A stretch of DNA of 64,000 nucleotides. Source: Wenzhouxiangella marina. GTDB taxonomy: Bacteria > Pseudomonadota > Gammaproteobacteria > Xanthomonadales > Wenzhouxiangellaceae. Shown piece after piece: positions 1 to 64,000 of the stretch. How positions within the stretch are numbered: position 1 is the stretch's first letter; each line of letters opens with the position of its first letter. The notes under the pieces are model-generated. The model was not told the DNA's origin, ran no database searches, and was given only the letters and a program-made list of their open reading frames with translations. A program made the translations under genes and the position numbers. The stretch is taken from contig NZ_CP012154.1 of NCBI RefSeq assembly GCF_001187785.1, positions 676,501 to 740,500 of the forward strand, given 5' to 3'.

Positions 1-796
1 CATCGTGGAAGGCAATCCGGGCCTGCTCGCCTCGGCGCCGTCCATCGACCCGGTCAGCGGCGATCTGAGCTACGAGATCGCCAGCGGGGCGTCGGGCTAT
101 CTGCTTCTCGATGTCGTGCTGGTCGACGACGGTGGCAGTTTCGGCGAGTCGCATGACCGTTCCGAACCGGCGCCCTTGACCATCACGGCCTCGGCCGATG
201 CCCCCAGCGTGACGATTCTGTCGCCGGCCGACGCGGCCGAGTTCGATGCCGGTCAGCTGGTGAGCTTCGAGGGGACGGCCAGCCACCCCGACGACGGCGA
301 TCTGAGCACGCAGATCGAATGGCGTTCCGATCTCGATGGCGTGCTGGGCACCGGTTCCAGCCTGCCGGTGTCGAGCCTGAGCGTCGGTCAGCACCGTATC
401 GGTGCGCGCGTGGTGGCCGGAAACGGCGTGCCGGGGATCGCCTTCATCGATCTTCGCATCCACCCTTCGATGACCGAGCCGGTGGTGATCATCGACGCCC
501 CCCTGGACGGTCAGGGCTTCATCGTCGGTGCCGCCATCGACTTCAGCGGGGAGGCGGTGGATGCGGAGGATGGCTCGCTCGATGCCGAACTGCGCTGGTC
601 GTCCAATCTCCAGGGCATGATCGGCAGCGGTCCGTCCTTCCAGACCAGCCAGCTGATCGTGGGCACGCACGTGATCAGCGCCCGGGCCATCGACAGCGAT
701 CAGCAGGTCGGCCTGGATCAGGTCACGATCTTCGTCGAAGCACCGCCTTCGGATCGCCTGTTCGAGGACCGCTTCGAGTTTCTCGGCGAGAACTGA
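1..796 (+). CDS. secreted Ig-like repeat protein, C-terminal part (partial)
   Basis: The reading frame is open from the first bases of the window, so the true start lies upstream. The visible 264 residues hold two similar domains of about 85 residues (roughly 65-155 and 158-248). Each has the pattern V-x-I-x-x-P-x-D-G/A, then D-x-x-D/E-G-x-L, then W-x-S-x-L/N and S-L/Q-x-V-G-x-H, as in bacterial Ig/PKD-like extracellular repeats. The protein ends in RLFEDRFEFLGEN, a version of the F-x-D-R-F-E motif seen in other secreted proteins here. I infer an exported surface or secreted protein; the specific function is unknown. Confidence 0.8.
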   Translation, partial: IVEGNPGLLASAPSIDPVSGDLSYEIASGASGYLLLDVVLVDDGGSFGESHDRSEPAPLTITASADAPSVTILSPADAAEFDAGQLVSFEGTASHPDDGDLSTQIEWRSDLDGVLGTGSSLPVSSLSVGQHRIGARVVAGNGVPGIAFIDLRIHPSMTEPVVIIDAPLDGQGFIVGAAIDFSGEAVDAEDGSLDAELRWSSNLQGMIGSGPSFQTSQLIVGTHVISARAIDSDQQVGLDQVTIFVEAPPSDRLFEDRFEFLGEN

Positions 797-808
797 CGAG
801 GCCTGGCC

Positions 809-842
809 GGCGACGGATGGCGTCGTCGCCTGCAAGATTTTT
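809..842 (+). terminator. probable rho-independent terminator
   Basis: A 7-bp perfect stem (GGCGACG at 809-815, CGTCGCC at 824-830, 8-nt loop) is followed within about 8 nt by a run of five T. It lies just downstream of the Ig-like protein and before the DoxX gene. The T tract is short and offset from the stem, so strength is uncertain. Confidence 0.4.
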
Positions 843-903
843 CGGGCGGGCACGGTCTTCTCGCTGAATCCACACCCATCCATCATCAGGGAGCCGAGAT
901 CCA

Positions 904-1578
904 ATGAGCGAACTCTACGATCAACTGACCGACCGCCTGCGCGCCGCCGGTGACTGGCTGGCCCCGTTGGGTCTGCGTCTGCTGCTGGCCCACGAGTTCT
1001 TTACGGCCGGAATGAACAAGTTTCGCGTCGGCAGCGAAGCGCCCGGATGGTTCGTCAATCAGGAGTTCGCCTTTCCCTTCGGAATGCTGTCGGCGAATCT
1101 GAACTGGATGATGGTGACCTGGACCGAGATCGTGGCCGGCCTGGCCCTGGCCCTGGGTCTGTTCACCCGATTCTTCGCCGTGACGCTGCTGGTCGTGACC
1201 ACCGTGGCCATCGCCGCCGTTCACTGGCCGGCTGACTGGGACAGCCTCGGCCAGCTCTGGCAGGGCTATTCGGTCTCGCGGGTGATGGAGGACGGCGAGT
1301 TCCGGGGCAATTTCCGGATTCCCTTCCTGTTCCTGGCCATGCTGCTGCCGCTGGCCTTCATGGGCGGCGGCAAGCTCAGCCTGGATCAACTGCTGCTGGT
1401 GTTCACTCAGCGCTCGGATCTGATTCACGATCGAGTGCAGGACGCACTGGCCTTCGCTCTGGCGGCCCTGCTGCTGGCCCTGATTTCGGTCTATCTGATT
1501 CCGTCCTGGGGCCTCGTCCTCTTCGTCCTCGGCGCGCTGTTGCTGCTGCGCGCCTGGATGGTTCGGAGCGCGCGGTAG
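904..1578 (+). CDS. DoxX family membrane protein
   Basis: A 224-residue polytopic membrane protein. The N-terminal third carries the DoxX-type stretch LGLRLLLAHEFFTAGMNKF, followed by hydrophobic helices with an internal EIVAGLALALGLFTRF segment typical of DoxX/YqjF-like proteins. Two further hydrophobic segments lie near residues 140-155 and 180-215, the last being very Leu/Ala rich. DoxX proteins are inner-membrane proteins linked loosely to redox or thiol chemistry; the substrate here cannot be read from sequence. It stands alone between the terminator-like hairpin and leuS. Confidence 0.75.
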   Translation: MSELYDQLTDRLRAAGDWLAPLGLRLLLAHEFFTAGMNKFRVGSEAPGWFVNQEFAFPFGMLSANLNWMMVTWTEIVAGLALALGLFTRFFAVTLLVVTTVAIAAVHWPADWDSLGQLWQGYSVSRVMEDGEFRGNFRIPFLFLAMLLPLAFMGGGKLSLDQLLLVFTQRSDLIHDRVQDALAFALAALLLALISVYLIPSWGLVLFVLGALLLLRAWMVRSAR

Positions 1579-4313
<2,735 letters not shown>

Positions 4314-4314
<1 letters not shown>

Positions 4315-4802
4315 TGCGTATCCTGACCGTTCTAGCCTTGTCCCTGCTGACCGTGGCATGTGGCTTCCAGCTGCGCGGTGAGGCGCAGTTGCCGGCCTTC
4401 ATGGAGCGCACCCTGATCGTGTCCGGCGATCAGTCGAGCCCCTTCCTGCGCGAGCTCGAGCGCCTGCTAGAGGCCAATGGGGTCGAGGTCGAAACCCGCC
4501 CCGGTGAATCGCAGGCGGAGCTGGTGATCGTCTCCGAGCGCCTGCGCCGCGAACCCCTGACCATCGCCGGCGATGCCCGCGTGCGCGAGTTCGTGCTGAT
4601 CTTCGAGTTGACGCTCAGCCTGAGCGATCCGGACGGCGTCCTGCGCATCGACCGGGAAACCCTGCGTCTGACCCGTGACTACAGCTTCGACGAGCAGGAG
4701 ATCCTGGCGGCCACCCGCGAGGAGGAATTCCTGCGCTCGGACCTGCGCCAGGCCATGGCCACGCGAGTCCTGCGCCGCCTCGAGGGGCTCGGCGAGACAT
4801 GA
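4314..4802 (+). CDS. lptE: LPS-assembly lipoprotein LptE
   Basis: A 162-residue lipoprotein with lipobox LTVAC (acylated Cys16) followed by GFQLRG, the characteristic start of mature LptE. LptE plugs the LptD beta-barrel in the outer membrane and helps deliver lipopolysaccharide to the cell surface. The body is predicted alpha/beta with a charged helical C-terminus (RRLEGLGET). It is translationally coupled to leuS (1-nt overlap) and holA (ATGA overlap), the conserved leuS-lptE-holA order of gammaproteobacteria. Confidence 0.93.
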
Positions 4803-5821
4803 AGTGTTTCCCGGACCGGCTCGCTGGCACGCTCGAGCGCGGTCTGGCGCCGGTCTACCTGGTGGCCGGGCCCGAGCTGCTGCTGGTCGAAGAGGCCTGT
4901 GACGCCGTGCGCCGAAGAGCGCGCGAAGAGCAGATCGCCGAGCGCGTGGTGCTCGAGGCCGATGCACGTTTCAACTGGTCCGAGCTGGGGTCGACCGGGG
5001 AGTCCATGTCCCTGTTCGCCAGTCGCCGTCTGATCGAGGTCCGTCTGGCCAGCGGCAAGCCCGGCCGCGACGGTGGCGCCGCGCTGCGCGACTGGGCGGA
5101 GGCGGGCAGCGACGACGTGCTGCTGGTCAAGGCGCAGGCCTGGGAGATCGCCCAGGAGAAATCGGCCTGGTTCAAGGCCCTGGACAAGGTCGGCGTGTTC
5201 GTACCCTGCTGGAACGTCAAGGCGCATCAGCTGCCGCAGTGGATCGAACGCCGCCTGCGCAGCCGGGGGCTGAGCGCCGACGATGCGGCCTGCCGCTTCC
5301 TGGCCGAGCGCCTGGAAGGCAATCTCCTCGCCGCCGCGCAGGAGGTCGAGCGCCTGGCCCTGTTCTACGGCCGCGGCGCCTGCCTGGACGTCGAGGCCCT
5401 GCGCTCGGCGGTGGCCGACAGCGCCCGCTTCGACAGTTTCCGCCTGACCGAACTGACCGTCACCGGCCAGGCCGGGGCGGCGGTGCGCTGCATCCGTGGC
5501 CTGGCCGAGACCGATACGCCGCAGCCGATGATCGTCTTCGCGCTGGCCCGCGAGCTGAAGCTGATCGAATCCCTGCAGTCGCTGAGCCAGCAGATGCCGC
5601 TGGGCCAGGCGCTGGATACCCTGAAGATCTGGCAGTCCAGGCATCAAGCCCTTGCAGCGGCGGTCAATCGCATGGATCCCGGCACGGTTCGGCAGGCCCT
5701 GGTTCGCCTGTCCGACCTCGATCGCCAGTCCAAGTCGAACGCCCGCGACGAATTCTGGCTCAATCTGGAGCGGCTCTGCGTCGGCCTGGCCCTGAACGAT
5801 CGCGAACGTCTGGCGGCATGA
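4799..5821 (+). CDS. holA: DNA polymerase III delta subunit
   Basis: A 340-residue AAA+-like clamp-loader subunit that opens the beta clamp. Family marks include VYLVAGPELLLVEEACDAVR near the N-terminus, the acidic-aromatic stretch FNWSEL, and SRRLIEVRLASGKPG after it. The C-terminal helical domain ends in the usual NARDEFWLNLERLC-type helix. The start overlaps the lptE stop as ATGA, and the stop overlaps the nadD start in the same way, so all three genes are probably one transcript with coupled translation. Confidence 0.95.
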   Translation: MKCFPDRLAGTLERGLAPVYLVAGPELLLVEEACDAVRRRAREEQIAERVVLEADARFNWSELGSTGESMSLFASRRLIEVRLASGKPGRDGGAALRDWAEAGSDDVLLVKAQAWEIAQEKSAWFKALDKVGVFVPCWNVKAHQLPQWIERRLRSRGLSADDAACRFLAERLEGNLLAAAQEVERLALFYGRGACLDVEALRSAVADSARFDSFRLTELTVTGQAGAAVRCIRGLAETDTPQPMIVFALARELKLIESLQSLSQQMPLGQALDTLKIWQSRHQALAAAVNRMDPGTVRQALVRLSDLDRQSKSNARDEFWLNLERLCVGLALNDRERLAA

Positions 5822-6471
5822 AGAACGACGCCATCGCCATCTTCGGGGGCACCTTCGATCCCGTTCACTACGGACACCTTCGCGCGGCGGCCGAGGTGGC
5901 CGAGCAGCTCAAGGTCAGCGACTTCCGCTTGCTGCCGGCGGGCCACCCGCCGCATCGCGAGGGCACCTGGGCAGACGCCTATCATCGCCTGGCCATGCTC
6001 GAGCTGGCCCTGGCGCCCTATCCGGATCTGGCCGTCGACGATCGGGAAGTGCGCCGTTCCGGGCCCTCCTTCATGGTCGACACCCTGGCCAGCGTGCGTG
6101 CCGATGCGGGCGATGCGCCGGTGCTGTTGTGCGTCGGCCAGGACGCCGCCAACGGACTCAATCGCTGGCATCGCTGGCGCGAGCTGTTCGATCTGGCCCA
6201 TCTGGTCATCATGACCCGCCCCCGGAGCCGGCCGCGCTACCCCCAGGATCTGGGCGAGATGTTCGCCGAACGCCGGGTGCAGCGCACGCGTGATCTGATG
6301 ACCACGCCGGCGGGCCGAGTGCGTCAGGTCGAAGTGACCCAGCTGGCGATTTCCTCCACCGATATCCGACGTCAGCTGGCCTCCGGTCGCGACCCGCGCT
6401 TCCTGTTGCCGGCCACGGTGCTGGCCTACATCCGCAAGCACGGGCTCTACGCTCAGGCCGCCGGTGCATGA
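5818..6471 (+). CDS. nadD: nicotinate-nucleotide adenylyltransferase
   Basis: A 217-residue enzyme that adenylates nicotinate mononucleotide to deamido-NAD. The nucleotidyltransferase signature GGTFDPVHYGH sits at residues 9-19 and the C-terminal ISSTDIR motif near residue 180; together they define NadD. The frame continues upstream through holA, but the ATG inside the holA stop (ATGA) gives the normal length and places the signature correctly. It is followed after 57 nt by rsfS, the usual neighbour. Confidence 0.96.
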   Translation: MKNDAIAIFGGTFDPVHYGHLRAAAEVAEQLKVSDFRLLPAGHPPHREGTWADAYHRLAMLELALAPYPDLAVDDREVRRSGPSFMVDTLASVRADAGDAPVLLCVGQDAANGLNRWHRWRELFDLAHLVIMTRPRSRPRYPQDLGEMFAERRVQRTRDLMTTPAGRVRQVEVTQLAISSTDIRRQLASGRDPRFLLPATVLAYIRKHGLYAQAAGA

Positions 6472-6528
6472 AACTGGGCGGCAAAGGGAGTAGACTGCTC
6501 TTCTGCCCATGCTTGCCAGAACGGATTC

Positions 6529-6894
6529 TTGAACGCACAACCTGTCCTCGACGCTGAAGCCCTTCGCGATCTGGCCGTTTCGGTCCTCGACGATGCCAAG
6601 GGCGAAGACATCCAGGTGATCGACCTCCGCGATCGCTCCAGCTTTGCCGATTTCATGATCGTTGCCAGCGGCAACTCCACCCGCCAGGTCAAGGCCATGG
6701 CCGACCGGCTGGTGCAGCGCGCCAAGGCGGCCGGGGTCCAGCCCCTGGGCGTGGAAGGGGAGCGTGAAGCCGAATGGGTCCTGGTCGACCTGGTCGACGT
6801 GGTGGTGCACCTGATGCTGCCGCAGACCCGCGCCTTCTACAACATCGAGAAGCTCTGGTCGGCACCGCCCGCCAGCCAGTCCGCCCAGATCTGA
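6529..6894 (+). CDS. rsfS: ribosomal silencing factor RsfS
   Basis: A 121-residue RsfS/Iojap family protein. It binds ribosomal protein uL14 and blocks subunit joining in stationary phase or starvation. Conserved stretches are DDAKGEDIQVIDLR, SSFADFMIVASGNSTRQVKA and the C-terminal VVVHLMLPQTRAFYNIEKLW. The start is a TTG (TTGAACGCACAACC); no in-frame ATG upstream gives a sensible N-terminus. It sits between nadD and rlmH as in most proteobacteria. Confidence 0.94.
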   Translation: MNAQPVLDAEALRDLAVSVLDDAKGEDIQVIDLRDRSSFADFMIVASGNSTRQVKAMADRLVQRAKAAGVQPLGVEGEREAEWVLVDLVDVVVHLMLPQTRAFYNIEKLWSAPPASQSAQI

Positions 6895-6906
6895 GCCGCC
6901 CGCCGG

Positions 6907-7371
6907 ATGGATCTGCGGGTGATTTCGGTCGGCCAGCGCATGCCTGGCTGGGTCGCGGAGGGCTGGCAGGAATACGCCCGCCGTCTGCCGCCGCATCTCC
7001 CGCTGGAACTGATCGAAGTGCCGGTGGCCGGCCGCAAGGCCACCGGACGCGAGCGCGAGGCCGAAGCCCAGGCCCTGGCCGATCGGATCCCCGAGCGGGC
7101 GCGCCGCATCGCGATGCACGGGGCGGGCAGGCCCTGGTCCACCGAAGTCCTGGCTCGACATCTCGCCGACTGGCAGCAGGACGGCGACCCGGTCTGCTTC
7201 CTGATCGGTGGCGCCGAGGGCCTGCATCCGGATCTGCTGGCCAGCTGTCAGGCGCGCTGGTCACTGGGGCCGGCGGTCTTTCCGCACATGCTGGTGCGCG
7301 TGCTGGTGGCCGAGCAGCTCTACCGCGCCTCGACCATCCTCAGTGGACACCCCTATCACCGTGGCGGCTGA
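6907..7371 (+). CDS. rlmH: 23S rRNA pseudouridine-1915 N3-methyltransferase
   Basis: A 154-residue SPOUT-class methyltransferase that modifies pseudouridine 1915 of helix 69. The knot region is clear: FLIGGAEGLHPDL, then SLGPAVFPHMLVRVLVAEQLYRA and the invariant ending GHPYHRGG. Length matches the family (about 155). It starts 12 nt after rsfS, and its 3' end overlaps the maf start region. Confidence 0.96.
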   Translation: MDLRVISVGQRMPGWVAEGWQEYARRLPPHLPLELIEVPVAGRKATGREREAEAQALADRIPERARRIAMHGAGRPWSTEVLARHLADWQQDGDPVCFLIGGAEGLHPDLLASCQARWSLGPAVFPHMLVRVLVAEQLYRASTILSGHPYHRGG

Positions 7372-7936
7372 TCTGATCCTCGCCTCCGGATCCCCGAGGC
7401 GCCGCGAGCTGCTGTCCGGCTTCGGTCTCCTCTTCGAGGTCCAGGCAGCCGAAATCGACGAGTCGGTGCATCCGGGAGAAGCGGCGCGCCGCTACGTCCA
7501 GCGCATGGCCCTGGAGAAAGCGGCCGCCGTGGCCAGGCGCCAGCCGGATCGTGCCGTGCTCGCGGCCGACACCAGCGTCGTCATCGACGGTCGGATCCTC
7601 GGCAAGCCGGGCACGCCCGAGGCGGCCCGAGCCATGCTCGAGCAGCTGTCCGGCAGGGCGCACCAGGTGATGAGTGCCGTGGCCCTGCTCGTGCCGGGCC
7701 GCGAGCCGGTCGAAGCACTGTCGGTGACCGATGTCCGTTTCGCCGAGCTTCCCGCGGCCTGGATAGAGCGCTACGTCGCCTCCGGTGACCCCCTGGACAA
7801 GGCGGGGGCCTACGGAATCCAGAACGATGCCGGCCACTGGGTGCGACGGATCGACGGGAGCTACAGCGGGGTGGTCGGGCTGCCCCTGTTCGAGACCGGT
7901 GAGTTGCTGCGCGCGGCCGGTCTGCTGAGAATCTAG
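7361..7936 (+). CDS. Maf/YceF-type nucleotide pyrophosphatase
   Basis: A Maf-family nucleoside triphosphate pyrophosphatase (house-cleaning enzyme, YhdE-like). It has the N-terminal ADLILASGSPRRRELL motif, AADTSVVIDGRILGKPGTPEAA, and DKAGAYGIQNDAGHWVRRID with GSYSGVVGLPL near the C-terminus. The frame is open far upstream inside rlmH. I chose the GTG at 7361 (191 residues), which puts the SGSPRR motif at the normal position; a GTG at 7343 (197 residues) is the alternative. Either start overlaps the end of rlmH. Confidence 0.92.
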   Translation: MAADLILASGSPRRRELLSGFGLLFEVQAAEIDESVHPGEAARRYVQRMALEKAAAVARRQPDRAVLAADTSVVIDGRILGKPGTPEAARAMLEQLSGRAHQVMSAVALLVPGREPVEALSVTDVRFAELPAAWIERYVASGDPLDKAGAYGIQNDAGHWVRRIDGSYSGVVGLPLFETGELLRAAGLLRI

Positions 7937-8005
7937 GCGCGACGCTCGGATGCTATGCTGCACCGGGCTTGCCCGCCCTTGCCGGACGGCTGGAGACACT
8001 AAAGC

Positions 8006-9478
8006 GTGAGTGACGAGATCCTGATCAATGTGACCCTGACCGAGACCCGCGTCGCCGTGGTCGAGAACGGGCTGTTGCAGGAGCTCTATCTGGAACGCGA
8101 CGATGACGCCAGCTACGTCGGCAACATCTACATGGGACGCGTCGAGCGTGTGCTGCCGGGCATGCAGGCCGCCTTCGTCAATATCGGCCTCGACCGAACC
8201 GCCTTCCTGCACGCCAACGACATCCTGCCGCGCCAGCCCGAACTCAACGAGGAAGGCGAGCCGGTCCAGCCGCCGGCGATTTCCGAACTGGTCCATCAGG
8301 GACAGCAGCTGCTGGTGCAGGTCATCAAGGATCCGCTCGGCAGCAAGGGTGCACGGCTGACCACGCAGCTGAGCATTCCGTCGCGCTATCTGGTCCTGTT
8401 GCCCGAGGTCGCCAACATCGGCGTGTCGGTCCGGATCGAGACCGACGAGGAGCGGCAGCGTCTGAAGGACCTGCTCCGGAGCCTGATCGGTGAACAGGTC
8501 AAGGCCGGATTCATTCTGCGGACCAATGCCGAAGGCGTGGGTGAAGAAGCGCTGGCCAAGGACATCGATTACCTGCGTCGCCTCTGGGCCCGCATCGAGG
8601 CTTCGGTCGGCTCGGCCAAGCCGGGGCAGTGCATCTACGAAGATCTGTCCCTGCCGTATCGATCGCTGCGCGACCACATGCATGCCGGCATCGACAAGGT
8701 CCGGATCGACGACCAGGCGACCCAGGAGCGCGCCGTGCGCTTCGCCAAGGAGTTCTTCCCCGAGTGGTCGGATCGGATCGAGCACTATCGGGCCGACGGC
8801 CCCCTGTTCGATCTCTACGGCGTCGAAGACGAGATCTCGCGAGCCCTGAGCCGGGTGGCACCGTTGAAGTCCGGCGGCCATCTGGCCATCGATCAGACCG
8901 AGGCGATGACCACGGTCGATGTGAACACCGGTGCCTATGTGGGCTTCCGCAACCTTGAAGAAACCATCTACAAGACCAATCTGGAAGCGGCACAGGCCAT
9001 CGCACGGCAGCTCAGGCTTCGCAATCTGGGCGGCATCATCATCATCGACTTCATCGACATGAACGACCCCGAACACAAGCGTCAGGTCCTGCGGACCCTG
9101 CAGCGGGCCCTGGCTCGCGACCACGCTCGCAGCACCGTGTCCGAGATTTCGCCGCTCGGTCTCGTCGAGATGACTCGAAAGCGCACCACCGAGAGCCTCG
9201 AACATCGACTCTGCGAGCCCTGCAAGGCCTGCGACGGTCGTGGTCGGGTCAAGAGCGTCGAGACGGTCTGCGCCGAGATCTTCCGTGAGATCCTGCGTGC
9301 CGTGCGCCAGTTCGAGACCGGTCAGCTCCGGGTCATGGCCACACCCACCGTGGTGCATCGAATCCTCGAGGATCATCATCGATCCATCGCCGAGTTGACC
9401 GAACAGCTGGGGACCTCGATCCAGTTCCAGCCCGAAGAGCAGTACGGTCAGGAACAGTTCGACGTCGTTCTGCTTTGA
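8006..9478 (+). CDS. rng: ribonuclease G
   Basis: A 490-residue RNase E/G family endonuclease that matures 16S rRNA 5' ends and degrades some mRNAs. The N-terminal S1 domain contains SYVGNIYMGRVERVLPGMQAAFVNIG. The DNase I-like catalytic part has TTVDVNTGAYVGF and GGIIIIDFIDM. The zinc-link cysteines appear in LCEPCKACDGRG. The length and the lack of a long acidic C-terminal tail point to RNase G rather than RNase E. The start is GTG (GTGAGTGACGAG). It follows maf as in many relatives and overlaps yhdP by 4 nt. Confidence 0.95.
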   Translation: MSDEILINVTLTETRVAVVENGLLQELYLERDDDASYVGNIYMGRVERVLPGMQAAFVNIGLDRTAFLHANDILPRQPELNEEGEPVQPPAISELVHQGQQLLVQVIKDPLGSKGARLTTQLSIPSRYLVLLPEVANIGVSVRIETDEERQRLKDLLRSLIGEQVKAGFILRTNAEGVGEEALAKDIDYLRRLWARIEASVGSAKPGQCIYEDLSLPYRSLRDHMHAGIDKVRIDDQATQERAVRFAKEFFPEWSDRIEHYRADGPLFDLYGVEDEISRALSRVAPLKSGGHLAIDQTEAMTTVDVNTGAYVGFRNLEETIYKTNLEAAQAIARQLRLRNLGGIIIIDFIDMNDPEHKRQVLRTLQRALARDHARSTVSEISPLGLVEMTRKRTTESLEHRLCEPCKACDGRGRVKSVETVCAEIFREILRAVRQFETGQLRVMATPTVVHRILEDHHRSIAELTEQLGTSIQFQPEEQYGQEQFDVVLL

Positions 9479-12400
9479 CTCGAAGTGCCGCTCAACCGTC
9501 GAGGTTGCGGCGCTGGCTCGCTCAGCTCCGCGCCTGGATGCTCACCATCCTGGCCGTCATCATCATTGCCACGGCCGTGCTGGTTGGCATCGGGCGAGCC
9601 CTGATCCCCTACGCGGATGAACTTCGCCCCTGGCTTGTCCAGGTCATGAGCGAGCGCCTCGGCGAGCCGGTCAGCATCGGGCGCGTGGAGGCCCAGTGGC
9701 CACGCCTGACCCCGAAGCTGACGCTCCACCAGGTGATCGTCGGTGATGGGGCCGATCCGCTGCTTCATGTGGACCAGGCTCGCCTCGAACTGCATCTGCC
9801 CAACCTGCTCGATTCGGAGCGCAATCTGCTCGAATTGATCATCCTCGGCCTGGACCTGGTGCTGGAGGAAGATGTCGAGGGCCGCTGGGGACTGCGGCTC
9901 GAAGGCGGTGCGCGTCTCGGCGGTGAGGAGCGTGGGGACGATCGCATGCCCTTCGGTGATCTGGCGGTCCGCGATGCCCGCTTGAGCATTCGTGCCCGCA
10001 ACGGGCTCGAGGTCTCGGCTCGTCTGACCGAGGGTGATGTGCGCCGGCGCGGCCCCGACACCCTGGTGCGGGGTCGACTGGTGCCGGGGCAGGCCGAGGG
10101 CAATGCGTTGGAGGTTTCGCTGCTGATGAGCCGGGCCAACGGCCGCTGGCAGCGCGGGCGCGCCTGGTTGAACGGTCAGGATCTGCTGGTCCGGCAATGG
10201 CTGGCTGCCCCCTGGCTACCCGAAAGCACGCGCCTGTCGATGGAGGCCTGGGCGGACTGGACGGACGAGCAGGGCGGGCGCCTGGACGCCGATCTCTCGC
10301 TGGACGGATTCGAAGCCGGTGCGCCGCCCCTGGTGGTCGAACTGGTCGCCGGCCGGGAGAATCGGGTCAGCACCGTCGAACTGGTCCGCCTCGATCTCGG
10401 CGTCGAGTCGCCGACGCCCGTGGCCCGTGGCCTGGCCATGGCTCGCCACGATGAGGATTGGGCGCTCGCCGTCGATTGGCTGGATCTGGCACCGGTGCAC
10501 CGCCTGCTCAGTCCCTGGTTGTCCGAACGCCGGGCCTGGCCCGAGCGGGTGTCCGGCCGAGTCGAAGGCCTCCAGGCAGGCTGGCGCTTCGATCGGGGCC
10601 TGCAGGCCCTGGAAGGCCGCCTCGAGGATCTGGACTGGCGCATCGAGCCACGCTTCCCGAGCGTGTCCGGTCTGAGCCTCGAGCTCGGCCTGGACGGAGA
10701 TCGGCCCGTCCTCACTCCACACGGCCAGCCGCGGGTGGTCTGGGCCTCGATGTTTCGCGAGCCGATCGAGATCGAGCGCGTGGCCGGTCGGGCCCTGTTG
10801 TCTCCGCTGGCGGTCGAGCTGCAGGACGTGGCGCTGGAAACGGCCTTTCTCGCCGGCGCGACCCATGGCTGGCTGATCTTCAACCAGCGCAAGCCCTTCG
10901 TCGACCTCTACATCCAGGCCGATCGGGTCGGGCCCCTGGATCCGCGGCGCTTTCTGCCGCTTCGCTACATCCCCCCCAAGGCCGACGCCTGGTTGAATCG
11001 CTCGATGGAATGGGTGGAACAGGCCAGTGGAGAGGTGGTGTTGCATATGCAGGCCGGCACCCGCGCGCGGCAGATCCGCCTCGGGCACTTCGAATGCGAG
11101 GTCGAATTCCAGGGCGTCTCGATCGATTACTGGCCGGACTGGCCCCGGGCCAGCCGCCTGGCCGGGCAGGCCAGCTTCGTCGGCCGTTCGATGGCCGGTC
11201 GCATCGAACGCGGTCGCCTGGGGGCGCTGGCGCTGGACTCCGCGGACCTGAACCTGGGCGATCTGACCGAACCGGAGCTGGCGCTGGAGATTCGTTCCGG
11301 GGAACGCCCGGGCGAGGACGTGGCGGGCCTGCTCGGCGAGCTTCCCTTCGAGGTCTGGCAGCGCTCCCTGGCGCCGATGCAATGGAGCGGCCCGGTCGAA
11401 ATCGACACCCGCATGCGCCTGCCCTTCCGACGCATGGAGGACTGGTGGCTGGAGGGTGAGGCGCGCCTGCGGGAGGCCAGGCTGCGCCTTCCCGATGCCG
11501 GCCTGGAATTCGAGGGCTTGAGCGGGACGGTGGGGTTCGATCGTCGTGCCCTGGGGCCGGCGACGCTCGAGCTGGCGCCCGGGCCCGGCGAGTCGTCGCC
11601 CGCCCGGCTGGACCTGGTGGCGTCCTTCGCCGAACCGGCCTGGCTGCAGCTCAGCGGCCACTTGAATCCGATCCGCGTGCTGGCCGAAGCCGGCACCCTG
11701 GCCGATCGAATCAGTGGGCGAACGGATGTCGAGGTCGAGGTCTCGCCCCATGACTACGGAGGCCTCGGGATCGAAATCGAGAGCGATCTGAGCGGGCTGT
11801 CGATCAATCTGCCCGAGCCGCTGGCCAAGCCGCGAGAGCTGGCCTGGCCGAGCTCGGCCACGCTGCGCGTCGACGACGAGGAGCAGTCCCTGCGCCTGCG
11901 CGTGGCCGATTGGCTGCTGGGCCTGGCCGAGCGTCGCGGTGCAAGCTGGCGGGCCGGGCTTCGGGTGGGTACGGTGGCCAATCAGGTGCCGGGCTGGCCC
12001 GCGTTGCCCGAGCATGGTCTGAGCCTGCAGGGCCAGCTGGATCACCTCAACCCCGTGGCCTGGCAGCGCCTGATGCGACCGGCCGTCGACGCGCTCGATG
12101 CCGAGATCGCCCAGGACCTCGATGCCGAGTTCGACCTGCAGATCGGCACCCTGGAATTCGGCGGAGCACTGATCGAGAGCGTCGATCTGTCGCTGGAGCG
12201 CGAAGCCTCGTCCTGGCACGCCTGGCTGGAAGGCCCCGACCTGGCCGGCGAGCTGATCGTGCCCGTTCCCCTCGATTCCGGCCGCGTGGTCGTGGCGGAC
12301 CTGCAGCGTCTATCCCTCGATCCGGTCGAACCCGTGCCCGAATCGGCCGATCTGGCCAGCCAGCCGCTATCGTCCCAGACCTCCAGCGTCAACCCGATCG

Positions 12401-13257
12401 GCCTTCCGCCCCTGCATGTGCTGATCGAAGACCTGCGCTGGGGCAACCTCAACCTGGGTCGCGCTCGCCTGGAATCCCATCCGTCGGCCGAGGGCGTCGA
12501 GGTGGAACTGATCGACGTCTCCGGCCCGGATCTGAGGCTCAACGGCAACGGGCGCTGGGTGATGCGCGACGGGCGCGCCGAATCGCAGTTCATCGGTCGT
12601 CTGACGACTGACGAAGTCGAAGGGCTGCTCGAATCCGCCGGCTACCAGGCCGCACTGAACGCCGAGCGCACCCAGCTCGAAGTCGATCTGCGCTGGCCGG
12701 GGGCGCCGCTGGATTTCGAGCTTGGTCGTCTGAGCGGTGTGCTGGATCTGCAGATCGCCGATGGCACGATTCCCGAGGCCCGGCCGGGCGCGGGTCGTCT
12801 GCTGGGCCTGGGCAGTCTGACGGCCCTGCCACGTCGCCTGACCCTCGATTTCCGCGATGTCTTCGGCAGCGGACTGAAATTCGATCAGATCGAGGGCCGC
12901 TTCGATCTCGCGGCCGGCTTCGCCCGAACGGACGCCCTGGTCGTCTACTCACCGGCGGCCCGGATCACCATCAGCGGTGACACGGACATGGCGGCCCGCC
13001 GCTACGATCAGCAGGTTCGCGTCGAGCCCGGCATCGGCGGCACCCTGCCGGTGATCGGCGTGCTCGCCGGCGGCCCGGTCGGGGCCGCCGCCGGTCTGGT
13101 GCTGCAGTCGATTCTCGATCGTCCGCTGCGTGGCATCGCCGAGGCCCGCTACACGGTGACCGGGCCCTGGCACGAGCCCCTGATCGAACTGGTCGAGGCA
13201 CGGGTCACCGACGAGGCCGGGGAGGAAACGGTCATCGGGCCACCCCCGCCCGACTGA
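9475..13257 (+). CDS. yhdP: YhdP family AsmA-like envelope protein
   Basis: A 1260-residue protein with a single N-terminal membrane helix (about residues 20-45, AWMLTILAVIIIATAVLVGIG) and a very long periplasmic part of beta-rich AsmA-like repeats. The C-terminal region (GGTLPVIGVLAGGPVGAAAGL, then SILDRPLRGIAEARYTVTGPW) is typical of the family. In E. coli, YhdP is one of the long bridge-like proteins that move phospholipid to the outer membrane. Translation appears to start at the TTG that overlaps the rng stop (TTGA). The rng-yhdP-tldD order is conserved in gammaproteobacteria. Confidence 0.92.
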   Translation: MTRSAAQPSRLRRWLAQLRAWMLTILAVIIIATAVLVGIGRALIPYADELRPWLVQVMSERLGEPVSIGRVEAQWPRLTPKLTLHQVIVGDGADPLLHVDQARLELHLPNLLDSERNLLELIILGLDLVLEEDVEGRWGLRLEGGARLGGEERGDDRMPFGDLAVRDARLSIRARNGLEVSARLTEGDVRRRGPDTLVRGRLVPGQAEGNALEVSLLMSRANGRWQRGRAWLNGQDLLVRQWLAAPWLPESTRLSMEAWADWTDEQGGRLDADLSLDGFEAGAPPLVVELVAGRENRVSTVELVRLDLGVESPTPVARGLAMARHDEDWALAVDWLDLAPVHRLLSPWLSERRAWPERVSGRVEGLQAGWRFDRGLQALEGRLEDLDWRIEPRFPSVSGLSLELGLDGDRPVLTPHGQPRVVWASMFREPIEIERVAGRALLSPLAVELQDVALETAFLAGATHGWLIFNQRKPFVDLYIQADRVGPLDPRRFLPLRYIPPKADAWLNRSMEWVEQASGEVVLHMQAGTRARQIRLGHFECEVEFQGVSIDYWPDWPRASRLAGQASFVGRSMAGRIERGRLGALALDSADLNLGDLTEPELALEIRSGERPGEDVAGLLGELPFEVWQRSLAPMQWSGPVEIDTRMRLPFRRMEDWWLEGEARLREARLRLPDAGLEFEGLSGTVGFDRRALGPATLELAPGPGESSPARLDLVASFAEPAWLQLSGHLNPIRVLAEAGTLADRISGRTDVEVEVSPHDYGGLGIEIESDLSGLSINLPEPLAKPRELAWPSSATLRVDDEEQSLRLRVADWLLGLAERRGASWRAGLRVGTVANQVPGWPALPEHGLSLQGQLDHLNPVAWQRLMRPAVDALDAEIAQDLDAEFDLQIGTLEFGGALIESVDLSLEREASSWHAWLEGPDLAGELIVPVPLDSGRVVVADLQRLSLDPVEPVPESADLASQPLSSQTSSVNPIGLPPLHVLIEDLRWGNLNLGRARLESHPSAEGVEVELIDVSGPDLRLNGNGRWVMRDGRAESQFIGRLTTDEVEGLLESAGYQAALNAERTQLEVDLRWPGAPLDFELGRLSGVLDLQIADGTIPEARPGAGRLLGLGSLTALPRRLTLDFRDVFGSGLKFDQIEGRFDLAAGFARTDALVVYSPAARITISGDTDMAARRYDQQVRVEPGIGGTLPVIGVLAGGPVGAAAGLVLQSILDRPLRGIAEARYTVTGPWHEPLIELVEARVTDEAGEETVIGPPPPD

Positions 13258-13267
13258 ACCCCTTCGA

Positions 13268-13296
13268 TTGAATCGCCGGCCCGGCGCCCGAATATT
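13268..13296 (+). promoter_or_regulatory. possible sigma-70 promoter for tldD
   Basis: TTGAAT (-35, 4 of 6 consensus) and AATATT (-10, 4 of 6) are spaced exactly 17 bp apart in the 79-nt gap between yhdP and tldD. The spacer is GC-rich. This is weak pattern evidence only, but the AT-rich -10 stands out locally. Confidence 0.3.
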
Positions 13297-13336
13297 CGAC
13301 TTCAACATCCACTGCTCAATCCTGGAAGCCTGACTC

Positions 13337-14767
13337 ATGTTCGAACTGGCACGCGCGCAATTGCTGGAACCCACTGGACTGGATCAGTCCGACATCGAGC
13401 GGGCGATTTCCCGTCTGGCCGGTGGCGCGGTGGATTTCGGCGAGCTCTACTTCCAGCGCCGCGTGCGCGAGGGCTGGTCGCTCGAGGACGGCTCGGTCAA
13501 GAGCGGTAACTGGGACGTCGACCAGGGCGTGGGCGTGCGTGCCATCGCCGGCGCCGGCACCGGCTTTGCCTACGCCGACGCGATCACCCTGCCGGCTCTC
13601 CTCGATGCCGCCGACAGCGCGCGTGCCATCGGCCGTCAGGCCGGCGACGGGCGAATCCAGCTGGCCCCCGCCATCGTCACGCCCGAACGCTATCGACGCA
13701 GTGACCCCACCGCCGAAGGGCAATCGGCCGATCGCGTCGAGTTGCTGCGCACGATCGATGCCTATGTTCGGTCCCTCGATCCACGGGTGAGTCAGGTCAG
13801 CGTCAATCTTTCGGCCAGTCATGAAGCCATCCTGGTGGCCGCCAGCGATGGCACCTTCGCCGGCGATGTTCGCCCCCTGGTGCGCCTGGACATCCGGGTG
13901 CTGATGGAAGAGGGGGATCGAAGGGAACAGGGTTTTGCCGGCGGCGGCGGGCGCTATTCCCTGGCTCGACTGCAGGATCCCGAATTCTGGCAGGCGCAGG
14001 CGCGCGAGGCCGTGCGCCAGGCGGAAGTCAATCTGGGCGCAACGGACGCTCCGGCCGGACATCTGACCGTGGTCCTGGGGCCCGGCTGGCCCGGCGTGCT
14101 GCTGCACGAGGCGATCGGTCATGGCCTCGAAGGTGATTTCAACCGCAAGGGCATCTCGGCCTTCAGCAATCGCATCGGCGAGCAGGTGGCCAGCCCGGAG
14201 TGCACGATCGTCGACGACGGCACCCTGGCCGATCGGCGTGGCTCCCTGGCCATCGACGATGAGGGGACGCCGGCCGGCTGCACCACCCTGATCGAGAACG
14301 GGCGCCTGGTCGGCTACATGCAGGACAAACTCAATGCCCGCCTGATGGGCGTGAAGCCGACTGGCAACGGTCGCCGCGAGTCTTTCGCTCATCTGCCCAT
14401 GCCGCGCATGACCAACACCTACATGCTGCCCGGCAAGCACGACCCGGAAGAGATTCTCGCCTCGGTCGAGGACGGCATCTACGCGGTCAATTTCAACGGC
14501 GGACAGGTCGACATCACGTCGGGCAAGTTCGTGTTCGCCGCCTCCGAGGCCTATCGAGTCAAGAACGGCAAGATCGGCCCGGCCATCAAGGGTGCGACCC
14601 TGATCGGCAACGGACCGGATGTGCTCACCCGGGTCGGCATGGTCGGCAATGACCTGGCCCTGGACTCCGGCGTCGGCGTCTGCGGCAAGGAAGGGCAGAG
14701 CGTGCCCGTGGGCGTCGGCCAGCCGACCTTGCGCATCGATGGACTGACCGTCGGAGGAACCCAGTGA
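13337..14767 (+). CDS. tldD: metalloprotease TldD
   Basis: A 476-residue TldD subunit, the catalytic half of the TldD/TldE heterodimeric zinc protease that processes small peptides and antitoxins. The zinc-binding HExxxH motif is visible as [11 protein letters not shown] near residue 257. Other conserved stretches are [30 protein letters not shown] and the C-terminal [26 protein letters not shown]. Its partner pmbA follows directly with overlapping stop and start. Confidence 0.96.
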
Positions 14768-16140
14768 TGGGCGCGATGAGCAACGGTAGCTCGGCCGAAC
14801 TGCTGGCCAACCCCGAACGCGAGAACGAACTGCTGGTCGGCATCGCCCAGCGCGCCCTCGATCAGGCCCGCGCCGGTGGCGCCGAACAGGCCGAGGTCAG
14901 CGTGTCCTCCAGCCTGAGCCGGGAAGCCGGTGTCCGTCTCGGAGAGATCGAGCTCCTCGAAGAGGCCCGTGACCGCGGCCTGCGCGTGACCGCCTACATC
15001 GGCCAGTGCAGCGGCACGGCCTCGACCGGTGACCTGAGGCCCGAGGTGATCGATCAATGCGTCGAGCGCGCCCTGGCCATCGCCCGTCAGACCCAGCGTG
15101 ACCGAGCCGCCGGCCTGGCCCCGGCCGAGCTGATGGCGCGCGAGTTTCCGGACCTGGATCTCTGGCACCCGAACGATCTCGAGCTCGACCAGCTGGCCGA
15201 GCGTGCGAAGTTGATGGAGCAGGCGGGCCGCGAAGCCGATTCGCGCATCAGCAATTCCGAGGGTGCCAGCGTGTCCAGCGAAGCCAGCCTGTCGGTCTAT
15301 GCGAACACGCACGGTTTCCTGGGCAGTTCACGCTCCACTCGCCACTCCCAGAGCTGCGTGCTGATCGCCGCCGACGAGCAGGGCATGCAGCGTGACTACG
15401 ACTGGGACAGTGCCCGTCGTTTCGACGCGCTCGCGGCCCCCGAGCAGACGGGCCTGGCCGCGGCCGAGCGCACCCTTCGGCGACTGGGAGCCAGGCGCGT
15501 GCCGACGGGCCCGGTGCCCGTGCTCTTTGCCCGCGAAGTGGCGCGCGGTCTGATCGGGCATCTGGTCAGCGCGGTCTCCGGGGGCAATCTCTATCGCCGG
15601 TCCAGTTTCCTGCTGGATGCGGCGGGGCAGGCGATCCTGCCGGCGGGCATCAGCCTGGTCGAGCATCCCCGTCTGCCCGGCGGCTCCGGCTCGTCGGCCT
15701 TCGATGCCGATGGCGTGGCCACTCGCGAGCGCGCCCTGGTGAACCAAGGCGTGCTCGAGCGCTACGTGCTCAGCGCCTACTCGGCACGTCGATTGGGGCT
15801 GGAGACGACCGCCAATGCCGGTGGCGTGCGCAACCTCGTCGTGGAGGCCGACCGCCAGCCCGTCGATGCTCTGATCGAACGGGTCGGGACCGGCCTGCTG
15901 GTCACCGAAGTCATGGGCCAGGGCGTCAATCTGGTCAACGGAGATTACTCGCGCGGGGCGGCGGGCTTCTGGATCGAGAACGGTCGGATCGCCTGGCCCG
16001 TCGAGGAGATCACCATCGCGGGCAATCTGAAGGCCATGCTGGCCGGCATCGTCGGCGTCGGGGACGATATCGACACCCGCCACAACCTCCGCACCGGCGC
16101 CCTGCTGATCGACCGAATGACCGTGGCCGGCCAGAGCTGA
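14767..16140 (+). CDS. pmbA: TldE/PmbA subunit of the TldD-TldE protease
   Basis: A 457-residue TldE/PmbA protein, the non-catalytic partner of TldD. It has no HExxxH motif, as expected. Recognisable stretches include QAEVSVSSSLSREAGVRLG, SGGNLYRRSSFLLDAAGQ and the family C-terminus VNLVNGDYSRGAAGFWIENG with FPVEEITIAGNL-like sequence. I prefer the ATG that overlaps the tldD stop (TGATG), with GGAGG 9 nt upstream; a GTG three bases earlier is also possible. Confidence 0.94.
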   Translation: MGAMSNGSSAELLANPERENELLVGIAQRALDQARAGGAEQAEVSVSSSLSREAGVRLGEIELLEEARDRGLRVTAYIGQCSGTASTGDLRPEVIDQCVERALAIARQTQRDRAAGLAPAELMAREFPDLDLWHPNDLELDQLAERAKLMEQAGREADSRISNSEGASVSSEASLSVYANTHGFLGSSRSTRHSQSCVLIAADEQGMQRDYDWDSARRFDALAAPEQTGLAAAERTLRRLGARRVPTGPVPVLFAREVARGLIGHLVSAVSGGNLYRRSSFLLDAAGQAILPAGISLVEHPRLPGGSGSSAFDADGVATRERALVNQGVLERYVLSAYSARRLGLETTANAGGVRNLVVEADRQPVDALIERVGTGLLVTEVMGQGVNLVNGDYSRGAAGFWIENGRIAWPVEEITIAGNLKAMLAGIVGVGDDIDTRHNLRTGALLIDRMTVAGQS

Positions 16141-16221
16141 GGAGGGCGGTTCTTCGGCCCAGGCAGTCCAGCGGGCAGGAGTCGTCCGCGTCCTGTCTCG
16201 AAGCGAAGCGCCCGCCCGCAA

Positions 16222-16250
16222 TTGACATCCGCGGGTCGCTTGGGTAGGGT
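16222..16250 (+). promoter_or_regulatory. probable sigma-70 promoter
   Basis: A perfect -35 TTGACA is followed by a 17-bp spacer and TAGGGT as -10. The -10 is poor but the -35 and spacing are ideal. It lies 71 bp before the start of the secreted protein and is the only clear promoter-like signal in the 180-nt gap after pmbA. Confidence 0.5.
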
Positions 16251-16320
16251 CCCGTGCCCTTGGGTCGGGTGCCTGAAGTGGGGAGCACTGGGTCCGTCCA
16301 TCCAGCCACCAGGAGTCTCG

Positions 16321-16857
16321 ATGTTCATGATCGATAGAACCCGCATCCTTCGCCGGGCCGGTGCACGCCCTGGCGTCCTGCTGGCGCTGACCCTGCTGTT
16401 GCTGGGCAGCTCCCTGGCCCACGCTGGTGACACCTACATTCTCAGATTGATCAAGTACAACGACCTCGATCAGAACGGCATCAACAACGAGATCAACACC
16501 GGTGTCGGTGAAGCGCCTTCCGGTAATGCGCTGGTCGGCTGGGAATTCCGGATCTACGACAGCGAGGGTGGCCTGGTGGCCCAGGGCACGACCAGCGTCG
16601 AGAACCAGAACGCGAACGGCGATCTGGGCATTCGCGTGAGCTTCCCGGGTCTCGTCTCGGGCCAGGAATACACCGTCTGCGAGTCTCAGCAGCCTGGGTG
16701 GGTCAATACCCAGCCCGGCACCGTGGATCCGACCTACGGTCAGCCTTGCGAGACCCTGACGATCAACTCGACGAGCCTGGTGTTGCGCTTCTTCGGCAAT
16801 TTCAATCAGCTCGAAGCCGAAACGGTGTTCCGGGACCGCTTCGAGAACGTGCCCTGA
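16321..16857 (+). CDS. secreted beta-sandwich (SdrD/SpaA-like) protein
   Basis: A 178-residue exported protein. A signal peptide (RRAGARPGVLLALTLLLLG, cleavage after AHA) is followed by a compact domain with DLDQNGINNE, an acidic calcium-binding-like segment, and VGWEFRIYDSEGGLVAQGTT plus GLVSGQEYTVCESQQPGW. This resembles the prealbumin-like B domains of SdrD/SpaA surface proteins. Two cysteines may pair. The protein ends in ETVFRDRFENVP, the F-x-D-R-F-E motif also seen elsewhere in the window. The start has AGGAG 5 nt upstream. Function unknown. Confidence 0.8.
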   Translation: MFMIDRTRILRRAGARPGVLLALTLLLLGSSLAHAGDTYILRLIKYNDLDQNGINNEINTGVGEAPSGNALVGWEFRIYDSEGGLVAQGTTSVENQNANGDLGIRVSFPGLVSGQEYTVCESQQPGWVNTQPGTVDPTYGQPCETLTINSTSLVLRFFGNFNQLEAETVFRDRFENVP

Positions 16858-16882
16858 GCCTGCCCCGGGACAGCGCCAGCCA

Positions 16883-17122
16883 ATGTACCTGCCACCGCCG
16901 ATCGACCTTCGGCTGCGCCTTGACTGCCCCTTCTGCCACCGACTGACCCTGGCCGAGGAATCCGACTGCGAGCACTGCGACCGGACCCTGCCCGAGCCCT
17001 ACAGGGAGCGAGCGCTGGCCGCCGCGCGCGAGCGCCGGCGCAAGGCCCGGCGAGCCGCCTGGGTGATCATGCCCGCCATGCTGCTGTTGCTCGCCTGGGT
17101 GTTCAGACTGCTGGGCAACTGA
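16883..17122 (+). CDS. small zinc-ribbon membrane protein
   Basis: A 79-residue protein with a CPFC...CEHC double CxxC pair (residues 15-18 and 29-32), likely a zinc ribbon. A strongly basic helix (RERALAAARERRRKARR) follows, then one C-terminal membrane helix (AAWVIMPAMLLLLAWVF). The arrangement suggests an inner-membrane protein with a cytosolic zinc finger. It follows the secreted protein by 25 nt with no obvious ribosome-binding site. I do not recognise a named family. Confidence 0.65.
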   Translation: MYLPPPIDLRLRLDCPFCHRLTLAEESDCEHCDRTLPEPYRERALAAARERRRKARRAAWVIMPAMLLLLAWVFRLLGN

Positions 17123-17296
17123 AACGATCTCACGCCCCTTTCAAGTGAAGCCGGGGCGGTATCGAATCCACAGGGGCCTGGGCGATCACGCAGCGGAGGC
17201 GATCCGGAGCGGTGGTCGGAGCCCCGCGCTGCTGCGATGCTGCAGGAATCGGCGCTACCATCTGTCCTCACTCCCATAAAAGCCAAGGAGACGCTC

Positions 17297-18055
17297 ATGT
17301 TTGCCATGGACAGTGTCGCGCTGGTCACCGGCGCCGCCACCGGGATCGGTCGGGCGATCGCGGAAGTCTTCGCCCGGGAGGGATGTCGGGTCGTGCTTTC
17401 CGATCGGGATGCCCAGCGTGGAGAACAGGCGGCTCGAGCCTTGAAGGAAACGGGTGCCGAGGCGGTCTTCATGACGGCCGATGTGTCCGACCCGGGCGCC
17501 GTGGAGGCCCTGCACGAGCGGATCATGCAGCGCTTCGGTCGTCTCGATGCGGCCTGCAACAATGCCGGTATCGAAGGTGAGCAGGCGCCCACGGCCGAGT
17601 GCAGCCTGGACAACTTCGATCGGGTGATCGGTGTGAATCTGCGCGGCGTCTTCCTTTGCATGAAGGCTCAGCTTGGAATCATGGCCGCGCAGGAGGGGGG
17701 CGGTGCCATCGTCAACATGGCCAGCGTGGCCGGCCTGGTCGGCTTCGCCGGGCTGCCCGCCTATTGCGCCTCCAAGGGCGGGGTGATTCAGCTGACGCGG
17801 GCGGCGGCCCTGGAGTATGCGGAATCACCCGTGCGGGTCAACGCCGTCTGTCCTGGCGCGATCAAGACCGAGATGATCGATCGCATCACACGCGAGGACC
17901 CGGCGGCGGAACGCCAGTTCGCCGCCCTGCATCCGATGAACCGAATGGGCACCGCCGAGGAAGTCGCCGAAGCGGTGGCCTGGCTGTGTTCGCCGCGCTC
18001 CGGCTTCGTGACGGGCCAGGCGCTGGCCGTCGACGGTGGCCTGGTCGCCCGCTGA
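17297..18055 (+). CDS. short-chain dehydrogenase/reductase (SDR family)
   Basis: A 252-residue classical SDR oxidoreductase. The nucleotide-binding motif TGAATGIGRA is at residues 12-21, NNAG near residue 89, the catalytic Ser in NMASVAG and the catalytic Tyr-Lys in YCASK, with the usual PGAIKTEM and GQALAVDGG C-terminal stretches. Acidic SDR next to beta-2 suggests NAD rather than NADP preference. The start ATG has AAGGAG 6 nt upstream. The substrate cannot be assigned. It converges with the yceI-like gene. Confidence 0.9.
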   Translation: MFAMDSVALVTGAATGIGRAIAEVFAREGCRVVLSDRDAQRGEQAARALKETGAEAVFMTADVSDPGAVEALHERIMQRFGRLDAACNNAGIEGEQAPTAECSLDNFDRVIGVNLRGVFLCMKAQLGIMAAQEGGGAIVNMASVAGLVGFAGLPAYCASKGGVIQLTRAAALEYAESPVRVNAVCPGAIKTEMIDRITREDPAAERQFAALHPMNRMGTAEEVAEAVAWLCSPRSGFVTGQALAVDGGLVAR

Positions 18056-18079
18056 TCCGGGCGTGAGCGACCGGCCCGA

Positions 18080-18688
18080 TCAGTCCTGGCGGATGCCTTC
18101 GACGTCGAGCAGGATTTCGACCACCCGGGACTCCGGCCCGAGGTCGTAGTCGATACCGAAGTCGCTCAGGGAGAAGGACGTGCGGCCGTGGAAGCCTCGG
18201 CGATAGCCGCCCCAGGGGTCTTCGCCGGCGCCGACCTGTTCGACTTCGATCTCGATGGCTCGCGTCCGGCCGAGCAGGGTGAGCTCGCCGCGCATCAGGA
18301 AAGCACCGTCAGCGGTGGGCTCGAAGGAGGTCGAGCGGAAATGCGCTTCCGGGTGTGTGTCGGTGTCGAGGAAGTCTTCGCCGCGCAGGTGGTTGTCGCG
18401 CCGCTCGTGATTCGAGTCGATGCTCGCCGTGCGGATGGTGACCTCGACGCTGGAGTTCCGCGGCTCGGCGGGATCGAAGGTGAACGCACCCTCGAAGTCG
18501 TTGAAGCGACCGTACAGCCAGGAGAAGCCGAGGTGGGGGATGCGGAACTGCACGAAGGCGTGCGCGCCGCGCGTGTCGATCTTGTAGTGTTCGGCCGTGG
18601 CCGAGGCTTCGTGTTCGGTGGCTGCGACCGGCGCGACCAGCGCCAGGGCGAAGGCGCCGATCAAGGTCTTCATGAATGTATTCAGCAT
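18080..18688 (-). CDS. YceI family periplasmic protein
   Basis: A 202-residue YceI-like lipocalin-fold protein, predicted periplasmic. A signal peptide covers roughly residues 1-24 (KTLIGAFALALVAPVAATEH). The mature part has IDTRGAHAFVQFRIPHLGFSW, DFEGAFTFDP, SIDSNHERRDNHLRGEDFLD and GELTLLGRTRAIEIEV, all standard YceI stretches. The family binds long isoprenoid-type lipids. The first ATG is supported by GGAGG 6 nt upstream. It is divergent from tpiA. Confidence 0.9.
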   Translation of the reverse strand: MLNTFMKTLIGAFALALVAPVAATEHEASATAEHYKIDTRGAHAFVQFRIPHLGFSWLYGRFNDFEGAFTFDPAEPRNSSVEVTIRTASIDSNHERRDNHLRGEDFLDTDTHPEAHFRSTSFEPTADGAFLMRGELTLLGRTRAIEIEVEQVGAGEDPWGGYRRGFHGRTSFSLSDFGIDYDLGPESRVVEILLDVEGIRQD

Positions 18689-18777
18689 CCGATGCCTCCA
18701 AGGATCGTTGTTGCATGTCGATGGCTGGATTCTGCGACCGGGCCTGCCATCATGGAGTGAAGACGCCGCGATAGCGC

Positions 18778-18806
18778 TTGCGCCGGCTGCGGCCCGCTCG
18801 TATCCT
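18778..18806 (+). promoter_or_regulatory. possible sigma-70 promoter for tpiA
   Basis: TTGCGC and TATCCT (each 4 of 6 consensus) are separated by exactly 17 bp, 38 bp before the tpiA start. It could drive tpiA-secG and perhaps the tRNA and nuo operon beyond. Pattern evidence only. Confidence 0.4.
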
Positions 18807-18843
18807 TTGCGCCCATTCGTAAACCCAAGGGTGGAATTTCGAG

Positions 18844-19593
18844 ATGCGCAAGCGCCTGATTGCCGGAAACTGGAAGATGAACGGCTCCAAGCCGATGGTT
18901 CGAGAGCTCGTCTCGGGCGTGCTCGGGCAGCTCGATCAGGGTCGCTCGGCCGAGGTGCTGCTGATTCCCCCGTTCCCCTATCTTCCCCTGGTTGGCTCCA
19001 TGACCGAAAACACGCCGGTCTTGCTCGGTGGTCAGGACCTCAGCCGCCAGGCCAGCGGCGCGTTCACCGGCGAGGTGTCCGGCGAAATGCTCGCCGAGTG
19101 GGGCTGCAGCCACGTGCTGGTCGGGCATTCCGAGCGTCGCAGCCTGCATGGCGAAGACGATGCGCTGGTGGCCGCCAAGTTCCAGGCGGCCCAGGCCGCG
19201 GGCCTGCAGCCCATCCTCTGTGTGGGCGAAACCCTCGAGGAACGCGAAGCGGGGCAGACCGAAGCCGTGGTTCGGCGCCAGGTTGGAGCCGTGATCGAAG
19301 CGGCCGGCATCGCCGCCTTTGCCCGCGCCGTGGTGGCCTACGAGCCGGTCTGGGCCATCGGTACCGGCCAGACCGCGACGCCGGAGCAAGCGCAGGCAGT
19401 TCATGCATTGATTAGAGCGCAGATCGCTTCAGAGGATGCTACAATAGCCGGCCGGCTTCAGATCCTTTACGGTGGCAGCGTCAAGCCAGACAATGCCTCG
19501 GATCTGTTTGACCGCGAGGATATCGACGGCGGCCTGATCGGTGGGGCGTCGCTGACTGCGGATTCCTTCATGGCCATCTACAAGGCGGCCTGA
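18844..19593 (+). CDS. tpiA: triosephosphate isomerase
   Basis: A 249-residue glycolytic TIM-barrel enzyme. It begins [15 protein letters not shown], with the catalytic Lys in NWKMNG. The catalytic His lies in VLVGHSERR and the catalytic Glu in [13 protein letters not shown]; the phosphate-binding loops [10 protein letters not shown] and GGLIGGASL are intact. It is followed 26 nt later by secG and then tRNA-Leu, an order common in gammaproteobacteria. Confidence 0.98.
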
Positions 19594-19619
19594 AGGCGTA
19601 ATACATTGGTTTAAAGGTC

Positions 19620-20084
19620 ATGCTTTACACAATTCTGATCGTTTTTCACGTGGTTCTGGCGGCAGCACTGATCGCCATCGTGCTGGTGCAGCGGGGTCCC
19701 GGTGCGACCATGGGCGCGGCCTTCGGTGCAGGCGCATCCGGCACCGTGTTCGGTTCGCGCGGGTCGGCCAGCTTCCTGAGTCGGACGACCACGTGGCTCG
19801 GCATCGCCTTCTTCGCCATCAGCCTGAGCATGGCGGTGATCGCGGCCCGGTCCATCACCCCGGTGGTGCCGACCGACGATCTCGGCGTGGCCGGAACGGT
19901 GACGGCGCAGCCCGCGGATGCGGAGCCGGCCGGCGCCGACGATGAATTCCTCACCCTGCCGATCGAGGGTGACGAAGCAGTGGCAACCGAGGCGGCCGTC
20001 GATGCGGCTGCCCAGGCTGAGGCCCCGGCGGTTCAGGACGAGACGTCCGAGCCCGTCGAGGCCGAAGAGCCGCCGCAATCCTGA
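19620..20084 (+). CDS. secG: protein translocase subunit SecG
   Basis: A 154-residue inner-membrane SecG with two transmembrane helices. The N-terminal helix (ILIVFHVVLAAALIAIVLVQRG) leads into the cytosolic loop GATMGAAFGAGASGTVFGSRGSASFL, which defines the family. The second helix is around residues 60-80. A long Ala/Glu/Pro-rich tail follows that is not conserved in short SecG proteins. It is 26 nt after tpiA and 38 nt before tRNA-Leu. Confidence 0.95.
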   Translation: MLYTILIVFHVVLAAALIAIVLVQRGPGATMGAAFGAGASGTVFGSRGSASFLSRTTTWLGIAFFAISLSMAVIAARSITPVVPTDDLGVAGTVTAQPADAEPAGADDEFLTLPIEGDEAVATEAAVDAAAQAEAPAVQDETSEPVEAEEPPQS

Positions 20085-20122
20085 GTGGCGCACCCGCTGC
20101 TCTCATGTACGTTTTTAGACTT

Positions 20123-20207
20123 GCCGAAGTGGTGGAATTGGTAGACACGCTGTCTTGAGGGGGCAGTGGCGAAAGCCGTGCCGGTTCGAGTCCGGCCTTC
20201 GGCACCA
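20123..20207 (+). tRNA. tRNA-Leu (anticodon GAG)
   Basis: An 85-nt class II tRNA. The acceptor stem is GCCGAAG with CTTCGGC, discriminator A and encoded CCA. The D-arm contains GTGGAATTGGTAGACAC. The anticodon stem CTGTC/GGCAG encloses loop TTGAGGG with anticodon GAG. A variable arm is present, and the T-loop is GGTTCGAGTCC. Position right after secG matches the secG-leuU arrangement of E. coli. Confidence 0.97.
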
Positions 20208-20304
20208 GAATCGATAAAGCGAGTCGGTCGGCTCCAGCGCGGACACGAGCAGTCCGCCGGGCGCAAGGCCCAGGCCGGCTCGCAGCGAGGAGAGTTGACG
20301 AGAG

Positions 20305-20661
20305 ATGCTGGCTGAATACTTCCCGGTACTGATCTTCCTGGCCGTCGCGGCCGGCATGGGCCTGGTCCTGCTGCTGGCCGGTGGCATCCTGGGGCCCCGC
20401 AATCCATCGAGCGAGAAACTCTCGCCCTACGAGTGCGGCTTCGAGGCCTTCGAGGACTCGCGCATGAAGTTCGACGTGCGCTTCTATCTCGTCGCCATCC
20501 TGTTCATCATCTTCGATCTCGAGATCGCCTTCCTCTTCCCCTGGGCGGTCGTGCTGGATCAGATTGGCGTCACCGGGCTGATCGCCATGGGCGTCTTCCT
20601 GCTCATCCTGGTCATCGGTTTCATTTACGAATGGAAGAAGGGCGCGCTGGAATGGGAATAA
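20305..20661 (+). CDS. nuoA: NADH-quinone oxidoreductase subunit A
   Basis: A 118-residue membrane subunit of complex I with three helices. The first loop carries the family motif [25 protein letters not shown] (residues 34-58) with the redox-sensitive Cys of the ECG segment, followed by [21 protein letters not shown]. It is the first gene of a complete nuoA-N operon. Its 3' end overlaps nuoB by 10 nt. Confidence 0.97.
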
Positions 20662-21197
20662 GCAATGTAATGCACAACCCGCTGGTCGAAGGCGAGGTTG
20701 ACGACATCCTGCGCCCGGAGGGCGAGAACCCGCTGCTGGAAAAGGGCTTCGTCACCACCAGCGCCGATGCCCTGATCAACTGGGCTCGGACCGGGTCCAT
20801 GTGGCCGATGACCTTCGGTCTGGCCTGCTGCGCCGTGGAAATGATGCATTCGGCCGCCTCGCGCTACGACATCGACCGCTTCGGCGTGATCTTCCGCCCC
20901 AGCCCGCGCCAGTCCGACGTGATGATCGTCGCCGGCACCCTGTGCAACAAGATGGCCCCGGCCCTGCGCAAGGTCTACGACCAGATGCCCGATCCGAAGT
21001 GGGTCATTTCCATGGGCTCCTGCGCGAACGGCGGCGGCTACTACCACTATTCCTACGCGGTGACCCGCGGCTGCGATCGCATCGTCCCGGTCGACATCTA
21101 CGTGCCGGGCTGTCCGCCCACGGCCGAAGCCCTGGTCTACGGCATTCTGCAGCTGCAGAAGAAGATTCGCCGCACCAACACCATCGCACGCTCATGA
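20652..21197 (+). CDS. nuoB: NADH-quinone oxidoreductase subunit B
   Basis: A 181-residue subunit carrying the terminal [4Fe-4S] cluster N2. Ligands are visible as [16 protein letters not shown] and [10 protein letters not shown] chose the ATG inside the end of nuoA ([14 protein letters not shown]), which matches NuoB of related bacteria; an ATG 18 nt later is also possible. The stop overlaps nuoC as ATGA. Confidence 0.96.
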
Positions 21198-21919
21198 CTG
21201 CCTTCAGCGAGAAGAACGCCGGCCTGGTCCAGGCCCTGAACGACGTGCTTGGCGACAAGGTGGCCGAGCTCCACGAACACCGTGGCCAGCTGACCGCCAT
21301 CATCAGGGCCGAGCACTGGCTGGACGTGGCCTTCCAGCTGCGCGACGAGCCCGAGCTCTGCTTCGAGCAGATGATCGATCTCTGCGGCATGGACTACCTC
21401 GGCTTCGGCGATGACGAGTGGGAAACGGCCGAGGCGACCGGTACGGGCTTTTCCCGCGGCGTCGACGCCCTGGGCCCGGGACGTTTTTCCTGGGACGAGC
21501 GTCCGGAAGCCGGCGAGATTCCCAATCGCTTCGCCGTCGTCGTCCACCTGCTGTCGCAGAAGCACAACCGTCGCCTGCGTCTGCGCTGCTTCGCGCCGGA
21601 CGATGAGCTGCCGGTGGTGGCCTCGCTGATCGAGGTCTGGAACTCGGCCAACTGGTACGAGCGCGAGGCCTTCGACCTCTACGGCATCGTCTTCGAAGGC
21701 CACCCGGACCTGCGCCGCATCCTCACCGATTACGGCTTCATCGGCCATCCGTTCCGCAAGGACTTCCCGCTGATCGGTAACGTCACCGTGCGCTACGACG
21801 AAGACAAGGGTCGGGTGGTCTACGAGCCGGTCGAGATCGAGCCGCGCGTGCTGGTGCCGCGCGTGGTGCGCCGCGACAGCCGCTACGTCGACGAGAAGCT
21901 GGAAGGACGGGACGCCTGA
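21194..21919 (+). CDS. nuoC: NADH-quinone oxidoreductase subunit C
   Basis: A 241-residue peripheral-arm subunit (30-kDa type). The signature [35 protein letters not shown] (roughly 150-185) is intact, followed by [10 protein letters not shown] and a basic tail. It is separate from nuoD here, unlike the NuoCD fusion of E. coli. A 4-nt overlap with nuoB and a 1-nt overlap with nuoD indicate coupled translation. Confidence 0.97.
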
Positions 21920-23172
21920 TGAGCGAGATTCGCAATTTCACGATGAACTTCGGGCCGCAGCACCCCGCGGCGCACGGCGTGCTTCGCCTGATTCTCGAGC
22001 TCAACGGCGAGACCGTCGAGCGCGCCGATCCGCACGTCGGTCTGCTGCATCGCGCGACCGAGAAGCTGGCCGAGTCCAAGCCCTACAATCAGTCGATCGG
22101 CTACATGGATCGTCTGGACTACGTGTCGATGATGTGCAACGAGCACGCCTACGTCCGTGCCATCGAGCAGCTGCTCGGCATCGAGGCGCCGGAGCGTGCC
22201 CAGTACATCCGCACGATGTTCGACGAAGTCACCCGCATCCTGAACCACCTGATGTGGATCGGTTCCAACGCCCTCGACCTGGGCGCGATGACCGTCTTCC
22301 TCTACGCCTTCCGCGAGCGCGAGAACCTGATGGACTGCTACGAGGCGGTTTCGGGTGCGCGCATGCACGCCACCTACTACCGCCCCGGCGGCGTCTACCG
22401 TGATCTGCCCGAGCACATGCCGAAGGTGGCCGAGACGCGCTGGCGCAAGGGCAAGGATCTCGAGCGTATGAACCGCTGGCGCGGTGGCTCCCTGCTCGAC
22501 TTCCTCGAGGCCTTCTGCGAGGACTTCTTCGACCGCGTCGACGATTACGAGACACTGCTGACCGACAACCGCATCTGGAAGCAGCGCACCGTCGGCATCG
22601 GTGCGGTGTCCGCCGAGCGTGCGCTGCAGATGGGCTTTTCGGGTCCGATGCTGCGTGGCTCGGGCGTGGCCTGGGACCTGCGCAAGAAGCAGCCCTACGC
22701 CAAGTACCGCGAGATGGATTTCGATATCCCGATCGGCGTCAACGGCGACTGCTACGACCGCTACCTGGTGCGCGTGGAAGAGATGCGCCAGTCGGCTCGA
22801 ATCATTCAGCAGTGCATCGCCTGGCTGCGCGAGAACAGCGGCCCGGTCATGCTGAAGAACTACAAGGTCTCGCCGCCCAGCCGCGCCGAGATGAAGGATG
22901 ACATGGAAGCGCTCATCCATCACTTCAAACTGTTTACCGAAGGCTATTGCGTGCCGGAAGGCGAAACCTACGCGGCCGTCGAGGCGCCCAAGGGCGAGTT
23001 CGGCTGCTACCTGGTCTCCGACGGTGCCAACAAGCCCTTCCGCGTCCACCTGCGCGCGCCCGGCTTTGCCCATCTGGCGGCGATGCACGAGATGGCCCAG
23101 GGCCACATGCTCGCCGACATCGCCGCGCTGATCGCCACGCAGGACATCGTATTCGGAGAGATCGACCGATGA
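21919..23172 (+). CDS. nuoD: NADH-quinone oxidoreductase subunit D
   Basis: A 417-residue 49-kDa subunit that helps form the quinone-binding site. Diagnostic stretches are [18 protein letters not shown] near the N-terminus (quinone-site His), [32 protein letters not shown] and the C-terminal DIVFGEIDR. It starts within the nuoC stop (TGATG) and overlaps nuoE by 4 nt. Confidence 0.97.
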
Positions 23173-23696
23173 GTATCCAGGCACCCGATCGCGTCGTCGA
23201 TGGCAAGGCCGAGCTGCTGAGCGAAGCCACCCGCAAGACCATCGACCACTGGCTGACCAAGTTCCCCGAAGGCCTCGAAGGCCGCCGCTCGGCGATCATC
23301 CAGTCGCTGTACGCCGCCCAGGTCCAGAACCAGGGCTACCTGACCCCGGATCTGATGGATGGCGTGGCCGACTACCTGAACCTGCCGCCGGTCTGGGTCT
23401 ACGAAGTCGCCAGTTTCTATTCCATGCTCGAGACCAGGCCGGTCGGCCGCCATTCCGTGTCGATCTGCACCAACATCTCCTGCATGCTCTGCGGTGCCGA
23501 CAAGGTGGTCGAGCACGTGGAGAACAAGCTCGGTATCAAGATGGGCGAAACCACCGAGGACGGCCGCATCTTCCTGAAGATCGAGGAAGAATGCGTGGCC
23601 GCCTGTGTCGGTGCGCCGATGATGATCGTCGATGGTCACTATCACGAGAATCTGACGCCGGAAAAGATCGACGAAATTCTGGACGCGCTGGACTGA
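23169..23696 (+). CDS. nuoE: NADH-quinone oxidoreductase subunit E
   Basis: A 175-residue thioredoxin-like subunit that binds a [2Fe-2S] cluster. Ligand cysteines lie in [11 protein letters not shown] and [11 protein letters not shown]. The N-terminal helical region contains [20 protein letters not shown]. The start ATG lies in the nuoD stop (ATGA). It passes electrons beside NuoF in the NADH module. Confidence 0.96.
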
Positions 23697-23726
23697 GCGC
23701 GCCCGATCGCGAAGGAGATTTCATCC

Positions 23727-25022
23727 ATGGCTGACAACAAGGTCGTCTTCACCCACCTCGACGAGGACCGCTGCTGGTCCCTCGATGCCTACCGCAAGCA
23801 CGGCGGCTGGCAGGCCTGGGAGAAGATCGTGCGCGAGAAGACGCCGCAGGAAGAGATCATCGAGACGGTCAAGAAGTCGGCCCTGCGCGGTCGCGGCGGC
23901 GCCGGCTTTCCGACCGGTCTGAAGTGGTCCTTCATGCCGCGGTCGGCCCCGGGGCAGAAGTACCTGCTGTGCAACTCCGACGAGTCCGAGCCCGGAACCT
24001 GTCACGATCGCGACATCCTGCGATTCAACCCGCATGCGGTCCTCGAAGGCATGGCCATCGGCGCCTACAGCATGGGCGCGACCGTGGCCTACAACTATCT
24101 GCGTGGTGAGTTCCACCACGAGCCCTTCGAGCGCATCGAAGCGGCGCTGGCCGAGGCCTATGAAGCCGGCCTGCTGGGCAAGAACGTGATGGGCTCGGGC
24201 ATCGACATCGACATCTACAACGTGCTCGGCGCCGGCGCCTACATCTGCGGCGAAGAAACCGCCCTGATGGAGTCGTTGGAAGGCAAGAAGGGCCAGCCGC
24301 GCTTCAAGCCGCCGTTCCCGGCCAACTTCGGCATCTACGGCAAGCCGACCACGATCAACAACACGGAAACCCTGGCCTCCGTGCCCGCGATCATGCGCAA
24401 CGGCGCCGACTGGTTCCTCGAGATCGGCAAGCCGAACAACGGCGGGCCGAAGGTGTTTTCGGTCTCGGGCCACGTGGCCAGGCCGGGCAACTTCGAGATT
24501 CCCCTGGGCACGCCCTTTGCCGAGCTGCTGGAAATGGCCGGCGGCATGCGCAATGGCAATGCACTGAAGGGCGTGATTCCGGGCGGCTCGTCCATGCCGG
24601 TGCTGCCGGCCGATGTGATGATGGACATCACCATGGACTACGACGCTCTGCAGAAGGCCGGTTCCGGCCTCGGTTCAGGCGCGGTGATCGTGATGGACGA
24701 AACGACCTGCATGGTTTCGGCCTGCGCGCGCATCGCCCGGTTCTACTACGCCGAGTCCTGCGGTCAGTGCACGCCCTGCCGTGAAGGCACGGGCTGGATG
24801 TACCGCGTGCTGCAGCGCATCGCTGCCGGCAAGGGTCGCCCGGAAGATATCGACCTGCTGGCTTCGGCCGCCGGTCAGATCGAAGGGCACACGATCTGTG
24901 CCTTCGGTGAAGCCGCCGCCTGGCCGGTGCAGGGCTTCCTTCGCCACTTCCGCCACGAGTTCGAATACTTCGTCGAGCACGGGCGTTCGATCGTGGCCGA
25001 GAAGCTGGGAGCGGCGGCCTGA
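23727..25022 (+). CDS. nuoF: NADH-quinone oxidoreductase subunit F
   Basis: A 431-residue NADH-oxidising subunit with FMN and one [4Fe-4S] cluster. The flavin/NADH-site glycine loop is [15 protein letters not shown], followed by [15 protein letters not shown] and [19 protein letters not shown]. The cluster ligands are in [15 protein letters not shown], with a fourth Cys in [15 protein letters not shown] precedes the ATG. Its stop overlaps the start of a small downstream ORF by one base. Confidence 0.97.
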
Positions 25023-25192
25023 TGCTGATGATGACCCGGCCAGACCGGCCCGAGACGCCCGTTCGGGTCTCGAGCCGACCGGTCAGCCTGGAGCGTGACC
25101 ACCGGCCGTTCATCGGCCTGGTGTTCGTCGTGCTGGTGTCTCTCGTGATCGACATCATGGCTCGCGTCCGCGCGAGCGAGAAATCGGATTGA
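25022..25192 (+). CDS. small single-pass membrane ORF between nuoF and nuoG
   Basis: A 56-residue ORF that fills exactly the gap between nuoF and nuoG. Its ATG overlaps the nuoF stop (TGATG) and its TGA ends 1 nt before the nuoG ATG. The first 29 residues are basic and proline-rich (RPDRPETPVRVSSRPVSLER). One clear membrane helix follows (residues 31-46, IGLVFVVLVSLVIDIM), then a short basic tail ending ASEKSD. The tight packing and coupled start favour a real gene. I know no nuo subunit of this kind; a complex I accessory or assembly role is inference from position only. Confidence 0.6.
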   Translation: MLMMTRPDRPETPVRVSSRPVSLERDHRPFIGLVFVVLVSLVIDIMARVRASEKSD

Positions 25193-25193
25193 T

Positions 25194-27557
25194 ATGGCTA
25201 CTGTTGAGAAACCCCAAACCGAGCTGGTGACCCTGGAGATCGATGGCCGGGAAGTGCAGGCGCCCAAGGGTTCGATGATCATCGAGGCCAGTGACCGCCT
25301 CGGCATCGACATCCCGCGCTTCTGCTACCACTCCAAGCTCTCGATCGCTGCCAACTGCCGCATGTGCCTGGTCGACGTCGAAAAGGCGCCCAAGCCCCTG
25401 CCGGCCTGCGCCACGCCGGTGGCCGAAGGCATGAAGGTCTTCACCGAGTCGCGCCGCGCCGTCGATGCCCAGCGCGGGGTGATGGAATTCCTGTTGATCA
25501 ACCACCCCCTCGACTGTCCGATCTGCGATCAGGGCGGGGAGTGCGAGCTGCAGGACCTGGCGATGGGCTACGGCCGCTCGGTCTCGCGCTTTACCGAGCG
25601 CAAGCGCGTGGTCAAGGACAAGAATCTGGGGCCCCTGGTGGCCACGGACATGACGCGCTGCATCCACTGCACGCGCTGCGTCCGTTTCCTCGAAGAGATC
25701 GCCGGCACCGCCGAGCTCGGCGGCATCGGGCGTGGCGAGAAGACCGAGATCTCGACCTTCGTCGAGCGCAACATCAATTCCGAGCTGTCGGGCAACATCA
25801 TCGATCTCTGTCCCGTCGGCGCCCTGACCAACAAGCCCTTCCGCTTCTCGGCACGGCCCTGGGAGATGCGCGCACGCGCCTCCGTGGCCGGCCATGACTG
25901 CCTGGGTTCGAACCTTTTCTATCACGTGCGCGGCAAGAAGATCATGCGCTCCGTGCCGCGCGACAACGAGGCGGTCAACGAGTGCTGGCTGGCCGATCGC
26001 GATCGCTACAGTCACTTCGGCCTCGAGGCCGAGGATCGTCTGACCACGCCGCGCATCAAGGTCGACGGTCGCTGGCAGGAAGCGAGCTGGGACGAGGCCC
26101 TGGCCGCCGCCCAGCGGGCGCTGAAGGGCACGGTGGACACGCACGGCGCCGCTGAACTCGGCGCACTGATTTCACCGCGCGCCACCACCGAGGAGCATTT
26201 CCTCGTCCAGAAGCTCGTCCGAGCGCTGGGCAGCGACAACATCGATCATCGCCTGCGCCTGAACGACTTCAGCCATCCGCAGGCGGGCCGCGCGCACATG
26301 GACATCGCCAGCCGTGAGCTGAGCGATCGCGATGCGATCTTCCTGGTCGGCAGCAACATCCGCCATGACCAGCCGATCCTCGGCCACCGCGTGCGCACCG
26401 CCTGGCGCAAGCACGGGGCGAAGGTCATGGACCTCAATCCGGCCCACTACGACTGCCATTTCGATCTGAGCGAGCGCCTGATCGTGCCGCCGCAGGCCAT
26501 GGTGGCCGCGCTGGCGCGGGTCGCCGCGGCCGTGTTCGAAAAGGCCGGCAAGGCCCTGCCGGGCGATGCCCTCGGCGCGCTGATCAAGGCGCACGCGCTG
26601 GACGCTGACGCTCGCGCCATCGCCGAACGTCTGGTCGCTGCCGAGCGCGGCGTGCTGCTGCTCGGCAACGGTGCCCTCAGCCATCCCCAGGCCGCGTCCC
26701 TGCGACGCCTGGCGGAGGCCATCACCCAGGCGGCCGATTGCGCGCTCTGCGTGCTGCCGGGTGCGGCCAACAGCCAGGGCGCCTGGCGCGTCGGCGCCGT
26801 GCCGTCGGGCGCGGGTCTGGATGCGCGCGCCATGCTCGAGCGTCCGCGTCAGGGCTATCTGCTCTGGGACGTGGAGCCGGGCTTCGATCTGGCCGATCCG
26901 GCGCTGGCCCACAAGGCACTTTCTTCCGCCAGCTCCGTGGTTGCCGTGACGCCCTTCGTCGATTCGCAGCTGGCCGAGCTGGCCGACGTGCTGCTGCCGC
27001 TGGCGCCGGTTCCGGAAACCGATGGCAGCTACATCAATCTGGATTCCCTGACCCAGAACTTCGACGCGGCCCTGAAGGCGCCGGGCCAGGCCCGTCCGGG
27101 CTGGAAGATCCTGCGTCGTCTGGGCGAGATGCTGGAGCTCGACGGTTTCGATTTCGTCGACCTGGCGCCCGTCCGCGAGGCCATCGAAGCGGCCGGGGCG
27201 ATCGAGGTCGCAGCCGCCGAGCCTGCCGAGCTCGAGGCGCCGACCGACGAGACCCTCTGGCGCATCGGCGATGTGGGGATCTACTCGACCGATTCCCTGG
27301 TGCGTCGCTCCAAGCCCCTGCAGGCCAGCGAGCACGTTTCCGATCTGCGCGTTCGACTTCACCCGGCCACGGCCGAGCGCCTGGGCCTGGGCGAGGCGCC
27401 GAGCCTTCGCGTCCGTCAGGGCGAGGCCGAGGTGAGCCTGGAATGGACCACCGATGAGCGCATCGCGCCGAACGCCGTGTGGCTGCCTGCGGCCACCTGC
27501 GCCGCCAACACCCTGGGCCCGAGCATGGGTCCGATCACCGTGGAGGCCGGGCAATGA
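25194..27557 (+). CDS. nuoG: NADH-quinone oxidoreductase subunit G
   Basis: A 787-residue iron-sulfur subunit of the NADH module. The N-terminal ferredoxin-like domain has [19 protein letters not shown] and PACATPV ([2Fe-2S]). Further cluster motifs are [24 protein letters not shown] and [10 protein letters not shown] with [11 protein letters not shown]. The rest is the molybdopterin-oxidoreductase-like domain (residues about 220-680), with [18 protein letters not shown] near its end. The stop overlaps nuoH as ATGA. Confidence 0.97.
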
Positions 27558-28573
27558 TCGAGCAACTCACCGTGCTGCTGTGGACCGTGGCCAAGATCAT
27601 GGCCATCGTCCTGCCGGTCACCATCGGCGTGGCCTACTTCACCTACTTCGAGCGCAAGGTCATCGGCTACATGCAGGTGCGACGCGGCCCGAACCGGGTT
27701 GGCCCGCTGGGCCTGCTGCAGCCCTTCGCCGACGTGTTCAAGATGCTGTTCAAGGAACTGATCATTCCGACGAACGCGAACAAGTTCCTGTTCCTGCTCG
27801 CGCCCGTGCTGGCCCTGGCCCCGGCGCTGACGGCCTGGGCCGTCGTGCCCTTCAATGACTGGCTGGTGCTGGCCGACATCGACGCGGGACTGCTGTTCGT
27901 GCTGGCGCTGACCTCGATGGGGGTCTACGGCATCCTGATCGGCGGCTGGGCCTCGAACTCCAAGTACGCTCTGCTCGGTGGTCTGCGTTCCGCCGCCCAG
28001 ACCGTGAGCTATGAAATCGCCATGGGCTTCGCTCTGGTCGGCGTGATCGTGCTGTCGGGCACCCTGAACCTCTCGGGCATCGTCATGGCCCAGTCCGGCG
28101 GTCTGTTCAGCTGGTTCTGGTTGCCTCTGCTGCCCCTGTTCGTGATCTATTTCGTGTCCGGCGTGGCCGAGACCAACCGTGCCCCCTTCGACGTCGCCGA
28201 GGGCGAGTCGGAGATCGTGGCCGGTTTCCACGTCGAATACTCGGGCGCGGCCTTCGCCGTGTTCTTCCTGGCCGAATACGCCAACATGATCCTGATCTCG
28301 GCCCTGGCCTCGATCCTGTTCCTGGGCGGCTGGCTCAGCCCCTTCCAGGGTCTGCCGGTGGTCGGTGACACGATTCTGGGGCAGGGTGGCGTGCACTGGT
28401 TCCTGCTCAAGACCGTGATCTTCTGTTTCCTCTATCTGTGGTTCCGCGCCACGTTCCCGCGCTACCGCTACGACCAGATCATGCGCCTGGGCTGGAAGGT
28501 GTTCATTCCGATCACCATCGTCTGGATCATGGTCGCCGGCGTGTTCCGCGTGCTGGGCTGGTACGGGAGTTGA
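27554..28573 (+). CDS. nuoH: NADH-quinone oxidoreductase subunit H
   Basis: A 339-residue multi-helix membrane subunit at the junction of the two arms, lining the quinone chamber. It has [21 protein letters not shown] in the first loop, [17 protein letters not shown] in the middle, and the acidic loop [26 protein letters not shown]. The start overlaps the nuoG stop. nuoI follows after 4 nt. Confidence 0.97.
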
Positions 28574-28577
28574 TCTG

Positions 28578-29066
28578 ATGCAAGCCGTTAGCCGTTACCT
28601 CAAATCCCTGATGCTGCTGGAACTGTTCCAGGGCCTCAACGTGACCTTCCGCTACTGGCGCTCTCCGAAGGAGACGCTGAACTATCCGGAAGAGAAGACG
28701 CCGAAGTCGGCCCGCTTCCGCGGCCTGCACGCCCTGCGCCGCTATCCGAACGGCGAAGAGCGCTGCATCGCCTGCAAGCTCTGCGAAGCGGTCTGTCCGG
28801 CACTGGCGATCACCATCGATTCGCACCAGCGCGAAGACGGCACCCGCCGCACGACGCGCTACGACATCGATCTGTTCAAGTGCATCTTCTGCGGCTTCTG
28901 CGAGGAAAGCTGCCCGGTCGACTCGATCGTCGAGACCGACATCAGTGAGTACCACTTCGAGAACCGCGGCGAGAACGTGGTCAGCAAGCAGCAGCTGCTG
29001 GCCATCGGGGATCGCTACGAGGACCGGATTGCCGCCGCGCGTCAGCAGGACGCCGCGTATCGCTAA
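28578..29066 (+). CDS. nuoI: NADH-quinone oxidoreductase subunit I
   Basis: A 162-residue ferredoxin-type subunit with two [4Fe-4S] clusters (N6a and N6b). The binding motifs are [16 protein letters not shown] and [16 protein letters not shown]. The N-terminal amphipathic segment ([20 protein letters not shown]) is typical. It is followed by a 96-nt gap, the longest between adjacent nuo genes other than the insertion before nuoN. Confidence 0.97.
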
Positions 29067-29162
29067 TTGAATCGAGGGAATCGAGCGCCCCGGCGCGCGG
29101 AGCGGCAGATGCATCGCTCCGGCACCGGACCCGGTCCCGCTGAAGAGTAAAGAGAGTCAGGC

Positions 29163-29765
29163 ATGCCCATCGTTGAAATCGCCTTTTACCTGTTCGGTGC
29201 GGTGCTGATCGGATCGGCACTCAGTGTCGTGACGGTCGGCAACCCGATCTATGCGGTGCTGTTCCTGGTGCTGTCGTTCTTCTCGGCGGCCTGCATCTGG
29301 ATGCTGCTCCAGGCCGAGTTCCTGTCCATCGTGCTGGTGCTGGTCTACGTCGGCGCCGTCATGGTGCTGTTCCTGTTCGTCGTCATGATGCTCGACGTCA
29401 ACGTCAATCCGGTCAGGGAGGGCTTCGCTCGCTACCTGCCGGTGGGCCTGCTGGTGGCCCTGGCCATGGCGGCTCAGATGTTCATGGTGATCTGGACCCG
29501 CGGTCTGGAGAACCAGCTCATGCCCGAACCTCGCCCGCAGGGCTACAGCCACACGCGCGAGGTGGGCGAGATGCTCTACACCAACTACCTGTTCGCCTTC
29601 GAGATCGCAGCCGTGCTGCTGCTGGTGGCCATCGTGGCGGCCATCGCACTGACCCATCGCCGCCGGCCCGAGACCAAGCACCAGGATCCGAGCCAGCAGG
29701 TTCGCATCAAGCGCGAGGAGCGCGTGCGCCTGATCAAGATGGCGTCCGAAGGGGAGGAGGGCTGA
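29163..29765 (+). CDS. nuoJ: NADH-quinone oxidoreductase subunit J
   Basis: A 200-residue membrane subunit with five predicted helices. It has [23 protein letters not shown] and [18 protein letters not shown], the conserved helix 3 region involved in proton-path gating. The C-terminus is a hydrophilic, charged tail ending MASEGEEG. nuoK begins 2 nt after the stop codon. Confidence 0.96.
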
Positions 29766-29767
29766 TC

Positions 29768-30073
29768 ATGCTGACACTGGCTCATTTCCTGACCCTGGGC
29801 GCGGCGCTGTTCTGCATCAGCGTGGCGGGCATCTTCCTGAACCGGAAGAACGTGCTCATCCTGCTGATGTGCATCGAGTTGATGCTGCTGGCCGTGAACA
29901 TGAACTTCGTGGCCTTCTCGCGCTTCCTCGATCACATCGATGGCCAGGTGTTCGTGTTCTTCATCCTGACCGTGGCCGCCGCCGAGGCCGCCATCGGTCT
30001 GGCCATCCTGGTGGTGCTGTTCCGTAACCGTCGCTCGATCAGCGTCGAAGAGATCGCGGATCTGAAGGGCTGA
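29768..30073 (+). CDS. nuoK: NADH-quinone oxidoreductase subunit K
   Basis: A 101-residue MrpC-like membrane subunit with three helices. Family stretches are [30 protein letters not shown], including the buried Glu of IELMLLAVN, and [20 protein letters not shown]. It is 2 nt after nuoJ and 5 nt before nuoL. Confidence 0.97.
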
Positions 30074-30078
30074 ATGAC

Positions 30079-32040
30079 GTGACTATCAAAACCATACTGC
30101 TGCTGATTCCGCTGCTGCCGCTCATCGGCAGCCTGATCGCCGGACTGCTTCGCCATCAGATCGGCCGTGCCGGTGCGCACTGGGTCACGATCCTGGCCGT
30201 GGCCGGTTCCTGCGTGCTGTCCTGCTATGTCGCCTGGGAAGTCTTCTTCAACGACATGGAAGTGCTCAACTACTCGGTCTACACCTGGGCGGTGACCGAT
30301 GGCCTGCGCTTCGAGGTCGGCTTCCTGATCGACAGCCTGACGGCCCTGATGATGGTCGTGGTGACCTTCGTGTCCTTCATGGTGCACGTCTACACCATCG
30401 GCTACATGCACGACGATCCGGGCTACCAGCGCTTCTTCTCCTACATCAACCTGTTCACCTTCGCCATGCTGATGCTGGTGATGGCGAACAACTTCATGCA
30501 GCTGTTCTTCGGCTGGGAAGCGGTCGGCCTGGTGTCCTACCTGCTGATCGGTTTCTGGTTCAAGAAGGACTCCGCCGTCCGCGCCAACCTGAAGGCCTTC
30601 CTGGTCAACCGCGTCGGCGACTTCGGCTTCCTGCTCGGCATCGCGGGCGTGGTCTACTACATGGGCACCCTCGACTACGCCGAAGCCTTCGCTGCCGCGC
30701 CGGCCGTCGAGGGCATGACCATGAGCATCTTCGGTGGGGCCGAATGGCAGGTCATGACCGTGATCTGCATCTGCCTGTTTATCGGCGCCATGGGCAAGTC
30801 CGCGCAGGCACCGCTGCACGTCTGGCTGCCGGATTCGATGGAAGGCCCGACGCCGATTTCGGCCCTGATCCACGCCGCGACCATGGTGACCGCCGGCATC
30901 TTCATGGTGGCCCGCCTGTCACCGATGTTCGAGATGTCCGTGACGGCGCTCAGCTTCATCCTGGTCATCGGCGCCATCACTGCCCTGTTCATGGGCCTGA
31001 TCGGCATCGTCCAGAACGACATCAAGCGCGTGGTCGCCTACTCGACGCTCTCGCAGCTGGGCTACATGACCGTCGCCCTCGGGGCGTCGGCCTATTCCGT
31101 GGCCATCTTCCATCTGATGACCCACGCCTTCTTCAAGGCCCTGCTGTTCCTCGGCGCCGGCTCGGTGATCATCGCCCTGCACCACAAGCAGGACATGCGC
31201 GAGATGGGCGGCCTGAGAAAGTTCATGCCGATCACTGCCGCGACGGCCTGGATCGGTTCCCTGGCTCTGATCGGGTTCCCGTTCTTCTCGGGTTTCTACT
31301 CCAAGGACATGATCATCGAGGCGGTCAAGCTGGCCGAACGTCCGGGCGTGGGCTTTGCGGTCTTCGCCGTCTACGCCGGGGTCTTCGTGACGGCCCTGTA
31401 CTCCTTCCGCATGCTGTATCTGGCCTTCCACGGCCCGACCCGCATGGACGCCGAAACCGCGAGCCATGCGCATGAATCGCCCTGGGTGGTGACCGTGCCG
31501 CTGATCCTGCTGGCGATTCCGTCCGTGTTCATCGGTTACCTGACCGTCGAGCCGCTGCTGTTCGGTGGTGCCCTGTCCGATGCGATCTTCGTTCGCGAGG
31601 CGCATGACGTGGTCGCCGAGCTGGGCCACCATTTCCATGGCGCCTTCGCCTTCGGCCTGCACGGCTTCGTGACCCCGGTGTTCTTGCTGGCCATGGCCGG
31701 CGTGGCGACCTCGACGGTGATCTATCTGTTCAAGCCCGAGATCGCGGCCACCATCAAGCAACGCGCCCACCTGATCTGGGCCATCCTGGACAAGAAGTAC
31801 GGCTTCGACGAGCTGTACCAGAAGGTCTTCGCCGGGGGTGGCCTGATGATCGCCTCGGGCCTGTCCAGGGGCGGCGATCGCTTCCTGATCGATGGCCTGG
31901 TCGTCAATGGCTCGGCGCGTCTGGTCGAGAAGTTCTCGCGCCTGATGCGCCATACCCAGACGGGTTTCCTGTTCCACTACGCGTTCGCGATGATCGTTGG
32001 CCTGGTGGCCATCCTCGCGGCCTTCGTCCTGCTCCGGTAA
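30079..32040 (+). CDS. nuoL: NADH-quinone oxidoreductase subunit L
   Basis: A 653-residue antiporter-like proton-pumping subunit, with a GTG start (GTGACTATCAAAACC). Conserved features include [54 protein letters not shown] and [13 protein letters not shown]. The final part extends past the antiporter core, consistent with the lateral helix and last membrane helix of NuoL. nuoM follows after 14 nt. Confidence 0.97.
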
Positions 32041-32054
32041 GGGGAAGATGATTC

Positions 32055-33566
32055 ATGTTTGATTGGCCCCTGCTCAGTCTTCTGGTCTGGATTCCGATTG
32101 CCGGCGGCGCGGCTCTGATCGCGCTGGGTGATCGCTACCCGGACCTGGTCCGCCCGCTGGCCCTGATCACGGCACTGGTCTGCCTGTTGCTCTCGATCGT
32201 GGTCTATGCCGGTTTCGACGTCGGCACGGCTGCGATGCAGTTCGAAGAGAAGGCCGTCTGGATCGAAGCCTTCGACATTCACTACCACCTCGGGGTGGAT
32301 GGCCTGTCCCTGCCGCTGATCATGCTGACGGCATTGATCGGGGTCATGGTGGTCATCGGCGGCTGGACGATCACCGATCGGCCGCACCAGTACCTGGCCG
32401 CCTTCCTGATGCTGCAGGGTCTGATGGTCGGCATGTTCGGTGCCCTCGACGCCCTGCTGTTCTACGTCTTCTTCGAAGCCATGCTGGTGCCGATGTTCCT
32501 GATCATCGGTATCTGGGGGGGTCCGAACCGGATCTACGCGACGATCAAGTTCTTCCTGTTCACCTTCTTCGGTTCGGTGTTCATGCTGATCGCCCTGATC
32601 TGGATGTACCTGCAGGGCGGCAGCTTCGCCATCGCCGATCTGCACGCCATGCCGATCGCCCTGGATGCCCAGATCTGGATCTTCCTGGCCTTCCTGATCG
32701 CCTTCGCGGTCAAGGTGCCGATGTGGCCGGTCCACACCTGGCTGCCGGATGCGCACGTCGAGGCCCCGACCGGGGGTTCCGTGGTGCTGGCGGCGGTGAT
32801 GCTGAAGATCGGTGGCTACGGTCTGGTGCGTTTCTCCCTGCCGATCACGCCCGATGCGGCGGCCGAGCTGGACTGGCTGGTCATCGGCATGTCCCTGGTC
32901 GCCATTGCCTACATCGGTTTCGTCGCCCTGGCGCAGAGCGACATGAAGAAGCTGATCGCCTACAGCTCGATCTCGCACATGGGCTTCGTCACCCTGGGCC
33001 TGTTCCTGGCCTTCGCAATCCAGCGCCACTCCGGTGAACTGACCGGCGCGGGCCTCGGCATCAGCGGCGCCATGGTGCAGATGATCTCCCACGGCTTCAT
33101 CTCCGGCGCCATGTTCCTCTGCGTGGGCGTGCTCTACGATCGGGTCCACAGCCGCGAAATCTCGTCCTATGGCGGCGTGGCCAACACCATGCCCTGGTTC
33201 GCGATGTTCGCCGTCCTGTTCTTCATGTCGAACTCCGGCCTGCCGGGCACCTCGGGCTTCGTCGGCGAATTCATGGTCATCCTGGCCGCCTTCCACGCCA
33301 ACTTCTGGTTCGCCTTCGTCGCCGCCACCACCCTGCTGCTCGGCGCGGCCTACAGCCTGTGGCTGGTCAAGCGCGTGTTCTACGGTGAGGTGGCCAACGA
33401 TCAGGTGGCTGCGCTCAAGGACATCACTGCGCGTGAATGGATCATGCTGACGACCCTGGCGGTCTTCGTGCTGGGCGTGGGCATCTGGCCGTACCCGCTG
33501 ATCGAGATGATGGAAGCCTCGATCCAGAACCTGGTCGCTCACATCGTCCAGTCCAAGATCGGATAA
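32055..33566 (+). CDS. nuoM: NADH-quinone oxidoreductase subunit M
   Basis: A 503-residue antiporter-like proton-pumping subunit. Diagnostic stretches are YHLGVDGLSLPLIMLT, FEAMLVPMFLIIGIWGG, KVPMWPVHTWLPDAHVEAPTGGSV and LIAYSSISHMGFVTLG. Normally nuoN would follow within a few bases. Here the left inverted end of a GxxExxY element begins 7 nt after the stop. Confidence 0.97.
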   Translation: MFDWPLLSLLVWIPIAGGAALIALGDRYPDLVRPLALITALVCLLLSIVVYAGFDVGTAAMQFEEKAVWIEAFDIHYHLGVDGLSLPLIMLTALIGVMVVIGGWTITDRPHQYLAAFLMLQGLMVGMFGALDALLFYVFFEAMLVPMFLIIGIWGGPNRIYATIKFFLFTFFGSVFMLIALIWMYLQGGSFAIADLHAMPIALDAQIWIFLAFLIAFAVKVPMWPVHTWLPDAHVEAPTGGSVVLAAVMLKIGGYGLVRFSLPITPDAAAELDWLVIGMSLVAIAYIGFVALAQSDMKKLIAYSSISHMGFVTLGLFLAFAIQRHSGELTGAGLGISGAMVQMISHGFISGAMFLCVGVLYDRVHSREISSYGGVANTMPWFAMFAVLFFMSNSGLPGTSGFVGEFMVILAAFHANFWFAFVAATTLLLGAAYSLWLVKRVFYGEVANDQVAALKDITAREWIMLTTLAVFVLGVGIWPYPLIEMMEASIQNLVAHIVQSKIG

Positions 33567-33573
33567 GACAGGC

Positions 33574-34029
33574 TCACCACAGAGGCACGGAGTACACAGA
33601 GCAAAGATTTTCATGGTGGACAAAGATGGCGACAGTGAGTTGACCGGCGAAATCATTGGCGCTGCGATTGCTGTGCATCGGGAGTTGGGTCCCGGGCTGC
33701 TCGAGTCTGTTTATGAAGTGTGCCTGGCCTTCGAATTGGAGGCGCGAGGTCTGAATTTTGAAAGGCAGGTGGAATTGCCTGTCGTATATCGAGGTCATCA
33801 CCTCGACTGCGGTTACCGACTCGACATGGTGGTCGAGGGTAGCGTTTTACTGGAGCTTAAATCGACTGCAAATCTGGAACCGATCCATGAAGCACAGTTG
33901 CTGACCTATCTGCGATTGAGTGGTCTCCAACTTGGTCTTTTGATCAACTTCAATGTTCCAGTCTTGAAACAAGGTATCCGGCGCAGAGTTCTTTAGCTTT
34001 ACTCTGTGACCTCTGTGCCTCAGTGGTGA
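33574..34029 (+). mobile_element. GxxExxY element with inverted ends inserted between nuoM and nuoN
   Basis: A 456-bp unit with imperfect 28-bp inverted ends: 33574-33601 (starting TCACCACAGAGGCACGGAG) and the reverse complement of 34002-34029 (starting TCACCACTGAGGCACAGAG), with 24 of 28 positions matching. The single gene inside encodes a GxxExxY protein. Ends built of repeated CACAGAG/GCACAGAG words are a recurrent flank of this gene family in many bacteria. It splits nuoM from nuoN, and its right end stops 12 nt before the nuoN ATG. I infer a small mobile or domesticated element; how it moves is not established. Confidence 0.75.
33613..33996 (+). CDS. GxxExxY family protein (PD-(D/E)XK nuclease-like)
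   Basis: A 127-residue protein with the name-giving motif in GPGLLESVYEVCLAFEL (G-x-x-E-x-x-Y, residues 28-34). A PD-(D/E)XK-like core follows: the Asp in CGYRLDMVV and E-x-K in LLELKST. The family is placed in the PD-(D/E)XK nuclease superfamily, but its biological role is not settled. The DNA is less GC-rich than the flanking nuo genes (for example ctgaattttgaaaggcagg), a sign of transfer. The start is the first ATG after the left inverted end. Confidence 0.88.
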   Translation: MVDKDGDSELTGEIIGAAIAVHRELGPGLLESVYEVCLAFELEARGLNFERQVELPVVYRGHHLDCGYRLDMVVEGSVLLELKSTANLEPIHEAQLLTYLRLSGLQLGLLINFNVPVLKQGIRRRVL

Positions 34030-34041
34030 ATTGGATTTTCT

Positions 34042-35475
34042 ATGACGATTGCTGAACTACAACTGGCGCTTCCCGAGATCTTCGTGCTGTCGATGACCTG
34101 CATCGTGCTGCTCGCCGATCTGTTCATTTCCGACGAGCGACGGGGGCTGACGCACACGCTGGCGATCCTGACCCTGGTGTTCGCGGCCATCCTGACCCTG
34201 CGCGTGATGCAGCCGGTCGGCGTGGTGGAATACGCCTTCTCGGGCACCTTCGTGCGCGACCGCTTCGGTGACGTGCTCAAGATCTTCAGCTATCTGATCC
34301 TGGCGGGCGTGTTCGTCTACGCCAAGCACTACCTGCGCCGCTTCGGTCTGTTCAAGGGCGAGTTCTACACCCTGAGCCTGTTCGCCCTGCTGGGCGTGAT
34401 GGTGATGATCTCGGCGTCCAATCTGATCACCGTCTACCTCGGTCTGGAGTTGCTGGCCCTGTCGACCTATGCCCTGGTGGCCCTGGACCGCGATTCGCGC
34501 TTCGGTTCCGAAGCGGCGATGAAGTACTTCATCCTCGGCTCCCTGGCCTCGGGCATCCTGCTCTACGGCATGAGCCTGATCTATGGCGCCACGGGTAGCC
34601 TGGACCTGGCCACGATCAGCCAGAACCTGTCGATGGGGGCGGGCGATTCGATGCTGCTGACCTTCGGCCTGGTCTTCGTGGTCATCGCCATCGCCTTCAA
34701 GATCGGCGCCGTGCCTTTCCACATGTGGGTGCCGGACGTCTATCACGGTGCGCCCCTGGCGATCACCACCCTGATCTCCTCGGTGCCCAAGCTGGCCTAC
34801 CTGGCCCTGGCCATCCGTCTGCTCGACAACGGCATGATCGGCCTGCACCAGGACTGGATGAACATGCTGGCCGTGCTGATCGGCCTGTCCCTGATCCTCG
34901 GCAACGTCGTCGCGATCGCCCAGGACAACATCAAGCGCATGCTCGCCTATTCGACCATCTCGCACATGGGCTTCATGCTGATGGGCGTGATGGCCGGGAC
35001 GCCGGAAGGCTATTCGGCCGCGATGTTCTACGCCATCGCCTACGCCATCATGTCGGCAGGCGCCTTCGCCGTCGTCATCCTGGTCTCGAGTGAGCGCGAA
35101 GCCGATCGCATCGAGGACTACAAGGGCCTGGCCAAGCGCAACCCCTGGCATGCCCTGCTGATGCTGATGATCATGTTCTCCCTGGCCGGCGTGCCCGTGT
35201 TCCTCGGCTTCTTCGCCAAGTGGCAGGTCATTGCCGCCGCCCTGGCGGCCGGCTTCATCTGGCTCGCCGTGCTGGCGGTCATCATGTCGGTGGTCGGTGC
35301 CTTCTACTATCTGCGCATCGTCAAGCTGATGTACTTCGATGCGCCGGAAGACAGCACGCCGGTGACGGCGCCGGTGGATTTCCGCGCCGTGCTGACCGTC
35401 AACGGCGTGGCCGTGCTGGCCCTCGGCATCTTCTCCGGTGGCCTGATCAGCCTCTGCGTCAGCGCTTTCTCCTGA
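34042..35475 (+). CDS. nuoN: NADH-quinone oxidoreductase subunit N
   Basis: A 477-residue antiporter-like membrane subunit, the last nuo gene. It has LELLALSTYALVALDRDSRFGSEAAMKYFILGSLASG, IGAVPFHMWVPDVYHGAPLA and MLAYSTISHMGFMLMG. The insertion upstream leaves only 12 nt between the element end and the ATG, with no good ribosome-binding site (TTGGATTTTCT). Expression therefore depends on readthrough from nuoM or on signals in the element. Confidence 0.96.
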   Translation: MTIAELQLALPEIFVLSMTCIVLLADLFISDERRGLTHTLAILTLVFAAILTLRVMQPVGVVEYAFSGTFVRDRFGDVLKIFSYLILAGVFVYAKHYLRRFGLFKGEFYTLSLFALLGVMVMISASNLITVYLGLELLALSTYALVALDRDSRFGSEAAMKYFILGSLASGILLYGMSLIYGATGSLDLATISQNLSMGAGDSMLLTFGLVFVVIAIAFKIGAVPFHMWVPDVYHGAPLAITTLISSVPKLAYLALAIRLLDNGMIGLHQDWMNMLAVLIGLSLILGNVVAIAQDNIKRMLAYSTISHMGFMLMGVMAGTPEGYSAAMFYAIAYAIMSAGAFAVVILVSSEREADRIEDYKGLAKRNPWHALLMLMIMFSLAGVPVFLGFFAKWQVIAAALAAGFIWLAVLAVIMSVVGAFYYLRIVKLMYFDAPEDSTPVTAPVDFRAVLTVNGVAVLALGIFSGGLISLCVSAFS

Positions 35476-35501
35476 CATCGAGCCGGCCGCCAAAAGACAG
35501 G

Positions 35502-35639
35502 AACACGAAGGACGCGAAGAAGGACTTGAATCAGTTCGTTGAATCGGTTCATGAGTTCCGTCGGCTACCGCCTCTTGTCTCGCCTTCCTTGATTTCGATC
35601 CTTTTCATTTCTTCGTGCCCTTCGTGCCTCCTTCGTGTT
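35502..35639. repeat. ORF-less inverted-repeat remnant between nuoN and truB
   Basis: The left side reads AACACGAAGGACGCGAAGA (35502-35520). The reverse complement of the right side (35610-35639) begins AACACGAAGGAGGCACGAAG and continues with more CACGAAG words. The outer 11 bp match perfectly as an inverted pair; the rest is a degenerate CACGAAG repeat. About 90 bp without a gene lies between. Ends made of repeated CACGAAG words are another known flank type of GxxExxY genes, so this may be a decayed or gene-less relative of the element before nuoN. Confidence 0.55.
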
Positions 35640-35695
35640 AAAGCTTTCGATCTCTCCGTCAGCACAAAGCATCGAGCAATGAAGGTGGCTTCCCC

Positions 35696-36601
35696 ATGAC
35701 TGCGTCTCGCGCTCGGAAGACCGACACGCCGTCCGGGATTCTGCTTCTGGACAAGCCTTCCGGGCTGGGCTCCAACGCCGCCCTGGGTCGGGCCAAGCGC
35801 CTGCTTGGCATCAAGAAGGCCGGGCATACGGGCACCCTCGATCCGATGGCATCCGGCCTGCTGGCCCTGTGCTTCGGTGAGGCCACCAAGGTGGCCGGCT
35901 TCCTGCTCGATGCGGACAAGGCCTACCTGGCCGAAGCGACGCTCGGCATCACCACCGACAGCGAAGATGCCGAAGGTGAGGTGCTCGAGCGCCGGCCGGT
36001 GCCCGAGCTCGACGAGGCCGCCATCGAGGCCGTGCTGGACCGCTTTCGGGGCCCGATCGAGCAGGTGCCGCCGATGCACTCGGCGCTCAAGCACCAGGGC
36101 AAGCGCCTCTACGAACTGGCCCGCAAGGGCGAGACCGTCGAGCGTCCGCCGCGCGCGGTGGTCATTCATGCCCTGAAGCTGATCGGCTGGCAGTCCCCCG
36201 TGCTGAAGCTCGATGTGCGCTGCTCCAAGGGCACCTACATCCGTTCCCTGGTTCGTGACATCGGTGAGGCCCTGGGCTGTGGAGCGCATCTGAGCGCCCT
36301 GCGCCGAACGCTGAGTGAACCCTTCTCGATCGACAAGGCGATCGGCCTGGCCGATCTGGACGGCCTGGACGTCGACCAGGCGCGCTCGCTGCTGATCCCG
36401 CCCGACCAGGCGCTACTGCATCTGCCGGCCGTCGAGCTCGAGGCGGCGTTGGCCAGGCGCCTGCAGCATGGCCAGACCCTGGCCGGAATCGACGGCGAGG
36501 CGGGCCTGGTTCGTGCCTATGGAGAAGGCGAGTTCCTGGGCATCGCGACCCTGGATGAGAGCGGCCATCTGCGAGCCAGGCGTCTGTTCGCCACGGCTTG
36601 A
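35696..36601 (+). CDS. truB: tRNA pseudouridine-55 synthase
   Basis: A 301-residue TruB enzyme that makes pseudouridine 55 in the T-loop of tRNAs. The N-terminal GILLLDKPSGLGSNAAL is standard, and the catalytic Asp lies in HTGTLDPMASGLL (about residue 49). VPPMHSALKHQGKRLYELAR and CSKGTYIRSLVRDIGEALG complete the core, followed by a short PUA-like C-terminus. Its usual neighbours (rimP, nusA, infB, rbfA before; rpsO, pnp after) are absent. It is flanked by an inverted-repeat remnant and a MITE-like element. Confidence 0.97.
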   Translation: MTASRARKTDTPSGILLLDKPSGLGSNAALGRAKRLLGIKKAGHTGTLDPMASGLLALCFGEATKVAGFLLDADKAYLAEATLGITTDSEDAEGEVLERRPVPELDEAAIEAVLDRFRGPIEQVPPMHSALKHQGKRLYELARKGETVERPPRAVVIHALKLIGWQSPVLKLDVRCSKGTYIRSLVRDIGEALGCGAHLSALRRTLSEPFSIDKAIGLADLDGLDVDQARSLLIPPDQALLHLPAVELEAALARRLQHGQTLAGIDGEAGLVRAYGEGEFLGIATLDESGHLRARRLFATA

Positions 36602-36676
36602 GATCGGTTTGCCCGGTTTCGGGCTGGGCGTGGAGGGCGCCCGGCCGTCTTCGCTGCTCTGGCTGGGACTGGTTGT

Positions 36677-36958
36677 CTAGGGAGCCTCTGAATAATCATG
36701 CGCGGGCGCGACAGGCCTTTGCGGGAGTCTCCGGCTTGGCTTGGGCGAGCGTGGTTTGGTCATTCCAAATAAGCGAGTCCAAACGAGGCGGAGGCCCCGC
36801 AAAGGCCTGTCCCTAAAGGGTTTCGCCGGAAAAGCCGCATCTCGCGCGTCGCGCCACTCGGCCGTAGCGACGGCTACTGTCACTCGCGTCGCACCGCACG
36901 ATCTGCGGCTTTTCCGACTGAAACGCGCTCCAAGCATGATTATTCAGAGGCTCCCTAG
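36677..36958. mobile_element. MITE-like element with 24-bp perfect inverted ends
   Basis: A 282-bp non-coding unit between truB and tsaB. The ends at 36677-36700 and 36935-36958 are perfect inverted repeats, each starting CTAGGGAGCCTCTGAATAAT; the outer CTAG may be the duplicated target. Inside are two further long hairpins: 16-bp arms at 36710-36725 and 36796-36811, and 13-bp arms at 36827-36839 and 36904-36916. No ORF of note is present. The outer CTAG on the right supplies the tsaB stop codon. I infer a non-autonomous transposon derivative; the parent element is not in the window. Confidence 0.7.
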
Positions 36959-37620
36959 CCGGTGACCTGATCGCGGAGGTAGGTGGGGGTGATGCGGTGT
37001 CCCGGCACGCCCTCGACCGCATCGGCCAGCTCCAGCAGGGCACGCGCCGAGGGCCAGACGATGGGGGCGTCGGCCGCCGGCAGGGATACGGACGTGCCCA
37101 GGGTCTTGCTCAGGCGCTCATGAAAGGCCTGGACGCCGGGGCCGGCTGCTTGCCAGGGGCCGGCGTCGGGCGGTTTCAGGGCTTCCGGTGCACCCAGCCA
37201 CTCCTCTCCGCATCCGATCCGTCGACCGCCTTCGATTCGGTACCAGGCCGCGTACACCTCGCCCATGCGTGCATCCAGCAAGGCGAGAAGATGCGAGTGC
37301 TGCAGTGCCGGATCGCCCGACCGGGCCAGCACGTCCAGGCTGGAGACCGGATGCACGGGGCGATCATGGGCCAGGGCCAGGCCCTGGACGATGCTCAATC
37401 CGATGCGAAGGCTGGTGAAACCACCCGGCCCTCGACTGACGACGAAGCGGTCGATCCGAGCGTGGCTCAGGTCGGCTTCGGCCAGCAGCTCATCGACCCA
37501 GGGCAGGATGCGGGTGGCATGACTGCGCGGTTCGACGAGTTCGCGAAGCAGGACCTCATCGCCCGCCTGCAGGGCGACCGAGCAGCTCTCGGTCGAGGTT
37601 TCGATGGCCAGTGAATTCAT
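36955..37620 (-). CDS. tsaB: tRNA threonylcarbamoyladenosine biosynthesis protein TsaB
   Basis: A 221-residue TsaB (YeaZ), the partner of TsaD in making the t6A modification at position 37 of ANN-decoding tRNAs. It has an ASKHA-fold N-terminus (LAIETSTESCSVAL, then EPRSHATRILPWVDELL) and FVVSRGPGGFTSLRIGLSIVQGLA. The last residues read LRDQVTG and the stop codon lies in the right end of the MITE-like element. A second copy of about 113 bp from the middle of this gene lies at 44548-44660 next to the helicase gene. Confidence 0.94.
   Translation of the reverse strand: MNSLAIETSTESCSVALQAGDEVLLRELVEPRSHATRILPWVDELLAEADLSHARIDRFVVSRGPGGFTSLRIGLSIVQGLALAHDRPVHPVSSLDVLARSGDPALQHSHLLALLDARMGEVYAAWYRIEGGRRIGCGEEWLGAPEALKPPDAGPWQAAGPGVQAFHERLSKTLGTSVSLPAADAPIVWPSARALLELADAVEGVPGHRITPTYLRDQVTG
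37162..37274. repeat. tsaB segment duplicated at the far island border (copy 1)
   Basis: This internal tsaB segment reappears in the same orientation at 44548-44660 with only about three mismatches over 113 bp. Here it is part of the intact gene; the distant copy is a fragment. Confidence 0.85.
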
Positions 37621-37870
37621 GAACTGATTCTAGCGGCTTCAGCTCAAGGCCTGCACTGCAAATTACCAGGGCATTTGCTGATCGATCGCCTTTGTGGAGC
37701 TGATGATGACTGGCTGCTGTTCGACAATCCGAAAAAATCGAGAAGTCAACGATGATGCATTGCATTCTTTCAGCTGATCGCGATTCCCGGGCGGGTGAGG
37801 GCCTGGCGCCTAAGACCCTGCAGGACTTGTTGCCGTTCAAGGTCGATAATGATGTCGACATCAATGCCTC
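37621..37870. other. non-coding junction between tsaB and the rhs fragment
   Basis: About 250 bp without a convincing gene. A short frame at 37752-37937 has no family features and overlaps the rhs ORF in another frame. An in-frame TGA at 37850-37852 closes the rhs frame just upstream of its first ATG. This is probably the left border of the accessory island. Confidence 0.5.
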
Positions 37871-39976
37871 ATGGGAACCTTCGGCGAGGAAATTGCACAG
37901 TTCTCCGTCTATCGTTGGGACGGGGCGGGCCGACTGACTCGCCGAGAGAACCTGGCCTATGGCTACGCCAATGGTCAGCTTTCGTCGCCCCATCTGGAAT
38001 TCTTCCAGTACGATTTGCGTGATCGACTGACTCGCACGCATTATCAGCGTGTCATTTCCAGCTCGCCAGGCATCCCTGATTTCGAGCAAGATATTGGCTA
38101 CGATCAGGCAGGGAATATTCTCACGAAGACGGGTGTCACAGATCCGGCAGAGCCCACAGATGTATATCGCTATGGCGATGGCATCTACTGCGCTCTCGGT
38201 GCGGGCCCCCACGCGCTGTGTGGTGTTGGGGCTGGCGCCGGCTGCTATTCCTACGACCTGACAGGGAATCTTCTGGCAGACGGAGAGCGAACGTTCACTT
38301 ATACAAGTAGCCGTCGATTGGCCACGGTCGAAGGGGCAGGGGGAAGCGCAAGATCCGAGTATTTCTACGGCGCGAGCCGAAATAAGCGCGTCCGGGCCGA
38401 AAACAGCGGCCAGGGTCTTCGCTACACCATCTTCGTGGGTGACGTCGAATTCAACTACGATGCCAGTTTCAGCGGTGGACAGATTGGCTCGTTGCGGGAG
38501 ACCAAAAAGCGGGTCGGTTCCCAAGTGCTGATCACGCTGGACACCGTTTCTGGGGTAGAGCGCACCCACTATCGGCATATGGACCACCAAGGCTCCCTGG
38601 TGGCACTTTCGGACGAAAACGGGCAGACCATCGCGCGGATGAGCTTTGATCCCTGGGGTGCGCGGAGAGCAATGGTCGCAGGCGACAACGACGGCTGGAT
38701 TCCCTATACGCAACCGATCGCGACGGCCTGGAGCGAAGAGTTCCAGCGAATGCTGGACTGGACGGAGCGTGGCTACACCGGCCATGAGCATATGGATGCA
38801 CTGGGCCTGATCCATATGAACGGGCGGATTTACGATCCGGTTCTCGCGCGCTTCATTCAGTCCGATCCGTTCATCGAGGATGTCGGCACCCTGAATCGCT
38901 ATACCTATGTACACAACAATCCGCTGGGTTGGGTCGATCCGTCGGGCTTTACAGGGCGTCCGAACAATACGCGGGATCGCGGCAATCATGCCTTCCGGAT
39001 GTTTGCCTCGAGTGTGATCGGTATGGCGACTTGGGCCTACGCTGCGACCTCGATCACCACTGGTATGACCGTCGCTGAAAAAGCGTCTGTCGCAGCGGTT
39101 GCCGCTTCAGGTTCGGCGGCGTCCACGTACGTGGCAACGGGGAGCGTGAAGGGGGCCTTCATCAGCTTCTCAACGGCGTTGCTTTTCAATAGCGTTGGGC
39201 AGGGGTTCCACGACAAGTCCTTGCCGAAGCAAATGTTCGCGCATGGAATCGTCGGTGGTGTATCCGCAGCTGCAAGTGGGGGCGACTTTGCACGGGGCTT
39301 TATGGCGGCGAGCTTTACGAAGATGGTTTCGCCTTCGATTCAGGATCTACCTGTTGGGGCGTTGGAGCAGACTTTGATTGCTGGTGCGGTGTCGGGTTTA
39401 GCCAGTGAGATTTCTGGTGGGAAATTTGGTCTATCTGCGGTCCGTGGGGCAATGGGTTACGCGCTGAATCAGAATCTTTCAGATCAAACGTCTGCCTCTA
39501 TCGACGATGTTGAAGATGATTACCCTGACTTTAGAATTCCAATGAGGTTGTCAGATGAGCTAGCACTATCAGATGTCCAGGAGGCCTATGATCTCTTATA
39601 CATTTTGAACGTGGACTCCGTTTTTCAAGATACGGAGTTTGGACGCCTTGTGGATGTTGACGGAACGTCTATTGTAGGAAGGGCAATTGGGAATCACGCA
39701 ATCAGCTTCAGCCACGGTGGAGTTCGCTATGATGGCCCTACCGACAATGAAACAATCCTGGGAATCAACCCGAGATACATGGCACATACCCATGGTGCGG
39801 CTGGGACAAACCGTGACTTGTTCTCGCCGGACGATATTCGCCTCTCAAGGGCGGGCGGAATTCCAGTTTTTCTCTCGGATCACCGGGGTAACTTCAAAGT
39901 CTACCTTCCATCAATGGGCGATAGAGATTTTGCTGGTCATTTGCTCTGCCGTGCTTGTATTCCAATTCCTAACTAG
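37871..39976 (+). CDS. 5'-truncated Rhs protein with JAMM-like C-terminal toxin domain
   Basis: A 701-residue Rhs/YD-repeat protein. YD-like repeats occupy residues 10-300 (YRWDGAGRL, YDLTGNLLADGERTFTY). The Rhs core signature follows (RIYDPVLARFIQSDPF, then YVHNNPLGWVDPSG, about residues 316-361). The variable tip is residues 362-701. An Ala/Gly/Ser-rich stretch precedes a final domain with HTHGAAGTNRDLFSPDD, which fits the JAMM/MPN+ metal motif H-x-H-x10-S-x-x-D (residues 639-655), resembling DUF4329-type Rhs tips. The long N-terminal region of full Rhs proteins is missing and no ribosome-binding site precedes the ATG, so this looks like an orphan Rhs cassette. Codon use turns AT-rich toward the tip. 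Confidence 0.85.
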   Translation: MGTFGEEIAQFSVYRWDGAGRLTRRENLAYGYANGQLSSPHLEFFQYDLRDRLTRTHYQRVISSSPGIPDFEQDIGYDQAGNILTKTGVTDPAEPTDVYRYGDGIYCALGAGPHALCGVGAGAGCYSYDLTGNLLADGERTFTYTSSRRLATVEGAGGSARSEYFYGASRNKRVRAENSGQGLRYTIFVGDVEFNYDASFSGGQIGSLRETKKRVGSQVLITLDTVSGVERTHYRHMDHQGSLVALSDENGQTIARMSFDPWGARRAMVAGDNDGWIPYTQPIATAWSEEFQRMLDWTERGYTGHEHMDALGLIHMNGRIYDPVLARFIQSDPFIEDVGTLNRYTYVHNNPLGWVDPSGFTGRPNNTRDRGNHAFRMFASSVIGMATWAYAATSITTGMTVAEKASVAAVAASGSAASTYVATGSVKGAFISFSTALLFNSVGQGFHDKSLPKQMFAHGIVGGVSAAASGGDFARGFMAASFTKMVSPSIQDLPVGALEQTLIAGAVSGLASEISGGKFGLSAVRGAMGYALNQNLSDQTSASIDDVEDDYPDFRIPMRLSDELALSDVQEAYDLLYILNVDSVFQDTEFGRLVDVDGTSIVGRAIGNHAISFSHGGVRYDGPTDNETILGINPRYMAHTHGAAGTNRDLFSPDDIRLSRAGGIPVFLSDHRGNFKVYLPSMGDRDFAGHLLCRACIPIPN

Positions 39977-39985
39977 GAGGCCCCA

Positions 39986-40549
39986 ATGAGAACATATTCG
40001 AAAGTAACGCTAATCTCTGGGCTCTTCTTATTGTCGGCGTGTGTGGCGCCAGCCGAAAGAAAAGAACGGTATCAGCGTGATTCAATTCAACTGCCTATGA
40101 TGGTGGCTTATGGTGATGGTGATGGGCTTTTCCGGTGGGAATTGAGGCCTGCGATGGACTCTGAGTCACCCACTGGCTACGCTTTCCCACAAAGCTGTGG
40201 TGAAGTCAAGCGTGAACTTTCTTTATTGCTTCCAATAGATCTTCATGCCCCTATTCTAACTGCGCTGTCTAAGACGCCGAGTCCTTCTGATTGGAGAACT
40301 GACTGGGAGTCGCAAGATTTCCTTGATTTCAATGCATTGCTGACTAGGGAAACAGAGGATGCGTTTAGGGGGCATGGCGGATTTTATTGGAAATTTAGAG
40401 ATTGGGTCCTTTCGATTTGGGGGTTCTCGGGGATAGAGCGTAGGCCGTTCTATAATGTACTGTGCGGGGATGCTTTTGGACATGGATACTATAATCCAGC
40501 AGAGCTGATTGATGTTATCGTGATTGAATTGGCGCTTGAATCTGAATAG
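39986..40549 (+). CDS. lipoprotein, putative immunity protein for the Rhs toxin
   Basis: A 187-residue lipoprotein with lipobox LLSAC (acylated Cys19). It starts 9 nt after the rhs stop with a strong GGAGG that overlaps the rhs end (TAGGAGG), so the pair is tightly coupled. The mature part is hydrophilic with several Trp/Phe residues (FYWKFRDWVLSIWGFSG) and cysteines at SCGEVK and VLCGDAF. It is AT-rich like the rhs tip. Position and envelope targeting suggest an immunity protein acting in the periplasm; this is inference, and no family is recognised. Confidence 0.75.
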   Translation: MRTYSKVTLISGLFLLSACVAPAERKERYQRDSIQLPMMVAYGDGDGLFRWELRPAMDSESPTGYAFPQSCGEVKRELSLLLPIDLHAPILTALSKTPSPSDWRTDWESQDFLDFNALLTRETEDAFRGHGGFYWKFRDWVLSIWGFSGIERRPFYNVLCGDAFGHGYYNPAELIDVIVIELALESE

Positions 40550-40711
40550 CCAGAGTTTTGGTCGGCGACGGACATTCTGAGCCAACCCGCATAAAGCGGG
40601 CAGGTATCACGCAGACATTTCAGCCTGGAGCGGGATTCGTTAGTTTAGCGCTTGATGCAAGCGCTGGATGTTGTAGAAAACCTCAATGGGCCAAGATCGG
40701 CAAGATCGCAA

Positions 40712-40749
40712 CGCGAGAGCGGGACATCCACGACTTCCTTCCTCGAAGC
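40712..40749. repeat. 38-bp direct repeat, copy 1
   Basis: Begins CGCGAGAGCGGGACATCCAC and is identical over 38 bp to copy 2, which starts 107 bp downstream. Confidence 0.9.
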
Positions 40750-40818
40750 AACAAGATCGGGACAGCCACGAAGACACGAAGATTCCCTACCCGTGCTCGG
40801 GTCAATTTCCTACTTTAG

Positions 40819-40856
40819 CGCGAGAGCGGGACATCCACGACTTCCTTCCTCGAAGC
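40819..40856. repeat. 38-bp direct repeat, copy 2
   Basis: Identical to copy 1. The intervening segment carries a CACGAAGACACGAAG word. Confidence 0.9.
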
Positions 40857-41008
40857 GGCTTTGCCGATCGGTCGTCAGTAGACAAGGAGTTGGAAGGGCT
40901 TCGGTCGCTGCGAATAGCCCAGGGTAGGGTGTTTCCCTTGATTTTCCATGATAAGAGCATGACGAGCAGCCAGCATGTACTGGCCCGGCAGGTTCAAGGG
41001 AGTTTCGT

Positions 41009-42025
41009 CTACTCGGTCTGCTGTCGCATCAGAATCCGGGCTCGCTCGCTGCTGACCCCCTTCATCCAGCGCTGCCCGATCTCAGCGGCCTTGGCCATCA
41101 GGGCTTCGGCCGAACCGATGGCTCGGTAGTAGCGACTCTCGGTGCCTTGAACCCGCCTTAGCCATTGCTTCGGGTGCTTTGCCAATGACCAGAGGATGTC
41201 CGGCGGGTTGTCCTGGGTTGGGGCTTCGAGCTTTCCGCGCTTGAGCGGATGGGCCTGTTCGCCGGTCCATTCCACCAGATCCAGATAGCTGGATTCGGAC
41301 ATTCCAAGCGGTGCGTTTGCATCCAGACCGGCGACGGGCTTGAGGGGGCGGTTCAACAACTCGTCTCGCTGCTTGTATGAGCACTTTTCTCGCTCCGAAA
41401 TCCGGGCCCGGACGCTGGTGTGATCGGAGTCTTCGAGCGTGTCTGCCTTTTTGGCGCGAACCGGATTCAAGTCCACGTAGGCCATCGCCGATACCACCGC
41501 TTGCTCTTCCAGCAGCGCTTGGCACTTGAAGCGCCCCTCCCAGAACCGGCCCGAACATTCATCCTCCTTGTTCGCCATCCGGGCGATTGGCTCATTCAGC
41601 GCTCGCATGAACCAGCTCAGGCTCCCGAGTCGGGACCGAATCTCCTGCAGTCTCTTCGGGTCGCTGGTCAGGGCGTAGGCGATTCGCTCGCGCTGCCTCT
41701 TGTCAGATGTCCAGCTCAGCGCGCCTGGGAAGACCCGAAGCCAGCGTTCGGCGACTTGCTCGTCGCTCCAGAGTTGCGCCTCCCGCGGGTCGGTAGAGAG
41801 CACGATTTGGTAGTGATTGCTCATCACAGCGTAGGAGTAGATCGATACAGCGAAGGACTCGGCCAGGAACCGAATTCGATCCTCGATCCATGTCCGCCGG
41901 TGCTCGAAACACCTCTTGGTGTATTTGTCGGTGCCACAGAGAAAGGCGCGACGCACGCATCGACTGACAACATGGAAGAAGCCGGGCTCGTCCGGCGGTG
42001 CGATCTGGCTTCGGGGGTAGGTCAT
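41009..42025 (-). CDS. RAYT/IS200-like Y1 transposase, long form, HUH motif altered
   Basis: A 338-residue member of the REP-associated (Y1, HUH-type) transposase family, of the long form found in many gammaproteobacteria. Typical stretches are FFHVVSRCVRRAFLCG, HRRTWIEDRIRFLAESFAV, SGRFWEGRFKCQALL and AMAYVDLNPVRAK, where the last carries the likely catalytic Tyr. The metal-binding HUH motif, usually SNHYHVVL, reads SNHYQIVL: the second His is Gln (codon CAA). The gene is otherwise full length, so it may be inactive or changed. It has no second transposase gene beside it. Confidence 0.85.
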   Translation of the reverse strand: MTYPRSQIAPPDEPGFFHVVSRCVRRAFLCGTDKYTKRCFEHRRTWIEDRIRFLAESFAVSIYSYAVMSNHYQIVLSTDPREAQLWSDEQVAERWLRVFPGALSWTSDKRQRERIAYALTSDPKRLQEIRSRLGSLSWFMRALNEPIARMANKEDECSGRFWEGRFKCQALLEEQAVVSAMAYVDLNPVRAKKADTLEDSDHTSVRARISEREKCSYKQRDELLNRPLKPVAGLDANAPLGMSESSYLDLVEWTGEQAHPLKRGKLEAPTQDNPPDILWSLAKHPKQWLRRVQGTESRYYRAIGSAEALMAKAAEIGQRWMKGVSSERARILMRQQTE

Positions 42026-42106
42026 GGGGCCAGTCTGCTGACGCGACCGATCGACTGGAATAGGAAACGGCTGCGTGCTGGTGTAGGATTTTTGCTCGGG
42101 TTGATG

Positions 42107-42142
42107 GGTGTCCTCGAGGGCCTAGGTGTCCTCGAGGGCCTA
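42107..42142. repeat. 2 x 18-bp tandem repeat upstream of the RAYT gene
   Basis: GGTGTCCTCGAGGGCCTA occurs twice in tandem. Each unit contains the palindrome CCTCGAGG. It lies 82 bp upstream of the transposase start and could be a REP-like or regulatory repeat. Confidence 0.7.
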
Positions 42143-42226
42143 TTACATCCCGACGGAACATTTCGCAAATTTTTACGCCAATCCGAGAAAATGCTGTACA
42201 GCGTGATGCAAGCAGCTGAAGGGCTT

Positions 42227-42799
42227 CTAGTTGGATTCGCTATTGATATCTGAAATCCGCACGGCTCTGAGTCCCATCCCGAGCAATGCCAAGGCAGCCA
42301 ACAGTAACCCATTCCATTGGTCAACCGGCACAGCAATTGGCGCCACCCCCACGACGACATTCATCCGACCCAGTGTGGTTCTGTGTGAATCTAACGCTGG
42401 GAAGACCGTATCACGATCTACCCGACTGACAATCAGCTCATAAGTGCCGGAATCCAGCATCCCTATCTCATGGGTTCGCTCAATGGTCAAATTGTTGCAT
42501 CCAACTCCCAAATCCAACTCGGCCACATAATCGAGGCGTATTTGGTTGCCGTCAACTTCCAAGAAATGAAAGAGCCCTTGCGGATTCGCGAATGTTGAAA
42601 AGCACAGTCCTTGCCCACCCCAAAGCGTAGTGACAAAAAGAGCTTCCTCAGAAACCGGAACAGGTGGATCGATACTAAGCCATGTCGGAGATGTTTGAGC
42701 GCCAGACAGAGCTGGAACGAGCAACAAAAACGAGGCCGTAAGAATCAATTTCGCTCCGCGATAGCGGGAAGCGTGCGAAAGAGTAGACGGATCAGACAT
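42227..42799 (-). CDS. secreted protein with IPTL-CTERM-like anchor
   Basis: A 190-residue exported protein. A signal peptide (AKLILTASFLLLVPALSGA) is followed by a beta-rich domain (WLSIDPPVPVSEEALFVTTLWG, then FHFLEVDGNQIRLDYV and DSGTYELIVSRVDRD) with two Cys. It ends with VPVDQWNGLLLAALALLGMGLRAVR, which resembles the IPTL-CTERM sorting signal: a short Pro/Trp motif, one membrane helix and a basic cluster. I chose the ATG at 42799 over a TTG six codons upstream because it sits nearer the signal peptide. It lies in the accessory island and is less GC-rich than the core genes. Confidence 0.7.
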   Translation of the reverse strand: MSDPSTLSHASRYRGAKLILTASFLLLVPALSGAQTSPTWLSIDPPVPVSEEALFVTTLWGGQGLCFSTFANPQGLFHFLEVDGNQIRLDYVAELDLGVGCNNLTIERTHEIGMLDSGTYELIVSRVDRDTVFPALDSHRTTLGRMNVVVGVAPIAVPVDQWNGLLLAALALLGMGLRAVRISDINSESN

Positions 42800-42977
42800 T
42801 ACCGTTGTCTCACTCAAAATTTACAGAAATAGTCAAGAAACGATGAGGGTAACATGATAGTGTCAAATGGGGTGTGGGATGTAATTGGTTGTGCAAATGG
42901 CGCTTCCGGATTGTCAAGAAGCGGTAGATTTGTTCTGATTGTCAGTTGCGCGAACTGGTTCTGTCCACTTCCCCAAC

Positions 42978-43500
42978 TTAGGACCAACCATAAGTAGAGA
43001 TTTCGGCGTGACCTCGGTCGGTTAGAAATTCGATTGGGGAGACGTCTCCGAGAGACTCATGGGGCCGGATGGTGTTGTGCTCCGTCAGCCATCGTGCCGT
43101 TTCCTCGCGGACCTGATTCAACGTCATGAAGCACCACGCATCGAGGACGCCGTCACGATAGATGCCGTTGAACCGTTCGATGAACGCATTCTGCGTCGGT
43201 TTTCCAGGTTGTGTGTGCTCGATGATGACGTTGCGTTGCTGGCACCAGGCAACGAATGTCGCACTGGTGAACTCGGGACCGTGGTCCACTTGGATCCGTT
43301 CAGGCGCTCCTCGTACGAGCAAGACCTGATCCAGGGCCCGCGTGATTCGCTGAGCCGTCAATGAGACGTCGATCTCGATGTGCAGCGCCTCCCGGTTATC
43401 GCCCACCTCTGGACCACCGAGATCGACACCCATGTGGCCATCCACCAGCTGAAATCCATCCACGAAGCGACCCACCCGGCGAGACTGCCCGAGGCTGACG
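42978..43500 (-). pseudogene. IS3-family transposase (OrfB) 3' fragment
   Basis: The C-terminal half of an IS3/IS407-group DDE transposase. Visible are NREALHIEID, RALDQVLLVRGAPERIQ, VDHGPEFTSATF with the second catalytic Asp, QPGKPTQNAFIERFNG with the catalytic Glu, and HNTIRPHESLGDVSPIEFL at the end. The N-terminal half and orfA are missing, and the match decays before about 43460, where the first catalytic Asp would lie. It is a 5'-truncated insertion-sequence remnant. The downstream sequence (GTCCACTTCCCCAACTTAGG) may be the old IS end. Confidence 0.8.
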
Positions 43501-43522
43501 AGGAAAACTGAGGAGTAGTAGA

Positions 43523-43723
43523 ATGGACTCCATGGCAACAAAAGCAGACACCGTGAAGGCCAAGGCTCGAGAACTTATCGAGCAGTTGCCCGAAAACGCG
43601 ACCTGGGACGACGTGGCCTATGAAATCGCCGTGCGTCGTTCCATCGAGCGGGGGCTCGCCGATCTTGACGCCGGGCGCACTTACACCAGTGAAGCTCTGC
43701 TGGAATCCCTTGGCCTCCAGTGA
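43523..43723 (+). CDS. antitoxin of a ParE-type toxin-antitoxin pair
   Basis: A 66-residue acidic-basic helical protein (KAKARELIEQLPENATWDDVAYEIAVRRSIERGLADLDAGRTYTSEALLESLGL). This is the size and style of antitoxins paired with ParE/RelE toxins. AGGAG lies 7 nt before the ATG; a second ATG at 43532 is possible. The toxin gene begins immediately after the stop codon. Confidence 0.75.
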   Translation: MDSMATKADTVKAKARELIEQLPENATWDDVAYEIAVRRSIERGLADLDAGRTYTSEALLESLGLQ

Positions 43724-44017
43724 ATGACCGTCATCTGGTCGGCAGAGGCGCAGGCTCAGCTTGCCGCCGTCCAGGAGCATGTAGCCGAGAACGCCCCGCG
43801 AGATGCCGATGCGCTGATCAGGCGTCTCGTTGCCCGTGTCGCTTAGCTCGAGACTGTTCCACACAGCGGCCGCAGGGTGCCTGAGTATCCGGACGACGAC
43901 GTGCGCGAACTGCTGTCACGACCTTACCGGATCATCTATCGCCAACGCGATGAGCATGTGGAAGTCGTGACCGTGATGCACTATCGGCAGCAGTTGCCTG
44001 CCAACCCCGCGACTTGA
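43724..44017 (+). pseudogene. ParE/RelE-family toxin interrupted by an amber codon
   Basis: The frame starts directly after the antitoxin stop (TGAATG). It reads MTVIWSAEAQAQLAAVQEHV, then an in-frame TAG at 43844-43846 (codon 41), then continues in the same frame as LETVPHSGRRVPEYPDDD, RELLSRPYRIIYRQ and VEVVTVMHYRQQLP to a TGA. The continuation is the typical second half of ParE toxins (SGR, then PYRIIY, then V-x-H-x-R). A single C-to-T or G-to-T change in a Gln or Glu codon would explain the stop. The toxin is therefore probably dead while its antitoxin is intact. Confidence 0.85.
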
Positions 44018-44321
44018 GCTGACTTCAGAGTCGGCGCCACGCGCTACGGCATTCCGGGAGCGCTTCTCCGCCTTCGGCGAAACCGAGCTCCCTCCATTGC
44101 CTGCGCTAAGCTGCGCTGTAGCCGGACGCCGGCAAGCTCGGGGCAGCTACTTCAATAGTTGCTTGCCCCGAGCTTCGTCCGGCTTCGGACCGCCTGTCAC
44201 GCGGCGCTTGCAGCGCCTTCGGGTTAATAACTGCGGCCCTCGGCCTGGCAATCGCCGTGCCAGGCTCGCTCATTGCCAACCCGAGGCCTGGTCGACTTCG
44301 TTGACCGGTTGGACTAGTAAC
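44018..44321. other. non-coding, hairpin-rich stretch between parE and the IS110 remnant
   Basis: No gene is supported. The main feature is a large hairpin (44122-44182). GC-rich inverted words follow (for example GGCGCTTGCAGCGCC). No integrase or complete insertion sequence is present. Confidence 0.5.
44122..44182. repeat. large imperfect hairpin
   Basis: Arms AAGCTCGGGGCA (44134-44145) and TGCCCCGAGCTT (44164-44175) pair perfectly. Outer arms CCGGAC (44122-44127) and GTCCGG (44177-44182) also pair, with a bulge on the left side. The loop is 18 nt. It has no following T tract and lies in the island near insertion-sequence fragments. Confidence 0.7.
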
Positions 44322-44438
44322 GCCCGCTCGCAGACTTGGCTGCGCCATGTCGTTGAGCTGGACCTTGCCAGCTCGGTTGAGCGCACAGACCTTAAAGACG
44401 TTCTTTGCGAGATCGATCCCGATCAGAGTAGACTTCAT
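44322..44438 (-). pseudogene. IS110-family transposase 5' fragment
   Basis: The first ~35 residues of an IS110 DEDD transposase are clear: MKSTLIGIDLAKNVFKVCAL then NRAGKVQLND, with the first catalytic Asp in GIDLAKN. Homology ends soon after; the frame runs on without family features. The region just upstream of its ATG (44439-44545), where IS110 elements often carry a structured bridge RNA, is still present but short. It is a truncated remnant at the right side of the island. Confidence 0.75.
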
Positions 44439-44547
44439 TTGGACGCCTTCTACGCTAAATGACTGGTCGAAATACCAGTGTGGCGCGAACCTGACGCCGG
44501 AGCGAATGATGGAGGCGTCCATCTCATCAGCCATCAAGACCGGGACA

Positions 44548-44660
44548 GGCGTCGGGCGGTTTCAGGGCTTCCGGTGCACCCAGCCACTCCTCTCCGCAGC
44601 CGATCCGTCGACCGCCTTCGATTCGGTACCAGGCCGCGTACCCCTCGCCCATGCCTGCAT
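44548..44660. repeat. tsaB fragment (copy 2) beside the helicase gene
   Basis: A 113-bp near-identical copy of tsaB positions 37162-37274, in the same orientation. It ends 22 bp from the 3' end of the helicase gene. Similarity stops abruptly on both sides. It marks a rearrangement border of the accessory island. Confidence 0.85.
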
Positions 44661-44682
44661 TCCAATCGACGATGGCAGCCGA

Positions 44683-46611
44683 TCAGTCCGCCATCTCTCT
44701 CATGGTCAATCGATCACGCAGGAAGCGCGCCGCCTCTTCGCCGGACTCGACGCGAGTCATGGGCGGCAGGCTCTTGATGAACAGGCGCCCGTAGGGCCGG
44801 GTGGCCAGGCGCACGTCGCCGAGGACCAGCACGCCGAAATCGTCGGCCTGGCGGATCAGGCGGCCGGCGCCCTGCTTGAGCGACAGCACGGCCTGCGGCA
44901 GCTGGATGTCCGTGAAGGGGTTGCCACCGGCCTCGCGCGCTGCCTTCAGCGTCGCTTCGAGGACGGGATCGTCGGGCGCGGCGAAGGGCAGCTTGTCGAT
45001 GACGACCAGGGTCAGATCATCGCCCGGTACGTCGACACCCTCCCAGAAGCTGGCCGCACCCAGCAGCACGCTGCGTGGCGTGTGGACGAAGCGCTCCAGC
45101 AGCACCGGCCTCGGGGCCTCTTCCTGGATCAGCAGATTGAAGTCCGTGTTCGAGCGCATCCACTGGGCGGCGCGCTGCAGGGCGCGGTGCGAGGTGAACA
45201 GCAGGAAGGCGCGCCCGCCGTTGGCGCGGAGCAGGGGCAGGACCGAGTCCAGCAGCGCCTCCGTGTGCTCCGGGTGGTTCGGCTCCGGCAGCGCCTTCGG
45301 GATCCAGAGCCGGGTCTGGGTCGGGTAGTCGAAGGGGCTGTCGACGACCAGGGTTCGGGCGTCCTCCAGACCGAGCCGGCTCGTGAAATGATCGAAGCGA
45401 TCGCCCACGGCCAGGGTGGCCGAGGTCATGATCCAGGTGGCCGGGTGGGTCTCGCGCAGCTGCTTGAGGGGCGTGGCCACGTCCAGCGGCGTCAGGTTCA
45501 GGGTGAAGCGCCCGCGGCGCGAGCTGAACCAGCGCACGTGCCCATCCTGGCCCGCCAGGAATCCGGCCAGACCGTCGTGCAGCAGTTCGGCCCGGTCGGC
45601 GCAGTTGGCCAGATCGCGGCTCTGCTCGCCCAGCGGGTCCAGCGCCTGCCTGAGGGCGCTCAAGGATCGAGCCAGTTCCTCGAAGGCCGGCAGCTGCTGG
45701 CGCAGGCGGCCGAATTCGCCGCGCGGCGGCAGGTCGACGCAGGCGCTGATGGCCTGATCGAGGCGTGACTTCATCTCCGCGATCGGTACCTGCAGCAGCT
45801 TCAGGCTGCCGGCGGCGCCATGGCAGGCCGCCAGGCTGTCCCGGGCCAGTTCCCGAAGCTGCCAGGCGCTGACGCCGCGGGAAAAGAAGCGCATCGCCGT
45901 GTCCGGAACCTGGTGGGCCTCGTCGATGATCACGGCCTCGGCGCCCGGCAGGACCTCACCGAAGCCGCTCTGCTTGAGCGCCAGATCGGCGAACAGCAGA
46001 TGGTGATTGACCACCACCACGTCGGCTTCCTGGGCCTGGCGGCGGGCGTGGGCGACGGGGCAGTCGCGGAGCATCGGGCAGTCGCTGCCCAGGCAGTTGT
46101 CCTGGGTGGAGGTGACCAGCGGCCAGACCGGTGAGCGCGATCCGATCTCGGCCAGTTCACTGATCTCGCCGCTCCGCGTGTGCTCGGCCCAGCGTTCGAC
46201 CAGGCGCAGCTCGGCGACCACGCTCTCGTCGAGCTCGGAAATGGAGTCGAGGTGCTGGTGGAGTCGCTGCGGACAGAGGTAGTTGGCCCGGCCCTTGAGC
46301 AGCGCGATCCTGCATTCCCTTCCGGTGGCCTTCAGGGCCAGCGGCAGGTCCCGATGGAACAGCTGTTCCTGCAGGTTCAGGGTGCCGGTGGACAGGATGC
46401 TGCGGGCGTCGCGTTCGAGCACGGGCAGCAGGTAGGCCAGGGTCTTGCCGGTGCCGGTCGCCGCCTCGGCGACCAGATCCTGGCCATCGTCCAGGCACTC
46501 GGCGATGGCCTCGCTGAGATCGAGCTGGCCGGGACGGGGGCGAAAGCCATCGAGCAGTCGGGCCAGGGAGCCCTGCTCGGAGAAATGATCGGCCAGGCGA
46601 GAGTCGCTCAC
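44683..46611 (-). CDS. DinG/YoaA-type ATP-dependent DNA helicase
   Basis: A 642-residue XPD-like superfamily 2 helicase, most like YoaA (642 residues fits). Walker A is ATGTGKT (about residue 50) and Walker B is the IDEAH box. Four cysteines that would hold a [4Fe-4S] cluster lie between them (NYLCPQRL, then NCLGSDCPMLRDCP). Helicase motifs near the C-terminus include GAASFWEGVDVPGD and LKQGAGRLIRQADDFG. YoaA works with the HolC subunit on stalled forks in E. coli; that link is family knowledge only. The start is GTG. It is 16 nt downstream of the TPR lipoprotein stop. Confidence 0.92.
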   Translation of the reverse strand: MSDSRLADHFSEQGSLARLLDGFRPRPGQLDLSEAIAECLDDGQDLVAEAATGTGKTLAYLLPVLERDARSILSTGTLNLQEQLFHRDLPLALKATGRECRIALLKGRANYLCPQRLHQHLDSISELDESVVAELRLVERWAEHTRSGEISELAEIGSRSPVWPLVTSTQDNCLGSDCPMLRDCPVAHARRQAQEADVVVVNHHLLFADLALKQSGFGEVLPGAEAVIIDEAHQVPDTAMRFFSRGVSAWQLRELARDSLAACHGAAGSLKLLQVPIAEMKSRLDQAISACVDLPPRGEFGRLRQQLPAFEELARSLSALRQALDPLGEQSRDLANCADRAELLHDGLAGFLAGQDGHVRWFSSRRGRFTLNLTPLDVATPLKQLRETHPATWIMTSATLAVGDRFDHFTSRLGLEDARTLVVDSPFDYPTQTRLWIPKALPEPNHPEHTEALLDSVLPLLRANGGRAFLLFTSHRALQRAAQWMRSNTDFNLLIQEEAPRPVLLERFVHTPRSVLLGAASFWEGVDVPGDDLTLVVIDKLPFAAPDDPVLEATLKAAREAGGNPFTDIQLPQAVLSLKQGAGRLIRQADDFGVLVLGDVRLATRPYGRLFIKSLPPMTRVESGEEAARFLRDRLTMREMAD

Positions 46612-46627
46612 CGGCGGCTCGGCGACG

Positions 46628-47146
46628 TCACAGGCGGGTCGGAGGCTCGATCTGGCAGGCCTGCAGGCGCTCGCGGGCGTCGGCCGCCTCGTCGTAGCGG
46701 CTCAGGCGCTCGCGGGCCAGGGCCATCGTGCGCCAGTTGCGCTGGCAGATCTCACCGACCCGCGGGCCGACGTCGAAGGAGCGGCCGGCGAAGCTCTCGG
46801 CCTGTTCCCATTCACCGCGTTCGAGGCGGATCTCGGCCATGTGCTGGAGCAGCTCCGGGTCGCGGGGCTGGATGCGCAGGGCGCGCTCGAGCAGCAGGGT
46901 GGCCTGGTCCAGATCGCCCGCCTGTTCGGCGGCCAGGGCCGCCTCGGTCAGTTCGGTCACGGCCGGATTGCGCAGCGGGTAGACCTGCAGGCCGCTGCGT
47001 TCCTCGGCGGCCGGCGCACGGACTTGTTCGGCCAGGCTGCGATTTTCCGTCGGCGCCGGGGCCTGGGTGGCGCAGGCGCTGATCAGGGCGACGAGGCCGA
47101 TGGCCAGGCTGAAGCGAAGGATCGGCTGGATTGACTTGCGATTCAT
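46628..47146 (-). CDS. TPR-containing lipoprotein
   Basis: A 172-residue lipoprotein. The signal peptide with lipobox ISAC gives acylated Cys25. Two tetratricopeptide-like repeats follow (LTEAALAAEQAGDLDQATLLLERALRIQPRDPELLQHMAEIRLERGEWEQAESFAGRSF). The C-terminus has a Cys-containing pair (EICQRNW, LQACQIEP). The frame is open upstream, but the ATG at 47146 gives a standard signal peptide. It is 20 nt downstream of the PBP1b gene on the same strand, so it may act with cell-wall synthesis; that is inference. Confidence 0.85.
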   Translation of the reverse strand: MNRKSIQPILRFSLAIGLVALISACATQAPAPTENRSLAEQVRAPAAEERSGLQVYPLRNPAVTELTEAALAAEQAGDLDQATLLLERALRIQPRDPELLQHMAEIRLERGEWEQAESFAGRSFDVGPRVGEICQRNWRTMALARERLSRYDEAADARERLQACQIEPPTRL

Positions 47147-47166
47147 GGCAGGTAGTCGAATGGGTC

Positions 47167-49422
47167 TCAGCGATTTCGACCGCGTCGGCGGCGCGAAGTT
47201 GAGGCCGGTTCGAAGCAATCCGACAACTCGGTCGGATTCGAGCCGGCGATGAACGGGATGGCGCGCGCGTTCGGGCATTGCTCGTTGGCCAGGCGCGCCG
47301 TCGGCCAGTCGATCCAGAACCATTCCAGCGACTCGGGCCACTGACGATTCAGCTGACGCGAGGGCAGGGCGTTGAACACCTCGGCCCAGACCGGCAGTGC
47401 GGTGGCCGCGCCCGTCACGCCGGCCGGCGCGTTGTCATCGCGCCCGGTCCAGACCACGCCCAACCAGTCGCGAGTATAGCCGACGAACCAGGCATCCCGG
47501 CGGTCGTTGGTGGTGCCCGTCTTGCCGCGCACGCCCGGGTCGTCGTGCAACAGGGCCGGCAGGCTGCGGGCCGTGCCGTCGGTGACGGCGTGGCGCAGCG
47601 CGAAGTCGAGCAGGGCCAGGGCGCCGTCTTCGCGGATCGGACGCAGGCGCATCGGGTAACGGCCGATCTCGCGGCCCTCCGCATCGACCACCTGGGTGAT
47701 CGAGCGCAGTGGCGTGCTGTAGCCCTCGGCGGCGAGCGGCTGGTAGAGCTGCGCCACCTGAAGTGGCGTCAGGGAGAGCGCGCCGAGGAAGGCCGAGGGG
47801 TGGCGTGCCGGGCCGGGATCGACGCCGAGCTGTTCGAGCAGGCGAAACAGGCCGGGCAGGCCCAGTTCCATGCCCAGGCCGACCGTGGCCTGGTTGTAGG
47901 AGTGGGCGAGGGCATCCATCAGCGCCACTTCGCCATGGCTGGTGCCGTCGTAGTTGCTGGGCCGCCAGGGCTCGTCGCCCTCGATCGGCACCTCGATGGG
48001 CGCGTCCATGAGGGGCGTGACCAGGCTGTAGCGCTCGGGCTGGGCCAGGGCCTGCAGATAGACGAAGGGCTTGATGACCGAGCCGATCGAGCGGCGGGCG
48101 TCCAGTGCCCGATTGAAGCCGCGCCGCTCGGCCTGGCGATCGCCGACCAGGGCACGGACCTCGCCGCTGCTCGGTTCGACCAGGATGACCGCGCCCTGCA
48201 ATTCGCCCGGCTGGCGTTCGTGACGGCGCAGGGCGTCGGCCAGACCGCGCTCGGCGGCACGCTGCGCCGAGGGCGAGAGCGTGGTGAAGATCTTCAGGCC
48301 GGTGCCGCGCAGGTCCTCGTCGTGGTAGTCCTGGCGGAGCTGGCGGGCGACCAGTTCGAGAAAGGCGGCGTTGGGTCGCTGGCGTCGCTGGTCCGAGCGG
48401 GAGAGTTCGAGGCCGCGCTCGCGCAGCCGGTCATGCTCGGTCGGGCTGATCAGGCCGGTGTCGCGAAACTGGGCCAGTACCTGGTTGCGACGCGTCATGG
48501 CGCGTTCCGGATTGCGCACCGGGTGGTACCAGGACGCGCCTCGAACCATGCCGACGAGCAGGGCGATCTGCTCGGGCGCCAGGGACTGCACCGGCAGGCC
48601 GAAGTAGTACTCGCTGGCCCGTCCGAAGCCGTGGATGGCCTGGGCGCCGTCCTGACCGAGGTAGACCTCGTTGAGGTAGGCCTCCAGGATCTCGCCCTTG
48701 CTGAATCGCCGCTCGAGGCTGATTGCCATCACCGCCTCGTTGAACTTGCGCACTAGGCTGCGTTCGGGGCTCAGGAACAGGTTCTTGACCAGCTGCTGGG
48801 TGATGGTCGAGCCACCCTGCACCACGCCACCGCGGCGCAGATTGGCCCAGGCCGCGCGCAGCAGGCCCCGGGGATCGACGCCGTGGTGGTGGCGGAACTG
48901 CCGATCCTCGACTGCCTGGATGCCGGTGACGAGCAGGGGCGGAAAGTCGGCCAGGCGCACCAGACTGCGTTCGTCACTGCCGGTCGGCAGCAGCTCGCCG
49001 AGCTCGGCCGGTGGCAGGCGCACCAGGCTCAGGGATCGGCCGGCGGCATCGCTCAGGCCCTGGACGCGATCACCCTCGAAATCCACCCGGACTCGCTGGG
49101 CGGCCTGGGGCTGATCCGGAAAGGGGAAGGCCGGTGCATGCAGTTCGACGCGGCGGGCACTGCGGGCGAAGCGGCCGGGACGGGTGGGATCGCCCGAGCG
49201 CAGGCCGATGTGCTCCAGTTCCACGACCAGATCGGCGAGGTCGAGGGCCTGGCCGGCATAGAGCTCGAGTGGTCGTGCATAGACCCGGCTGTCCTGGGTC
49301 CACTGCCGATCGGCAAAGCGTCGGCCCGCCTCCCGGTCCAGCCACCAGACCCACGGGCCGAGCAGGCCGAGGCCGAGGCCGAGCAGGAAGAGCAGGCTAT
49401 GGAAAAGCAGGCGACGCAGCAC
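47167..49422 (-). CDS. mrcB: bifunctional penicillin-binding protein 1B
   Basis: A 751-residue class A PBP that polymerises and cross-links peptidoglycan. An N-terminal membrane helix (LLFHSLLFLLGLGLGLLGPWVWW) is followed by a UvrB-like (UB2H) domain. The glycosyltransferase domain has VEDRQFRHHHGVDPRGLLRA and GGSTITQQLVKNLFL. The transpeptidase domain has the active Ser in RSIGSVIKPF, SYN in AHSYNQATVG and KTGTTNDRRDAWF. I chose the GTG at 49422; the frame is open upstream to 49596 but runs into the divergent promoter region. It is divergent from the large glycosyltransferase gene. Confidence 0.93.
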   Translation of the reverse strand: MLRRLLFHSLLFLLGLGLGLLGPWVWWLDREAGRRFADRQWTQDSRVYARPLELYAGQALDLADLVVELEHIGLRSGDPTRPGRFARSARRVELHAPAFPFPDQPQAAQRVRVDFEGDRVQGLSDAAGRSLSLVRLPPAELGELLPTGSDERSLVRLADFPPLLVTGIQAVEDRQFRHHHGVDPRGLLRAAWANLRRGGVVQGGSTITQQLVKNLFLSPERSLVRKFNEAVMAISLERRFSKGEILEAYLNEVYLGQDGAQAIHGFGRASEYYFGLPVQSLAPEQIALLVGMVRGASWYHPVRNPERAMTRRNQVLAQFRDTGLISPTEHDRLRERGLELSRSDQRRQRPNAAFLELVARQLRQDYHDEDLRGTGLKIFTTLSPSAQRAAERGLADALRRHERQPGELQGAVILVEPSSGEVRALVGDRQAERRGFNRALDARRSIGSVIKPFVYLQALAQPERYSLVTPLMDAPIEVPIEGDEPWRPSNYDGTSHGEVALMDALAHSYNQATVGLGMELGLPGLFRLLEQLGVDPGPARHPSAFLGALSLTPLQVAQLYQPLAAEGYSTPLRSITQVVDAEGREIGRYPMRLRPIREDGALALLDFALRHAVTDGTARSLPALLHDDPGVRGKTGTTNDRRDAWFVGYTRDWLGVVWTGRDDNAPAGVTGAATALPVWAEVFNALPSRQLNRQWPESLEWFWIDWPTARLANEQCPNARAIPFIAGSNPTELSDCFEPASTSRRRRGRNR

Positions 49423-49467
49423 GCAGAGCAGTGTACCCGCTCCTCGGTCCGGCGGGTGCGCCAGCGG

Positions 49468-49473
49468 TATAAT
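49468..49473 (+). promoter_or_regulatory. perfect sigma-70 -10 box for the large glycosyltransferase gene
   Basis: TATAAT with no good -35 at 16-18 bp (nearest TCGGTC). It lies 46 bp from the chosen PBP1b start and 104 bp before the chosen glycosyltransferase start. Its 3' end coincides with the first ATG of the upstream frame (49472), so that ATG cannot be the start if this promoter is used. Confidence 0.5.
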
Positions 49474-49576
49474 GCGCGGTTCGTTCCAGCCGTCCAGGGC
49501 GCGTCGCGTCCGGATGGTTTCGGGTGCCAGCCGTATTACGTCCAAGCCGGAGCTCATCGCCGAGCACGCCATCCTC

Positions 49577-52500
49577 ATGACTTCGAGCGCCCGCACCGAA
49601 TCCCTGTCTCATCAGTCGTCCGAGCTGCGCGTCGTCTGTCGCGCCGATGGCCGTGGGCGGATCGATCCGAGCTGGCTGGCCCGCCTGCGCGAGGCCCTGC
49701 CCGGCGCGCGGCTCATGGCCGCAGCTTCCCTGGCCGAAACGCATGGCTTGGAGGCGATCGACGCGGACCCTCGAGAGGTGGATGCGCTCTGGCACTGGCT
49801 CGGGGAGCAGGCGCCGGGAGAGGCCACGCTGGTCCTCGACAACGGCATCGACTGGCCCGCGAACCTCGCCGAGCGCCTCGAGGCCTGGCAAGCGGCCGGT
49901 CCGGGGGCGCTGCTGCGCATGCTGGCCGGCAACTATCACGATGAGCTCAACCCGCTGGCCGGTCTGTCGGGACTGGGCAAGGACAGCGATCCGCACAGCC
50001 TGCTGATGGCCGCCGGCACCGGTCTGCCCAGTCCCTGTCGAATGGTGGCAGGCGCGCAGCTGTTCCTCGTTCATCGTCCGGACCGGGATCGTCCCGTGGC
50101 GGAGCTGGTCGATGATCTGTTCCTGCATGACCCGGCGCGCGCCCTGAATGCGGGTCAGCTGAAGCGTCCCCAATCGGCCGCCGCCTTCGGTCAGCTGCGA
50201 GCGCGTTTGAGCGCTTTGCTGGCTGCGGGCGTGGATCGGATTTCCGAGTTCCATCAAGTCGAGGGTAGCGATCGGGCAGCGCCGCTGACTCTGCACATCA
50301 CGCACGCCTGGGGCGGCGGCATCGCTCGCTGGATTGCCGACCAGTGCCAGGGCGACCCCGCCGGTCGTCATCTGATCCTCAGCGCGGGCGGACGCCAGGA
50401 CGGGCGGGAGCACGGTCAGCGCCTACGCCTTCATTCGGGGCTGGCCGGCCAGGCGCCGCTGGCCGAATGGCCGCTGCTCGAGCCGATTGCCGACACGGCG
50501 ATCTCGCATCCGGCCTACGCCGAGCTTCTCGGGCAGATCATCGAGCGCTATGGCATCGGGCGCATCATCGTCTCCTCCCTGATCGGCCACAGCCTGGATG
50601 CGCTGCGCACCGGCCTGCCCACGCTCTGCGTCCTGCATGATTTCTATCCGGCCAGCCCGCTGCTGCATCAGGATCCCCTGGAGAGCCTGGCTGCGGACGG
50701 TCGCCTCGATCTGGGTCCGGCCCTGAGCGCCCAGGCCGGGAGGCTGATGTTCGAGCATGCCGATGCCGACCACTGGCATGTGCTCGGCGCGGCCTGGGCC
50801 GAGGCCGTGGTCGAGCAGGCGGTCCGGCTGATCGCACCGACCCGTCACGTGGCCGATCGCTGGCAGCGCCTGTTCCAGAATCGGCTGCCGGAGATCGCCG
50901 TGCGGCCGCATGGTTTCGATGCGCCGCCATCCTGGTCCGGCGGGCTTGCCCGCAAGGAGTCTGTCGAAGGGCCGCTGCGCCTGGTCGTGGTTGGGCGCAT
51001 CAGCCAGGGCAAGGGCCTGGGCCTGCTCGAGCGAAGCCTGGATGCACTGCGTGCCCATTGCCGCTTGACCCTGCTGGGCGCCGGTCGCGAGGCCTATCGC
51101 CTGTTCGGCAGCCCGGGCGTGGACATCTTGCTCGACTACGAGGCCGAGGAGTTACCGGCGCTGCTGTCGACGCTCGAGGCGGACGCCGTGCTGCTGCTGT
51201 CCACCGTGCCCGAGACCTGGAACTACGTGCTCTCCGAAGCGCGCGCGCTCGGAATCACCCCCATGGCCACCCGCCTGGGCAGCTTTGCCGAGCGCATCCG
51301 GGACGGCGTCGATGGCGTCTTGTTCGATCCCGATCCCGAGGCGCTGGTCGAGGCCGTGATCCAATGGAAAGGCCGCGCCGAGGCCTTGCGGTCGCTCGCC
51401 GCTCAGGCGCTGGCCGAACCCGGCCTGGCCGAGGCGGCGCAGGCCTACCGCGAGCTCCTTCCCGAGCGCTCGACGACGCCGTCCTGGACGCCGGTTCGTG
51501 GTCTGGCACAGAGCGCCCTGGGCCTGGAGAGCGAAGCGCATCGTCAGGCCGAGTCCAAGCGGGCCGAGCTGGCCGTGCTCGTGGACGCACAACGCGAGGA
51601 ACTGACCCGGCGGGCGGACTGGGCGCGGCGCGCCGAGCGCCTGAGCGAGGAGCGTACGGCCTGGGCGCGTTCGCTGGACGCCCAGTTGTCGGCCGAGCGT
51701 GCCGAACACGAACGGTCCCGCCAGCGCATGGAGCGCGAACGCGAACGCCTGGAAATGACGCTGGAGGCGACCCGCGCCGAGCTGTTTGCCCGCGATCGCC
51801 GGGTCGCCGAGCTGGTGTCCGAGTTGCGCGAGACCCAGGACCAGCTTGCAGCGCGTGATACGCATATTCGTCTGATGAGCGAGAGCTGGTCCTGGCGCCT
51901 GACCCGGCCGCTGCGCTTCGGGACTCGGCTGCTCCGGTCCGCTCGGACCGAGCAGCTCTGGAATCCCCTGCGCTGGCCTGGCCTGGCCGGACGTCTGCTG
52001 GCCAGCCTGCGTGGCGAAGGCTGGCGCGGGACCCTGCTGGCCCTCTACCGCTCGCCGGTGGAGACTGGGGCGGGGGCGTCGGAGGAGTCTTCGACCGAGC
52101 CCCTGCCGCCGGTCGAGGCGCCGGTGCCGCGGCTCGAGCCCCTCGAACTGCCGAGCTCCGATGCGCCGATCGCCAGCATCGTGATTCCCGTCTACAACAA
52201 GGTCGAGCTGACGGCGGCCTGCCTGCATTCGCTGGCCGAACATGCCGCTGCCACGCCCTTCGAAGTGCTGGTCGTCGATGACTGCTCCGGTGACGGTACC
52301 GCCGATTTCCTCGCGGCCTGCGAAGGGCTCCGCGTGCTCAGGAACACGAAGAACGCCGGCTTCATCGACAGCTGCAATCGAGGCGCCGAGGCGGCCCGGG
52401 GCGAGTTTCTGGTCTTTCTGAACAACGACACCACCGTGTCCGAAGGCTGGCTCGAGGCCCTGCTCGAGCCGCTCGAGAACGATCCCGATGCAGGCATCGT

Positions 52501-54076
52501 CGGTGCTCGCATGGTCTACCCCGATGGCCGATTGCAGGAGGCCGGCGGCATCATCTTCAACGATGCCAGCGGCTGGAACTACGGCAAGTTCGACGATCCG
52601 TCCGCGCCGCAGTACGGTTTCCTCAGCGAGGCGGACTACGTCTCGGGCGCCTGCCTGGCCCTGCGTCGGGAGGATTTCCAGCGCCTGGGCGGCTTCGATA
52701 CGCGTTTTCGACCGGCCTACTACGAAGACACGGACCTGTGCTTTCAGATGCGCCAGGCCGGCAAGAAGGTGCTGGTCCAGCCCGCCTGCACGATCGTCCA
52801 TCATGAGGGCGCCACCTCGGGCACGGACGAGCGCAGCGGGGCCAAGAAGTATCAGGCGATCAATCGCGAGCGCTTCGCCGAAAAATGGCGCGAGGTGCTG
52901 ACTGGGCATCCGCCGCCGGAACCGGATCACGATCGCGTCGATCCCGTGCGGCATCTACGCTACCGCCGCTATCGGCGCCGCGCCCTGGTCATCGACGCCA
53001 CCACGCCTCGCCCCGACCACGATTCGGGTTCCGTGCGCATTCGGGCCGTGCTGGATCTGCTTGGTGCCCGCGGCTACCAGGTCAGCTTCATGGCCGAGAA
53101 TCGCCTCTACGTCGAGGGCTACACGGACCAGCTCACCCAGGCCGGCATCGAGGTCCTGCACGCGCCGGCCGTCCCGACCCTGGAGCCCTGGCTGGCGGAG
53201 CAGGGTCGCGACCTCGACCTGATCCTCGTCAGCCGCCACTACGTGCTCGCGCCGCTGCTGGTGATGCTCCGGCAGCATGCGCCCCAGGCCCGGCTGGTCT
53301 TCGACACGGTCGATCTTCACTACCTGCGCGAGCAGCGCGAGGCCGAGCTCACGGGCGATGAGGTCGTCGCCGAACAGGCCCGCCGGACCCGGGAGCAGGA
53401 ACTGCGTCTGATCGCCCAGGCCGACATCAGCCTGGTGGTCAGCCCCGTCGAGCAGGCCCTGCTGGCCGAGGAGCTGCCCGGGGCGGACGTGCGCATCCTG
53501 TCCAATATCCACGAGGTGCACGGCCCGGGCCCGGCCTGGTCCGAGCGCGCCGGCCTGTTGTTCGTCGGCGGCTTCCAGCACCAGCCCAATGTCGATGCCG
53601 TGCGCTGGCTGGCGGCGGAGATCTTCCCCAGGATTCGAGCGGCCCTGCCGGAGGTCGAGCTGCATCTGGTCGGTTCACAGATGCCGGAGTCCGTCGAGCG
53701 GCTCGGTGAACAGCCGGGGATTCGCGTGCACGGCTTCGTCGCGGACCTGGACCCGATGCTGGCGCGTGCCCGCATCTCCCTGGCACCGCTGCGCTACGGG
53801 GCCGGGGTCAAGGGCAAGGTCAATCAGGCCATGAGCCATGGCCTGCCGGTGGTCGCCACGACCTGTGCCGGCGAAGGCATGTTCCTGGAACATGGCCGGG
53901 ACGTGCTGCTGGCCGACGGTGCCGAGCAGTTTGCCGACGAAGTCGTCCGCCTCTATCGGGACGAAGCGCTCTGGAATCGCCTGGCCCAGGGCGGCCTGGC
54001 CAATGTCGAGCGGCACTTTTCGCGGCAGGCGGCCGACCTGGTGCTGGCCGGACTGGAATCCTCGGAGCGAGACTGA
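49577..54076 (+). CDS. three-domain glycosyltransferase (GT4 - coiled coil - GT2 - GT4)
   Basis: A 1499-residue protein. After a ~200-residue N-terminal part of unknown fold comes a GT4-type transferase (about 230-640) with LTLHITHAWGGGIARW, RLVVVGRISQGKGLGLLERS and STVPETWNYVLSEARALG. A Glu/Arg-rich coiled coil (about 660-770) follows. Then a GT2 domain (about 850-1110) with IASIVIPVYNKVELT, DDCSGDGTADF, LNNDT and SGACLALRREDF, and a second GT4 domain (about 1130-1490) with VIDATTPRPDHDSGSVR, FVGGFQHQPNVDAVRWL and YGAGVKGKVNQAMSHGLPVV. The build suits synthesis of a surface polysaccharide with several linkages. An ATG at 49514 is also possible. Confidence 0.88.
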   Translation: MTSSARTESLSHQSSELRVVCRADGRGRIDPSWLARLREALPGARLMAAASLAETHGLEAIDADPREVDALWHWLGEQAPGEATLVLDNGIDWPANLAERLEAWQAAGPGALLRMLAGNYHDELNPLAGLSGLGKDSDPHSLLMAAGTGLPSPCRMVAGAQLFLVHRPDRDRPVAELVDDLFLHDPARALNAGQLKRPQSAAAFGQLRARLSALLAAGVDRISEFHQVEGSDRAAPLTLHITHAWGGGIARWIADQCQGDPAGRHLILSAGGRQDGREHGQRLRLHSGLAGQAPLAEWPLLEPIADTAISHPAYAELLGQIIERYGIGRIIVSSLIGHSLDALRTGLPTLCVLHDFYPASPLLHQDPLESLAADGRLDLGPALSAQAGRLMFEHADADHWHVLGAAWAEAVVEQAVRLIAPTRHVADRWQRLFQNRLPEIAVRPHGFDAPPSWSGGLARKESVEGPLRLVVVGRISQGKGLGLLERSLDALRAHCRLTLLGAGREAYRLFGSPGVDILLDYEAEELPALLSTLEADAVLLLSTVPETWNYVLSEARALGITPMATRLGSFAERIRDGVDGVLFDPDPEALVEAVIQWKGRAEALRSLAAQALAEPGLAEAAQAYRELLPERSTTPSWTPVRGLAQSALGLESEAHRQAESKRAELAVLVDAQREELTRRADWARRAERLSEERTAWARSLDAQLSAERAEHERSRQRMERERERLEMTLEATRAELFARDRRVAELVSELRETQDQLAARDTHIRLMSESWSWRLTRPLRFGTRLLRSARTEQLWNPLRWPGLAGRLLASLRGEGWRGTLLALYRSPVETGAGASEESSTEPLPPVEAPVPRLEPLELPSSDAPIASIVIPVYNKVELTAACLHSLAEHAAATPFEVLVVDDCSGDGTADFLAACEGLRVLRNTKNAGFIDSCNRGAEAARGEFLVFLNNDTTVSEGWLEALLEPLENDPDAGIVGARMVYPDGRLQEAGGIIFNDASGWNYGKFDDPSAPQYGFLSEADYVSGACLALRREDFQRLGGFDTRFRPAYYEDTDLCFQMRQAGKKVLVQPACTIVHHEGATSGTDERSGAKKYQAINRERFAEKWREVLTGHPPPEPDHDRVDPVRHLRYRRYRRRALVIDATTPRPDHDSGSVRIRAVLDLLGARGYQVSFMAENRLYVEGYTDQLTQAGIEVLHAPAVPTLEPWLAEQGRDLDLILVSRHYVLAPLLVMLRQHAPQARLVFDTVDLHYLREQREAELTGDEVVAEQARRTREQELRLIAQADISLVVSPVEQALLAEELPGADVRILSNIHEVHGPGPAWSERAGLLFVGGFQHQPNVDAVRWLAAEIFPRIRAALPEVELHLVGSQMPESVERLGEQPGIRVHGFVADLDPMLARARISLAPLRYGAGVKGKVNQAMSHGLPVVATTCAGEGMFLEHGRDVLLADGAEQFADEVVRLYRDEALWNRLAQGGLANVERHFSRQAADLVLAGLESSERD

Positions 54077-54095
54077 GCGCCCGCCTCAGCCGGGC

Positions 54096-54971
54096 TCAGG
54101 GCAGGGGCCGGGTGGTCCAGCCGTCGCGCAGGCCGCCGAGCATCGCTTTCAGATGCGCCCGGCGCGGGGCGATCAGCGCGAACAGGCCCAGCTTGCCCAG
54201 GGCACGCAGGGCATCCTGAACGACCCAGGCCCGCGGCGCCCCGCTGCGATAGAGAAAGACCCGATTCCGCATCATCGTGTAGAGCCGCTCGGGCGCGTGG
54301 CGTCGATAGGCGATGAAGCCGAACAGGCGTTCGCGCTCGCCGATCCGGTGCGCGAGCACCGCCTCATGACAGCCCAGGATGGCGTAGCCCTTGCGGCGTG
54401 CACGGAAGCACCACTCCAGGTCGATGTTGTCGATGAACCAGGCTTCCCGCATCGGGCCGATGTCGGTCCAGTAATCGAGGTCGAGCAGGCTGCCCGAGGT
54501 GATCAGGAAGTCGCAGTCGACGCTGCCGTGCTCGCCGTCGAGGCGCTGGTTGAAAGGCAGTCGGAATCGGATGAAGGGCGCCGGATGGCGATCGTCGTGA
54601 TCGCGAACGCGGGCGCCGATGGCGGCGACGCGACGGCCGGCCTGTCGCTGCCGGTCGAGCTCCCGCGCCAGGGTCCCGACGAAGTCCGCCTCGATCCGGC
54701 TGTCCTGATCGAGCAGCAGGGCACGTCGAACACCGGCCCGACGCAGTCCTTCGATGCCGCGGTTCAGGGCGGCGGCCACCCCGAGGTTGGCGCCGGCGCG
54801 GTCGATCTCGACTCCGGCCCGGCCCTCGAGCTCGAAGTCGTCGCCGGGACCGTTGTCGACCACGATGACCCGTTCGACCTGCTGAGAAACCGTGTCGATC
54901 AGCGACCGAAGCCGGTCGAGATCGGGGTGGAAGGCGACGATCACCGCGCCCGTGTCGGCCGCCGTGCTCAC
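54096..54971 (-). CDS. GT2 family glycosyltransferase, rhamnosyltransferase-like
   Basis: A 291-residue GT-A transferase. It has VIVAFHPDLDRLRSLI, VIVVDNGPGDD, NLGVAAALNRGIE, the DxD-type LLDQDS and MREAWFIDNIDLEWCFRARRKGY, which are typical of RfbF/WchF-like rhamnosyltransferases. The acceptor is unknown. The GTG start overlaps the stop of the upstream GT2 gene (GTGA), so the two are co-translated. It converges with the large glycosyltransferase gene, 19 bp apart. Confidence 0.88.
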   Translation of the reverse strand: MSTAADTGAVIVAFHPDLDRLRSLIDTVSQQVERVIVVDNGPGDDFELEGRAGVEIDRAGANLGVAAALNRGIEGLRRAGVRRALLLDQDSRIEADFVGTLARELDRQRQAGRRVAAIGARVRDHDDRHPAPFIRFRLPFNQRLDGEHGSVDCDFLITSGSLLDLDYWTDIGPMREAWFIDNIDLEWCFRARRKGYAILGCHEAVLAHRIGERERLFGFIAYRRHAPERLYTMMRNRVFLYRSGAPRAWVVQDALRALGKLGLFALIAPRRAHLKAMLGGLRDGWTTRPLP

Positions 54972-56056
54972 GTGGACGGGCTGCGTTCGCGGTCGATCGG
55001 CCGATGCGGGCGCAGCAGGATGGGCAGCAGGCGCAGGCTGCCGAGGCGGCGGAGGCGGCGGGTCTGCCGGCGTTTGGCCGGCAGCGCTCGAAGGCCGGCG
55101 CGAAGGGCCGGCCAGTACCAGCGGGCGATCACGCCCTGGCGCCAGGTCGGAGCCGGTGCCGACGCCGACGCGTTGCCGCTACTGGCCTCGTCGGAGCGTT
55201 TCGAAGGTGCGCTGTTCGGACTGATCCAGCGCCAGAGCCGGAAGAAGATCGCCCAGCCGAAGTGGCGCAGCAGGCGCAGGCCGAAGAACAAGGACCAGAC
55301 CAGGAACAGGCCGAAGGGCAGGTTCTTGCCCGCCACCCACAGCGTGTTCCGCCAGGAGCGCGTGATGACCTCGAGGCTGGCATTGTCGGTCGAGGCGCCG
55401 CGCTTGTGATAGATGATGGCATCGGCGATGTACAGGCAGCGGTGGCCGGCCACCTGGGCTCGCAGGTCGAGATCCACGTCTTCGAAGACCAGAAAGAAAT
55501 CCTCGTCGAACAGGCCGATGTCCTCGAACAGGCTGCGGCGGTAGATGGCCGCGCCGGCACAGGCGCCGAACACCCAGGCGTCGTCGGTCACGCTGTCGGC
55601 GTCTTCGCCGGCCGACAGGTTGTAACCGGCCCCGGCCCGCAGTGAAAAGCCATCGCCGGCCGAGTCGACGGCATGCGGCGGGTCGTAGAGCAGCATGCGC
55701 GAGGCACCCATGCTGGCTTCGGGCTGCGATTGCATGCCGGCGACCAGGGCCTCGAGCCAGCCGGGGTCGGCGCGAGTGTCGTTGTTGAGCAGCACGACGT
55801 AGGGTGATTCGGTGGCGCGGATGCCTTCGTTGACTGCGGCGGAAAAACCGCCGTTGTCCCCGCGGGCGATCACCTGCACCCAGGGATAGTCCCGCGCAAG
55901 CAGGGTCAGGGAATCGTCACTGGAGCCATTGTCGACCAGCACGGTCACGAAGTCGCGGAAGCGCTGTCGCGCAAGCGATTCGAGGCACTCGGGCAGGTGG
56001 TGGGCGCCGTTCCAGTTGGGGATGACGACGCTGACCGCGGGGACGGGCGATTGCAT
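54968..56056 (-). CDS. GT2 family glycosyltransferase with membrane-associated C-terminus
   Basis: A 362-residue GT2 enzyme. The catalytic part (1-250) shows VSVVIPNWNGAHHLPECL, VLVDNGSSDDSL, GDNGGFSAAVNEGI, the DxD-type LLNNDT and EDVDLDLRAQVAG. A hydrophobic segment follows (PFGLFLVWSLFFGLRLLRHFGWAIFF), suggesting membrane association, then a long basic tail. The arrangement resembles WcaA/WbbL-type surface-sugar transferases. It is the first gene of a two-gene unit with the rhamnosyltransferase-like gene. Confidence 0.88.
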   Translation of the reverse strand: MQSPVPAVSVVIPNWNGAHHLPECLESLARQRFRDFVTVLVDNGSSDDSLTLLARDYPWVQVIARGDNGGFSAAVNEGIRATESPYVVLLNNDTRADPGWLEALVAGMQSQPEASMGASRMLLYDPPHAVDSAGDGFSLRAGAGYNLSAGEDADSVTDDAWVFGACAGAAIYRRSLFEDIGLFDEDFFLVFEDVDLDLRAQVAGHRCLYIADAIIYHKRGASTDNASLEVITRSWRNTLWVAGKNLPFGLFLVWSLFFGLRLLRHFGWAIFFRLWRWISPNSAPSKRSDEASSGNASASAPAPTWRQGVIARWYWPALRAGLRALPAKRRQTRRLRRLGSLRLLPILLRPHRPIDRERSPST

Positions 56057-56136
56057 CGGTGTAGTTTACCCCAGCACGTCGATCGGTCTGCCTGTCGCAG
56101 GCTTCGATTAGGGGCATGAAGCCAGTATGTGGATCA

Positions 56137-58290
56137 CTAGAGATTGCGCAGGCGGCGGGCGCTGGTGACGTTCGGAATCGACTGCATCTTGCCCAGCAGC
56201 ACGGCCAGTTGATCGAAGTCCTCGACCTGCACGGTCAGTTCGATGCGGACCTGCTGATTCTGTTCGTCGTTGCGGGTGTTCATGGCACTGACGTTGACGT
56301 TCTCGTGGGCCAGCAGGGTGCCCAGATCGCGCAGCAGATCGCGGCGGTCGTGCGCCTCCAGCACCACCCGGGCCGGATAGTGGCTGCGAGCCCGATCGGC
56401 CCACTGCACGTTCAGCACCCGCTCGGGGTGCTGGGCGAGCAGGTCCAGGAACTGGCGGCAGTCCTGGCGATGGATGCTGACGCCGCGTGACTGGGTGATG
56501 AAGCCGGCGATGGCATCGCCGGGCACCGGCTGGCAGCAGCGGGCCATCTGGTGCATCAGCTTGCCGACGCCTTCGATGCGGATGTCATCACGATCGCCGT
56601 GCGCGTCATGACGCTGCTCGTGCACGGTCAGGCGCGCGCTGGCCGGCGACCGCGCGGCACGCAGTCGTTCGACGGCGCCCGCCACCTGGCCGGTGGTCAG
56701 ATCGCCGCTGCCGACGGCGACCATCAGATCGTCGACGCGCTTGAAGTTGAAGCCCTCCAGAACGCCTTCGAGTTCCTCCATCGGGAGATCGAGGCGCCGG
56801 AACTCCGACTCGATGGCTGCACGGCCGTCCTGCAGGTTGTCGTCGTAGTTGGCCTGCTTGAACCAGTGCCGGACCTTGGCCCGGGCGCGCGCACTCCGGA
56901 TGTAGCCGAGGCGAGGGCTGAGCCAGTCACGCGAGGGTCGGGCTTCCTTGGCGGTCAGGATCTCGACGCGGTCGCCGTTCTGCAGCACCGTGGTCAGGGG
57001 CACGATCCGGCCGTTCACCCGCGCGCCGCGGCAGCGGTGCCCGACCTCCGTATGCACCAGATAGGCGAAGTCCAGGGGCGTGGCGCCCGCGACCAGATCC
57101 TTGACCTCGCCTCTGGGAGTCAGCACGTAGACCCGGTCTTCGCGAGTTTCGTTGTCGAAGCTTTCCAGCAGGCTGTCATCGTCGGCCTCTTCGCCCTGGC
57201 CTTCGAGCAGACGACGCATCACACCGATGCGCTTTTCGAGGGCATCATCGCGTGGTCCGCCTTCCTTGTAGCGCCAGTGCGCCGCCACCCCGAGTTCGGC
57301 ATGGCGGTGCATGTCGTGGGTGCGGATCTGGACTTCGACGACCCGGCCCGAGTCGCTGGTCACGGCGGTGTGCAGGGACTGGTAGAGGTTGGCCTTGGGA
57401 TTGGTGATGTAGTCGTCGAATTCGCCGGGCACCGGCTGCCAGTGCGTGTGGACCAGGCCCAGCACGGCATAGCACTCGGCCACGCTGTCGACAAGCACGC
57501 GTACGGCGCGGACGTCGAAGAGCTCGTGAAAGTCCAGGCCCTTGCGCTGCATCTTGCGCCAGATCGAATAGATGTGTTTCGGTCGCCCGGACACGTCGGC
57601 CTTGATGCCCTGGGCCTGCACGACCTCGCGCAATCGGTCCATGAAGGTAGTGATGAAGGCTTCTCGATCCGCCCGGCGCTCGGCCACCAGGCGGCTGATC
57701 TGCCGGTAGGTGTCGGGTTCGAGGTAGCGAAAGGCCAGGTCCTCGAGCTCCCACTTCAACTGCCAGATGCCCAGACGGTTGGCCAGCGGGGCGTGGATGA
57801 TCTGGGTTTCCCGGGCCAGGGCGCGGCGCTGTTCTTCCGAGCCTTCGCGAGCCAGACGCAGCCTGGCCACTTGCCAGGCCAGGGCGATCAGCACCACGCG
57901 CATGTCGGCGACCAGGGCCAGCAGCAGTCGGCGCAGGCCTTCGGCGCGGCGACTGTCATCGGGCAGGTAGGTGCGGCCGAAGTGGGTCAGGGTGGCGAGC
58001 TGGCCGAGCAGCGATCGCACCGATGGGCTGAGCGCCTCCAGATCACTCCCTTCCTGCTGAGCCAGGGGAATCAGCAGGGTCGCCGCGACCGTGTCCGGAT
58101 CGGGAGAGAGCTGGCGCAGGGCCCGCAGGGCCTCCAGGATCAGCTCCAGGGTGTCGTGATCCAGCGTCGATTCCCGCAGCCTCGAGCGTGCGAGCTCGAT
58201 GGCATCCGTATGGCTCTGGCTGGCCGATTCATAGTCGTCCAGCCAGTCGGCGATGGCCGTTGAGGGCGAGGTGTCGGACATGCCGAGCAT
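56137..58290 (-). CDS. relA: RelA-type (p)ppGpp synthetase
   Basis: A 717-residue long RSH protein. The N-terminal hydrolase-like domain lacks the HDxxED catalytic set (the region reads AATLLIPLAQQEGSD), so it should be inactive, as in RelA. The synthetase domain has GRPKHIYSIWRKMQRKG, FDVRAVRVLVDSVAECYAVLG, DDYITNPKANLYQSLHTAV and EVQIRTHDMHRHAELGVAAHWRYKEG. A TGS domain (VYVLTPRGEVKDLVAGATPLDFAYLVHT), a CC/zinc region (MARCCQPVPGDAIAGFIT) and a C-terminal ACT domain follow. A second ATG at 58281 is an alternative start. Confidence 0.95.
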   Translation of the reverse strand: MLGMSDTSPSTAIADWLDDYESASQSHTDAIELARSRLRESTLDHDTLELILEALRALRQLSPDPDTVAATLLIPLAQQEGSDLEALSPSVRSLLGQLATLTHFGRTYLPDDSRRAEGLRRLLLALVADMRVVLIALAWQVARLRLAREGSEEQRRALARETQIIHAPLANRLGIWQLKWELEDLAFRYLEPDTYRQISRLVAERRADREAFITTFMDRLREVVQAQGIKADVSGRPKHIYSIWRKMQRKGLDFHELFDVRAVRVLVDSVAECYAVLGLVHTHWQPVPGEFDDYITNPKANLYQSLHTAVTSDSGRVVEVQIRTHDMHRHAELGVAAHWRYKEGGPRDDALEKRIGVMRRLLEGQGEEADDDSLLESFDNETREDRVYVLTPRGEVKDLVAGATPLDFAYLVHTEVGHRCRGARVNGRIVPLTTVLQNGDRVEILTAKEARPSRDWLSPRLGYIRSARARAKVRHWFKQANYDDNLQDGRAAIESEFRRLDLPMEELEGVLEGFNFKRVDDLMVAVGSGDLTTGQVAGAVERLRAARSPASARLTVHEQRHDAHGDRDDIRIEGVGKLMHQMARCCQPVPGDAIAGFITQSRGVSIHRQDCRQFLDLLAQHPERVLNVQWADRARSHYPARVVLEAHDRRDLLRDLGTLLAHENVNVSAMNTRNDEQNQQVRIELTVQVEDFDQLAVLLGKMQSIPNVTSARRLRNL

Positions 58291-58345
58291 TGTAAACAGA
58301 GCCGGCCAGCCAGCGGGTCCGGCCGCCGTTTCCGGTGGCTTCGTT

Positions 58346-60190
58346 TCAGGGGGCCGGCAGGACCTCGAAGGAGCTGCTGGTGATGGTCGGCAGATCGCTG
58401 AAGGCCCTCAGGTCGTAGCCGGTCCCGGCCTGGTTGACGACGATCGAGTCGAACAGCAGGATGCCGTTGCTGGCGGTGAGGTCCGGGAAGAAGCTCACGC
58501 CCGTGCCGTTCTGGCGAAGCTGTAGCGTCACCGTCGTGCTGTTGTCCCAGTCGACCAGGTTGTCGAAGGCGTCGAGGACGAAGATCGCCACCGGTGGAGA
58601 CATGACCGCGCCGGCGATCACGTCGCTGGGCTGCGAGGCGAACACCAGGCGATCGGGTGATCCGGCACGGAAAGTGATTGCCGTGCTTGCGCTTACCAGC
58701 GCCTCGCTCTGAATGAAACTGGGGTTGAAGGTGCCGGCATTGGTCGAAGACACGGTGAAATACGCACGGCCGGAGACATCGGTCACGGCGCTGTTGCTGA
58801 AGAAGCTCAGGCCCTCGTCCACGCCAACCGTGACGGTTTCATTGGGCGTCGGGTTGCCGAACGCGTCCCGGACCACGACTTCGACGAGTCCGGTGCTGGT
58901 TCCGTCGGCCGGGATGTTGTCGATGATGGTGAATGCCGACAGCTGGGCCGGTGGGCCGGCCACGAAGCTGACCTCGGCGGTGGTGCCGACACCGGAGGCG
59001 CCGAGGTCGGGCGCGAAGAACTCGGGCTGGAAGGTGCCGGTGGGGCCGGCCGATCTGGCCGTGAACAGCACGCTGCCATCGGCGCCGGTGGTGCCGCTGA
59101 GGGGCGTGATGTCGAGCCCGTCGGCATTGCTCAGCTGGATGAACACACCAGGGGTCGGAAACTTGGCGGCATCCAACGCCGTGACGCGGATGAAGGCCGG
59201 GTCGACGCCATCGGCCACCGGCGGGCTGGCATTCTCGAGCGTCGCGGCAATGGTCTGACCTTCGCCGATCAAGACCATTCTGGCCGTTGCCGCATCCCAG
59301 TTGCTCGCTTCGGGCAGGCTGCGGTCGATGGCCCCGGCGTAGAGATCGATCACGCCGCCTGGACTGGAAGCGGAAAAGATCGATCGGATGACGTTGAAGC
59401 GGACGATGCCGCCGGGAGGCAGCACCAGGTCGCGGCCCCGGATCGACGGTTCGCTGGTCCCGGGCGTGGCATCGGCGCAGCTGGCGCCGCCGATGCCCTG
59501 GCACTGGTAGATGCCGGCGGTCAACTGACCGTCCGGGTAGTAGCTGGGATTGCGTGGATAGAGTTCCTGAAAACCGACCGCGGAAGCGGTCGTCTGGCCT
59601 TCGTTGCGGACCTCGACCTGGTAGTTGATCAGTTCGTTGACGCGCACGAAATCGGGCACGTTGAAGAATTCGACTTTCAGGGTGCTCTGGGGCTCGAAGC
59701 GATCCCTGAAGATCAGGTTCGGGTCGTCCCCGCCTGGCGGTGCAAGGCCGGACAGACCGAAACCTCCGGGCCCGGCATGGAAGCAGGCTGCCTCCTCGGG
59801 GACCTCGAGCAGCAGGCGGTCGCCGCCGGGCAGATAGCGGAGGTTGCTGTCGAGGGGAAGCTGGTCGATGATCGGATCGCCGTTGGCATTCCTGGCGGAC
59901 AGTGTCAGTGGGGCGCTTGCAGGGAGGCCGGTCAGGGGGAAGCAGAACAGTGGTCCAAGCAAGTCCAATTCGATCTCGCCCGTGAGCGGGAGATAGCTGG
60001 CGCCGGGCAAGGGCAGCAGGCTGGCCACCGTTTGGCCCTCGATCGTCAGCTCAATGCCGCCGCCGGCGCCCTGGACCTCCGAGCTCGATGCTGCGCCCGA
60101 CGAACTGGCCGATACGGCCGCAGCTTGGAGCAGGCAGCTCGCGAAGGCGAGGCAAGCAACAAGCAGGATATGGCGAGAGTTCAACGGCAT
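58346..60190 (-). CDS. secreted multi-domain Ig-like protein with internal FRDRFE motif
   Basis: A 614-residue exported protein. The signal peptide (RHILLVACLAFASCLLQAAA) is followed by a Ser/Ala-rich linker and a first domain ending in NLIFRDRFEPQS near residue 160, the same motif that ends other secreted proteins here. Then comes a DUF11/CARDB-like domain (VEFFNVPDFVRVNELINYQVEVRNEG, with an internal Cys pair), followed by three Ig-like repeats of the bacterial invasin type (for example AQLSAFTIIDNIPADGTSTG, VVRDAFGNPTPNETVTVGV). The exact start is uncertain; TTG codons at 60211 and 60184 are options. Function unknown. Confidence 0.8.
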   Translation of the reverse strand: MPLNSRHILLVACLAFASCLLQAAAVSASSSGAASSSEVQGAGGGIELTIEGQTVASLLPLPGASYLPLTGEIELDLLGPLFCFPLTGLPASAPLTLSARNANGDPIIDQLPLDSNLRYLPGGDRLLLEVPEEAACFHAGPGGFGLSGLAPPGGDDPNLIFRDRFEPQSTLKVEFFNVPDFVRVNELINYQVEVRNEGQTTASAVGFQELYPRNPSYYPDGQLTAGIYQCQGIGGASCADATPGTSEPSIRGRDLVLPPGGIVRFNVIRSIFSASSPGGVIDLYAGAIDRSLPEASNWDAATARMVLIGEGQTIAATLENASPPVADGVDPAFIRVTALDAAKFPTPGVFIQLSNADGLDITPLSGTTGADGSVLFTARSAGPTGTFQPEFFAPDLGASGVGTTAEVSFVAGPPAQLSAFTIIDNIPADGTSTGLVEVVVRDAFGNPTPNETVTVGVDEGLSFFSNSAVTDVSGRAYFTVSSTNAGTFNPSFIQSEALVSASTAITFRAGSPDRLVFASQPSDVIAGAVMSPPVAIFVLDAFDNLVDWDNSTTVTLQLRQNGTGVSFFPDLTASNGILLFDSIVVNQAGTGYDLRAFSDLPTITSSSFEVLPAP

Positions 60191-60399
60191 TCCCCCGGTA
60201 CGATAGGCCAACTACGATGGGCGATTCTAAACCCTGGCATGCCTGCTGTCCATTAAGCCATCTTTAGTGGCTATGTAAATAGACTTCAAGAGGTATGAGG
60301 GATTATGACGTGAATGTGACTACTACGGCGCGATGGCCTTGTGGTAACCTGCTTCAGGTATCAAGTTTGTCTCGCTATTCCTGGCATGGGGGATCGGCT

Positions 60400-61806
60400 T
60401 TGAGAATCGTTTTGCCTGGCGTCGCCATGGCGCTCTGTTTCGTTACGGTCACTGGCTTGGCACAGTCCAGAAGCCTGGTCCTCCACGACCTGGCAGGAGG
60501 TCAGCCGATCACCTGCAACCTGACGGATTCATCTGCCGTCCAGCTCGACGCGGACAGTGGCGATCTGTTCGTTCCTCTGGACGATTACGATAGCTGTCTC
60601 GACGGAGGTGCGGCCCTGGGCCTCAGTCCATTGATCGTCAGCCCCGATCCTGTCGTGGCCGGTTCCCTGATCCAGGTGCTCTGGACCACCGTCGGTGCCA
60701 GTTCCTGCTCGCCGGACCCATCCTCGACCCTGGCGGGTTGGACCGCTCAGTCGCTTGGTCTGGAAGGGCCTCTCCTGTATACGGTTCCGGCGGCCACGCC
60801 TGCTGGAGAATATTCCTTGGCGATCAGTTGCAGCGACGGCGACAGCACCGTGACGCAAAGCCGCTTGCTCGAGGTCGAGGCGTCGGCCCCGGTCGATCCG
60901 CCAGGCACGCCCAGTTTCACTGTCAATGGGAGCACGACGGTCATCACGATCCAGCCGGGTGCCGCCTTGACACTCGCTTGGGCCTCCACGAACGCCAGCA
61001 GCTGCGAGGCGTCGGGGACCTTGCCTGGATGGAGCGGGGTCAAGACGCCGGAGGGTGTCGAGTCGGTGACCACATCGCCCTCGCTGCCCAATGGCCCCTA
61101 CACGGTTCGACTGCGGTGTTTGAACGCGTCCGGAAGTTCGCCGCTGGTTGCGCGCGGAGTGACGGTGTCCGATGCGCAGCCGACCGCCTGCGACGGCCGC
61201 GCACTGCTCGGTCAGGGAAGTCTGTCGAACTGGACGCGCAAGACCACCGGTCTCAATACCTGCGTCTGGTCCTCTGCCTTCGTCTTCCCATCCGAGCCGA
61301 TCGAAAGTGCCAACTGCCGTTTCTTCGACACCGCCTGGCCTCAGCCCTGGCCTGCGGGAGGCTCGGCGATCAACCTCTTCGTCGACGGGTCCGGCCCTCA
61401 GTTCATCGCCATGGCGTTCAACAGTGGCAACGTCCCGGCCAATGTGCTGGGGCAGCTGCTCGTGGAGCCACCCTCCTTCGGTGGTGCTTCGGCGGGACTG
61501 AAGATGTGGTCCATTTCCCGCTGCCCCGGTGACTTCAATCAGGCAGAGATCGAGGCGGAAATGGGTGTCGGCTGCATTCGTCGCGATTCCTTCAGTTCGG
61601 CCGAGCCCTTCCAGTGGGGTGGGGCGGCGTCGATTCCGACAAGCGACCGCTGCGGTCTGGAGCCGTTCACCGACTACTACCTCAATATCATCTGGACCAC
61701 CGACCCTGCGGGTACGCCACCGGCAGACCTGACCCAGAACCCGGCCTGTGCGCAGTTCGGACGCTGTGGAATGGGCCTGCTCCAGTCCGGGAACTATTCA
61801 CCATGA
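60400..61806 (+). CDS. secreted Cys-rich Ig-like protein, paralog A
   Basis: A 468-residue exported protein. I chose the TTG at 60400 because a strong GGGGGA lies 7 nt upstream and it gives a clean signal peptide (RIVLPGVAMALCFVTVTGLAQS). Two Ig-like domains of about 95 residues follow, each with W-x-(S/T)-x-x-A-x-x-C and a W-(S/T) core (VLWTTVGASSCSPDPS, LAWASTNASSCEASG). The C-terminal ~165-residue domain (ALLGQGSLSNWTRKTTG, WSISRCPGDFNQ, DRCGLEPFTDYYLNIIWT) is not a family I recognise. The stop overlaps the start of paralog B (ATGA). Confidence 0.8.
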   Translation: MRIVLPGVAMALCFVTVTGLAQSRSLVLHDLAGGQPITCNLTDSSAVQLDADSGDLFVPLDDYDSCLDGGAALGLSPLIVSPDPVVAGSLIQVLWTTVGASSCSPDPSSTLAGWTAQSLGLEGPLLYTVPAATPAGEYSLAISCSDGDSTVTQSRLLEVEASAPVDPPGTPSFTVNGSTTVITIQPGAALTLAWASTNASSCEASGTLPGWSGVKTPEGVESVTTSPSLPNGPYTVRLRCLNASGSSPLVARGVTVSDAQPTACDGRALLGQGSLSNWTRKTTGLNTCVWSSAFVFPSEPIESANCRFFDTAWPQPWPAGGSAINLFVDGSGPQFIAMAFNSGNVPANVLGQLLVEPPSFGGASAGLKMWSISRCPGDFNQAEIEAEMGVGCIRRDSFSSAEPFQWGGAASIPTSDRCGLEPFTDYYLNIIWTTDPAGTPPADLTQNPACAQFGRCGMGLLQSGNYSP

Positions 61807-63297
61807 TCGACAAGAGCTGGTTCATGCTGTCCACGCACGACTCGAGAACTCGGCCGGCTCGCGAGTGCCGGGATCATCGGCGCCTGGCCTGCACAGCGGT
61901 CCTTGTGGGTATGGCCGGGCTGGCGATGCTGGTTGGCGGTCCGGTCGTCGCCCAATCGAAGCAGCTCCATCTTCGCGATGGGGCCCAGCAGGGCCCGGAC
62001 ATCGTCTGTGATCTGGCCGATCAGGTCCCTGTGGATTTCGACGCGGACAGCGGGGATGTGCAAGCGACCGTGCTGGACCTGAGTGCCTGCTTGAGCGGGC
62101 CGTCCATCCCCGGTTTGAGTACTGTGCTGCTGTCTCCGAACCCGGTGGCGGCTGGTGCCGATCTGCAGGTACTTTGGACGTCGACGAATGCGACCGTCTG
62201 CGAACCGAGTCTGTCCTCGACCCTGCCTGGCTGGCCGGCGGAAAGCATCGGTCTGCAGGGCCCGGCGGTCTACACCGTGCCCGCGGGTGTGCCGACCGGC
62301 GCCTACGCGGTCGAGGTGAGCTGTCAGAACGGCTCCGGGAGCGCCACCATCGGCGCCTTCGTGTCCGTCAATGGCTCCGGGCCGGGCGAGGCCCCGCCGC
62401 CGCCGCAGCTGACGGTCAACGGCAGCGTCAGCGAAACGACGATCCAGGCCGGGGATTCGATCGACATCGTCTGGTCTTCGACCAATGCGGGATTCTGCTC
62501 GGCCAGCGGCACGCTGCCTGGCTGGTCCGGCGATCAGACCCAGCTCGGGTCCCTGATGCTGACGACCTCCGAGAGCCTGCCGAACGGTCAATACACCGTT
62601 GCATTGAATTGCTCGAACGCTGTCGGCGCCGGGCCAACGACGATCCGCACCGTGACCGTCTCGGAATAGGGGTCCGGCCGAGTGTTCCGGCCGCGCCTTG
62701 CTGGGCCAGGGGAGCCTGTCGAACTGGACCCGAAAGACCACGGCAAACAACAGTTGCGTCTGGGCCAATCCGCCCGGCTCGGGCGTCGTGGAGTCCGCTG
62801 ACTGCACCAGTTTTGCTGACGTCTGGTCCGCGCCATGGCCCGCAGGGCCGACTCTGTTCCGCAATCTATTCGTGGAGGGCGGTCAGCCGGAGTTCATCGC
62901 CATGGAGTTCAACAGTGGCGATATTCCGTCTGGCCACCAGGGATCGATCATCCTGGAGGTGCCCCAGTTCGGGGGTGCCGCTGCAGCGACGAAGATGTGG
63001 TCGATCTCCCGCTGCCCGGGAGATTTCAACAAGGACCTCATCGATGGGGAAATGGGGCCGGGTTGCGTTCGGCGAGACCAGTTCACGTTTGTCGAGAGTT
63101 TCCGTTGGGGCGGGCCGGACTTCATTGCAGCGAGCGATCGCTGCGGCCTGGAGCCCAACACGAGCTACTACCTCAATTTGATCTGGACCCAGGATCAGGC
63201 GGGAACGCCGCCCGCACAGATCACCCAGCACCCCATGTGCAGCGAGTTCGGTCTTTGCGGCACGAACACCGGAATCTCCGGGCTCTACACGCCATGA
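61803..63297 (+). pseudogene. secreted Cys-rich Ig-like protein, paralog B, frameshifted
   Basis: A tandem relative of paralog A with the same build: signal peptide (LVGMAGLAMLVGGPVVAQS), two Ig-like domains (VLWTSTNATVCEPSLS, IVWSSTNAGFCSASG) and the C-terminal domain (MLGQGSLSNWTRKTT, WSISRCPGDFNKD, DRCGLEPNTSYYLNLIWTQD). The frame breaks at about 62662-62669 (TCGGAATAG). Dropping one A restores VSDRGPAECSGRALLGQG, which aligns with VSDAQPTACDGRALLGQG of paralog A. The part after the break lies in the +1 frame to 63297. Either a recent inactivation or a sequencing error. Confidence 0.85.
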
Positions 63298-63585
63298 GCG
63301 AAAGCGTCGTGTCGAGTCGAGGGCGGCCGCTGGTGTAGGAAGCATCTCGGCCGCCGTCTGCACCCGGAGCGGCCCTGCAAGGCTCGCAACGCCAGGACCT
63401 CATCAACAATTCCTGTCAGTAGGCCTTGGCGGTTTCCCATCCAATGGCTTCAGGGGCCAAGCAGGCCGGCTACGGGGGCGTTTCGGTCGGGTGGGAGGGT
63501 GACGGGTTCGAGAAGCCGTCCCGGTCGGACCATCTAGCGCTGGGCGGGCTGCAGCTCGCTGTACGAGCTGCAGCCCGCGCGTTCA
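63298..63585. other. gene-free convergent spacer
   Basis: About 290 bp between two convergent surface-protein genes. Apart from the long terminator-like hairpin at its right end, I see no gene or element. Confidence 0.5.
63544..63578. terminator. long hairpin, probable bidirectional terminator
   Basis: A perfect 15-bp stem (63544-63558 with 63564-63578, around GGGCTGCAGCTCG) and a 5-nt CTGTA loop, between convergent coding regions. There is no clear T tract on either strand, so termination may be factor-assisted. Confidence 0.5.
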
Positions 63586-64000
63586 TCAGGGTGCCGGGTC
63601 GGTGACCGTGTAGCCGGAGATGGTCTCGGTCACGGTGCTGTTGTAGGCGTCCCCGCTGTAGACGGCTTGGATGTCGTAGCTGCCCGCGCTCAGCGGCGGG
63701 ATGCTGCAGCTGGTCTGGGACGCCACGTCGATCGAGCACAGGACGTCGCCATTGGCTGCGTTTCTGATTTCGATCGAGCCGGTCGGATTGACGCCGCCGG
63801 ACAGGCTGGCAGTGGCGGTGATCGTCTGCGAGCTTTCCGCACCGCCCGAAGGATCGAGTTCGAAGGTCATGGCGGGCTCTGCGGCGGTGATCTCGAAGGG
63901 CGCCGAGCTCTGGACCACCGTGTTCCCCTGGATCCTGGCCGCGGCTTCGAGGGTGCGACCAGTTCCGATGATGCTGGCGCTCAGCGAGGACAGGTCGATG
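63586..64000 (-). CDS. secreted Ig-like repeat protein, C-terminal part (partial)
   Basis: An open frame that runs off the right edge of the window; only the last ~137 residues are visible. It ends with an Ig-like domain of the Big_3 type: TITATASLSGGVNPTGSIEI, NAANGDVLCSIDVASQTSCS, then SAGSYDIQAVYSGDAYNSTV and YTVTDPAP. Two Cys in the domain may pair. I infer a large surface protein; the N-terminus is outside the window. Confidence 0.75.
   Translation of the reverse strand, partial: IDLSSLSASIIGTGRTLEAAARIQGNTVVQSSAPFEITAAEPAMTFELDPSGGAESSQTITATASLSGGVNPTGSIEIRNAANGDVLCSIDVASQTSCSIPPLSAGSYDIQAVYSGDAYNSTVTETISGYTVTDPAP

Follow-up and report, generated by a model that had tools for sequence, protein, structure and literature searches.

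A unit of 456 bp between nuoM and nuoN of Wenzhouxiangella marina holds a GxxExxY gene enclosed by two inverted arrays of a heptamer word. The unit is inserted, its two ends match, ends and gene behave as a unit, matching gene-less units are dispersed and the protein is under selection. Judged from these patterns, the protein would be expected to recognise the arrays, cut there and disperse the units, and we put at roughly 0.58 the probability that gene and repeats form a system resembling REPIN/RAYT, in which recognition and cutting of the arrays by the GxxExxY protein is what disperses them.

Results

A GxxExxY gene between inverted heptamer arrays in the nuo operon

The DNA analysed (the window) is a stretch of 64,000 nucleotides, and the features of the unit and its neighbours are collected in Table 1. 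A sequence-only reading of the window had described a 456-bp unit with 28-bp inverted ends matching at 24/28 positions, and direct comparison of the ends together with shuffling confirmed it: 33574-33601 agrees with the reverse complement of 34002-34029 at 24/28 positions, compared with a mean of 15 and a best of 18 matches in 200 shuffles of one flank. Without gaps the inverted repeat runs on to 33574-33606 and 33997-34029 (28/33 matches). Each end consists of three CACAGAG-like heptamers spaced 8 and then 9 bp apart from the outside inwards, an array structure that was absent from the earlier reading and was found here. The unit starts 7 nt past the nuoM stop codon and ends 12 nt ahead of the nuoN ATG, the latter as previously described; its lower GC content also held (0.51 versus 0.63 for nuoM and nuoN, with 0.65 for the window).

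Table 1. Positions of the inserted unit, its parts and the adjoining host genes within the window.
Feature	Position	Strand	Description
Inserted unit, whole	33574-34029		456 bp; 28-bp inverted ends, GxxExxY gene inside
Left end	33574..33606	+	heptamer array CACAGAG-CACGGAG-CACAGAG at 33578-33601, spacing 8 and 9
GxxExxY gene	33613..33996	+	127 aa; RecB/Cas4-type PD-(D/E)XK nuclease-like, by profile and conserved residues
Right end, inverted	33997..34029	-	heptamer array CACTGAG-CACAGAG-CACAGAG at 34002-34025, spacing 8 and 9
nuoM, host gene upstream	32055..33566	+	adjoining host gene
nuoN, host gene downstream	34042..35475	+	adjoining host gene

For the single gene found within the unit, the NCBIfam and Pfam libraries give no match besides TIGR04256 (157.1 bits, cut-off 35, positions 1-115 of 116) and PF13366 (PDDEXK_3; 152.6 bits, cut-off 22), scores that uphold its earlier identification as a 127-residue GxxExxY gene of PD-(D/E)XK-like type. 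Across 55 aligned proteins E31, D71, E81, K83 and Y99 are invariant and Q95 is present in at least 90%. The residues conserved in GxxExxY are those of what we take to be the RecB/Cas4-type PD-(D/E)XK active site (a conserved E, D-ExK and QxxxY), and by these residues the protein is a predicted nuclease of that type. PADLOC returned only a weak Cas4 profile match (E 0.035), PHROGs no match, and a sequence-profile search of the PDB no relative at E values up to 1. In the portions of the open-access literature available, preprints excluded, we found no assigned function for this widespread family; the name GxxExxY appears a single time in each of two papers, in passages that attach no function to it.

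The Wenzhouxiangella marina genome carries three GxxExxY genes, and in the host family a match was detected in 29/43 genomes, above the cut-off in 27. The gene is under purifying selection, with dN/dS of 0.09, 0.05, 0.00, 0.05 and 0.05 for the five pairs whose synonymous sites are not saturated (dS exceeds 1.4 in the remaining pairs). Among 50,697 phage records there was no GxxExxY match, and eight of the 72,556 plasmid records had one; of three plasmid records opened, the two annotated ones place the gene next to core genes, radA and fabD-fabG. Plasmid copies of Bacteroides and Sphingomonas lie between inverted heptamer-array ends, and the Gemmatirosa copy has such repeats on both sides, not as one simple pair around the gene.

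GxxExxY genes were also seen beside or inside core operons, at trpE-trpG, carA-carB and sufB-sufC (names assigned by reading) and at radA and fabD-fabG (annotated); these are loci L061, L082, L115, L002, L305 and L306.

The nuoM-nuoN junction is empty in many relatives

We sought nuoN in 43 host-family genomes, found it in 36 and examined 30 loci. At 17/30 loci, in more than one genus, the nuoM-nuoN junction is empty (gap of -4 to 23 bp). A GxxExxY unit is present in three (G000, G026 and G018, where the contig starts inside the unit and nuoM is not seen), and the junction of locus L079 reads identical to that of G026. The other ten hold other sequence, mostly other inverted-repeat elements when sorted by eye: four of CGCAGATGAA type, four with GGTT-type heptamers, one short inverted repeat and one 80-bp spacer in which no repeat was noted by eye. 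Because 17/30 junctions in relatives are empty, the unit in the window is, on this comparison, an insertion. The finding that would have spoken against this, the gene at the same site in every relative, did not appear. A single clade for the three GxxExxY copies at this site was not rejected (p-AU 0.93); since three species carry a GxxExxY unit there, a recent jump of the window unit is unsupported.

The sequence-only reading had treated the unit as mobile and looked to relatives for an empty site and a target duplication. Empty sites were found, whereas no duplication was, the empty sites being too diverged to resolve one. More broadly, a target duplication of 2-9 bp was not found consistently in 78 gene-bearing elements; the best result of the scan was 4/78 for one 4-mer offset, with a shuffled mean of 0.5. 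The outer boundary reads approximately TTMAC ahead of the first heptamer. What stands of the earlier interpretation, then, is the insertion, the association of gene and flanks as a unit and the co-orientation of the unit within the operon, which many such loci seem to share by a rough gene call; what does not is the target duplication, and the suggestion that the protein acts on the repeated ends keeps the standing of a prediction. In that call, based on the longest open frame and wrong for some loci (L001 included), the neighbours agree in direction in 47/69 loci and the gene runs the same way in 41/47.

An NCBIfam/Pfam scan of the window unit detected neither a DDE nor a tyrosine transposase. 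With no DDE transposase and no target-site duplication found, the unit does not match a DDE insertion sequence or a MITE derived from one.

Heptamer arrays accompany the gene and change with it

A scan of genome contigs yielded 319 relatives, of which the best 80 were kept, from many phyla by their titles. Together with the host-family loci they made 111 loci, of which 105 were usable after removal of L140 (no hit) and five with flanks shorter than 100 bp (L013 and L119, which look the same, among them); L079 and L127 are the same locus, both are counted in the 105 and neither has both arrays. An array was defined as a run of at least two heptamers at a spacing of 8-11. The end heptamer follows C[AG]C-N-[AG]A[GT], mostly spaced 8-10 bp. 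By this rule arrays were found on the left in 90/105 loci, on the right in 90/105 and on both sides in 79/105, with one or both absent in 26/105; control windows 620-850 bp away gave 5 and 0 of 88.

The two ends of an element resemble each other closely. Left and right consensus heptamers are equal in 63/79 elements (shuffled mean 11.2, best of 2000 shuffles 21), as are left and right spacings in 59/61 elements with three heptamers per side (shuffled mean 23.5, best 35), and therefore the two ends change together. They also change with the gene. On the protein tree (79 rows, poorly resolved) the CAC/CGC end type requires 12 changes compared with 24.6 when shuffled (0/500 as low), and the final G/T of the heptamer requires one. 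End type thus follows the protein tree, and ends and gene behave as a unit. The earlier proposal that the inverted ends are kept as a unit with the gene was borne out by the arrays on both sides and by end type tracking the tree; flanks that fail to co-vary with the gene, the opposite outcome, were not encountered. At the level of single residues, a comparison with end type had only four supported pairs to draw on among the matches listed, and no covariation emerged.

In three Microcystis loci (L009, L015 and L017) the left end unit is tandemly multiplied, with a copy number that differs between loci.

Gene-less copies are commoner in genomes that own a matching gene

The 43 host-family genomes were scanned with patterns representing five end classes. 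With four matches deducted to allow for a gene's own unit, gene-less copies proved commoner in genomes owning a gene of the matching end type, by a permutation test across the 43 genomes that ignores kinship: p was 0.0003 for CGCAGATGAA (five owners), 0.007 for CGCAGATTn (five), 0.005 for CACRGAG (three), 0.07 for CACGAAGG (one) and 0.09 for CACAGATGAA (two), and 0/20000 permutations for the five classes combined. With the same deduction, a surplus is left in 13/16 owner-by-class cases. The counts were compiled by hand among the matches listed, and those for CACAGATGAA are approximate, being one count minus another. Ownership was judged from the copies read (for carA-carB of G035, from match positions); copies left out of this reading include G002:C8, G003:C38, G015:C14, G015:C45, G029:C248 and G031:C201, and therefore a genome counted as lacking a gene could own it there. 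G003 is the sole genome in which a CGCAAAT-ended gene was seen, and among the matches listed CGCAAAT copies elsewhere occur only there. Wenzhouxiangella marina has nine CACRGAG matches. The window unit's left end accounts for one, and the other eight fall in six loci; all six are inverted pairs with 67-109 bp between the outer heptamers.

The association has exceptions in both directions. Many copies where no matching gene was seen occur in G016 (approximately 36 of CACAGATGAA), G037 and G030 (35 and 29 of CACRGAG), G004 (26 of CGCAGATGAA) and G000 (45 of CACGAAGG). In all, 17/43 genomes, some of them incomplete assemblies, hold five or more copies of a class whose matching intact gene was not seen (G000, G001, G002, G003, G004, G012, G016, G022, G023, G025, G026, G028, G030, G032, G034, G035 and G037). 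Conversely, G039 owns a gene and has no exact copies, and G002 owns a CGCAGATTn gene with no copy surplus; G009, at the same site, has ends of its own that differ from the CGCAGATTn pattern, and its zero says little. In G035 it is a truncated gene, in a 255-bp unit, that accompanies the CACAGATGAA class.

Outside the family, 16 owner loci were hand-picked from the 80 to cover the end types. Their genomes contain 584 matches to the outer-end patterns, own units included, compared with 5 for a reversed-pattern control; 15/16 genomes have at least six matches, and one has two, which its own unit could explain. In three genomes the listed matches equal the counts (own units included), and there, read by eye, the copies follow the type of the gene: 98/99 are CGC where the gene's own heptamer is CGCAAAG, 24/34 are CGC for CGCCGAG and 12/14 are CAC for CACGGAG.

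These patterns bear on the possibility that another, unseen enzyme moves the arrays in trans and that GxxExxY is a passenger in some units. Gene-less copies abound where a matching GxxExxY gene was not seen, and four-helix-bundle genes lie between inverted arrays of other words, an architecture thus not tied to one family. A passenger, however, would need neither an end type that tracks the GxxExxY tree nor the arrays on both sides that 79/105 loci carry. We therefore regard a passenger role as unlikely, and favour the GxxExxY protein itself as the candidate enzyme acting on the arrays.

Several further observations concern copies in the host family. The GxxExxY copy at L214 (G035) lacks its first half, in frame, and is the one inside the 255-bp CACAGATGAA unit; its junction looks the same as that of an intact copy in G015. 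Within the window, a gene-less inverted pair of CACGAAG type occupies 35504-35637, between nuoN and truB (the latter named by reading), and a lone CACGAAG heptamer pair at 40767-40781 has no inverted partner within 600 bp. The CACGAAG class pattern has 45 matches in Wenzhouxiangella marina, and none of its three GxxExxY genes is so ended. No gene was recognised among the open frames of L245, a 600-bp CACGAAG pair in the same genome.

Junctions are occupied differently in related species

Eight junctions, chosen because they hold a unit in G015, were read in three to five further genomes each. From one related species to the next, these junctions hold the same class, a different class or next to nothing. 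A junction elsewhere is empty in G017. In G037 a CGCAGATGAA unit is nested within a CACAGAG unit. G030 has a corresponding CACAGAG unit that lacks the CGCAGATGAA unit; the two interiors are too diverged to place the insertion point. Among 61 gene-less interiors compared, with some sites read twice, one related pair was found at different junctions (G015 and G016, 74% over 123 bp). Its interiors are related and its flanks unrelated, which indicates that the unit moved whole, ends and interior together. L156 and L173 are different junctions. The remaining gene-less interiors are mostly unrelated, and most gene-less copies are therefore probably old, their interiors drifting while the ends stay.

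Inverted elements of different word classes were also seen at one junction in related species (L155-L211), and a site upstream of an eno-like gene shows, by reading, five words in six genomes.

If pairing between the ends were selected, a left heptamer should match its partner on the right better than it matches the others. In 61 gene-bearing elements the fourth position agreed at 0.699 for paired heptamers, 0.697 for unpaired and 0.697 within an end, and in 36 gene-less elements at 0.870, 0.875 and 0.880, for a test that covers left-right pairing only. Pairing thus brings no gain in agreement, a result that favours recognition of the word over hairpin pairing. Each heptamer would appear to act as an independent instance of one word, in the manner of a protein-binding site. 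An Rfam scan returned only mcr7, below threshold and outside the unit; reading the unit as an RNA element was rejected on the lack of an Rfam match within it and of a hairpin constraint in the pairing test.

The arrays might instead be regulatory, serving between operon genes as sites that bind a protein or form an RNA hairpin, GxxExxY being either their binding protein or a bystander. Units do lie, by reading, between co-directional genes at conserved junctions, and their ends are conserved while the interiors drift. Such sites would not, however, be expected to give way to different classes or to nothing at the same junction in related species, as insertions would; the nested unit and the unit shared by unrelated sites show movement, and the pairing constraint of a hairpin was not found. 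A regulatory role is thus distinctly improbable, and dispersal of the arrays as mobile units fits these observations better.

Gene-bearing copies keep to their junctions. Same-junction copies cluster on the protein tree, where eight site groups together require seven changes, the minimum. This stability in related species would suit homing, in which the nuclease would cleave the vacant operon junction and break repair would then copy the unit into it. Homing nevertheless seems very unlikely, given that units of the same type but without a gene are found at many junctions unrelated to one another and that the empty nuoM-nuoN junctions differ in sequence between species. That the gene has a host or defence function, with the ends a relic of an old insertion, is scarcely credible: purifying selection and the Cas4 match at E 0.035 would agree with it, but relic ends should not match in 59/61 spacings or resemble the gene-less copies in the genome.

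Discussion

According to the REPIN/RAYT-like reading that we favour, the window unit would be an old, mostly vertically kept copy from a family of very small elements, in each of which a single GxxExxY gene is framed by two inverted arrays of a heptamer. The protein would recognise the arrays as duplex words spaced near one helical turn and cut at or near the ends with its RecB/Cas4-type active site, and this cutting would copy or move units, for the most part those without a gene, to the gaps that separate co-directional genes. A site-stable enzyme gene with dispersed cognate repeats would result, an arrangement like that of REPIN/RAYT.

In the part of the REPIN/RAYT source available (PMC3116915), RAYTs are described as single-copy genes next to REPs of their own type, and the gene and its repeat are suggested to co-evolve. 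The likenesses drawn from that part are a distinctive single-copy gene for each type beside its repeats, repeats dispersed as inverted doublets outside genes, and a gene phylogeny largely congruent with the species at that level (PMC3116915). Here, too, the gene stands next to repeats of a type that is scattered through its genome, with exceptions. As far as those systems are described there, three differences stand out: RAYT is an IS200-like tyrosine transposase, whereas here the protein is of PD-(D/E)XK type; REPs are palindromic, whereas here heptamer arrays show no left-right pairing constraint; and here the gene lies inside the repeat pair. Because the enzyme differs, the heptamer-array unit is not a RAYT system, yet by analogy it may work like one.

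Related repeats have been reported under other interpretations. In the available part of a study of Geobacter metallireducens (PMC2700814), paired sites of three tandem TCTCCGTS[Y] are predicted binding sites of a global regulator; they resemble the arrays described here in forming opposite-strand pairs, and by reading TCTCCGTS[Y] is the complement of the CACGGAG word, but in that portion they are interpreted as regulator sites and class 2 is linked to no gene. For Xanthomonas, the part seen of PMC4692102 describes arrays of the heptamer GGGAATC, largely intergenic; in two genomes their convergent pairs number 70 and 75. These resemble the four-helix-bundle class of the host family and differ from the arrays studied here in having another word and a period of 7, and in having been studied, in that part, as G-quadruplexes; S23, nuclease and transposase do not occur in the PMC4692102 text. 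In Ca. Thiomargarita nelsonii, the available part of PMC4853749 suggests for the hupL MITE and Yhg-A that MITEs stem from an element with a PD-(D/E)XK enzyme. There, as far as that part goes, the nuclease family is PF12784, the ends are 10-bp direct repeats and the MITE carries no heptamer arrays, in contrast to the units here. Among the matches listed in the open-access literature, preprints excluded, no published link of GxxExxY to such ends was found.

A similar gene and word with many gene-less copies across many phyla suggests a poorly known small mobile element. It is possible, at a little short of even odds, that GxxExxY proteins are the enzymes of widespread bacterial two-part mobile systems, in which a PD-(D/E)XK nuclease of 120 residues recognises heptamer arrays with a spacing close to one helical turn and, with no transposase, delivers mostly gene-less units to operon junctions, and that four-helix-bundle proteins with other words form a second class. 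Agreement among the ends, the type of gene and the gene-less copies makes the function of GxxExxY a concrete test of binding and cutting, and heptamer arrays might account for intergenic repeats that earlier papers took as regulator sites.

In the host family, four-helix-bundle genes (TIGR02436; L215-L244) were observed between inverted tandem heptamers such as GGTTTCA, GGGACCA and GGAAGAC. By the filter used, 7/30 of these loci had no frame, and of the 23 that could be tested, 17 exceeded 30 shuffles.
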